Source: a virus
Strand: one strand, 5' to 3'
Length of the DNA stretch: 32,269 nt
Virus record (IMG/VR): IMGVR_UViG_3300044647_001290
Location: 1-32,269 of that record
Each line of letters starts with the position of its first letter. Position 1 is the stretch's first letter. Positions 1-32,269 of this stretch are shown here, piece after piece. Position numbers and translations under genes: made by a program. The notes below the pieces were generated by a model that searched no databases, was not told where the DNA came from, and worked only from the letters and a program-made list of their open reading frames with translations.

Positions 1-1
1 C

Positions 2-220
2 GCCTTCGAGTCCGACGTCATCCAACGCGAGCACCCAGAGCACATGCTCGCGAAGTGGGCCAGGGCTCGCGATGGCTTCATTGCAAAGAGCATCGAGGCA
101 CGTCGTCAAGCCGAGGTGCAGCTCGATCAACAGATGGGCGTAGAAGTCGCCAAGTCGATCCAGGCGATGGTGAAGTCCGTTGCGTCGTCGACGTCGACGA
201 AGGCGGTGGCCCGTGTCTGA
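2..220 (+). CDS. C-terminal part of a phage protein (5' end outside window)
   Basis: The reading frame is open from the window edge to TGA at 218-220, giving the last 72 residues of a larger protein. The visible part is charged and helical (KWARARD, EARRQAE) and ends in a Ser/Thr/Val-rich tail. The next gene overlaps its stop, as is usual in this late operon. The position after tail genes (if the genome is continuous) suggests a virion or tail-associated protein, but nothing in the fragment identifies a family. Confidence 0.7.
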   Translation, partial: AFESDVIQREHPEHMLAKWARARDGFIAKSIEARRQAEVQLDQQMGVEVAKSIQAMVKSVASSTSTKAVARV

Positions 221-359
221 TATTAAGAATAGCACCGTCGACAAAGTCGCCGAGAAAATCAAGCAGTCGACCCCTTCTCTCTCCTCGGAGCAAGCGCGCA
301 AAATTGCGCGTGACAGCGCCGAGCGCATCAACCGTCAAAGCCGCGAACGCGGCAAGTAG
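213..359 (+). CDS. Small hypothetical protein (48 aa)
   Basis: GTG start at 213 overlaps the stop of the preceding gene; the frame ends at TAG 357-359. The product is a short, charged, probably helical protein (KVAEKIKQS, ARKIARDSAER, INRQSRERGK) with no membrane segment or cysteine. Translation is probably coupled to the upstream gene. I do not recognise a family. Codon use matches the neighbours, and the frame fills the gap exactly up to the next gene's ribosome binding site. Confidence 0.6.
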   Translation: MSDIKNSTVDKVAEKIKQSTPSLSSEQARKIARDSAERINRQSRERGK

Positions 360-367
360 GAGTCTCT

Positions 368-871
368 ATGTCTCTCGCCGCACTCAATACCGGTGGTACG
401 CCTCTCGCCATCGTGGCTCAGATCAACGACGCCACTGGTGAGACGATCACCGTCGCCGCTGCTGCTACGCCGCAGGCGATCCTCTCGTCGACGCTCTACA
501 CCGCCACCAAGAACAACGCGGGCGGCACCCTCACCTTCACCGGCTCAACCGGCGTCGTCGCTGTCGCGGCTCCCGCCGCTCTCGGCGACTACGAGGTGCT
601 CGCGATCGTCGGCGACGGAATCGGGACCAACTCAGCCGTCGTGGACATCGAGATTTGGGCCAGCATCGGCGGCGCGGCCAAGGCGCAGATCGGCGCGGGC
701 TCGCGCAAGACCGAGCTGGCAACGGCGTCTCGTATGGCTATCCCCGCTGCGTATGCGGTATGGGTGCCGACCGCCGTCGGCGACACCGTCGAAGCCCGCG
801 TTCGCGTCGGGACCAACGGTCACGCTCTGACGATTCGCGATTTCTCGCTCATCGTCCGAAAGATTGGCTGA
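368..871 (+). CDS. Probable virion structural protein (167 aa)
   Basis: ATG start at 368 follows a TAGGAG ribosome binding site about 6 bases upstream. The protein is rich in Ala, Thr, Gly and Val with alternating hydrophobic residues, typical of beta-sandwich phage proteins, and has no cysteine or membrane segment. Fragments such as GGTLTFTGSTG and ARVRVGTNGHALTIRDFSLI look like beta strands. Location in the late operon supports a virion role (tail fibre, decoration or receptor-binding accessory). The exact role cannot be read from the sequence. Confidence 0.65.
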   Translation: MSLAALNTGGTPLAIVAQINDATGETITVAAAATPQAILSSTLYTATKNNAGGTLTFTGSTGVVAVAAPAALGDYEVLAIVGDGIGTNSAVVDIEIWASIGGAAKAQIGAGSRKTELATASRMAIPAAYAVWVPTAVGDTVEARVRVGTNGHALTIRDFSLIVRKIG

Positions 872-897
872 GCGTCGACGTCAACCGAGGGTCACAC

Positions 898-1299
898 ATG
901 AAAAAAGCAATCATCATCGTCGTGGCCCTCGGGCTGACAGTCGCGACCGGGCTCGCCGCGTTTGGCGGCGGGCCTGTCATCGTCGGGCAAGCGGCACACG
1001 CTGGCCTCACAGATGTCGGACCAGCATTCCCCCGCCACGAGCGCATCACATGCGACACGACGGCGGGCGGCATCGAGATCAAGCCGAGCGGCAGCTACCA
1101 GCTCGTATCCTATGAATGCGAGGCCAAGGGTGCGGTCTTCATCGGCTCCACCACTGGCGCTAATGCGGCGCTGACGACGGCAAACGGCGTCGAGATGGCC
1201 GACGGCGACCGCTTCGGGTCGAATGTGCAGCGGCCTGAGCGCTGCATCTCGGCAGGGTCTGTGGTGCTTCAGTGCCGATTCCTGGTGACCTCTCCGTGA
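898..1299 (+). CDS. Predicted exported Cys-containing protein (133 aa)
   Basis: ATG at 898 has GAGGG upstream. The first 20 or so residues form a classic export signal or N-terminal anchor: a positive MKK start, a hydrophobic stretch (AIIIVVALGLTVATGLAA), then small residues. The mature part carries four cysteines (ITCD, YECE, ERCI, LQCR), consistent with disulphides in the periplasm or outside. Export is unusual for a virion protein of a tailed phage, because virions assemble in the cytoplasm. A role on the infected cell's surface is therefore possible. Its stop overlaps the GTG of the next gene, so the two are probably made together. No family recognised. Confidence 0.7.
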   Translation: MKKAIIIVVALGLTVATGLAAFGGGPVIVGQAAHAGLTDVGPAFPRHERITCDTTAGGIEIKPSGSYQLVSYECEAKGAVFIGSTTGANAALTTANGVEMADGDRFGSNVQRPERCISAGSVVLQCRFLVTSP

Positions 1300-2429
1300 G
1301 GCTCATTCTAGCCGCTGTCCTTGTCCTATCCGCCTCTCAGGCGGGGGCCGAGGTCATCGGTCACGAGAGGGGCATCCTAGGCGGCGAGGAGGGCTTCTTT
1401 CGGACGCGCAACGGCGTGGTGGTTGGATCGTCTGTCGTCATCGCCGCGCTGCCCTATGCGCGCACGGTGACGTGTGGGTCGTACACACTGACCGGAACCG
1501 CCCCCGGCGGTGGTGCAGTGACATGGTCGGCCTCTCCGTCTGGCTCGTCTGGCTCGTGCACGGGAACGACATCGTGGTCATGCGTCGTCGACGTCGACCC
1601 CGACGCAAGCGGTGAAGGAGTCGAGGTGATCACAGTGGCGCAGTCTGGCGCGTCAAGCGCGCAGGCCACGCTCGGATTCTACGTCGATGGCGAGCACTCT
1701 TGCTTTCTGTCGCAATCCGTCGACGGCAGTTACAACAGTACGCGAGTAAACCTTGACCCCGTGGCGACGTGGGAAAATCTGGGCTCGTCGGCGCTTGACG
1801 TCACGCAAGCGACAGGCTCAGCACAACCGACGTTCAGGACGTCGATCGTCGGCGGGCAACCGATCGTCAGGTGCGACGGTGGCGACAGTCTGGCCGCGTC
1901 GACGGCGAGCGATTGGACCTATCTCCATGACGGCACGGATTGGACCATTGATGCCGCCAATCTGTACACAGGGACGGCTTCGTCTCAGATTATCGTCGCC
2001 ACAACCATCGCGCTCGACAGCGCGACGAATCGCGGTCTCAGTGTTTGGCACCCAGTGACTACGGGAGGAGTAAGATTCACAATTTCGGAAGGCGCAACCC
2101 GTCCTGTCCGATCGTCTACTGTATCTTCGTCTCCTAGTGTTTTTAACCTCAGCACTATGATTCTCGACGACGACGGTGGCGCCGGGTCCGATGGTTTTGT
2201 GTATCTGAATGGAGTGCTTGGCAACTCTCCAGTGAGAAGTGGGACATATTCCGCCACGGCCCCTCCAGCGGGCGTCACTGTGTGCGCTGAGACTGACGGC
2301 GGAGCGGCTTTAACCGGCGACCTATTCCGCGTCCTAATCTACCAATCCGCCCTCAGCGCAACACAGCGCGACATCAACAAATCCGTCGACGAGTGGGCGC
2401 TTGGCGGCTCACTTCCGGTGACGCCATGA
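1296..2429 (+). CDS. Predicted secreted protein with LamG/concanavalin-like C-terminal region (377 aa)
   Basis: I chose GTG 1296 over an upstream in-frame GTG at 1272. It gives a GTGA overlap with the previous stop and a clean signal peptide: MRLILAAVLVLSAS followed by the cleavage-like site AGA|E. Residues up to about 125 look Ig-like and Cys-containing (TCGSYTL, SGSCTG, WSCVVD). The rest resembles the LamG/concanavalin A-like lectin fold seen in phage and bacterial adhesins: DGTDWTIDA, then strands, then FRVLIYQSALSATQRD before a terminal helix. It could bind glycans or the cell surface. The signal peptide suggests it leaves the cytoplasm on its own. Fold assignment is by pattern only. Confidence 0.7.
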   Translation: MRLILAAVLVLSASQAGAEVIGHERGILGGEEGFFRTRNGVVVGSSVVIAALPYARTVTCGSYTLTGTAPGGGAVTWSASPSGSSGSCTGTTSWSCVVDVDPDASGEGVEVITVAQSGASSAQATLGFYVDGEHSCFLSQSVDGSYNSTRVNLDPVATWENLGSSALDVTQATGSAQPTFRTSIVGGQPIVRCDGGDSLAASTASDWTYLHDGTDWTIDAANLYTGTASSQIIVATTIALDSATNRGLSVWHPVTTGGVRFTISEGATRPVRSSTVSSSPSVFNLSTMILDDDGGAGSDGFVYLNGVLGNSPVRSGTYSATAPPAGVTVCAETDGGAALTGDLFRVLIYQSALSATQRDINKSVDEWALGGSLPVTP

Positions 2430-3007
2430 GCCGACTCAGGCAAGCGATGATCGCTATCCCCTCGATGGGGCTCGCCGCCGCTCTGGCGCTCTACGGTCTC
2501 ACGCCGCGAGAAATGACCGACGCCGTCATTGACGCTGCTGTGGTGCTGCGCTCGATGGCGCGGACCCCCGACGAGATCGTTGATCTCATCGTCGCCGAAT
2601 CCGGCGCAAGCCGTGACGAGGTCGAGCCAGTCGTTCGGCTCGCTGTCGGCAGCGTCGGCCGTGACTCGCGCAGCCTTCGCACCGTCGATCTGTCGGTGCT
2701 TGTGCCCGCGACCAAGGCGACCGACGCCGTCGAGGCGTACGCACAGGCGTTTTGCGCGCCGCTGTTGGCCTTCGCCGATGCGTCTCACCCTGTCGTGGCC
2801 GAATGCCTCGCCGCGCAGCGTGCGGCATCTGGCGTGCCGTATTGCGTGGGTGACGCGGTCGCTGGCTATCTTGTCCGCTCGCCGGCCACGCCACCTCAGG
2901 CCGAGCTTGCGCAGCAATGGCTCGGGTCGATCGCCACCATCGTCGACGGCGACCCAGCGGCGGCGCTCGCCGCGCGCGGGTGGCAGAGGTGTCCAGATGC
3001 ATCCTGA
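2426..3007 (+). CDS. Hypothetical protein with hydrophobic N-terminus (193 aa)
   Basis: ATG at 2426 overlaps the previous stop (ATGA). The N-terminus has a hydrophobic stretch (AMIAIPSMGLAAALALYGL) that could be an anchor or uncleaved signal. After it comes an Asp/Ala/Val-rich helical region (EMTDAVIDAAVVL, DEIVDLIVAESG) and scattered cysteines (FCAP, AECL, YCVG). It is the third gene in a row with a possible export signal, and its 3' end overlaps the phospholipase start by 11 bases. That suggests co-production with the phospholipase, but I recognise no family. Confidence 0.65.
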   Translation: MSRLRQAMIAIPSMGLAAALALYGLTPREMTDAVIDAAVVLRSMARTPDEIVDLIVAESGASRDEVEPVVRLAVGSVGRDSRSLRTVDLSVLVPATKATDAVEAYAQAFCAPLLAFADASHPVVAECLAAQRAASGVPYCVGDAVAGYLVRSPATPPQAELAQQWLGSIATIVDGDPAAALAARGWQRCPDAS

Positions 3008-3872
3008 CGTCTACGCCAGCGTGAGCGGCGGTGGTCCCGCTATCACCTATCTCGCTGGCGCAGCGTCGTCTCTGGCCGCTCGATCGCGTGTGCTCGGGTG
3101 GGCCGGTGCATCGGCGGGCGCGCTTGTCGCGGCCTGCAAGGCGTTTGCTGTCGCCGATGAGACGATTGTGCGTATCCTTGTCGAGGTGCTGTCGACGGGA
3201 AAGGTCTTGAATCCAGGTCTTGGGAATATTCCCCGCGGCGGAATCTTCGACCTCGACACCGTGGGCGCGATCGTCGACGCCAACTTGGGCAAGGGCGCAC
3301 GCCTCGGGGATGCGAGCGTGCCTCTCGTCGTCTGCGTGACCGACCTTGACAGGGCGCGTCCTGTCTATCTCGCGAAGGCAACTACGCCGCGCGTGCTCGT
3401 GCGTGAGGCGCTCATTGCGTCGTCGTCGTTCATGTGCGGGGTCACGCCAGCGGCGACGATCCCAAGCATCGGCACCGAGCTCTCGCCGGACATCCGTCTG
3501 TGGGGCGACGGCGGCCTCACAGACAACACGGTCGACGGCATCTGGGATGGCCTTCGCGATCCTCGTGTGGCGCTGCGTCTCGCTCGCCACGACGGCGATA
3601 CACAGCCGCACGAGCGCATCCGCGACGGTGACGTGCCCAAGATTCTCGCGGCGCTTCCTCGTGCTCTCTTGTGGGGCGCGTCGACGTGGAAATCACGTCG
3701 CATGGATGGCCTCGACATCGAGGTCGACGGCGTCAACGACTGGTCTTTCAAAAAGACCGAGACGCGCATCCTTGGCGAGTGGGCCGACGGCTACGACAGC
3801 GCCGCCGGGCAAATCGGCGAGTGGTTGCGTCGACGAAAAGACGCTGAGACAATGGCGACCCATGAGCATTGA
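2997..3872 (+). CDS. Patatin-like phospholipase (291 aa)
   Basis: Patatin-family enzymes hydrolyse acyl esters of membrane phospholipids with a Ser-Asp dyad. The family hallmarks are present in order: a glycine-rich oxyanion loop (SGGGPAITYLAG, residues 10-21), the nucleophile elbow GASAG with Ser39, a segment ALIASSSF around 138-145 that matches the family's conserved A-S region, and the DGG motif with Asp171 (WGDGGLTDN). Length fits a minimal patatin domain plus a charged helical tail. There is no signal peptide. ATG 2997 overlaps the upstream gene, and spanin-like, holin-like and endolysin-like genes follow. A role in membrane breakdown at lysis, or in altering host membranes, is inferred from context. 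Confidence 0.85.
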   Translation: MHPDVYASVSGGGPAITYLAGAASSLAARSRVLGWAGASAGALVAACKAFAVADETIVRILVEVLSTGKVLNPGLGNIPRGGIFDLDTVGAIVDANLGKGARLGDASVPLVVCVTDLDRARPVYLAKATTPRVLVREALIASSSFMCGVTPAATIPSIGTELSPDIRLWGDGGLTDNTVDGIWDGLRDPRVALRLARHDGDTQPHERIRDGDVPKILAALPRALLWGASTWKSRRMDGLDIEVDGVNDWSFKKTETRILGEWADGYDSAAGQIGEWLRRRKDAETMATHEH

Positions 3873-4107
3873 GCAGGCCCTTGTCTCCGCTGTCTCTGCT
3901 GTCGCTGGCGGCGCCGCCGCGTGGGCCTCGCTACAGGCACGCGTGAGACGACTCGAAGAAATCACCGCCGACCTCAAGGCCGAGAAGGCATCGAAAGAGG
4001 CGCTGTCCGTCGTCGCGTCGTCGGTGGATAGACTGACACAGGAGATGGAGCGACGCTTCGATCGATTAGAGGATTTGCTGAAAGCCATCATCGCGAGGCC
4101 ACAATGA
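3862..4107 (+). CDS. Small membrane protein with coiled coil; inner-membrane spanin-like (81 aa)
   Basis: ATG 3862 overlaps the phospholipase gene by 11 bases. The N-terminus is a hydrophobic Ala-rich segment (ALVSAVSAVAGGAAAWASL), followed by a long amphipathic charged helix likely to form a coiled coil (RVRRLEEI, DRLTQEMERRFDRLEDLL). One N-terminal membrane segment plus a periplasmic coiled coil is the layout of Rz-type i-spanins. Its place between a phospholipase and a holin-like gene fits. I see no embedded or following lipoprotein o-spanin. It could instead be a XhlA-like or other small accessory lysis protein. Confidence 0.6.
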   Translation: MSIEQALVSAVSAVAGGAAAWASLQARVRRLEEITADLKAEKASKEALSVVASSVDRLTQEMERRFDRLEDLLKAIIARPQ

Positions 4108-4343
4108 CCGACGCTCCCGATCCCACCATCGACGACGGCGGCGCCGTCGGCCGCTTTCTCGCTCGCATTTTCGGTCGCAGCTATCGCACCACGATCGCCG
4201 GCGTGGTGACCGTGCTCGCGCAAGGCGTGGCGCTCGCACCCGGCATGCCTCCTGACGTCGCACACTGGGCGCAGGTGCTCGCCGGCCTCGCGTCTGGCGC
4301 GGGTCTGCTCATCGCCAAAGACGCTCGCGTGTCGGGCAAATGA
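4104..4343 (+). CDS. Holin-like small membrane protein (79 aa)
   Basis: ATG overlaps the previous stop (ATGA). After a polar N-terminus there are two hydrophobic stretches, TTIAGVVTVLAQGVALAPG and WAQVLAGLASGAGLLIA, followed by a short charged tail (KDARVSGK). Small size, two membrane helices, charged tail and position just before an endolysin candidate fit a class II holin. The TTIAG start and the ending resemble a common small phage membrane protein often annotated as putative holin. Function is inferred from architecture. Confidence 0.65.
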   Translation: MTDAPDPTIDDGGAVGRFLARIFGRSYRTTIAGVVTVLAQGVALAPGMPPDVAHWAQVLAGLASGAGLLIAKDARVSGK

Positions 4344-4468
4344 CGCGCTTCCTCGTCGTCTACGATGACGACGTTGAGCGCATCGTCTATGCGCCGTCGG
4401 TCGACGTCGCCGACAAGATCGCGGCCGTGCTGCGCCTCGAGCGCGTGGTGATCATATGGGCAGAATAG
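4340..4468 (+). CDS. Tiny hypothetical protein (42 aa)
   Basis: ATG at 4340 sits in an ATGA overlap with the holin-like gene; the frame ends at TAG 4466-4468, inside the start of the next gene. The product is a short alpha/beta-looking peptide (FLVVYDDDVERIVYAPS, KIAAVLRLERVVIIWAE). Tight overlaps on both sides support real translation, which would also bring ribosomes to the endolysin gene start. No family recognised. Confidence 0.55.
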   Translation: MTRFLVVYDDDVERIVYAPSVDVADKIAAVLRLERVVIIWAE

Positions 4469-5040
4469 GATACCAAGACCAACCCGTGCTGTGGCAGGGC
4501 GATCCTCGCTGGGGTCGCCGCACGGTCGGCCTCGGGCAAGGCACGTTTGGCGCCGTCGGTTGTGTCGTCACGTCGCTGGCGATGGCGCTCCGATTCCTCG
4601 GCGTCCGCGCTGGCGCAACACCGCTGCAGGTCCAAGCGGCGGGGCTCCTACACGGCAACGTGTGGGCTCCAGGGCAATCGGGGTGTGTCGTCCCGGCCCT
4701 TGTGTCGGCTCAGGTCTACGTGAGCCCTGGCATCGATTTGGCGGGGCCTGGGAAGGTCGCCGACAAGGGTGCCTTGCGCGAGCTCATCACCGAGACACTC
4801 GGCAAGCGCGGCGTGCTCTTGCTCGCCGTCGACTATGACCGCTCGTTGCCGAAGGGCGACCCGATCGCGGATCATTGGGTGTGCTGCTACGCCGTCGACG
4901 GTGACGACGTGCTCGTAGCCGACCCTGCTACGGCGCGGACCGAGCGTCTGCTTTCGTCGACGCTCGAAGGCCCCGTGAAATGGGGCAAGATCACGCGCCG
5001 CTACTCGGTGGCGCGTGCTGTGTCGGTGCTGGTGGACTGA
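4456..5040 (+). CDS. C39-like papain-fold peptidase, probable endolysin (194 aa)
   Basis: The protein has the pattern of the peptidase C39-like/papain-fold family. A QGDPRWG-type start (14-20) leads to a nucleophile region GAVGCVVTSLAMAL with Cys36, and a later ADHWVCCYAVDGDDVLVADP segment supplies His140 and Asp156. Such domains cleave peptide bonds, and in phages often peptidoglycan cross-bridges. There is no signal peptide, so release through the holin-like protein is expected. It is the last gene of the rightward late operon and its end overlaps the convergent early operon by 40 bases. A tail-associated peptidase is the alternative. Confidence 0.75.
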   Translation: MGRIGYQDQPVLWQGDPRWGRRTVGLGQGTFGAVGCVVTSLAMALRFLGVRAGATPLQVQAAGLLHGNVWAPGQSGCVVPALVSAQVYVSPGIDLAGPGKVADKGALRELITETLGKRGVLLLAVDYDRSLPKGDPIADHWVCCYAVDGDDVLVADPATARTERLLSSTLEGPVKWGKITRRYSVARAVSVLVD

Positions 5041-5243
5041 CCCTTCGCCTTTGCGAGGGCGGCGCGGGCCTTGTCGAGAGCGTCGACGTAGGCCCCGAAG
5101 CCGTCTTCTCCGGCACCGGCTCGCCGCTGCGCTTCCGCCAACATCTCACACGCCGCCAGTAAGTCAGGCGCGGCGGCGATGAGGTGGGCATCCACGCAGG
5201 GCGACGGCGGGCAACTGTGGCAGGTAAAATGAGCACACTTCAT
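5001..5243 (-). CDS. Small Cys-containing hypothetical protein (80 aa)
   Basis: ATG 5243 lies in an ATGA overlap with the upstream HTH gene. The N-terminus is Cys-rich (KCAHFTCHSCPPSPC) and may bind zinc. The middle carries LIAAAPDLLAACEMLAEA, a helical motif common in small early proteins of many phages. The tail is Lys/Ala-rich and low in complexity. It is the last gene of the leftward early operon and runs 40 bases into the convergent endolysin-like gene. Confidence 0.6.
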   Translation of the reverse strand: MKCAHFTCHSCPPSPCVDAHLIAAAPDLLAACEMLAEAQRRAGAGEDGFGAYVDALDKARAALAKAKGQSTSTDTARATE

Positions 5244-5536
5244 GACGCACCGCCCTTGTGCCACGCGTTGAGGTCATCAAGCACAGCGCGAATTGCATCG
5301 AGGCGCACAGCGTCGTCAGCGAGCGACCCAGCTCGGCGTGTGGCCTCGCGGATCACGGCAGTGCACAGCGTGCGGCCAAGCCCGTTACGAGGTCCGACGC
5401 GGCCGTTGATAGGCGCTGGGATACCGTGAGTCAGTCGGGCGTGGTGGATAGCCTGACGGGTGACACCGCAGTGGCGCGCAAGGTCTGCGTCGGTTCCCGT
5501 CCAGCTCTTGAGTGTGTTGAGGTCGATTCGGTTCAT
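5240..5536 (-). CDS. HTH DNA-binding protein (98 aa)
   Basis: Residues 16-40 (TDADLARHCGVTRQAIHHAR and the following residues) have a helix-turn-helix pattern like small phage regulators: an ADLA helix, a CGVT turn and an RQAIHHAR recognition helix. The remainder is basic in the middle (PINGRVGPRNGLGRT) and helical at the C-terminus. It probably binds DNA, but the target is unknown. It is near the end of the leftward operon and is translationally coupled by ATGA to the next small gene. Confidence 0.6.
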   Translation of the reverse strand: MNRIDLNTLKSWTGTDADLARHCGVTRQAIHHARLTHGIPAPINGRVGPRNGLGRTLCTAVIREATRRAGSLADDAVRLDAIRAVLDDLNAWHKGGAS

Positions 5537-5545
5537 GATGCCACT

Positions 5546-6172
5546 CTACTTTGTTTTTTTGACACGTCCACTACGGATGTCACGTTGCCGCTCTCGCGCT
5601 CGAGCGCGTCGGCACTCGACCTCACGGCAGCACGGTCTCGCCGTGTCCCGCGGGAAGAAATCAAGCGCGGCTTGACACCACCAACAGTGCACGGCGGTTG
5701 CCTTGATGCCGGAGACGAGCTCCGCCGCACGTTGACGATCGCGGTCACGCGCGCGCCTCAGCGCCTGAGACTTGCGCCCGGCCTCAGCCTTGCGGGCCTT
5801 GTAGCAGGGCTCGGCCGAGCACCATCCGCGGCCGACGACGATGCCTTGGCCCCACAAGCGCACAGATGCCCCGCAGTACTCGCAAGGCACATAGACCGGT
5901 GTCGACCCTCGGTCGCGTGTCGAGACGTGGTCTCGAAGCGTTTTAGCGCGTCCTGGTTGCTGCGCCTTGCACTTGGCGTAGCTGTCGACGACGACCAGCC
6001 TCCGACCGTCGCACACTTCGAGGGCCTCGCGGTCGTCGTCATCGCGGCACGCCTTGCCCGCGTCGACGCCGCACTCTGCACAGCGCCCGTAGCTGGCCCA
6101 CGGGCCGCGCTCGATGATGCGGGCCGGTGACGCCTCGGCGAACTTTGTCAGAGCTTTACCTTTGGCCGTCAT
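5546..6172 (-). CDS. Multi-cysteine, probable zinc-binding protein (208 aa)
   Basis: Three Cys clusters look like separate zinc sites: CAEC with a following C (about 31-42), CEYCG then CSAEPC (about 97-122), and CWWC then CC and C (about 161-186). The linkers are very basic (RKAEAGRKSQALRRARDRDRQR), suggesting nucleic-acid binding. The C-terminus RSGRVKKTK is also basic. The start ATGA-overlaps a small membrane-protein gene. Function unknown. Its closest look-alikes are small phage zinc-finger proteins of recombination or transcription control. Confidence 0.6.
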   Translation of the reverse strand: MTAKGKALTKFAEASPARIIERGPWASYGRCAECGVDAGKACRDDDDREALEVCDGRRLVVVDSYAKCKAQQPGRAKTLRDHVSTRDRGSTPVYVPCEYCGASVRLWGQGIVVGRGWCSAEPCYKARKAEAGRKSQALRRARDRDRQRAAELVSGIKATAVHCWWCQAALDFFPRDTARPCCREVECRRARARERQRDIRSGRVKKTK

Positions 6173-6306
6173 CGCTCACGCTCGTAGAACGACGCCAACC
6201 ACATCGCGTGACGTCGAGCGCGGCGACGGGCTGAGATCTCGTCGGATAGCAATGCAACACCGTAGACGACGACGGAAAGCGCGACTGTCAAGACGATGGC
6301 GGTCAT
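6169..6306 (-). CDS. Small membrane protein (45 aa)
   Basis: ATG at 6306, stop at 6169-6171; both ends share ATGA overlaps with neighbours. Residues 2-20 are hydrophobic (TAIVLTVALSVVVYGVALL), giving a single membrane helix, and the rest is strongly basic (SARRRARRHAM), which would face the cytoplasm. Small early-phage membrane proteins like this often act on host envelope or superinfection, but no function can be assigned. The overlaps and codon use make it likely real. Confidence 0.55.
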   Translation of the reverse strand: MTAIVLTVALSVVVYGVALLSDEISARRRARRHAMWLASFYERER

Positions 6307-6521
6307 GGCTTCACCGGTGCGTCGCCGGGGACGGTGTCGAGGGCGAGCAAGGCAATCGTGAGCGGCGCGGCGTCGATGACGCGCCAGTTTGCGGCGACGG
6401 TCTTTCTGGCGCGGTAGGCGACTTCCTCAAGCAGCCGCAGCCGCTCTTGCGCCGCCGCGAGCTGTATTCCCACCTCGAACAATTGGCGCTCTGCTTTCTC
6501 CGCTCGTTCTTTGTCCGTCAT
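6303..6521 (-). CDS. Small coiled-coil hypothetical protein (72 aa)
   Basis: I place the start at ATG 6521 (MTDKERAEKAE), which has GGAG about 10 bases upstream, rather than at a further-upstream in-frame ATG. The first half is an amphipathic helix with heptad-like spacing (ERQLFEVGIQLAAAQERLRLLEEVAYRARK). The second half is short and hydrophobic (APLTIALLALD). It is coupled by ATGA to the following membrane-protein gene. No family recognised. Confidence 0.55.
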   Translation of the reverse strand: MTDKERAEKAERQLFEVGIQLAAAQERLRLLEEVAYRARKTVAANWRVIDAAPLTIALLALDTVPGDAPVKP

Positions 6522-6553
6522 CGTCGGTGCTCCGGTTCGTGCATGGTGTCTTC

Positions 6554-7240
6554 TCAAAACATCGTTGGTGTGTAGCCTCGTTCGAGGCGTCTTCTGGCTA
6601 TCTCGTAGTGCTCGGGCTTCTCCTCTGACGTGATGCAGCGACGGCCTTCCATCGCCGCAGCAAGGGCGGTGGTGCCAGAGCCGCAGAACGGGTCCACAAT
6701 GAGGTCGCCGGGGCGGCTGTAGTCGCGGACGATGGCGCGCATGAGGCCGAGGGGCTTGCAGCCTGCGATTCCGGCCCCCTTCACCGTCGGCGCTTCATAG
6801 GCACCGGGCAGACAACCCCACGTCGCCATCGTCTTGTTCCTCGGGCGCCCGACCATCATGTAGACAGCCCACGACGACGGACCATCCCCGACAAGGCGCG
6901 GGCGCTTCTGGATGATTGGTACCGGCGCGAACGTATACAGGCCAGCGTTTCGGTAGGCTGACTCCCATGCTGGGATCAGATCATGGCTCGTCATGCACGC
7001 CAGCCAGCCTCGACACCGAGGTGCCCATGCGCCAACGAATTCTACGACGGTTGTGGCAGTGAATTCTTCGTAGGCGATACTCTCGCGGGTATGCTGTCCT
7101 GTGATCGAGATGGTCGATTCAGCGCCGTCGTTGTGTCCGTCGTGAGTGGCCTTACTATACGGCGGGTCACAAATCACCGCATCGCACGTCGTCACGTCGG
7201 CCAACACGTCTTGCCATCGGCCTAGCCTCAGATCAATCAT
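6554..7240 (-). CDS. DNA methyltransferase (N6-adenine or N4-cytosine type, 228 aa)
   Basis: The catalytic motif DPPY is at residues 25-28 and the SAM-binding motif DPFCGSGTT near 183-191. The order catalytic then SAM-binding is the beta-class arrangement of amino-methyltransferases (N6-adenine or N4-cytosine), and size is typical of phage solitary enzymes. No restriction endonuclease is adjacent, so self-protection of phage DNA is the natural role. The recognition site cannot be read from sequence. ATG 7240 overlaps the stop of a 46-aa gene. Confidence 0.9.
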   Translation of the reverse strand: MIDLRLGRWQDVLADVTTCDAVICDPPYSKATHDGHNDGAESTISITGQHTRESIAYEEFTATTVVEFVGAWAPRCRGWLACMTSHDLIPAWESAYRNAGLYTFAPVPIIQKRPRLVGDGPSSWAVYMMVGRPRNKTMATWGCLPGAYEAPTVKGAGIAGCKPLGLMRAIVRDYSRPGDLIVDPFCGSGTTALAAAMEGRRCITSEEKPEHYEIARRRLERGYTPTMF

Positions 7241-7377
7241 CGTCCACCCAGCTCGCGATAAATCGTCTGCACAAGCGCCCAGTCGCGATCGGTGAAGCTC
7301 GACTCGGGTTTCTTGCGAGACTCGCTCACAGCGCGCTTGGCTTTGTTCCAGATGGCTTCGTCTTTTTGTCCTGGCAT
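7237..7377 (-). CDS. Small basic hypothetical protein (46 aa)
   Basis: ATG at 7377, with GGGGCC upstream as a weak ribosome binding site, and a stop that overlaps the methyltransferase start (ATGA). The peptide is basic and helical (AIWNKAKRAVSESRKK, DWALVQTIYRELGGR). Similar small basic proteins are common in phage early operons. The tight coupling suggests co-expression with the methyltransferase. Function unknown. Confidence 0.55.
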   Translation of the reverse strand: MPGQKDEAIWNKAKRAVSESRKKPESSFTDRDWALVQTIYRELGGR

Positions 7378-7387
7378 TATTGGCCCC

Positions 7388-7561
7388 TTATTGGTGAAAG
7401 CTGTCTTCAAGCTCTTCTTTGATTCTCGCCAGTCGAGTCTCAGCGTCGACGACGCGATAGAGCATCTCCCTGTATGCCTCCCACGCTTTGTCTCGTTGCG
7501 CGTTTGCCTCAGCGACGAGGGCGCGCAGGCGATCCATCTCGCGCCTTTCTTTTCGTGTCAT
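7388..7561 (-). CDS. Small coiled-coil protein (57 aa)
   Basis: ATG at 7561, stop TAA at 7388-7390. The product is almost entirely a charged amphipathic helix (MTRKERREMDRLRALVAEAN, then LARIKEELEDSF), probably a coiled-coil dimer. It sits between two other tiny coiled-coil genes of the early operon. No domain recognised and no function proposed. Confidence 0.5.
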   Translation of the reverse strand: MTRKERREMDRLRALVAEANAQRDKAWEAYREMLYRVVDAETRLARIKEELEDSFHQ

Positions 7562-7563
7562 CG

Positions 7564-7734
7564 TCACGGTTTCTCTCCCCTTGCTTTGGCGATGGCGAGC
7601 TCAACCTCGAGCACCCTCACACGTTCAAGCGCCTCGTTGCGCTCATCCTGCATGCGATGCCACACCGATGTAGGCACCACGACGACGTTGACGGTGTCGT
7701 CGAGGATGCCGAGGATACGGAACAGAAAGCTCAT
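7564..7734 (-). CDS. Small hypothetical protein (56 aa)
   Basis: I choose ATG 7734 because it forms an ATGA overlap with the nuclease stop; longer in-frame extensions are basic shadow sequence. The N-terminal part is hydrophobic (SFLFRILGILDDTVNVVVVP) and the C-terminal part is a charged helix (RMQDERNEALERVRVLEVEL). It could be peripherally membrane-bound. No family recognised. Confidence 0.5.
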   Translation of the reverse strand: MSFLFRILGILDDTVNVVVVPTSVWHRMQDERNEALERVRVLEVELAIAKARGEKP

Positions 7735-8066
7735 CGGGTCACCGCTATGAGTTTTTGGACTGCGTCTACTGCCTGTTGTTTTCCTTTGGCGACGACGACG
7801 CAATCACCGAGGCCGCGCAAGTACTCATGCCAATCTTTCTGCTCTTTGCTGACAGTCCCGCCGTCGGCTCGCTTGAACTCGATCCACAGCCGCAAGGCCG
7901 GAACATGGAGGTCAGGCACGCCGCGCGTAACGCCCTCCGCTTTGAGTCTGGCGCCTTGGCTGGCTCCACGGTGGCCACCGTTGGGGATCGCGTAAACGCG
8001 CACGCTTGGGTGCGTCTGGCGCAGCCATTGAACGAACTCGCGTTGCTCTTCGTGCTCGGTCTTCAA
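7731..8066 (-). CDS. VRR-NUC domain nuclease (111 aa)
   Basis: The motifs of VRR-NUC (PD-(D/E)XK superfamily) nucleases appear in order: TEHEEQREFVQWLR near the start, YAIPNGGHRG, GVPDLHVP with the catalytic Asp, and LWIEFKR with the E-x-K pair, then EQKDWHEYLRGLG. These act on branched or nicked DNA in recombination or replication. I prefer TTG 8066: it gives a TTGA overlap with the upstream stop and has GAGG 7 bases before it. An ATG at 8096 would add 10 residues but has no ribosome binding site. Start choice is uncertain, family is not. Confidence 0.85.
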   Translation of the reverse strand: MKTEHEEQREFVQWLRQTHPSVRVYAIPNGGHRGASQGARLKAEGVTRGVPDLHVPALRLWIEFKRADGGTVSKEQKDWHEYLRGLGDCVVVAKGKQQAVDAVQKLIAVTR

Positions 8067-8260
8067 AACGGGACCTCGTCTTTCCAGTCGGGGCATGCGT
8101 TGGGCGTTTCGGCGAAGTCGTCGGGTGGCTTCTCATCATGAACGCGGCATGCGTTGGTGTATCCGTCGAGGTGGTAACAGTTGAAGCACACACGTGGCAT
8201 GCGCTCGCGTAGCGCCTTGCACTCGTCGTCCCACACTTGCAGGGCCTTTGGTCGGTTCAT
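8063..8260 (-). CDS. Small Cys-rich protein, possible zinc finger (65 aa)
   Basis: ATG 8260 ATGA-overlaps the helicase stop. Cysteines are placed as CFNC in the middle and single Cys at NACRVHD and NACPDWK, with a His in YHLDGY, consistent with one zinc site. The tail is acidic and hydrophobic (DWKDEVPF). Proteins of this size and pattern are common between helicase and nuclease genes in phages. Function unknown. Confidence 0.55.
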   Translation of the reverse strand: MNRPKALQVWDDECKALRERMPRVCFNCYHLDGYTNACRVHDEKPPDDFAETPNACPDWKDEVPF

Positions 8261-9894
8261 GCCCACGTCCTTCTCGTGATTGTGTTGAATTTTCCTTCGG
8301 TCGTGTACCGAATTTCAACCGGGTGTGGAGCGGCGTTGAAGGCCGCAGCCACGGCGTCAATATCGTTGTTTGCGATCAGGTCTGGCGGCAGATGGCTTGC
8401 CACCTTCTGCGCCATTTTGATCACGGTTGTCCATGCTTTTTGTCCTGCGTATCCGTCGTGGAGCACCGTCAGATATTCCGTGACAGGGTGGTCGCTGAGG
8501 CATCCGTAGTAGGTCACTGTCAGCATGTCTTTTCCCGAGCGGCTGGCGACCTTGCGCCATGTCCACTCGGTGACCTCGAGGACTTTTACGTCGTCTGGGT
8601 TGATGCCAAAGACCATGTCAACTTCCTCGAGCTGTGGAGCCTCAGGCGGCGGTGGCGCAGCACGGGGAAACTCAAAGCCGCAAGCCGGGCAGGTCATGAT
8701 GTGGATCGGGACAAGCTCGGCGCACTCGCACGATTCGCCGCCACGGATCACGGTGTTTGGGCACACCTTGACCGGCACTTCACCGTCTTTTCCAGGCCCC
8801 TTCACCCTCGGCGCCGTGATGGGTCCATGCTGTGCCACGAGACCGGCAAAATCGAGGACAAGACAGTCGGTCTTGCCTTCGGCCTTGCGGAGGCCGCGTC
8901 CGCTCATTTGCATGTAGAGGGAAACGGACATCGTAGGACGAAGGAACGCGATGAAGTCGACACCCGGCGCATCAAATCCCGTCGTCAGCACGTTGGCATT
9001 TGTGATCGCCGTGACCTTGCCATTCTTGAAATCGGCGATGATTTTCTCTCGCTCGCTCTTTGGTGTGTCGCCGGTGATGCACTCGGTGACGACGCCACGA
9101 GCCCGCAACGCGTCTAGCATGCGTTCGGCGTGGCGGACACCAACACAAAACACCAACCACGACTTGCGGCCCGTCGCATTGGCCATGATTTCGTCGGCGA
9201 CGATCGCGTTTTGTGCGTCGGTGTCGACGAGGTCTTGCAGCTCAGATTCAATGAACTCTCCGCCGCGCTTGTGCAGACCCGACGTGTCAAACTTCTTTTT
9301 GGTCGCGCGACATCGTAGTGGCGAAAGGAAGTCGCGAGATAGCAACTCCTCGACGCTGACAGGCTCCACGAGGCCATCGAATAGTGCGGGCTTGTCGGTG
9401 ATGTATCCGTGGCCGAGACGGTAAGGCGTAGCCGTCAACCCGATCACACGCATGTGCTGGTTGTTTTTGGTCAACTCACCAATAAATCGCCTATAGCTAC
9501 CTTCGTCGTCGTGGTTGACGAGGTGGCACTCGTCGATGATGCATAGGTCGACGTGGCCGACGTCGGCGGCGCGGTTGCGGATCGACTGGATGCCGGCAAA
9601 CGTGATCGGCTCACCGAGGTCACGACGACGCATGCCGGCGTGGTAAACCCCAAGCGGCGCCGCCGGCCAGACAGCGCGCATGCGCTCGGCGTTCTGCTCG
9701 ATGATTTCTTTGACGTGTGAGAGCATGAGGATGCGTGTTTCTGGCCACTCTGTCAGCGCTTCTCGACACAGGGTGGCAACCACGACGCTCTTGCCGGCAC
9801 CCGTCGGAAGGACGAGGCACGGATGGCCAGTGTTGCTCCGCATCCATTCCATGAGCTCGTCAATGGCGCGGCGCTGATAGTCCCTGATCTTCAC
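8257..9894 (-). CDS. Superfamily 2 DNA helicase (545 aa)
   Basis: Residues 5-36 hold a Q-like start and Walker A (PTGAGKS, 30-36). The DEXH box DECH is at 121-124, motif III TATP at 154-157, and the second RecA domain carries motif V-like NVLTTGFDAPGVD and motif VI QMSGRGLR. After the helicase core there is a Cys site (CECAE, CPACGFEFP) and a C-terminal domain of unknown role. It is likely a 3'-5' translocase or helicase in phage replication or recombination, like the RadD-type proteins of many siphophages. It is coupled by ATGA to the PD-(D/E)XK nuclease upstream. Confidence 0.9.
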   Translation of the reverse strand: MKIRDYQRRAIDELMEWMRSNTGHPCLVLPTGAGKSVVVATLCREALTEWPETRILMLSHVKEIIEQNAERMRAVWPAAPLGVYHAGMRRRDLGEPITFAGIQSIRNRAADVGHVDLCIIDECHLVNHDDEGSYRRFIGELTKNNQHMRVIGLTATPYRLGHGYITDKPALFDGLVEPVSVEELLSRDFLSPLRCRATKKKFDTSGLHKRGGEFIESELQDLVDTDAQNAIVADEIMANATGRKSWLVFCVGVRHAERMLDALRARGVVTECITGDTPKSEREKIIADFKNGKVTAITNANVLTTGFDAPGVDFIAFLRPTMSVSLYMQMSGRGLRKAEGKTDCLVLDFAGLVAQHGPITAPRVKGPGKDGEVPVKVCPNTVIRGGESCECAELVPIHIMTCPACGFEFPRAAPPPPEAPQLEEVDMVFGINPDDVKVLEVTEWTWRKVASRSGKDMLTVTYYGCLSDHPVTEYLTVLHDGYAGQKAWTTVIKMAQKVASHLPPDLIANNDIDAVAAAFNAAPHPVEIRYTTEGKFNTITRRTWA

Positions 9895-10733
9895 GGCTTC
9901 ACCATGTGGTCGTGCGCCTCATAGTCGGTGCAGCCCATCCGCTGGTTGGCGACGGGGATCGGCTCGTAGTCGTGGCGTTCACAACGCCATGTGCCGTCTT
10001 CCTTCGCCGTCGAGTGTGCACACGTTCGGCAAGAGCGAGGCACGTCTCGTGTCGTCGGCGAGTGGCAGAACGAATGAGCCGCGCAAGGCTTGCACTGGTA
10101 CCACGACGGGTCATGTGACAGCGGCGGCGGCATCTCGTCGACGATGGCAAGGCGCTTTCCTCGGGCGATCGCCTTCTCGGCGACGTCGCGGTCGTAGCGC
10201 ACCCGCTCGGTGTAAATGCGGTCGTCGTCCTTGCACACGGCGAGATAGAGCGCCCGGTCGATGCCGAGGCCGTGCATGTAGCATTGCATCTGGATGAAGT
10301 GGCGCGGCTTGGACTTTTCGACGCCATGCTTCTCGAGGTCGGCAAAGCTCTTGAGACTGTGGGTTTTAAATTCAGCAACGTGCGGTTTTTTCGGCGCCTC
10401 GGGAACGCCAGACCGGATCACGGCGTCGATGCTCCCCGACACATGACACCCAAAGTCGACGCGTTGTTGCTCGCCTTCGTCGATGACACACCCGATCGCC
10501 CGCAGGTCGCCGAGGATTACGGCTTCTTCGCGATGGCCTCGACGGAACAGACGCAGCATGCGCCCGCTGAACGATTCAGGGACAGCCCAGCGAAACTTGA
10601 GCCACAACCAGCGGTCACACTCGGCTCCAAGCTCGCTACAGCCCATATGGGCTCGTGGAGCTTCCTGGCGGGCCTCGTGGTGGGCGTCGATTGCAGACGC
10701 TGTCAGGCTTCGCGGTGGAGGGATGGGGGCCAT
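9891..10733 (-). CDS. PD-(D/E)XK nuclease with C-terminal Cys cluster (280 aa)
   Basis: Catalytic positions visible are Glu69/70 in RGHREEA, Asp103 in SGSIDAVI, and Glu121/Lys123 in AEFKTH, followed by the QMQCYMHG segment typical of RecB/Cas4-like phage exonucleases. The C-terminal third has many cysteines (CKPC, FCHS, SCRTC, WRCER), possibly an iron-sulphur or zinc site as in Cas4/AddB-type proteins. It is next to an SF2 helicase and downstream of Sak4 and DUF669-like genes, so a role in end-processing for recombination is inferred. The N-terminus MAPIPPPRSLTASAID matches the usual family start, although the ATG has no clear ribosome binding site. Confidence 0.85.
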   Translation of the reverse strand: MAPIPPPRSLTASAIDAHHEARQEAPRAHMGCSELGAECDRWLWLKFRWAVPESFSGRMLRLFRRGHREEAVILGDLRAIGCVIDEGEQQRVDFGCHVSGSIDAVIRSGVPEAPKKPHVAEFKTHSLKSFADLEKHGVEKSKPRHFIQMQCYMHGLGIDRALYLAVCKDDDRIYTERVRYDRDVAEKAIARGKRLAIVDEMPPPLSHDPSWYQCKPCAAHSFCHSPTTRDVPRSCRTCAHSTAKEDGTWRCERHDYEPIPVANQRMGCTDYEAHDHMVKP

Positions 10734-10745
10734 TGTGGGTCACCA

Positions 10746-10771
10746 GAGAAAAGGGGGCCACGGGCGCCCCC
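10746..10771 (-). terminator. Rho-independent terminator inside the early operon
   Basis: On the minus strand GGGGGC and GCCCCC (10766-10771 and 10753-10758) form a 6-bp GC stem with a 7-base loop, followed by TTTTCTC. It lies between the 66-aa gene and the PD-(D/E)XK nuclease gene. It would trim transcription after the first four genes, giving more recombinase and DUF669-like protein than downstream products. Confidence 0.7.
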
Positions 10772-10779
10772 TGGTTGTT

Positions 10780-10980
10780 TCACCGATTCCACTTGTCGTG
10801 GTTCACGGTGATCATTGGCATGCCGTCGGGCTGACAGATCACAACGTTCACCGCCGTGCCGTTATGGTCCGACGGGAACGCGCGGGCGATCTGCACCAGC
10901 GCCTTGCTGATCTGTTCGTTGGATTCCACCAACCGCCGCAGAAGGACTTCTACCTCCGTCTCGTTGCTGGGCCCGCTCAC
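10780..10980 (-). CDS. Small hypothetical protein (66 aa)
   Basis: I choose GTG 10980, in a GTGA overlap with the upstream stop and preceded by a purine run (GGGGGAAGAA). The N-terminal half is an acidic helix (NETEVEVLLRRLVESNEQISKAL), and the C-terminal half looks like a beta hairpin (NGTAVNVVICQPDGMPMITV). It is followed directly by a terminator. No family recognised; it may assist the DUF669-like protein. Confidence 0.55.
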   Translation of the reverse strand: MSGPSNETEVEVLLRRLVESNEQISKALVQIARAFPSDHNGTAVNVVICQPDGMPMITVNHDKWNR

Positions 10981-11453
10981 TTCTTCCCCCAAGGCGGCGT
11001 CTTCGCCGCAGCAGCAGAGGTAGCTGGCGTCGTAGTCGGTGCAGCAGCAGCACCGCTGGCCGACTTGTACGCCTTCACCTCGTTTTGCGTTCCGTACTGC
11101 TCGGACTCTTTGATCGTGACCTTCACCGAAACCGAGCGACCAACCAGCTGATCGGTATCCTCGAGGCGCGGCAATCCGACGGCGCGCATAAGCTCTCCGA
11201 GCTGCTGCGCACCGATTTCCTCAGCCTTCGGGTTCGGGTTGCGCAGGTTGATGTTTGAAAACAGCACCCGCCCCTGGTGCGACGGCCCCGTGACGTCGAG
11301 GCGCATCTTGATGTAGCTGCCGGTCCCAGCCTGAGTCTTCTTGATGTCCGCTTCCGAAATCGTCGCGGCGTACCAGCCAGCGGGCAGCGGCTCGAAGTTT
11401 CGGTCACTCTTTGGCAAATCGTCTGCAACGTAAGTCTGATCAAGTCTCGCCAT
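10977..11453 (-). CDS. DUF669-like protein, candidate single-strand DNA-binding partner (158 aa)
   Basis: The pattern LPAGWYAATISEADIKKTQ, then IKMRLDVTGPSHQGRVLFSNINLRN and IGAQQLGELMRAVG, is characteristic of DUF669, a beta-barrel-like family encoded next to Sak4 or RecT-type recombinases. The C-terminus is an Ala/Thr-rich linker ending PPWGKK, comparable in layout (linker plus short tip) to SSB proteins. A role coating single-stranded DNA with the nearby Sak4-like ATPase is inferred from this gene association. Confidence 0.8.
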   Translation of the reverse strand: MARLDQTYVADDLPKSDRNFEPLPAGWYAATISEADIKKTQAGTGSYIKMRLDVTGPSHQGRVLFSNINLRNPNPKAEEIGAQQLGELMRAVGLPRLEDTDQLVGRSVSVKVTIKESEQYGTQNEVKAYKSASGAAAAPTTTPATSAAAAKTPPWGKK

Positions 11454-11456
11454 GGC

Positions 11457-11837
11457 TCATCCTTCTTTCTTTGCAATGCTGAAGCTGGGTCGGCCCGGCT
11501 TCGTGGTGATTGCCCCGGTCAGTGGCTTGGTGATGCTCTCGTCGGCGCGCTCCCACGCCTTCGCGTTGATCTCTGCTTTCCAGCGGAACAGGGCCGACAG
11601 GTGATCGGTCAACCCCGCCTCGCGGGCAAGGTCTTGTAGGGCGTCGGTGTCGACCTTGCGATCGATACGCCCAACGATCTTGATCTCGACGTCGTCGAAG
11701 TCGCGCCGCATGGTGCCGTCAAGGTCGGCGGGCACCTTGAGGGCTGCGGCGATCTGGTCCTCGAGGTCGCGACGGCGCTCCTGCGCTGCGCGCTCCGCTT
11801 CCTTGGCTTCCATCCAGGCGGTGAGGAGATCGATCAC
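11457..11837 (-). CDS. Hypothetical recombination-cluster protein (126 aa)
   Basis: ATG 11837 ATGA-overlaps the Sak4-like gene and the stop is 3 bases from the DUF669-like start region. The N-terminal half is a long charged helix (AWMEAKEAERAAQERRRDLEDQI). The C-terminal half has RIDRKVDTDALQDLAREAG and LFRWKAEINAKAWERAD, a pattern I associate with a small phage family that travels with Sak4 and DUF669. Biochemical role unknown; a scaffold or regulator for recombination is possible. Confidence 0.65.
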   Translation of the reverse strand: MIDLLTAWMEAKEAERAAQERRRDLEDQIAAALKVPADLDGTMRRDFDDVEIKIVGRIDRKVDTDALQDLAREAGLTDHLSALFRWKAEINAKAWERADESITKPLTGAITTKPGRPSFSIAKKEG

Positions 11838-12517
11838 TTTGCACCGCCGATCTTCCCGATCAGGGCCTTCAGGTCATACGGCTCCCACATGTCGAGGCGG
11901 CCGCTGCGATCTTTCGCGTGCCAGACGCCGTCGTCCTGGCATTGAAAAACACGCTCAACCGTCTCACCAGTGCGATGGACGCGGACGACAAGGACCTCGT
12001 CGAAGTAGTAGGGCAGGTCCGCCGTCAATTTCTTTCCAGGCATGCTGGCGACGTAGCGGAGCTCGCCCATCTCGGTTGCGCCCTTTTCGACCTTCGCCGT
12101 CATGACGACGTGGCGGTTTGGAAGGTCGCGAAAGGCGCGGATGATGCCCGCCATCTTGTCCTGCATCTCGCCATAGGCTGCTCGTGGGTCCTTGGCGCCC
12201 TTGCCGCCCTTGCGCTCGGCGGCAAGGACAACCTCGGCAATCTCAGACAGCGAATCGACTCCGACGGCGTTGAACTGGCGGGCCTCGGCGGACTCAGTCA
12301 GCCACGCATAAGCCTCGTACAGATCGTCGATGCCGTTGATCGTAATGTAGGGTTTGTCGCTGTCGCGAATCGACAGCAGCCCCTCTTCGGCGGACAGGAT
12401 GACAATGTCGTCCAGCTGGGCAAGCGCCCGCGTTTTACCGGCGCCAGACTCACCGGGCACCAAAACCTTCACAAATGGCGCAGACAACGCGCCGGTTCTG
12501 CGTAACGAAATGGCCAT
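11834..12517 (-). CDS. Sak4-like AAA ATPase, phage recombinase (227 aa)
   Basis: Walker A GESGAGKT is at residues 22-29, followed by ILSAEEGLLSI and a Walker B-like FNAVGVDSLSEI near 85-96. Later come HVVMTAKVEK, YVASMPGKKL and LPYYFDEVLVV. This is the AAA_24/Sak4 pattern (RecA/Rad51-like single-strand annealing ATPase) and length is typical. It is the first gene of the leftward operon, has a strong GGAGGG ribosome binding site, and is driven by the promoter at 12571-12599. Confidence 0.9.
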   Translation of the reverse strand: MAISLRRTGALSAPFVKVLVPGESGAGKTRALAQLDDIVILSAEEGLLSIRDSDKPYITINGIDDLYEAYAWLTESAEARQFNAVGVDSLSEIAEVVLAAERKGGKGAKDPRAAYGEMQDKMAGIIRAFRDLPNRHVVMTAKVEKGATEMGELRYVASMPGKKLTADLPYYFDEVLVVRVHRTGETVERVFQCQDDGVWHAKDRSGRLDMWEPYDLKALIGKIGGAK

Positions 12518-12563
12518 GCGGCCCTCCTTGATGGCGCGGTCCGATCATCGGGTTGCGCCGTTG

Positions 12564-12590
12564 CATATGGACACTACAGGCACCATATGG
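12564..12590. promoter_or_regulatory. Direct CATATGG repeats, candidate operator
   Basis: CATATGG occurs at 12564-12570 and 12584-12590, exactly 20 bases apart (about two helical turns), on either side of and within the leftward promoter. The second copy sits in the palindrome CCATATGG. The divergent HTH gene starts at 12617, so its product is the obvious candidate binder. This is inference from spacing and position. Confidence 0.5.
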
Positions 12591-12599
12591 GACAGTCAA
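12571..12599 (-). promoter_or_regulatory. Leftward early promoter
   Basis: On the minus strand TTGACT (12599-12594) and TAGTGT (12576-12571) are separated by 17 bases, a sigma70-like layout. The Sak4-like gene begins about 50 bases downstream. The promoter overlaps a pair of CATATGG repeats, so repression or activation at this point is likely. Confidence 0.6.
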
Positions 12600-12616
12600 G
12601 CACGAACGGAGGCACG

Positions 12617-12796
12617 ATGTCAGCAGAGCAGATCAGGGCCGCGATGGCGGACCGGGGAATCAAGATCAGGGACGTGGCGAAGGCCACCGGATTATCGCGG
12701 GGCACGATCTATCGCTTCCTCAAGGGCGAGGCGGACGCGCACCCGTCGACGCTGGTGCTTCTTGAGGGCTTCCTGAAGGGGGTGATCCGTGGCTGA
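12617..12796 (+). CDS. XRE-like HTH regulator (59 aa)
   Basis: ATG 12617 has a strong GGAGG at 12608-12612; a further-upstream in-frame ATG lacks this. Residues 4-35 have the helix-turn-helix pattern of XRE/Cro-type proteins (IKIRDVAKATGLSRGTIYRF). It is divergent from the leftward recombination operon, with the CATATGG pair between them, and overlaps the primase-helicase start by 8 bases. It probably sets the level of one or both early operons. Cro-like or repressor-like role cannot be distinguished. Confidence 0.75.
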   Translation: MSAEQIRAAMADRGIKIRDVAKATGLSRGTIYRFLKGEADAHPSTLVLLEGFLKGVIRG

Positions 12797-14771
12797 CCTG
12801 CGCCAATTTTTCGGAGGCGGCGCCTTCATTCCCGCCGACCCCGGAACACCCGAAGAACAGCTCCTTCGCGCTATCGAGGTGGCTGGTATCGACCCGCCGT
12901 CGGCAGTGGTTCTCGACGGAAAGATTCACAGGTTCGGTCCGCAGAAAGCCGCTTGGTATATCGCGTACGGCGATGGGGTTCCGGCCGGTCGCTTTGGCGA
13001 CTGGCGGCAGGGAATCGACGAGCCATGGCGAGCTGAGATCGGGCGCCGGCTGTCAGCCGCTGAGGAGGTTGAGCACGCCCGCCGCATGGCCGAGGTCCGC
13101 GCTCAGCGCGAGGCAGAAGCCGAGGCTCGCCACGAGGTGGCCAGCGACGTTGTAGGGCGCATCTGGGAGGATGTCGCGCCGGCACCGGCAGATCACCCCT
13201 ATCTCGTGCGCAAGGGGATCAGGCCACACGATCTCCGCGTCACCGGTGATGGGCGGCTCGTGGCGCCGCTCTACTCGCCAGAGGACGAGCTGGCCAGCCT
13301 GCAATATATCGACGCCAGCGGCGGCAAGCTCTATCACCCAGGTGGGCAGACCGGCGGATGTTTCACCATGATCGGAGGTCTAGAACCCGACGGCGTTACC
13401 TATATCGTCGAGGGCTACGCCACCGGAGCCACCGTCCACGAGGTCAGCGGGCGACCTGTCGTGGTGGCCTACAGCGCCTCCAATCTCGTGCCGGTGACGG
13501 AGCACTGGAAAGGGAGGCTACCCGGCGCGGACCTCTGTGTCGTCGCCGACAACGACAAGAGCGGCGTGGGTCAGCGGTACGCGGAACAGGCGGCGGCAAA
13601 ACACGGCGTGCGTTACGTCGTCCCGCCGATTCTCGGCGACGCAAACGACTACGTCCAGGCTGGCAAAGACCTGGCGTCTCTCCTTGCGCCTCGAGCCCCG
13701 GACTGGCTGATCCCCGCCGACGACTTCGCGAGCCAGCCGGCCCCGATTTCGTGGCTGGTGCGAGGGTGGCTGCAGGACCAGGCCTTGATCATGGTCCACG
13801 GGCCATCGGGCGGCGGCAAGACGTTCGTGGTCCTGGACTGGTGCCTTCGCCTGGCGAGCGGTGCTGCAGATTGGTTCGGTTGCCGTGTCAGGCCTGGGCC
13901 AGTCGTCTATCTCGCAGGCGAGGGCCATCACGGGCTGCGTGGGCGCGTGGCGGCGTGGAAGGTTCACCACGGTGCGCCCAAGCTTTCCATGTGGCTCAGT
14001 CGCGACGGTTGCGACCTCGACACAGACGAGGGCCTGAATCGGGTGAAGGCGAACGTGATGGCGCTTGGGGTTCGGCCAGCGCTGATCGTGGTGGACACCC
14101 TCCACCGGTTCCTTAGCGGCGACGAAAACTCGGCACAGGACACTCGCGCCATGCTTGCGGCGTGCTCGAGTCTTATGGGTGAGTTTGGGTGCTCGGTCCT
14201 GTTGGTCCATCACACCGGCGTGAGTGAGGAGGCACAGGCCAGAGCTCGTGGAAGCTCGGCATGGCGCGGCGCTCTCGACATCGAGATCAGCGTCTCGCCG
14301 TCGAAGGACGACAAGCCGATCACCATTACCCAACGCAAGAGCAAAGACGCCGAGATGCTGCCACCGGTCTACGCGAGGCTGACCAGCGTGGCGATCCCCG
14401 GCTGGGTCGACGACGAGGGCCAGCAGGTCACGAGCGCCGTGCTCGAGCAGGAGGAGGCGCCGGTAGTTGCGCCGGCCGAGAAAAAGGGCCTCCCAAAGCA
14501 CCGAAAGGCATTCGAGAATGCGTGGTGGGGAAGCGGGTGTGAATTGGTCGACGGGTATCCGTATGTCAGTCGCGCCGCGTTGCGAAACCACCTCGAGGTC
14601 AACCTCGGCATGAAGCCGGCCAGTGCCAACCAGGCCACCAAGCCTGGACAAGCCGGGAGCATCGTTCGCGAGTTGCTTGATGCGATGTTTATCAAGCCGA
14701 CAGATCACGGGTGGGTGATCTGTGATCAGGAGAGATCAAGCGCCCTGATCTGCGCAAAACAGGCGGACTAG
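12789..14771 (+). CDS. Toprim primase fused to RepA-like hexameric helicase (660 aa)
   Basis: The GTG start overlaps the HTH stop. The N-terminus is a primase-like region. The Toprim fold has VEG (207-209) and the acidic DND motif (254-256, DNDKSG). From about 320 a RepA/DnaB-type ATPase follows with Walker A GPSGGGKT (338-345), a Walker B-like ALIVVDTLHRF, and LLVHHTGVSEEAQARARGSS, a pattern of AAA_25 helicases. Such proteins unwind the origin and prime DNA synthesis. The C-terminal 120 residues look like a DNA-binding addition. Candidate iterons lie directly downstream. Confidence 0.9.
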   Translation: MADLRQFFGGGAFIPADPGTPEEQLLRAIEVAGIDPPSAVVLDGKIHRFGPQKAAWYIAYGDGVPAGRFGDWRQGIDEPWRAEIGRRLSAAEEVEHARRMAEVRAQREAEAEARHEVASDVVGRIWEDVAPAPADHPYLVRKGIRPHDLRVTGDGRLVAPLYSPEDELASLQYIDASGGKLYHPGGQTGGCFTMIGGLEPDGVTYIVEGYATGATVHEVSGRPVVVAYSASNLVPVTEHWKGRLPGADLCVVADNDKSGVGQRYAEQAAAKHGVRYVVPPILGDANDYVQAGKDLASLLAPRAPDWLIPADDFASQPAPISWLVRGWLQDQALIMVHGPSGGGKTFVVLDWCLRLASGAADWFGCRVRPGPVVYLAGEGHHGLRGRVAAWKVHHGAPKLSMWLSRDGCDLDTDEGLNRVKANVMALGVRPALIVVDTLHRFLSGDENSAQDTRAMLAACSSLMGEFGCSVLLVHHTGVSEEAQARARGSSAWRGALDIEISVSPSKDDKPITITQRKSKDAEMLPPVYARLTSVAIPGWVDDEGQQVTSAVLEQEEAPVVAPAEKKGLPKHRKAFENAWWGSGCELVDGYPYVSRAALRNHLEVNLGMKPASANQATKPGQAGSIVRELLDAMFIKPTDHGWVICDQERSSALICAKQAD

Positions 14772-14812
14772 GGTGTGGTTTTTTGCCTCAGTTTGTGCGG
14801 GTGATTTCGCAC

Positions 14813-14925
14813 GGTAGGGAGGTAGTTTTTTGGTAGTTTCCGGTAGCTACCTACCGGGGGCGAGGCGGACCGAGGTAGTAGGTAGGTAGTGGGGGCCTTT
14901 ATAAGGCCCCACTACCACCACTACC
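14813..14925. other. Cluster of GGTAG repeats: candidate replication origin
   Basis: GGTAG occurs at 14813, 14821, 14832, 14842, 14874, 14881 and 14885, and its complement CTACC at 14847, 14851, 14912 and 14921 (start positions), about eleven copies in 115 bases. T6 blocks lie at 14779-14784 and 14826-14831. The region follows the primase-helicase gene, has no convincing gene, and includes the long hairpin listed separately. Iterons, a T-rich element and a hairpin next to a primase gene are the usual parts of a phage origin. The function is inferred. Confidence 0.55.
14885..14916. repeat. Long inverted repeat (14-bp stem with one bulge)
   Basis: GGTAGT plus GGGGCCTT on the left pairs with AAGGCCCC plus ACTACC on the right, around a 3-base TAT loop, with one bulged G at 14891. 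No T-run follows, so a simple terminator is unlikely. It is made of the same GGTAG/CTACC units as the surrounding cluster, and may act as an origin cruciform or as a dyad binding site for a replication protein. Confidence 0.65.
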
Positions 14926-15030
14926 GACCGACGCGGCGAGTTGACCTACGGGCTAGATGTCTGTACAAACAGATCACACCGAAATGCTCGGGTGTCCGAC
15001 AAGCTCGCGTCTCTCCCTCCAAAAGAGCTA

Positions 15031-15056
15031 CAGCCCCGCAAGGGGCTGGTTTTTTT
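15031..15056 (+). terminator. Rho-independent terminator
   Basis: CAGCCCC (15031-15037) and GGGGCTG (15042-15048) form a 7-bp stem closed by a GCAA tetraloop and followed by a 7-T tract at 15050-15056. It ends the rightward transcript carrying the HTH and primase-helicase genes. On the other strand the same hairpin has only a short T4 about 6 bases away, so it may also slow the converging leftward transcript. Confidence 0.8.
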
Positions 15057-15155
15057 GCTTTGGGTGGTTGTTGGGTAGCTCAGCCTTCAAGGCATCGAGG
15101 CCCCGATTGGCGCGTCTGGACTGGTTTTGGTCGGCTTTGGTAGGTTGTGACCGGC

Positions 15156-15245
15156 TCAGACCCCCTGCACCAAGAGCCACGCCCACACGGGCAGCCCCTC
15201 ACGTCCGGCTTGGCGGACGATGGCGCGTTGCATTGTCCTACACAT
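15156..15245 (-). CDS. Very small putative protein (29 aa)
   Basis: ATG 15245 has a strong AGGAG seven bases upstream, and the frame stops at TGA (15156-15158). The peptide begins MCRTMQRAIVRQ and ends VWAWLLVQGV, basic first half, hydrophobic end. It follows the 79-aa gene on the same strand after a spacer made of 10-bp repeats. Short length makes it uncertain; the ribosome binding site is the main support. Confidence 0.4.
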   Translation of the reverse strand: MCRTMQRAIVRQAGREGLPVWAWLLVQGV

Positions 15246-15260
15246 GATGACACTCCTATT

Positions 15261-15300
15261 GCTTACGATTGCGCACGATTGCTTACGATTGCTCACATGC
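15261..15300. repeat. Four tandem 10-bp repeats
   Basis: GCTTACGATT, GCGCACGATT, GCTTACGATT and a degenerate GCTCACATGC follow each other without gaps. The unit length equals one helical turn, so bound proteins would line up on one DNA face. The array fills the spacer between two leftward small genes and overlaps the last bases of the upstream one. Regulatory binding or a replication-associated site are both possible. Confidence 0.65.
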
Positions 15301-15532
15301 CGTACAGGCAGCACAGCAGGTCCTCAAGCTCGTCTCGGCTGAGGTCACTGTCCAGGTAGGCGCACGTCGGTGCGACGATTGGCGCGCCGTCAGAGTAGGC
15401 GTCGAGGGCCCGATGCCACCAATCTTCTTCTTCTGGGTCCACGTATATTTGCTCGTCGAGATCGCGCTCAACGCTCGCGGCGTATTCGTAGTCCCAGTTT
15501 GGGTGTCGATCTGACCAGTTTGGCTCGTACAT
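15293..15532 (-). CDS. Small acidic protein (79 aa)
   Basis: ATG 15532 has GGAGG six bases upstream. The product is strikingly acidic with many Asp/Glu and Trp/Tyr (RDLDEQIYVDPEEEDWWHRA, DSDLSRDELEDLLCCLYGM). Highly acidic small phage proteins sometimes mimic DNA to block nucleases or other DNA-binding proteins, which is speculation here. It is the second gene of the leftward unit driven by the 15831-15858 promoter, after a weak terminator. Confidence 0.65.
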   Translation of the reverse strand: MYEPNWSDRHPNWDYEYAASVERDLDEQIYVDPEEEDWWHRALDAYSDGAPIVAPTCAYLDSDLSRDELEDLLCCLYGM

Positions 15533-15549
15533 ATGGTGCCTCCGACGCC

Positions 15550-15573
15550 GAAAGCCCCGGCTTGAGACGGGGC
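15550..15573 (-). terminator. Weak intrinsic terminator or attenuator
   Basis: On the minus strand GCCCCG (15573-15568) and CGGGGC (15559-15554) form a 6-bp stem with an 8-base loop, followed only by TTTC. It lies between the 59-aa and 79-aa leftward genes. The short T-run suggests partial readthrough. Confidence 0.4.
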
Positions 15574-15604
15574 GGTGCGGGGTAGGTTGTTGTGGGGGGG
15601 GGGA

Positions 15605-15784
15605 TCAGATCCGAGCGGCAAGAGCAATTGCGTCGGCCTCAGCCCCCTCGCGGAATGGCCGCACTGGATCGGCCTCAGCGACGAGGCGGCCGTTGCGGGC
15701 GACGAGTTGGCCGACGTAGGCATTGCCGACACGAGCGATGCGGATGCGGAGGGTGCGGCCGGTCTTGGTGGTGGTGGTGGTCAT
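15605..15784 (-). CDS. Small hypothetical protein (59 aa)
   Basis: ATG 15784 has AGAAGAGA upstream as ribosome binding site. The N-terminus is Thr-rich (MTTTTTKTGRTLRIRI), followed by a beta-rich stretch (ARVGNAYVGQLVARNGRLVAEA) and a helix (EGAEADAIALAARI), resembling small antitoxin-like or host-takeover proteins. It is the first gene after the leftward copy of the duplicated promoter. A run of ten G lies just beyond its stop. No family recognised. Confidence 0.65.
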   Translation of the reverse strand: MTTTTTKTGRTLRIRIARVGNAYVGQLVARNGRLVAEADPVRPFREGAEADAIALAARI

Positions 15785-15830
15785 TGTCTCTTCTCCCGTT
15801 CGGCCCGCGTTAGTGCGGCGCCGTGCGCTC

Positions 15831-15858
15831 ACTTTACTCCGATTGAAAAGAAAGTCAA
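15831..15858 (-). promoter_or_regulatory. Leftward copy of duplicated promoter
   Basis: On the minus strand TTGACT (15858-15853) and TAAAGT (15836-15831) are 16 bases apart. The surrounding 41 bases (15824-15864) match the rightward copy at 16042-16082 with only a few differences, including the region after the -10 box (GAGCGCA). It drives the small leftward genes 15784 to 15156. Confidence 0.75.
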
Positions 15859-15908
15859 GCGCACCGTGTCTGTTTTTTTGCGTGGCGTTGGAAAGCCGGA
15901 TCAGGGCA

Positions 15909-15932
15909 GATCTGTGATCTGATCTGTGATCT
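15909..15932. repeat. GATCTGTGATCT tandem pair, candidate operator
   Basis: The 12-mer GATCTGTGATCT is repeated twice head to tail, midway between two outward promoters. More GATCTG copies follow at about 15954, 15987 and 16024. The core GATCTGTGATC also occurs inside the primase-helicase gene at 14717-14727. A shared regulator binding here could control both promoters. The 15859-16047 stretch carries no convincing gene. Confidence 0.5.
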
Positions 15933-16047
15933 GATTCATCGTCATGGCGCGGCCTGATCTGGCGTGCTTTGTGGCTTTGCAGAGACAGATCTGCGGGAAA
16001 ACCAGAGGTGGGCGTTCCGATGGGATCTGCTGATTTGCAGAGTGTGC

Positions 16048-16075
16048 TTGACTTTGTTTGAAAGCCGAGTAAAGT
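16048..16075 (+). promoter_or_regulatory. Rightward copy of duplicated promoter
   Basis: TTGACT (16048-16053) and TAAAGT (16070-16075) are 16 bases apart, the same boxes and spacing as the leftward copy. Transcription would start near GAGCGCA and reach the zinc-ribbon gene at 16101, then end at the strong terminator after 16493. Confidence 0.75.
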
Positions 16076-16100
16076 GAGCGCATACCAGGGAGAGATCGCC

Positions 16101-16493
16101 ATGACGACCGAAATGACCACTGTCACCTGCTACCGCTGCCACGGATTCAAGAACGCTTTCGCGCGTTTCGGCCATATTGCCTATGGCCGATGCTTTCTGT
16201 GTGCCGGCAACTTGACGATTGAAATCCCGACGTGGAAGTTCGAGCAACACAAAGCCGCAAACGCTAAGGCGATCGCTGAATCTCACCGCCGATTTGCAGA
16301 GCGCCCCTATATCCTCGCCGTCGATGGCATGGAGACGGTCGCAAGCATCTACGCGACCTGGGAGCAAGCCCGCAACGCCCAGGCCTATGGGCGGGAGACC
16401 GAACACGGGACCCTCCGAATCGCCAAGTGGGATGGCGAATGCCACCGATACCGAGACGGATCACGGGTCAGATTCGCTCACCAGATGACCTGA
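16101..16493 (+). CDS. Zinc-ribbon protein (130 aa)
   Basis: ATG 16101 has GGGAGAG upstream. Residues 9-40 contain CYRCHG and CFLCAG, two CxxC pairs about 20 residues apart, a classic zinc ribbon. The rest is a mixed helix/strand domain (AIAESHRRFAERPYILAV, YATWEQARNAQAYGRE, LRIAKWDGECHRYRDGS). It stands as a one-gene transcript between its own promoter and terminator, like phage host-control or regulatory genes. Target unknown. Confidence 0.7.
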   Translation: MTTEMTTVTCYRCHGFKNAFARFGHIAYGRCFLCAGNLTIEIPTWKFEQHKAANAKAIAESHRRFAERPYILAVDGMETVASIYATWEQARNAQAYGRETEHGTLRIAKWDGECHRYRDGSRVRFAHQMT

Positions 16494-16495
16494 AC

Positions 16496-16523
16496 AACCC
16501 CCCTCACGGGGGGTTTGTTTTTT
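16496..16523 (+). terminator. Strong rho-independent terminator
   Basis: AACCCCCC (16496-16503), TCAC loop, GGGGGGTT (16508-16515), then TTGTTTTTT. It separates the zinc-ribbon gene from the late operon, so the ParB-like gene needs its own promoter. Confidence 0.85.
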
Positions 16524-16525
16524 CG

Positions 16526-16548
16526 TGCCAACGTGGCATAGTGGTCGC
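16526..16548 (+). promoter_or_regulatory. Dyad TGCCA-ACG-TGGCA with -10-like CATAGT before the late operon
   Basis: A perfect 5-bp dyad (16526-16538) overlaps CATAGT at 16537-16542, which ends 6 bases before the ATG of the ParB-like gene. There is no ribosome binding site. A promoter giving a leaderless message, with an operator on top of it, is inferred. Confidence 0.4.
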
Positions 16549-17085
16549 ATGACAAATCCTCGCAATGCCGCACCTCTGGTGCGTCGCAGTGTCGAGCGCG
16601 CAGACACTTTGCGGCCAGCTCCATACAACCCTCGCAAGATCTCAAAGGAGGCTTTGAAGGGCCTGCAGGCCTCGATTGAGCGATGGGGCGTCGTCCAGGA
16701 CATCGTCGTCAACAGTCGCAACCGTGTCGTGGTTGGCGGGCATCAGCGACTTGCGGCACTGAAGGTTGCCGGCGTTCACGACGTCCCTGTCACCTGGGTC
16801 GATCTCGACGAGGCCGACGAGAAGGCACTGAACGTGGTGCTCAACAACCCGCACATTTCGGGCGAGTTTGACGACACGTTGTTGCAGACGCTGCTGGCTG
16901 AGATTCAAGAAAGCATTGGGCCTGAGTTGTTCGCTGCCGTCTCCTTGGATGGCCTGCTCAATGACACACCAGACTTCAGCCCCGGGACTGAGAACGAGCA
17001 AGGCCAACTAGACGAGCTTGCACCCAAGATGGTGCGATGCCCGTCCTGCTCACACTCTTTCGACGCGAGGAAGCATGAAGGCTGA
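16549..17085 (+). CDS. ParB/Srx-like protein with C-terminal zinc knuckle (178 aa)
   Basis: ATG 16549 lies just after the dyad and has no ribosome binding site. Residues 20-100 match the ParB N-terminal (ParB/Srx) domain: PAPYNPRKIS, LKGLQASIERWGVVQDIVVN, and the phosphate-binding RVVVGGHQRLAALK. A helical part (ALNVVLNNPHISGEFDD) and then a short CPSC site near the C-terminus follow. There is no visible ParB HTH or CTP-clamp dimer domain, so plasmid partition is unlikely. Such short forms occur in phage operons with DNA-modification or terminase genes. It overlaps the Mom-like gene by 11 bases. Confidence 0.8.
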   Translation: MTNPRNAAPLVRRSVERADTLRPAPYNPRKISKEALKGLQASIERWGVVQDIVVNSRNRVVVGGHQRLAALKVAGVHDVPVTWVDLDEADEKALNVVLNNPHISGEFDDTLLQTLLAEIQESIGPELFAAVSLDGLLNDTPDFSPGTENEQGQLDELAPKMVRCPSCSHSFDARKHEG

Positions 17086-17743
17086 TCTCCGCGTCGACTG
17101 GGCTACGCATGAAGCGGCCAAGTATGCTGTTGAGAATTGGCACTATAGCAAATCCTTACCAGTGGGCAAAACTGTAAAGGTTGGCGCATGGGAAAGTGGG
17201 AAGTTCATCGGTGTTGTGTTGTTTGCTTACGGTGCTAACAACAATATAGGAAAGCCGTTTGGACTGTCGCAGATTCAATGTTGTGAACTGGTAAGAGTGG
17301 CACTGAATAAACACCAATCTCCAGTGTCAAAGATAGTCGCGCTTGCATTGCGAATGCTCAAGAAGTCTAACCCAGGTATTCGCATTGTGGTTTCCTATGC
17401 TGACACACAACAAGGACACCACGGCGGCATCTACCAAGCTGGGAACTGGGTTTTTGTCGGAACTTCTAATGGAGCGACACAGTATGTACTCAATGGTAGA
17501 ATCGTGCATTCAATGCAGATTCAAACATTCATCCGTGCAGGAAAACTAAAGTCTCGCACGGGTCTGGAAACTGTTGCCGCAGGAGACAAGCACAAGTATC
17601 TCATGCCCCTTGACGACGCCATGAGAGCCGTTATCCTTCCCTTGTCGAAGCCCTACCCGAAACGCGTCCGCTCCAGCGAGGCTCCTGGGGACCACCCAGA
17701 AGACCGGCAGGGCAGCACTGACCCGGACGCTCCACATGCCTAA
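17075..17743 (+). CDS. Mom-like DNA adenine modification protein (222 aa)
   Basis: The sequence matches the phage Mu Mom family, an acyltransferase-like fold that converts adenine to a methylcarbamoylated base that blocks many restriction enzymes. Visible family features are the NWHYSKSLP motif (His23-Tyr24), QIQCCELVRVAL, SKIVALALRML, and the signature ADTQQGHHGGIYQAGNW with Asp110. The conserved Tyr and Asp are, as I recall, metal-binding in Mu Mom. Start ATG 17075 has GAGG upstream. The gene is clearly less GC-rich than its neighbours, with many A/T-ending codons, suggesting separate acquisition. It sits between the ParB-like protein and the terminase genes, so genome modification just before packaging is inferred. 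Confidence 0.8.
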   Translation: MKADLRVDWATHEAAKYAVENWHYSKSLPVGKTVKVGAWESGKFIGVVLFAYGANNNIGKPFGLSQIQCCELVRVALNKHQSPVSKIVALALRMLKKSNPGIRIVVSYADTQQGHHGGIYQAGNWVFVGTSNGATQYVLNGRIVHSMQIQTFIRAGKLKSRTGLETVAAGDKHKYLMPLDDAMRAVILPLSKPYPKRVRSSEAPGDHPEDRQGSTDPDAPHA

Positions 17744-18149
17744 AGGCGCTCGACGACCCACAGCCAAGAGCATGGTGCTTGCGAAGAACCGTGAGCTCGA
17801 ATGCTTGGCGTTGCGCAAGGCAGGCGCCACCTACGACCAGATCGGAGACAAGGTCGGTATCACGCGAGAGGGCGCGCGATTAGCTGTCTCGCGTGCGTTG
17901 GCAGATCTGTCTGCGGCGACAACAGAGGAGGCGAAAGAGGTTCGGCACCTGGAGCTGGAGCGCCTCGACGCGATGCTGCTTGGGCTGTGGCAGAAGGCGT
18001 CCAGGGGCGACCCTGCATCGGTCGATCGGGTGCTGCGCATTCAGGAGCGTCGGGCTCGATTGCTCGGCCTCGACGCAGACCCCGGACGAAACAACACGCC
18101 TGATACGGCCGTCGACACCGTCGACTTTTCACCCGTGATCAAAACGTGA
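17736..18149 (+). CDS. Terminase small subunit (137 aa)
   Basis: ATG 17736 overlaps the Mom-like gene by 8 bases. An N-terminal HTH pattern (ALRKAGATYDQIGDKVGITR, 28-47) is followed by a helical oligomerisation region (LELERLDAMLLGLWQKASRG, RVLRIQERRARLLGLD), the usual arrangement of small terminases that recognise the packaging site. The large subunit follows directly in a GTGA overlap. Confidence 0.85.
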   Translation: MPKGARRPTAKSMVLAKNRELECLALRKAGATYDQIGDKVGITREGARLAVSRALADLSAATTEEAKEVRHLELERLDAMLLGLWQKASRGDPASVDRVLRIQERRARLLGLDADPGRNNTPDTAVDTVDFSPVIKT

Positions 18150-19444
18150 AGCGGGGCCTCGCGACGTTTGGCAAGCGTCACCTCGAGGTGCTGGCCGATC
18201 GTGCACCTGGGATCCGTGTCGTCTCGGGTGGATACGGATCTGGCAAGACGTCGGTGGGCGTCGCGTGGGCGGTCGACCTCGGCTTGCGCGCTGGCCACCT
18301 CGGGCCAATCCTCGCGACGGAGCCGAGCTATCGCTCCGTCGTCGACGTCATGGAAGCGGCGATCATCCGCTACTGCGATCTGTGGGGGCTCCCCTATCGA
18401 CGTTGGGTAAGCGATCATATTTTCGAGATTGGCAAGACAAAGAAATTTGAGCTGTGGTGCAGATCTCTCGACAAGCCGCGCGCCGTCGAGGGGATCAACG
18501 CGATCGGTCTGTGGGCCGACGAGTGGGAACTATGCGACCCCGAGTCTCTGATCCCGGCGATGCAGCGCGTCCGCGTCGGCGACGCTCTCGAGATCCTCCT
18601 CACCGGAACACCCGAGGGGTACGGGCCAGCATGGGAAGCGGTCTTGGCGAACCCGTCTCCGACGACGAGACAGTACGTGATCAGGACACAGGACAACCCT
18701 TTTTTGCCGGCGTCCTACGTCGACGAATCGGCATCGAGGCTCGGCACCGACGAGGCGATCAAGGAGAAACTCGAAGGCATCCGCACGGCACGCGGCGGCC
18801 GCGTCTACTCCCGATTTGATCGGCGCATCAACGGCGCTCCCGTCGTGAAATCGGGTCGCATCGCCATCGGTTGCGACTTCAATGTCCGCAACATGCAGTG
18901 GGTCATAGCCGAAGTCGACGACGTCAACCGCCGCATCCACGTCGTGGGCGAAGTGATCAAACAGGGCGGCACGACGACAGACGAACACGCTGAGCGCACG
19001 GCGCAAATGATCATGCGTCGACTCGGTCGCTCGCGAGAGGACGTGCACGCGATGCGGATTCGCGCATACCCAGACGCCTCAGGCCAGTCGCTGCACACCA
19101 CGTCGACGCTGTCAGACGTGCACCTGCTTTTGCAGGCCGGTTTCAGGCCCGATCCCCCGACGAGAAACCCGCCGATCATGGAGCGCGTCAACACCGTCAA
19201 TGTGCTTTTTCGGGATCGTCGTCTCTCCGTCGACGTCGACGCATGCCCAACGCTCGCAAGGGCTCTCGAAACACAAGCTCTCGACGCCAATGGCGAACCC
19301 GAAAAGAAGACGGGCAACCTCGACGTGAGCCACATCCTCGACGCGCTCGGCTACGTGTGCCATCGGCTATTCCCGGTGCACCGTAGGGCACAGACCACGT
19401 CGACGTATGCGCCGATCGTAGACGAGTGGGGGCCGGTGGCGTAG
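18146..19444 (+). CDS. Terminase large subunit (432 aa)
   Basis: The packaging ATPase has Walker A GGYGSGKT (28-35), Walker B GLWADEWE (Asp125-Glu126) and the coupling motif TGTPEG. The nuclease domain shows the three metal-binding aspartates: Asp244 in GCDFN, Asp310 in AYPDASG and Asp399 in SHILDALGY. Length and order are those of TerL. GTG start overlaps the small-subunit stop. It translocates DNA into the prohead and cuts at the end of packaging. Confidence 0.95.
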   Translation: MKRGLATFGKRHLEVLADRAPGIRVVSGGYGSGKTSVGVAWAVDLGLRAGHLGPILATEPSYRSVVDVMEAAIIRYCDLWGLPYRRWVSDHIFEIGKTKKFELWCRSLDKPRAVEGINAIGLWADEWELCDPESLIPAMQRVRVGDALEILLTGTPEGYGPAWEAVLANPSPTTRQYVIRTQDNPFLPASYVDESASRLGTDEAIKEKLEGIRTARGGRVYSRFDRRINGAPVVKSGRIAIGCDFNVRNMQWVIAEVDDVNRRIHVVGEVIKQGGTTTDEHAERTAQMIMRRLGRSREDVHAMRIRAYPDASGQSLHTTSTLSDVHLLLQAGFRPDPPTRNPPIMERVNTVNVLFRDRRLSVDVDACPTLARALETQALDANGEPEKKTGNLDVSHILDALGYVCHRLFPVHRRAQTTSTYAPIVDEWGPVA

Positions 19445-19453
19445 TCTGTATCC

Positions 19454-21004
19454 ATGCTCAATGTCAACTCCGCATCTGACGCAATCGTCACCCAGATCCG
19501 AGACCAGGCGGGGGCCTGGACGCCAGACCAACTCACGGCGCTGCTCGATGCCGGGCGTCGCCAACGGGCGGCGGACTACGATCGGATCGTCAAAGGAATC
19601 GCGGTGCGCTACTCGGGTGACCAGATCGGCGTCGTCCGAGACGCGCTGAAGGCGGCGTACCCAAAGACGCATCAATCGCTCAGACCGGACCCCGTCAACT
19701 GGTTACGGTTTTTCGCGAGACAGGACTCGGGCGTCTACAGCGACCCCGCGCAACGGTACCTCGAGGATGAATCGGGCGAGCCCATCGACGTCGACGACGT
19801 GAGAGCCGTCGAGTTTGCTGAGGCTATCCGGACGATGGGCCTCGACGTGCTCATGCCCGAGGCTGAGCGCCGATGCGCGGCCGGAACTCGAGCCGTCGCC
19901 GTCGTCTGCGGGTGGCAACGCGTCGGCTCCGACGACGAGGGCCGCGCCGTGGCGCACATCTACTGGGGCCACGACGTCGTCACGATCGTGCACCCGTCGG
20001 CGCCTGACAGCCCTGACGCGGTGCTTTTTGTGGCGCTGAGGCAGGCCTCGCCGTCGGGCAGCACGTCGCCGCTTTGGTGGTGTTGGTCGAGGCCCGTCGT
20101 CGAGGACGAACTCGGCGCGATCGTGTCGTTTGGGCCATGGTCACATCGACGTGTGAGCGAGGACGGCAAAGTCGCGACGGCGTCGGAGGTCTACGAGGGG
20201 CGCTTGCCAGTGGCCTTTCTGCGAACTGAGACGGCTTCTAGCGGGCTTTGGCCTGACCCGGATAGGGATGTCTCGGTCAACGTCGACGCGCTCAATGTGG
20301 CGCGTTCTAATCGCCAACACGTGATCGACATGCAGGCCCACGCAACGTGGGTCTACAGCGGCACCGTGCGAGAGACGTCGGAGCTCGTCGGCGGGCCTGG
20401 GGTCGTGCTCCAGATCGGCTCGGGCGAGACGCTGCAGGCTCAGACTGCGGGCGCGGACCATGCCGCAATCGAGGCCAGCGCAACGCGAGACCTGCAGGAG
20501 CTGGGCGTCAGCCGTGGCAACTCACCCGACGCCTACGCCGTCGAGCCCGGAGCGGCGCAGTCGGGCGTGTCTCGCATGATCGCCAACGCACCGCATGACC
20601 AGCGCATCGCCGAGATGCGGCCGGTCTTCGTCGACTTCGAGGAACGCCAATTGTTGCCGATCGTCGTCGACGTGCTGCAGCTCTTCGACCCTGACGCCCC
20701 CGCCGACTTCGGCGACGTCGATCCGCGCTGCAAGTTGTCCAAGGGCAAGGCATACGAGGCGGATACCGAGAAGACCGATCGCGTCTTGGCGCTCAAAGCG
20801 GCTGGCATCATCGACGACGCCGACGCTCGCGTGATGCTGGGGCTCAGCGCCGACCGCGCCTCGGCTGAGGCGTACCTCGACCAGCTCGCCGAAGCCAAGG
20901 CGCCGCAAGTGTCTCTGCCCGGCGCGCTCGCGGGGTCGCCGTTCACTTCGAGGCGTGAGACGACGGTGGAGCCCGAGGGCGAGGATGAAGGCGAGGAGAC
21001 ATGA
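19454..21004 (+). CDS. Portal protein (516 aa)
   Basis: It follows TerL and precedes the MuF-like gene, the standard portal place, and its length fits. Family-like parts include a helical N-terminus, a stem region with RPDPDRDVSVNVDALNVARS, the LQELGVSRGNSPDAYAVEPG segment, and a helical C-terminal half ending in an acidic tail (VEPEGEDEGEET). The dodecameric portal is the channel for DNA. ATG 19454 lacks a ribosome binding site, but has TAGTCT six bases upstream. Identity rests mostly on gene order. Confidence 0.8.
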   Translation: MLNVNSASDAIVTQIRDQAGAWTPDQLTALLDAGRRQRAADYDRIVKGIAVRYSGDQIGVVRDALKAAYPKTHQSLRPDPVNWLRFFARQDSGVYSDPAQRYLEDESGEPIDVDDVRAVEFAEAIRTMGLDVLMPEAERRCAAGTRAVAVVCGWQRVGSDDEGRAVAHIYWGHDVVTIVHPSAPDSPDAVLFVALRQASPSGSTSPLWWCWSRPVVEDELGAIVSFGPWSHRRVSEDGKVATASEVYEGRLPVAFLRTETASSGLWPDPDRDVSVNVDALNVARSNRQHVIDMQAHATWVYSGTVRETSELVGGPGVVLQIGSGETLQAQTAGADHAAIEASATRDLQELGVSRGNSPDAYAVEPGAAQSGVSRMIANAPHDQRIAEMRPVFVDFEERQLLPIVVDVLQLFDPDAPADFGDVDPRCKLSKGKAYEADTEKTDRVLALKAAGIIDDADARVMLGLSADRASAEAYLDQLAEAKAPQVSLPGALAGSPFTSRRETTVEPEGEDEGEET

Positions 21005-21816
21005 GCGGAGCCGACGCGGCTGGCGTCGTCGCCGATGCGGCCGTAGAAGATCTGCGACGGCTTGAGCAAGCGCTCGAGCGCGACCTTCTTCGTATCCTCT
21101 TGTCTCTCGACACGATGCCAGGAGAAGACTCACTTGGTCGGCGACAAGCGCAGACGTCGGCCGCTGTCCTTGCGCAAGTACGCCGCCGCCTGGAGGCCGA
21201 GGGCGAGACGCTCACTGGCGTCGTCGGGCAGCGCGCTATTGAGGCCGTCGCCGCTGTCTTGGGCACGCCCCCTTCGACGCTATCGGTTGACGTCAGACGA
21301 GAGCTAGATGCGATTGTGGGCGGTCAGGTGGCCGACGTCGTGGCCGTCTTCAAATTGGCCCGTGAGGAGATGCGAGACGCCGTCTCTCGCGGCATCACGA
21401 GCGGTGGCTCACTCGCCGACGTCATCGAGGAGGTGCGGGCGCGACTGTCGACGACGTATGTACGAGCAAGCGCCGCCGTCGACGCGGCGATCATGGCCGT
21501 CGGCCGTCGCGCCGTCGTCTCGGCCGCGCGCGAGCTCGAGAGTGAGCTTGACCTCGTCTACGTCTACGTCGGGCCGAGAGACGCCAAGAACAGGCCGTTC
21601 TGTCGACAGTGGGTCGGCAAGGCGGTGACGGACCCGGCGCGCCTGGACAACGGACAGGGCTTGCCCGCCGACGACTACTGCGGCGGCTACGGGTGTAGAC
21701 ATAGCTGGGCGCCCACAACAGTAGCGACGGCAATCGCAGAAGGGATCAGGATTTACCGTCCCGATGGATCGCGCCTGATCATCGACGCTGAGACAATGGG
21801 GCTAGCGCGGAGGTGA
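21001..21816 (+). CDS. MuF-like phage head morphogenesis protein (271 aa)
   Basis: The C-terminal domain has the MuF signature with conserved Cys/His/Trp positions: PRDAKNRPFCRQWVGKAV, then LPADDYCGGYGCRHSWAP. The N-terminal half is helical (EDLRRLEQALERDLLRILL). MuF-like proteins sit inside the capsid near the portal and some are injected with DNA. ATG overlaps the portal stop (ATGA). No toxin-like C-terminal fusion is seen. Confidence 0.85.
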   Translation: MSGADAAGVVADAAVEDLRRLEQALERDLLRILLSLDTMPGEDSLGRRQAQTSAAVLAQVRRRLEAEGETLTGVVGQRAIEAVAAVLGTPPSTLSVDVRRELDAIVGGQVADVVAVFKLAREEMRDAVSRGITSGGSLADVIEEVRARLSTTYVRASAAVDAAIMAVGRRAVVSAARELESELDLVYVYVGPRDAKNRPFCRQWVGKAVTDPARLDNGQGLPADDYCGGYGCRHSWAPTTVATAIAEGIRIYRPDGSRLIIDAETMGLARR

Positions 21817-21820
21817 CGTC

Positions 21821-22429
21821 GTGGGCATCACAACGAAACGGTCTGGCACTCCGGTCAAGTTTGACGCCGAGAAAGCGGCTCGCGTTATTGGCGCTTTCGT
21901 CCCAGGCGCGATCCTGTTGCGCACCGACAAGGGCATCGCGACGACGGGACAGGCTTTCGCCGCATACTCGACGCGGTACCGTCGACAGCTCCAACGCATG
22001 GGCGAGGATCAGAAAGTCGACCTTCGCTTGACGGGTGGCCTTCTCAACAGCATCAAGGTGCGAGACACCGTTATCGCGGCCGACTACGTCCAGGTGACGA
22101 TCGCACCCGACAACGGCACATCGCCGGAAGTGAGGGCACCGTCTCAGACGCGAGCGATGCGAAAAGCGGGGCTCGTCGAGGGACGTTTCGGCGAAACCAA
22201 GATCTACAGGACCCTTCGTCGTGGCGAGGCCAAAAAACTCGCTAAAGACCTCGAATACGAGACTGGCGCACGCATGATCAAGACCGGCGAGCGAGGCCCG
22301 CCGCATAACGTCTTGGGCTATTGGATCCATCACGGCATCGGGATGCCCGCGAGGCCCTTCATGGGCCTGACCAAAGAGCAAGAGGCTGAGCTCTACCGGC
22401 TGTTGGCCAAGGCCAAAATCTTCGGGTGA
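21821..22429 (+). CDS. Phage morphogenesis/neck protein, gp10-like (202 aa)
   Basis: The GTG start has GGAGG seven bases upstream. The sequence has a DLRLTGGLLNSIKV strand segment and a C-terminal HHGIGMPARPFMGLT motif that is common in virion-morphogenesis proteins of the Mu GpG/HK97 gp10 type, which help join head and tail. Its place after MuF and before connector genes fits. I assign function by motif and order. Confidence 0.7.
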   Translation: MGITTKRSGTPVKFDAEKAARVIGAFVPGAILLRTDKGIATTGQAFAAYSTRYRRQLQRMGEDQKVDLRLTGGLLNSIKVRDTVIAADYVQVTIAPDNGTSPEVRAPSQTRAMRKAGLVEGRFGETKIYRTLRRGEAKKLAKDLEYETGARMIKTGERGPPHNVLGYWIHHGIGMPARPFMGLTKEQEAELYRLLAKAKIFG

Positions 22430-22471
22430 CGGGCCTAGCGCTCCGCTGTCAACTGCATTAGAGTGCAGTCC

Positions 22472-23380
22472 ATGCAACGCGTCCTAGTCGGGTCAACCGA
22501 GTCGATCCTGAGCTATCCTCGGCTCTCCGACGACGTCGGCATCTCGACTGGCGTGCCCTCCGACCCCGCCACGGCGCGGCGCATCTCGTCGCAGTACCCT
22601 GACGCCGACGGTGTCTACGTCGCGGCAACGATTGACTCTCTGTCGACGACGACGCAGGGAGCCTGCAGCGAAGGCGACGACCGCATCCCGCTCGCAGCAT
22701 CGGTCGCAATCGTCGCCGGCCGGCGCTACCTCGTCACCGACAGCGCCAGCGCCCGGCCCGTGGTGGTTGTAGCGGCCCGTGGTGGCACCCTGGCCACGAT
22801 GTGGCTCGCTGAGCCCCTACCCTGCGACCTCGGCAACGCGTCGACTGTGCGCGGTCTGGCTGTGTCTGTGGCGCTCGATGCCGTCCAGACCGGCGAGCCC
22901 GGCGCGGGCTATGTGCTGTTCCGCGCGACCGTCGACGGCGTCGTCCGTGAGTGGGACGAGTCTTTTCGGGTCGTCCGGCGCATCACGTCGATCGCGCTGA
23001 CGCCGACGGAGCTGACGCAGTCCTATCCCGTCGTCAGGCAGATCGCGTCGTCGTCTGACCTCACGCTCGAAGAGGCTATCCAAGCAAGCTGGCGCATGGT
23101 CATGGTCCCGGCGCTCGCGGCTCGCGGCATCCTCGATGAGGACGTCTTGACCGATGACGTGCTTGTCCCGATGCACGCATCGGCGACGGTGCTGCATCTC
23201 GCGAGGCAGTGGCCTGCGGCGCCCGCTGAGTTTGTTGAGCGCTTGTCGACGTCATACGAGCAAACCAAGCAGACGACGTGGGACCGGATCGACCTCATCA
23301 CACGCTCGCAAGAAGAAGAGACTCCCGACGTGCCGACGCCGGGTAGCCAGACGACGCGCTACATGAGGCTGTCGCGGTGA
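22472..23380 (+). CDS. Probable head-tail connector/adaptor protein (302 aa)
   Basis: I choose ATG 22472; an in-frame GTG three codons earlier is possible. There is no ribosome binding site. TAGAGT lies seven bases upstream, inside an inverted repeat ACTGCA/TGCAGT. The N-terminal 170 residues look beta-rich, and the C-terminal part is helical (SDLTLEEAIQASWRMVMVPAL, HASATVLHLARQWP, FVERLSTSYEQTKQTTWDRI), like gp6-type adaptors. Position between neck and tail genes supports this. Confidence 0.6.
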   Translation: MQRVLVGSTESILSYPRLSDDVGISTGVPSDPATARRISSQYPDADGVYVAATIDSLSTTTQGACSEGDDRIPLAASVAIVAGRRYLVTDSASARPVVVVAARGGTLATMWLAEPLPCDLGNASTVRGLAVSVALDAVQTGEPGAGYVLFRATVDGVVREWDESFRVVRRITSIALTPTELTQSYPVVRQIASSSDLTLEEAIQASWRMVMVPALAARGILDEDVLTDDVLVPMHASATVLHLARQWPAAPAEFVERLSTSYEQTKQTTWDRIDLITRSQEEETPDVPTPGSQTTRYMRLSR

Positions 23381-23829
23381 CGTGGCGTGACGCTCGCCGC
23401 GCTCTCGTGTCGATCCCCTCGACGGTGACGCCGTCGGTGGTCGGGCGAGGCCTGCCCAACAGATACACCCACGACGTCACAGGACACGACGAGACGGTGG
23501 GCACGCAGTCTCGCCGATGGTGGGGCCGAGTCCTCTCCGGCGCGGCTGAGGGGCCATACCAGACGCAGCAAACGCGGCACCGGCTGACATGGGAGGTCGT
23601 CGTCGAGTACGTCGACAGCCTCGGTGATACCGCGTCGATTGACGAGGCCATCCCCACAGACGCGGCGCAGCTCGCGACCGCTTTCGCGAGTGGCGCAAAT
23701 TGGGATCGGGCGTCGTCGGGCATCGTGGCGGTGACGCCAGCGGGCACCGACGTAGCGCCCTACACTGTGGAGCAGGTGAGCGGAGCTCGCCGACTGCGGA
23801 TGACTCTTGAGGTGAGGTACAGCACATGA
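23377..23829 (+). CDS. Probable tail terminator/tail completion protein (150 aa)
   Basis: GTG overlaps the previous stop (GTGA). The protein has RHRLTWEVVVEYVDSLGD and a C-terminal TVEQVSGARRLRMTLEVRY, the mixed alpha/beta pattern and size seen in tail terminator proteins that cap the tail tube. It sits right before the tail-tube candidate, the standard order in siphophages. Assigned by order and size. Confidence 0.6.
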   Translation: MTWRDARRALVSIPSTVTPSVVGRGLPNRYTHDVTGHDETVGTQSRRWWGRVLSGAAEGPYQTQQTRHRLTWEVVVEYVDSLGDTASIDEAIPTDAAQLATAFASGANWDRASSGIVAVTPAGTDVAPYTVEQVSGARRLRMTLEVRYST

Positions 23830-25058
23830 CCGACGTCGCCAGACTCTCGACGCTGCGCTACGCGCTGCATTCCAACAACGCCACTTTCAGCGGCACGCCT
23901 GGCACGCTGTTCCCGCTTCGTCTCACCGACGACGGCGCATCGTTCTTGCCACGCAATCGCACGCCGATCCCGCGCCCGCTGCGATCGCTCTCGGGCCGGC
24001 GCTACTCGCATATCCGCGGCGTCCAAGACCTCGCCGACATCACCGTGGCGACGGAGATGCGCGGGGTCAACAGCAACACGGGCGCGGCCGTCACCGACTG
24101 GGAGGCGAAGATGGAGCAAGGCTACTTGCTCGCCTCGCTCTTCGGTGCGGTGGCTCCCGCGACGACAGGCGTTGCGCCGACGGTGGCAGCATCGGGTCAC
24201 ACGCCAGCGTCCGGCATCGTCGCCGTCGTCGGAACCACGACGGCCAATGGACAGGTCATCGCGTTTTCGTCGTCGGCCGGCCTTCAGGTCGGCCGCATCG
24301 CTAGCGGCGGTGGCACTACGACGCTGACGCTCGATCATCCCTACAGCGGCACACCGACGACGTCGGCGACGGTGTTCCGGATGGGCGTCTACAGCGTCAA
24401 CGACGCCGTCACTCACCACGTGCATGCGTTCTTCGCCGCTGAGGGCGAGGATTGGCGACGCGACTACTTCGGCTGCATGCCGATGAGCATGAGCCTCGCA
24501 ATGCCCAACGCTGGCCTGGTGACGATGTCGTCGGTGTTCTCGCCGACGTCGTTTGCCCATCTCGCTGAGGCCAACCCGGCGCACGCTGAGCCGACGAGCG
24601 GTAATCCCATCGTCGTCGACGCATGCCGCATGTGGTTTGCTGGTCATGACGTCATCGCGCGCGACATCACGATCAACTACTCCGCTTCGACGACGCCGCG
24701 TGTTGCGTCGACGCGCACCAACGGGCGCCTTGGTGGCGTGTCGTCGACCGGCGACGGTAAGACGTTCACGGTGGAGTTCAGCGTCTACCTCGGCGACGGC
24801 AACATAGCCGGCGAAGTGCGGGACAGCACTGGCTCGCCGACGCTCAATGAGCTCATCGGCGACAGCTCATCCAGCGGCCAACCATCGACGACGCGCAAGG
24901 TCTCGCTCCAAGTCGGCAGCGAAGTCGGCGCGGTCGTCTATGCCTACCTGCCCGAGGCCGACTGTGTGGTCACCACGCAGCACACCGACGGGCTTACTGT
25001 TGCTCGCGTCGTCGCCACTGGTACCGGCGCTCTTCCTGCTATCCTCGCTGTTGGGTGA
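23826..25058 (+). CDS. Major tail protein candidate (410 aa)
   Basis: ATGA overlap with the tail terminator candidate. The protein is mostly beta-structured and Thr/Ser/Gly-rich (GVAPTVAASGHTPASGI, TTTLTLDHPYSGTP, TARVVATGTG) with a conserved-looking helix MEQGYLLASLFGA. Length, composition and position suit a tail-tube protein with an extra C-terminal domain. No clearly separate major capsid gene was found, so a capsid role cannot be excluded. Confidence 0.55.
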   Translation: MTDVARLSTLRYALHSNNATFSGTPGTLFPLRLTDDGASFLPRNRTPIPRPLRSLSGRRYSHIRGVQDLADITVATEMRGVNSNTGAAVTDWEAKMEQGYLLASLFGAVAPATTGVAPTVAASGHTPASGIVAVVGTTTANGQVIAFSSSAGLQVGRIASGGGTTTLTLDHPYSGTPTTSATVFRMGVYSVNDAVTHHVHAFFAAEGEDWRRDYFGCMPMSMSLAMPNAGLVTMSSVFSPTSFAHLAEANPAHAEPTSGNPIVVDACRMWFAGHDVIARDITINYSASTTPRVASTRTNGRLGGVSSTGDGKTFTVEFSVYLGDGNIAGEVRDSTGSPTLNELIGDSSSSGQPSTTRKVSLQVGSEVGAVVYAYLPEADCVVTTQHTDGLTVARVVATGTGALPAILAVG

Positions 25059-25062
25059 TCAC

Positions 25063-25464
25063 ATGACCGTCCGAATCGCAAACACCGTCCGCAATTCTCG
25101 CATCGACGAAATCCGTATCGCCGTCGACGCTGGCGCAGGCGCTGGTCTTCTCCGTATCTACAGCGGCACCAAGCCCGCCAAGGGCGGCACGCCCGCGGGT
25201 ACTTTGCTCGCTGAGCTCACATGCGCCGATCCTTGCGGGTCGTCGTCGTCGGGCGTGCTCACGTTCACGACGCCTTTCTCCGACACGTCGGCGAACGCAA
25301 CGGGCACCGCCGCGTTTTTCTATCTCGTCGACTCGACGGGCGCTTTCGTCTGCGACGGCGACTGCGGCACGAGCGGGTCTGACCTCAACTTGACGACGCT
25401 GTCGATCGTGTCGGGTCAACCCGTGCAGGTGACGTCGCTGACGATCACCGACGGAAACAACTGA
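25063..25464 (+). CDS. Phage virion-associated protein (133 aa)
   Basis: The pattern ANTVRNSRIDEIRIAVDAGAG, then LLRIYSGTKPAKGG and LLAELTCADP, is shared by a frequent small structural protein family of tailed phages. It is beta-rich, contains several Cys (TCADPC, FVCDGDC) and ends in a short strand. A decoration or tail-associated role is likely. It lies among tail genes. Confidence 0.7.
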   Translation: MTVRIANTVRNSRIDEIRIAVDAGAGAGLLRIYSGTKPAKGGTPAGTLLAELTCADPCGSSSSGVLTFTTPFSDTSANATGTAAFFYLVDSTGAFVCDGDCGTSGSDLNLTTLSIVSGQPVQVTSLTITDGNN

Positions 25465-25472
25465 GGTGAGTC

Positions 25473-25889
25473 ATGCCGGATAACGTCGGATACACACCGG
25501 GGTCGGGCGCTACCATTGCTGCCGACGACGTCGGCGGCGCGCTCCTTCAGCGCGTCAAGATCGTGCAGGGCGTCGACGGCGTCAACGATGGCGATGTCGC
25601 GGCGAGCAATCCGATGCCAGTACAAGAGGTGTCGGGCGCGACGTCGCTCCTTCGACGCATCCTCGAGCGCCTCATGTCGCCCGCCGGATTCGACATGTCA
25701 TTGGACCGCTCGCGTGTGACGGCCGTGCTTGAGAGTGGCACGGTGACGACGGTATCGACGGTATCGACGGTAACGACGGTAACGACAGTGACCGGCTTGA
25801 CCAACATCGACGGCCGAAGCGGCGCGATGCTTATCGACCAAACTAATCTGAGCGCGTGGGCTGATTGTGTCCGCGCCCGCATCACCTGA
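25473..25889 (+). CDS. Virion protein with VTTV-type repeats (138 aa)
   Basis: ATG has GAGGTGA upstream. Residues up to 50 carry ADDVGGALLQRVKIVQGVDG and SNPMPVQEV, a pattern of a known type of phage structural protein. In the middle lies a run of V-T/S-T-V units coded by 9-base repeats (around 25740-25790). The C-terminus is short and polar. Probably a tail or fibre-attachment component. Confidence 0.65.
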   Translation: MPDNVGYTPGSGATIAADDVGGALLQRVKIVQGVDGVNDGDVAASNPMPVQEVSGATSLLRRILERLMSPAGFDMSLDRSRVTAVLESGTVTTVSTVSTVTTVTTVTGLTNIDGRSGAMLIDQTNLSAWADCVRARIT

Positions 25890-25907
25890 CGACGACGAGG
25901 ATCCATC

Positions 25908-27515
25908 ATGGCAAACACCTTCAAGAAAGTGCTCGACCGCATGATGTGGGCGCAAGTGGCGCCCGCACCAAACGCACATGCTGCGGGAACCTCAATGTGT
26001 TCCGACCTCCGCAGCGACGTCAGCCGCAATCCGTTTGCTTACAATTTGGTGTCGACTACAGTTCTTAACAGATTCAACATCATCACCAAATCATGGCAGC
26101 TCGCGGTGTCTTCTGGTGTTTCAGCGGTTGCCGCTTCGTCGTCGTGCTGCTTTGTGCCGTCGTTTGGTGCGGTCGGCACGATCGCAGCGGGCGCTACGAC
26201 GACGAGCGTCGTTATCTCGACGGCGCTTCCCGGATCGGTCGGCGTCAACATGCTCGCGAATCGTGGCGGCTCTGGCGATCTCGGCTTCAAGATCCGGATC
26301 ATCGATACGACGGCGGGCAAAACAGAAGAACGATTTATCATCGGAAACACAAGCGGAACGACGCCGACTATCACCGTCGACAACGCCTTTACTTTCACGC
26401 CAGCGACGGGAGCGCGATATGAGATCCTCGGCGGTCGCGTAATCATGCTCGGCTCTGGTGCACCTGCTGCGGCGTCGTGGCGTTCGTTCGAGGTCGCGAC
26501 GAACACGCTCGCGAATTTGTCAAACACCAATCTTCCGACGATGGCCACAGACTCGGCGCTGATGGTCCTCGACGAACAGTACACGCCCTACGATTGCGAG
26601 CCCGGCGAGGGCATGATCAAAGGCTCATTCGAGTACGACAATAATCTCGTGAGCCGCAAGGCACTGTCAGCGACGGCCGCCGCAGCGTCGACGATCACGG
26701 GGCAAGCGACAGGCGGTGACGCCGTCGTCGCAGCCAATGAGTTTCGCAATTTCCAAATCCGCATCGTGCAAGACGCGACGACGCCAGCGGCTGTCGGTCA
26801 ACGACGAATCATCGCATCACACACCGCAGGACCGTCGGCGGTCTACACGCTCGGCACCGCATGGGCTACGACTCCGTCAACGTCGGCGAAGTTTGTAATC
26901 GAACTGCCGAATCAGATCGTGCTGCGCACCGCTGCCAACACGACGACGTACACGTACAACTACAGCGACGCTACGCAGAATAACGGCACCAACTCAATCG
27001 CCGCAAACGCATGGTCGACGACGTACTTTGGCGCAGCTCCAGCCGCAAACGGCATCGGATGTCTGTGGGCGCCGTCTTTTGGTATCCGGCCCGATCCAGC
27101 GCGCAATGCGCGACACTCGCATTGCTTCTTCTTCAGAGGTGGCGCTGTTACGCTCGATCTCCTCGACATCGCTGGCGGCACAACCGGCGCGTGGACTGGC
27201 GCGATCACATACGACGGTGGCAACAACGTTTTTGGTGCAGGCACAACCGGGTGCCATTCGCCCTTCGCTCAAGAAGGCCGTTTCACTTACGTCAACGTGT
27301 ACGTCGCTTCGCAGATCAACCAGATATATCGATTCGACGCAAAAAACCGCGTCTTCAGCCCCTACACACCGACGGGATTTATCCAGGCCGGTACAGCGGC
27401 ACAGGGCGGGCGCATGGCCGCATACTGCGCCATCGATGGGACGGACAAGTACGACGTCGTGTTGCTGCAAGCGCACCTTTCGACCATCTCGCAAGAACTC
27501 ATTCCACTTGTGTGA
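25908..27515 (+). CDS. Large virion protein, possible fibre/receptor-binding or capsid (535 aa)
   Basis: ATG has GAGG upstream. The sequence is Thr/Ala/Gly-rich and beta-dominated, with an N-terminal helix (FKKVLDRMMWAQVAPAPN). Toward the C-terminus are propeller-like strands (SQINQIYRFDAKNRVF, then QAGTAAQGGRMAAYCA). The combination of an N-terminal anchoring part and a beta-rich C-terminus suits a tail-fibre or receptor-binding protein. Because I cannot find another clear major capsid gene, a capsid assignment must stay open. Confidence 0.6.
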   Translation: MANTFKKVLDRMMWAQVAPAPNAHAAGTSMCSDLRSDVSRNPFAYNLVSTTVLNRFNIITKSWQLAVSSGVSAVAASSSCCFVPSFGAVGTIAAGATTTSVVISTALPGSVGVNMLANRGGSGDLGFKIRIIDTTAGKTEERFIIGNTSGTTPTITVDNAFTFTPATGARYEILGGRVIMLGSGAPAAASWRSFEVATNTLANLSNTNLPTMATDSALMVLDEQYTPYDCEPGEGMIKGSFEYDNNLVSRKALSATAAAASTITGQATGGDAVVAANEFRNFQIRIVQDATTPAAVGQRRIIASHTAGPSAVYTLGTAWATTPSTSAKFVIELPNQIVLRTAANTTTYTYNYSDATQNNGTNSIAANAWSTTYFGAAPAANGIGCLWAPSFGIRPDPARNARHSHCFFFRGGAVTLDLLDIAGGTTGAWTGAITYDGGNNVFGAGTTGCHSPFAQEGRFTYVNVYVASQINQIYRFDAKNRVFSPYTPTGFIQAGTAAQGGRMAAYCAIDGTDKYDVVLLQAHLSTISQELIPLV

Positions 27516-27524
27516 GGTGTCACC

Positions 27525-27689
27525 GTGTCCATCGCAGAATTGATAGACCTAGTCAGACGCAAACTCACCTCGCTGAACGGTGCGCGCTCTCACGCGTACC
27601 TCGTCGGCGACGGTGAGACCGTCGTCGACCTCGACGCCAAGATCCAAGAGACCCAGACCACGCTTGACCAATTGCTGACGCTGGTGTGA
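27525..27689 (+). CDS. Small hypothetical protein (54 aa)
   Basis: GTG 27525 with GAGGTG upstream, stop TGA 27687-27689. The product is helical and charged (IAELIDLVRRKLTSL, DLDAKIQETQTTLDQLL), possibly a short coiled coil. It sits between a large virion gene and a repeat-rich fibre-like gene. Function unknown; a fibre chaperone or linker is possible. Confidence 0.5.
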   Translation: MSIAELIDLVRRKLTSLNGARSHAYLVGDGETVVDLDAKIQETQTTLDQLLTLV

Positions 27690-27693
27690 CGAC

Positions 27694-28431
27694 GTGCTGC
27701 TGACGCTGCTCTCAGGCGCAAGCTTCGTCGGCGTGAGTGCCTCGGGCACCATCACGCTCGACGACGTCATCGCCTCAGGCAGCGGACAGCAGACACACAT
27801 CGCCACGGGCGGCATCACGCTCGATGACGTCACAGTAGCTGGCGTCGGAGATACCGGCTCAGTCGACGGCACGGGCGCGATCACGCTCGACGATGTCACC
27901 GTAGCCGGCACCGGTACGTCAACGATCGTCGGCACCGCTGGCATCACCCTCGACGATGTCACCTTCGCCGGGTCGGGCGACGTCGGCTCCGCATCGGTCG
28001 ACGGCACTGGCGCTATCACGCTCGATGCCGTTACGGTGGCCGGTAGCGGGTCGCCGGTCATCGACGCCAGCGGGGCCATCACCCTCGACAGCGTCACCGT
28101 TGCAGGCGCGGGCTCACCCGTCGTCGCCGCATCTGGCGCGGTCACCCTCGACGATGTCGCGGCGCTCGGCTCAGGCACGCAGACGCACGTCGCCAGCGGC
28201 GCGATCGTGCTCGACGATGTCGGATTCGTCGGCGTCGTCACCACGCCAGCGACGACGGGGACGGGCGCTATCACCCTCGACGACGTCGGCATCTGGGCGA
28301 CCAACAAGGCCCCGATGATGACCGGCACCGTCCCAGCCCAGCTCGCGGCGGCGGGCACGGTGCCCGCGGCGCTGCCCGTCGTTGGCGCCGTGCCATCATC
28401 CCTCACCCTACTCGGACAGGTGCACCCATGA
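27694..28431 (+). CDS. Repeat-rich fibre-like protein (245 aa)
   Basis: GTG start. About nine copies of a unit G-A/T-I-T-L-D-D-V followed by a short G-S-G type link appear at 17-32 residue spacing (GTITLDDVIASGSG, GAITLDDVTVAGTG, AGITLDDVTFAGSG and others), then a Pro/Ala-rich tail (TGTVPAQLAAAGTVPAALP). Regular beta-strand repeats suggest a solenoid or trimeric fibre. Copy number could vary by recombination, because the DNA repeats too. The next gene starts within its stop (ATGA). Confidence 0.7.
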   Translation: MLLTLLSGASFVGVSASGTITLDDVIASGSGQQTHIATGGITLDDVTVAGVGDTGSVDGTGAITLDDVTVAGTGTSTIVGTAGITLDDVTFAGSGDVGSASVDGTGAITLDAVTVAGSGSPVIDASGAITLDSVTVAGAGSPVVAASGAVTLDDVAALGSGTQTHVASGAIVLDDVGFVGVVTTPATTGTGAITLDDVGIWATNKAPMMTGTVPAQLAAAGTVPAALPVVGAVPSSLTLLGQVHP

Positions 28432-28742
28432 CGGCGCTAACAATCAAGCAAGGCCACACGCAGTCTGTGACGCTCCAGGTGCTCGCCAGCGGCGGCGGCG
28501 CGTTCAACCTTACCGGATACGCGGTCAGCCTCGTCGTGCGCGCCCAAGGCCAACTGGTGAAGGCAGGGACGGTCGTCTCGCCAGCGACGGGCGAGGCGAC
28601 CTTCGCCTTCGCGGCGGCGGACTACGCCTCGGCACTCCAGCCCGGCCGGTGGCCCTATGAGGTCTGGGTCTCAGACGTCGACGAAAACCTGCCCGTCCTC
28701 TCCGGTACCCTCACGATCGTCGACGTCCCGCAGCGCGTGTGA
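28428..28742 (+). CDS. Ig-like tail/baseplate protein (104 aa)
   Basis: ATGA overlap with the repeat gene. The fold pattern is an Ig-like beta sandwich: TIKQGHTQSVTLQVL, GYAVSLVVRA, ATFAFAAADYASALQPGRWPY, and a final VLSGTLTIVDVP. It resembles the N-terminal (BppU-like) part of phage baseplate or fibre proteins. It may attach the neighbouring repeat fibre to the tail. Confidence 0.6.
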   Translation: MTALTIKQGHTQSVTLQVLASGGGAFNLTGYAVSLVVRAQGQLVKAGTVVSPATGEATFAFAAADYASALQPGRWPYEVWVSDVDENLPVLSGTLTIVDVPQRV

Positions 28743-28776
28743 TATCGCCGCGCATCACCCTCACCATGAGGCGCAC

Positions 28777-29427
28777 ATGCCCGCACTGTTGATTTACCCC
28801 GGCACCAAAGGGACGCCCGTCCCGCTCCAGGACGTCCTTCGCGAGGCCCACGATGCCTTTCGCGAGGCCCGCAAACTCCAAATCGAGCAACGCCGCAAAC
28901 GGCGTGTGCCGCTCGACGACAGCACTGACTGGTCCGAGGCCAAGGCAGCCGCCGATCGCGTCTCTGCGGCCGTCACAGAGCGCGACACGGCCAAAGCCTC
29001 GCGAGAGGCGCGAGCCCTCGCGGAGCTCACCGATGGCAACGCCCTCGAAGAGGTCGGCCCCTATGATGCAGACCCAGCCGTCGATGGGATCATGGTCACG
29101 ATGCAGGTCGTCGCCGATGCCGACCGGCGTCTCTGGACCGCCGAGACGCAAGCGGCCTGGTCGAGGCTCAAGGAGGCGCGCATCGCTGGCGACCACGTCG
29201 CCGCGCAAAAGGCGCTGAATGACATGGACGCCGTCGCCGCTCGCGTGGTGTCGGCCGTTGTGGTCGAGCTGCAAGGCATCGAGGGGCTCAAGGCGACGAT
29301 TGCCGAGTCGATGCCGGGCCTCGTGCTCGCCGGGCTCCTGGCTCCGCTTTACGCGGCCGCAAGGCACTTCCTCGAGCTGCCGCCGGGAAAAGCCGTGCGC
29401 TGTGGGCTGCAACCGCTGTCGACCTGA
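28777..29427 (+). CDS. Tail assembly chaperone, G-type (216 aa)
   Basis: ATG 28777 has GAGG upstream. The protein is mainly helical and charged (LREAHDAFREARKLQIEQRRKRR, KAAADRVSAAVTERD, WSRLKEARIAGDHVAAQ). It lies directly upstream of the tape measure, and a GGGAAAA slippery site at 29385-29391 lies near its 3' end. The overlapping -1 frame stays open to 29765. In siphophages this arrangement makes the short G and long GT chaperones that organise the tape measure. Confidence 0.75.
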   Translation: MPALLIYPGTKGTPVPLQDVLREAHDAFREARKLQIEQRRKRRVPLDDSTDWSEAKAAADRVSAAVTERDTAKASREARALAELTDGNALEEVGPYDADPAVDGIMVTMQVVADADRRLWTAETQAAWSRLKEARIAGDHVAAQKALNDMDAVAARVVSAVVVELQGIEGLKATIAESMPGLVLAGLLAPLYAAARHFLELPPGKAVRCGLQPLST

Positions 29428-29460
29428 CGCGGTACGACTGCGACGACTGCCCCACAGCGC
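29385..29460 (+). promoter_or_regulatory. Programmed -1 ribosomal frameshift signal
   Basis: The slippery heptamer G-GGA-AAA (29385-29391) is in the right phase relative to the G frame (codons GGA at 29386, AAA at 29389). Five bases later a perfect 10-bp inverted repeat begins: GCGCTGTGGG (29397-29406) pairs with CCCACAGCGC (29451-29460), enclosing the G-frame stop at 29425-29427. This is the layout of lambda-type G/GT signals. Confidence 0.8.
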
Positions 29461-29765
29461 GGCGAGCTCAGCAAGGGTGCACCTCGGATGGACCGGTGCT
29501 TTTCTTCGCCGGCACCGAGTACGCCACGCGCCGATGCCCACGGCGTCACCTCCGCGACAATCCGGACGTCGGCGGCGCCCTCGCGCTTTGGCGCGCATGC
29601 GAGGGCAAGCCCGGCGTCGAGGCTTTGCGAGCCCTGTCAACTCACACGGCCGATGCTTTCGTCGTTATCGATGGCGGCCGAGCTGCTAAGATGCAGTCGG
29701 ACGCTGAGCAAGCACGCAACGACGCACGGGCGCAGGAGGCCGCGAGGCCACGGGGTCGACGATGA
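29391..29765 (+). CDS. T extension of the GT tail chaperone (-1 frame, 124 codons plus stop)
   Basis: After slippage at 29385-29391 reading continues in the -1 frame to TGA 29763-29765, adding about 124 residues to give a 329-residue GT-type fusion with 28777. The extension is Cys-containing (YDCDDCP, QQGCTS) and then helical (MQSDAEQARNDARAQ). The frame has no separate good start near its beginning. It overlaps the tape-measure ATG (ATGA). Confidence 0.75.
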   Translation, partial: SRALWAATAVDLTRYDCDDCPTARRAQQGCTSDGPVLFFAGTEYATRRCPRRHLRDNPDVGGALALWRACEGKPGVEALRALSTHTADAFVVIDGGRAAKMQSDAEQARNDARAQEAARPRGRR

Positions 29766-31480
29766 CGCAGACGATTGAATACGTCGTCAAGGTGAACGCC
29801 ACGCAAGCCCAAGCGGCCGTCGCCGACGTGGAGAAGCGCTTCGGCGGCGTCGACACTGTCGTCGCCCGCGTCGACAAGTCGATCATCGCGCTCGAGCGCG
29901 ACATGAAGGACCTCAACGCCGCTATCGCGGCGGGCGGGCCGAATGTTGAGCACTATCGGAAGGAGCTTGACGCCCTCGGCCAAGCGGCTGGGCGTGCTGT
30001 CGGCGGCAAGAGCGGCCAAGGAAACATGGGCCAAGGCTTGCTCATGTTTTCGCAGACGCTCGACGATGCACAGTATGGCGTGAGAGGAATCGTCAACAAT
30101 ATCCCTGGGCTTGTGCAGGGCCTCGGCATGGGGATGGGCGTCGCTGGCGTCGCTCAGGTCGCGATGATTGCCGTCTCGCAACTGACCGACAAAGTCACCG
30201 GATTCATCAAAAAACAGCAAGAGGCGTCTCAGGCTGCAATCGTTATCCGCAACTCAATTTTGGACATGCGGATCGCGTCTGGCCAGACGACGGAGGATCT
30301 CAGAAAGCGTCTCGAAGAAATCAAAGTGGAAGCCGTCGGCGGCAGACCTGCGGTGCTAAAAGCACAGACCGACAAAGAGGTAAAAGACCTCGAGACGTCA
30401 ATCACCAACAACGAGCAAAGGCTCGAACGGATACGGAAACAAACGCTCGAGCGCTTTCCGGAGGCCACGCGACTAGCCGCGATGGGAGACGCCAATCGTC
30501 TCATGTCGGATACAGAAAAGAGAGAAGCGAACGCAATCAAGCTCAGGATTGATGCCGACAAAGAGTCAATCGAGAACGCGAAAGAAAATCTCAGGCTACG
30601 GCTCGAGATAGCCAAGGCAGAAGAAGAAGCCGCAAAGAAAGCGGCAGCTCGATTCAAAGGCGGCGGCGGCAGCGGTGCTTCGGTCGAACGCGACTATGCC
30701 GTCTCTCTCGAAGAGCAGGCCGCATATGGAACGGGCTTTCGTGGTCAGACTCTTATGTCGACGATCGTCGAAGACACGGCGAAGCGGCAAGCCGAGGCCG
30801 CGCAAGATGCGTCGGACCTTGAGAACGAAATCCGCCAAGAGATGCTCAAGCACGACGAGAAGAACAACGCGGCGGCCGAGAAGCTCGACAGAGAGCGGAC
30901 GCGAGAGCTTGACCGGCAGGCTCGAGAGCGACAGCAAATCCGAGAGCGCGAGGCCGAGCACGCGAGGCGGCTCCACGAGCAAGAGGTCGACTATCTGACG
31001 CAGATGGGAACGACGGCGGCGGCCGCTATCGGCACCTTTGCGGCGCAGTCGGCGGCCGGACAAGAAGAGGCTTTTCAGAATCTCTTGGGAACCGCGTCGA
31101 TGCAAGCCGGTGGCATCATCATGCTTGAGGGCGGCAAGGTCATGGCCGCAGGTATCGCGGGCATGCTCACTGCGCCAAATCCTATCAGCGCGGCTCAAAT
31201 TGTCGGAGGCGGCGCCCTTGTCGTGGCGGGTGCTGCGGTGCAGACGGGAGGGCCTGCGGTAATCTCGTCGCTGATGAGCATTGCAACTGGCGGCGGCGGA
31301 AAACAAGCAGCCGCCAAAGACCGAGGCGCCTCACCTCGAAGTGGTAGCGGTGGCGGCGGCGGCTCAGGTGGCCTCGTCGTGAACGTGAGCTACGGCGCTG
31401 GTGGCCCGTTGCCAGAGGACATCGCCAGAGAGATAGATAAAGTGGTGAAGAGCAACGACCGCCGACGAGGTGCAGCGTGA
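29762..31480 (+). CDS. Tape measure protein (572 aa)
   Basis: Position after the G/GT pair and composition are diagnostic. There is a helical, Ala-rich N-terminus (NATQAQAAVADVEKRFGGV), hydrophobic stretches (GLGMGMGVAGVAQVAMIAV; AAAIGTFAAQSAAG; GGALVVAGAAV), long coiled coils (EEIKVEAVGGRPAVLKAQTD and the REREAEHARR region), and a Gly-rich tail (GSGGGGGSGG). At about 0.15 nm per residue it implies a short tail near 85 nm. The 30180-30620 stretch is noticeably less GC-rich than the rest. Confidence 0.9.
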   Translation: MTQTIEYVVKVNATQAQAAVADVEKRFGGVDTVVARVDKSIIALERDMKDLNAAIAAGGPNVEHYRKELDALGQAAGRAVGGKSGQGNMGQGLLMFSQTLDDAQYGVRGIVNNIPGLVQGLGMGMGVAGVAQVAMIAVSQLTDKVTGFIKKQQEASQAAIVIRNSILDMRIASGQTTEDLRKRLEEIKVEAVGGRPAVLKAQTDKEVKDLETSITNNEQRLERIRKQTLERFPEATRLAAMGDANRLMSDTEKREANAIKLRIDADKESIENAKENLRLRLEIAKAEEEAAKKAAARFKGGGGSGASVERDYAVSLEEQAAYGTGFRGQTLMSTIVEDTAKRQAEAAQDASDLENEIRQEMLKHDEKNNAAAEKLDRERTRELDRQARERQQIREREAEHARRLHEQEVDYLTQMGTTAAAAIGTFAAQSAAGQEEAFQNLLGTASMQAGGIIMLEGGKVMAAGIAGMLTAPNPISAAQIVGGGALVVAGAAVQTGGPAVISSLMSIATGGGGKQAAAKDRGASPRSGSGGGGGSGGLVVNVSYGAGGPLPEDIAREIDKVVKSNDRRRGAA

Positions 31481-32269
31481 GCTATCCGGTCCTGCTTGGT
31501 GCGATCGTCATCACGTCGGCGAATCGCGCTATCCGATTCAAAGAGGGCGCGAACACAAACAACGCACAACTCGCGCTGGGCACGTATTATCTGCGAGGCG
31601 ATGGTGCAGCGGGCGACTTCCTCCCCGCGCTTGTGACGGCACTACAGGCCGCCAACGCGAGCACCAACACATACACGGCGACGGTGTCGCACAACATCGA
31701 CACCAACGCGGCACACACAACCATCACCATCACGAGGGCGACGGGCGCCGACAACTTTCAGATCCTCTGGGCAGATGCACAGACGACGTTTGATGAACTG
31801 CTACTCGGCTTTTCGGCGAGCACCGCCGACAATGCGCTCGCGAAGACGTCGACGCAGGCGTGTGCCGCAGGATGGGTCAGCAATGACATCTTGCGTGAGC
31901 TCGAGCCGTTCAGCGAGCGCGCCGTGAGTGTGCCGCGCAAGGTCAACGGCGCCGTCGTCGGCGTGACACGCTCGTCACAGATGACGTCATGGGCACTTGG
32001 GTTCGCATTCGTGCATGAGGATCGGATGCTCAAGCGGCGCGCTCTCGCCGTCGCGGCTGACACGCTCGAGGGTTTCATGGAGCGCTTCGGGCCGGGTGCT
32101 GCGTTCGAGGTGCATGAGTCGCCGCTCTCGGCGGGCACGACGCTTTCGGCGCTATCGTCGTCGACACGGGTGGCCGTGATGCACTGGTCAGAGGACACAC
32201 TCTCATCGTTCCGGCCGCAGCGCATCGGCCCCGGCGTGCCGCTCTACGACCTCGATACAATCGCGCATG
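31477..32269 (+). CDS. Distal tail/minor tail protein, N-terminal part (264 codons, continues outside)
   Basis: GTG 31477 overlaps the tape-measure stop (GTGA); the frame stays open to the window edge. The sequence begins SYPVLLGAIVITSANRAIRF and is beta-rich (TNTYTATVSHNIDTN, TITITRATGADNFQILWAD). It then has WALGFAFVHEDRMLKRRALAVA and HESPLSAGTTLSAL. The first gene after the tape measure is typically a distal tail (Dit-like) or minor tail protein, so this is the likely class. Confidence 0.65.
   Translation, partial: MSYPVLLGAIVITSANRAIRFKEGANTNNAQLALGTYYLRGDGAAGDFLPALVTALQAANASTNTYTATVSHNIDTNAAHTTITITRATGADNFQILWADAQTTFDELLLGFSASTADNALAKTSTQACAAGWVSNDILRELEPFSERAVSVPRKVNGAVVGVTRSSQMTSWALGFAFVHEDRMLKRRALAVAADTLEGFMERFGPGAAFEVHESPLSAGTTLSALSSSTRVAVMHWSEDTLSSFRPQRIGPGVPLYDLDTIAH

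Follow-up and report, generated by a model that had tools for sequence, protein, structure and literature searches.

The mom gene of this virus carries, in its sense strand and inside its reading frame, a tRNA-Gly-like RNA element that lies right before the next gene. The RNA and its linkage to mom are well supported, and we consider it probable that the locus is a two-part DNA-adenine hypermodification unit, made up of the GNAT-fold enzyme Mom and a nested tRNA-Gly-like RNA that is proposed to act as its glycyl donor. The first-pass annotation of this DNA had overlooked the RNA at the 3' end of mom. The window referred to below is the whole stretch of DNA that was analysed, which makes up all 32,269 bases of an IMG/VR virus record, and its features are listed in Table 1.

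Table 1. Features of the window at the mom locus and in the leftward block, with the matches or sequence details that define them.
Feature	Position	Strand	Basis or detail
ParB-like gene (ParB_N domain and C-terminal CPxC half zinc knuckle, VRCPSCSHSF)	16525..17085	+	PF02195 37 bits; phrog_620
mom ORF, 222 aa	17075..17743	+	ATG 17075, TAA 17743
Folded GNAT-type Mom domain	~residues 1-197 of mom ORF		PF25680, phrog_1384, 8bv8, AF2
tRNA-Gly-like element, 71 nt including encoded CCA	17664..17734	+	R1 and R2 covariance models; GCGTCCG CTCCAGCGAGGCT CCTGG-GGACCAC-CCAGA AGACC GGCAG-GGCAGCA-CTG[A]CC CGGACGC U CCA
5' acceptor strand, GCGTCCG	17664..17670	+	pairs 7/7 with 17724-17730 (CGGACGC)
Anticodon arm, CCTGG-GGACCAC-CCAGA	17684..17700	+	anticodon ACC at 17691-17693; C35 and C36 kept; position 33 is G, not U
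T arm, GGCAG-GGCAGCA-CTG[A]CC	17706..17723	+	five pairs, bulged A at 17721
Discriminator U73 and encoded CCA	17731..17734	+	end of element
Small terminase-like gene, HTH	17736..18149	+	phrog_645; weak Sigma70_r4
Terminase large subunit	18146..19444	+	phrog_10250 E 2e-29; phrog_2 E 2e-27
DNA methylase domain match	6554-7237	minus	leftward block
ResIII/DEAD helicase	8257-9891	minus	leftward block
Cas4-type exonuclease	9891-10730	minus	leftward block

The mom reading frame is a Mom-family gene, as had been claimed earlier from two motifs, HYS (residues 23-25) and ADTQQGHHGGIYQAGNW (residues 109-125), which are both present in the ORF. The protein matches the Pfam Mom family PF25680 with 155.4 bits (cut-off 27.1) over the complete profile (1-202/202), PHROG 1384, annotated as 'Mom-like DNA modification protein', with E 7e-58, and the sequence of Mu Mom in 8bv8 with E 6.5e-12. 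Profile searches placed it in Mom and not in an unrelated acetyltransferase family, and the structure search against Mu Mom agreed, the best Foldseek matches of the AF2 model being 8bv8_B/A (E 3e-12, TM 0.69-0.75). A search of NCBIfam gave no Mom match. Residues H23, Y24, E71, R74, Q121, and Y175 are shared invariantly with Mu, and S85 falls opposite Mu S124 in the alignment; this position is occupied by S in 33 and by T in 7 of 40 Moms and is mutated (S124A) in 8bv8, an inactive crystal form. The GNAT CoA-loop motif [QR]xxGx[GA] is missing from the beta4-alpha3 segment in 40/40 aligned Moms. By analogy with Mu, the window Mom would be expected to carry out methylcarbamoyl (glycinamide) chemistry.

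The AF2 model has a pLDDT of 86.5, with residues 200-215 and 218-222 below 50. The protein's own fold stops near residue 197 (...KPYPKR), and the final ~25 codons are a read-through of the tRNA-like element. Mu Mom ends at PYPK, the point where the element starts in other Moms.

The element was scored with two covariance models, R1 derived from 86 gapless elements that included neither the window nor its short class, and R2 from 44 mom-derived elements with the window excluded. R1 found 17664-17734 at 35.0 bits (E 4.8e-6), the next best match in 32 kb having an E of 0.27, and R2 found the same segment at 43.7 bits (E 1.3e-7); it is the only real match to either model in the 32 kb. R1 gives probable host tRNA-Gly genes scores of ~35-55 bits, as expected for a tRNA model. 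When the mom tail of the window was recoded synonymously, the observed score was reached in 1/1000 samples. ARAGORN found no tRNA at 17664-17734, Rfam gave only chance matches on this stretch, and the folding energy of the element taken alone is not unusual (z -1.3). There is one mismatch in the anticodon stem, and the D arm is reduced. The element carries the full bacterial glycine identity set (G1-C72, C2-G71, G3-C70, U73, C35, and C36), but it lacks the elongator tRNA-Gly features, with C8, G33, and GGC at 54-56 instead of U8, U33, and U54-U55-C56.

Searching 72 mom loci (540 kb, both strands) with R1, we found the element in 68/71 related loci, 67 by R1 itself and one (L063) by a structural scan; L044 and L065 have none, and L072 is truncated. 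Apart from a tRNA-Thr in L053/L054, every R1 match in the 72 loci has the same strand as mom and falls at the 3' end of a mom ORF. Nearly all relatives share a common plan of GCGNNNN, an NCC anticodon arm, a T arm, NNNNCGC, U, and usually CCA. A bulged A in the T stem is likewise common to nearly all of them (exceptions L047, L049, L063, L064, L074, and L088). ARAGORN does call tRNA-Gly genes in sense inside mom ORFs of relatives, and the canonical copies found in this way are those of L040, L045-L047, L049, L064, and L069; 76/80 elements at a mom 3' end are invisible to it. In L092 (11828-11919, minus strand) the element region matches the Rfam Tymovirus tRNA-like 3' UTR at 35.5 bits, just under the gathering threshold of 40, which is a sign of the distance of the element from canonical tRNAs. 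Tandem mom genes are present in five loci (L017 662-2107; L025 1271-2616; L049 489-1771; L058 603-1705; L067 720-2348), and in L017 each of the two has its own tRNA-like element (1312-1381 and 2023-2092).

The acceptor stem is 99.8% paired among the 86 gapless elements. Most of these came from a pattern search in which the T arm and part of the 3' acceptor strand were preset, and the rows were filtered for a GCG start. Acceptor pairs 4-7, which the search pattern left free together with the D arm, the anticodon arm, and C35C36, have all changed on both sides, and the acceptor covariation score in this set is 0.519 as compared with 0.134 for shuffled and at most 0.122 for slid alignments. C35C36 is kept in 86/86 of the gapless element set A4. 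Among 39 mom-derived elements picked on stem pairing alone, GCG, CGC, U73, and C35C36 are each found in 39/39 and an encoded CCA in 25/39, while U8 is seen in 4/39, U33 in 19/39, and UUC in the T loop in 10/39. Relative to mom, the element is read in each of the three frames (24/10/4 loci), and in 4 more loci, including L061, L069, and L071 where it comes after the stop, it straddles or follows the mom stop codon. It is therefore the RNA and not the peptide that is conserved. That the conserved tail ('GEGG..PT.AL') is kept for the sake of the peptide was rejected on account of the three frames and the disorder of the tail in the AF2 model.

The linkage was also approached from the RNA side, with a 21-base pattern holding no mom information. 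This pattern gave 155 loci, 119 viral and 36 from genomes, and mom was found within ~700 nt of the element in 135 of the 142 loci with enough flank, 80 of these elements being located at the 3' end of mom and 55 just before it. A protein scan of the genome contigs found nothing; the RNA pattern later gave its 36 loci there. Other tRNAs are nearly absent from the mom loci of the relatives, and L073 and L254 have an opposite-strand tRNA-Gly gene beside mom. The complete genomes of Microbacterium phage Antuna and Arthrobacter phage Wyborn have one tRNA gene each, a tRNA-Gly beside mom. In Antuna it is normal-looking and on the opposite strand, and it is a different solution to the same need.

No element was found near the Mom genes of Mu, ICP1, A511, Salmonella, Proteus, Paenibacillus, and Enterococcus, and the element is thus not required for Mom in general. 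In a Mom tree of 114 rows, whose bootstrap is not fully settled and whose fine detail is rough, Mu Mom groups as sister to 20 Moms that bear the element (100/99), the Moms of ICP1 and A511 fall among those with a 5' element, and phiEf11 lies within the clade of the window. Given these placements, the linkage between element and mom is old and broad. Mu-like Moms without an element probably use host Gly-tRNA.

Elements without mom occur in L194, L214, L217, and L236. The one in L194 (762-837) lies directly ahead of terminase genes and is possibly a relic of mom loss. Near-identical 76-nt elements with differing flanks were seen in six Bacillota MAG loci (L214, L217, L236, L239, L243, and L210); no mom was found near the first three, and the other three loci are incomplete. 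These MAGs have 5-6 tRNA-model matches per genome, and host tRNA-Gly may account for some of them.

The gene order claimed for this region, with a ParB-like gene before mom and terminase genes after it, was borne out by PF02195 on one side and by a terminase-like ORF together with phrog_10250 and phrog_2 on the other. The end of the ParB-like gene overlaps the start of mom by 11 nt, and the ATG of the small terminase-like gene begins 1 nt past the CCA of the element. A ParB ending in '..DDQGKLDE..CPxCGHEF' precedes mom in most relatives; it comes first in 71/72 untruncated loci that have their element at the 3' end of mom, usually overlapping mom, and the overlap is kept across relatives. The ParB-like gene in the window has one CPSC knuckle and gave no match to a Com profile. 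Phage ParB relatives often stand next to adenine methyltransferases or are fused to them. The partner is probably an accessory DNA-binding factor and may guide or regulate the modification. As the driver of the linkage between element and mom, an association with ParB was rejected, since no ParB lies close by in 41 untruncated loci whose element is 5' of mom. Just upstream of ParB-mom, a small ORF (16074-16493) with a CxxC...CxxC spacing that recalls zinc-finger regulators such as Com had no match in Pfam or PHROG. Elsewhere in the window, a leftward block on the minus strand (6554-10733) holds a DNA methylase domain match, a helicase, and an exonuclease, and the ORF at 2529-3872 has a patatin-like phospholipase domain.

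Of all 465-nt stretches in the window, the mom core has the lowest GC, 0.462 against a mean of 0.63 (sd 0.04), in line with the lower GC previously noted for this gene. Its GC3 is 0.46, as compared with 0.69-0.81 in the listed neighbour genes. The later acquisition that had been deduced from this is a weak claim: of 52 non-redundant mom loci, 45 have a core with a lower GC than the flanks (mean -0.061; Wilcoxon p 2e-8), and relatives keep the ParB-mom overlap. Because the dip is family-wide, it is no sign of a late arrival in the window phage, and we rejected recent acquisition as unproven. Low GC is a property of the family, and the ParB-mom unit looks long settled.

The modified base of Mu, said to go back to work by Swinton in 1983, is reportedly N6-glycinamide-adenine. 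Fem enzymes have GNAT-like folds and act on aminoacyl-tRNA. The element is most likely a dedicated, translation-poor tRNA-Gly whose charged form would donate the glycyl group for N6-glycinamide-adenine; we infer its excision, its charging, and its use as a donor. The 71-nt RNA would be excised from the mom transcript, and as excision would destroy that copy of the mom message, each transcript could give either enzyme or tRNA; in the window the cut would leave the ATG of the next gene one base away. Host glycyl-tRNA synthetase would then charge the RNA, as suggested by the kept bacterial glycine identity set of U73, G1-C72, C2-G71, G3-C70, C35, and C36 (PMC9976931, Table 1). Entry into translation should be poor because U8, U33, and the U54-U55-C56 T loop are lost and the T stem has a bulged A. 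An element that is charged yet kept off the ribosome is the simplest reading of these features. Mom might then move the glycyl group onto N6 of adenine in the phage DNA, where the adduct could rearrange intramolecularly into the glycinamide ('methylcarbamoyl') form known from Mu, and the glycinamide adenine would protect the phage DNA from restriction. The GNAT toxin TacT is known to act on Gly-tRNA-Gly (PMC9976931). Against a Gly-tRNA donor counts an earlier proposal for the chemistry of Mu Mom based on acetyl-CoA and iron (Karambelkar, 2020), here taken as it is cited in PMC8072286.

Other roles for the element have to be weighed against that of a donor. Some copies are canonical by ARAGORN, as would be expected of an ordinary phage tRNA-Gly that aids the translation of glycine codons and lies beside mom by chance. 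Most copies, however, are missed by ARAGORN and have lost U8, U33, and the UUC T loop, the linkage to mom is seen in nearly all loci with enough flank, and other tRNAs are near-absent, with complete genomes that have only this one; we rejected an ordinary translation tRNA on these grounds and consider it very unlikely. tRNA genes serve as attB for many temperate phages, and the element might in principle be an attP that derives from part of a host tRNA-Gly gene. The cloverleafs are nevertheless complete, covary across the arms, and have many different acceptor stems, the element is always on the mom sense strand in the 72 mom loci searched, and its neighbours are mom and terminase genes; the annotated phages show no integrase adjacent to mom. 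Such an attachment-site relic is contradicted by the covariation, was rejected, and has hardly any credibility left. Phage tRNAs can also counter anticodon nucleases, and mom is itself a counter-defence gene, which would suit a decoy for host tRNA-targeting defences or toxins; a near-obligate linkage to a single enzyme, the Mu product of which has a glycine-derived group, and an element identity that is always glycine speak against it and make it highly improbable.

The alternative to which we give some, though little, weight is a cis-acting tRNA-like element that regulates mom from its 3' end, through processing, termination, or the binding of Mom or GlyRS, without serving as a donor. Its position within the mom transcript, abutting the start of the next gene, would fit such a role, and Mu mom is under tight control, with Com binding a hairpin in the mom mRNA (PMC6483171). 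Regulation in cis has no need for CCA and all of the glycine identity bases, yet these are kept, and the element is also found 5' of mom, past the stop codon, or as a tRNA-Gly gene on the opposite strand; we regard this explanation as unlikely.

As a general reading of the family, it is likely in our opinion that Mom is a glycyl-tRNA-dependent DNA glycyl-transferase, which would be the first aminoacyl-tRNA-dependent DNA modification, and that many phages have a dedicated, translation-exempt tRNA-Gly nested in mom. In the literature that was searched, no paper connected glycyl-tRNA with Mom or with DNA modification, and prior publication is possible. Judged from sequence, the enzyme belongs to the known Mom family, and the dedicated tRNA nested in its gene seems to be described in no paper found. 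The donor for the methylcarbamoyl-adenine of Mu has long been an open question, and a mom-tied tRNA with glycine identity points to Gly-tRNA. If the donor role were shown it would be categorically new, and tRNA charging would then be tied to DNA modification and counter-restriction. The locus is, in addition, a case of a tRNA gene lying in sense within a coding sequence, in three frames, and standard tRNA finders miss most of its copies.

Three known systems resemble parts of this arrangement. In the phage ParB-like/adenine methyltransferase modules (phrog_498 and phrog_620) a ParB_N domain is likewise fused or adjacent to a DNA modification enzyme, whereas the enzyme in the window is Mom and a tRNA is added; two ParB-MTase/PAPS phages that were searched (L257 and L258) had no element. 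The com-mom system of Mu has a homologous Mom with a GNAT-type fold, the invariant HY, E-L-R, and Q residues, Ser/Thr at the position of Mu S124 (window S85), and a small overlapping gene before mom. It differs in that Mu has no tRNA element, its com encodes a CCCC zinc finger where the overlapping gene in the window is ParB-like with a half knuckle, and its mom is found at the genome end and not beside the terminases. In Staphylococcus aureus, FemXAB use non-proteinogenic tRNA-Gly species, which have lost G18G19, have T stems that bind EF-Tu weakly, and serve as glycine donors for the cell wall (PMC4052509). We claim no homology between FemXAB and Mom, and the staphylococcal tRNAs have host genes of their own instead of being nested in the enzyme gene. 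Glycyl transfer through a dedicated tRNA-Gly with altered D and T elements would be common to both, with peptidoglycan as the acceptor in one case and DNA in the other.
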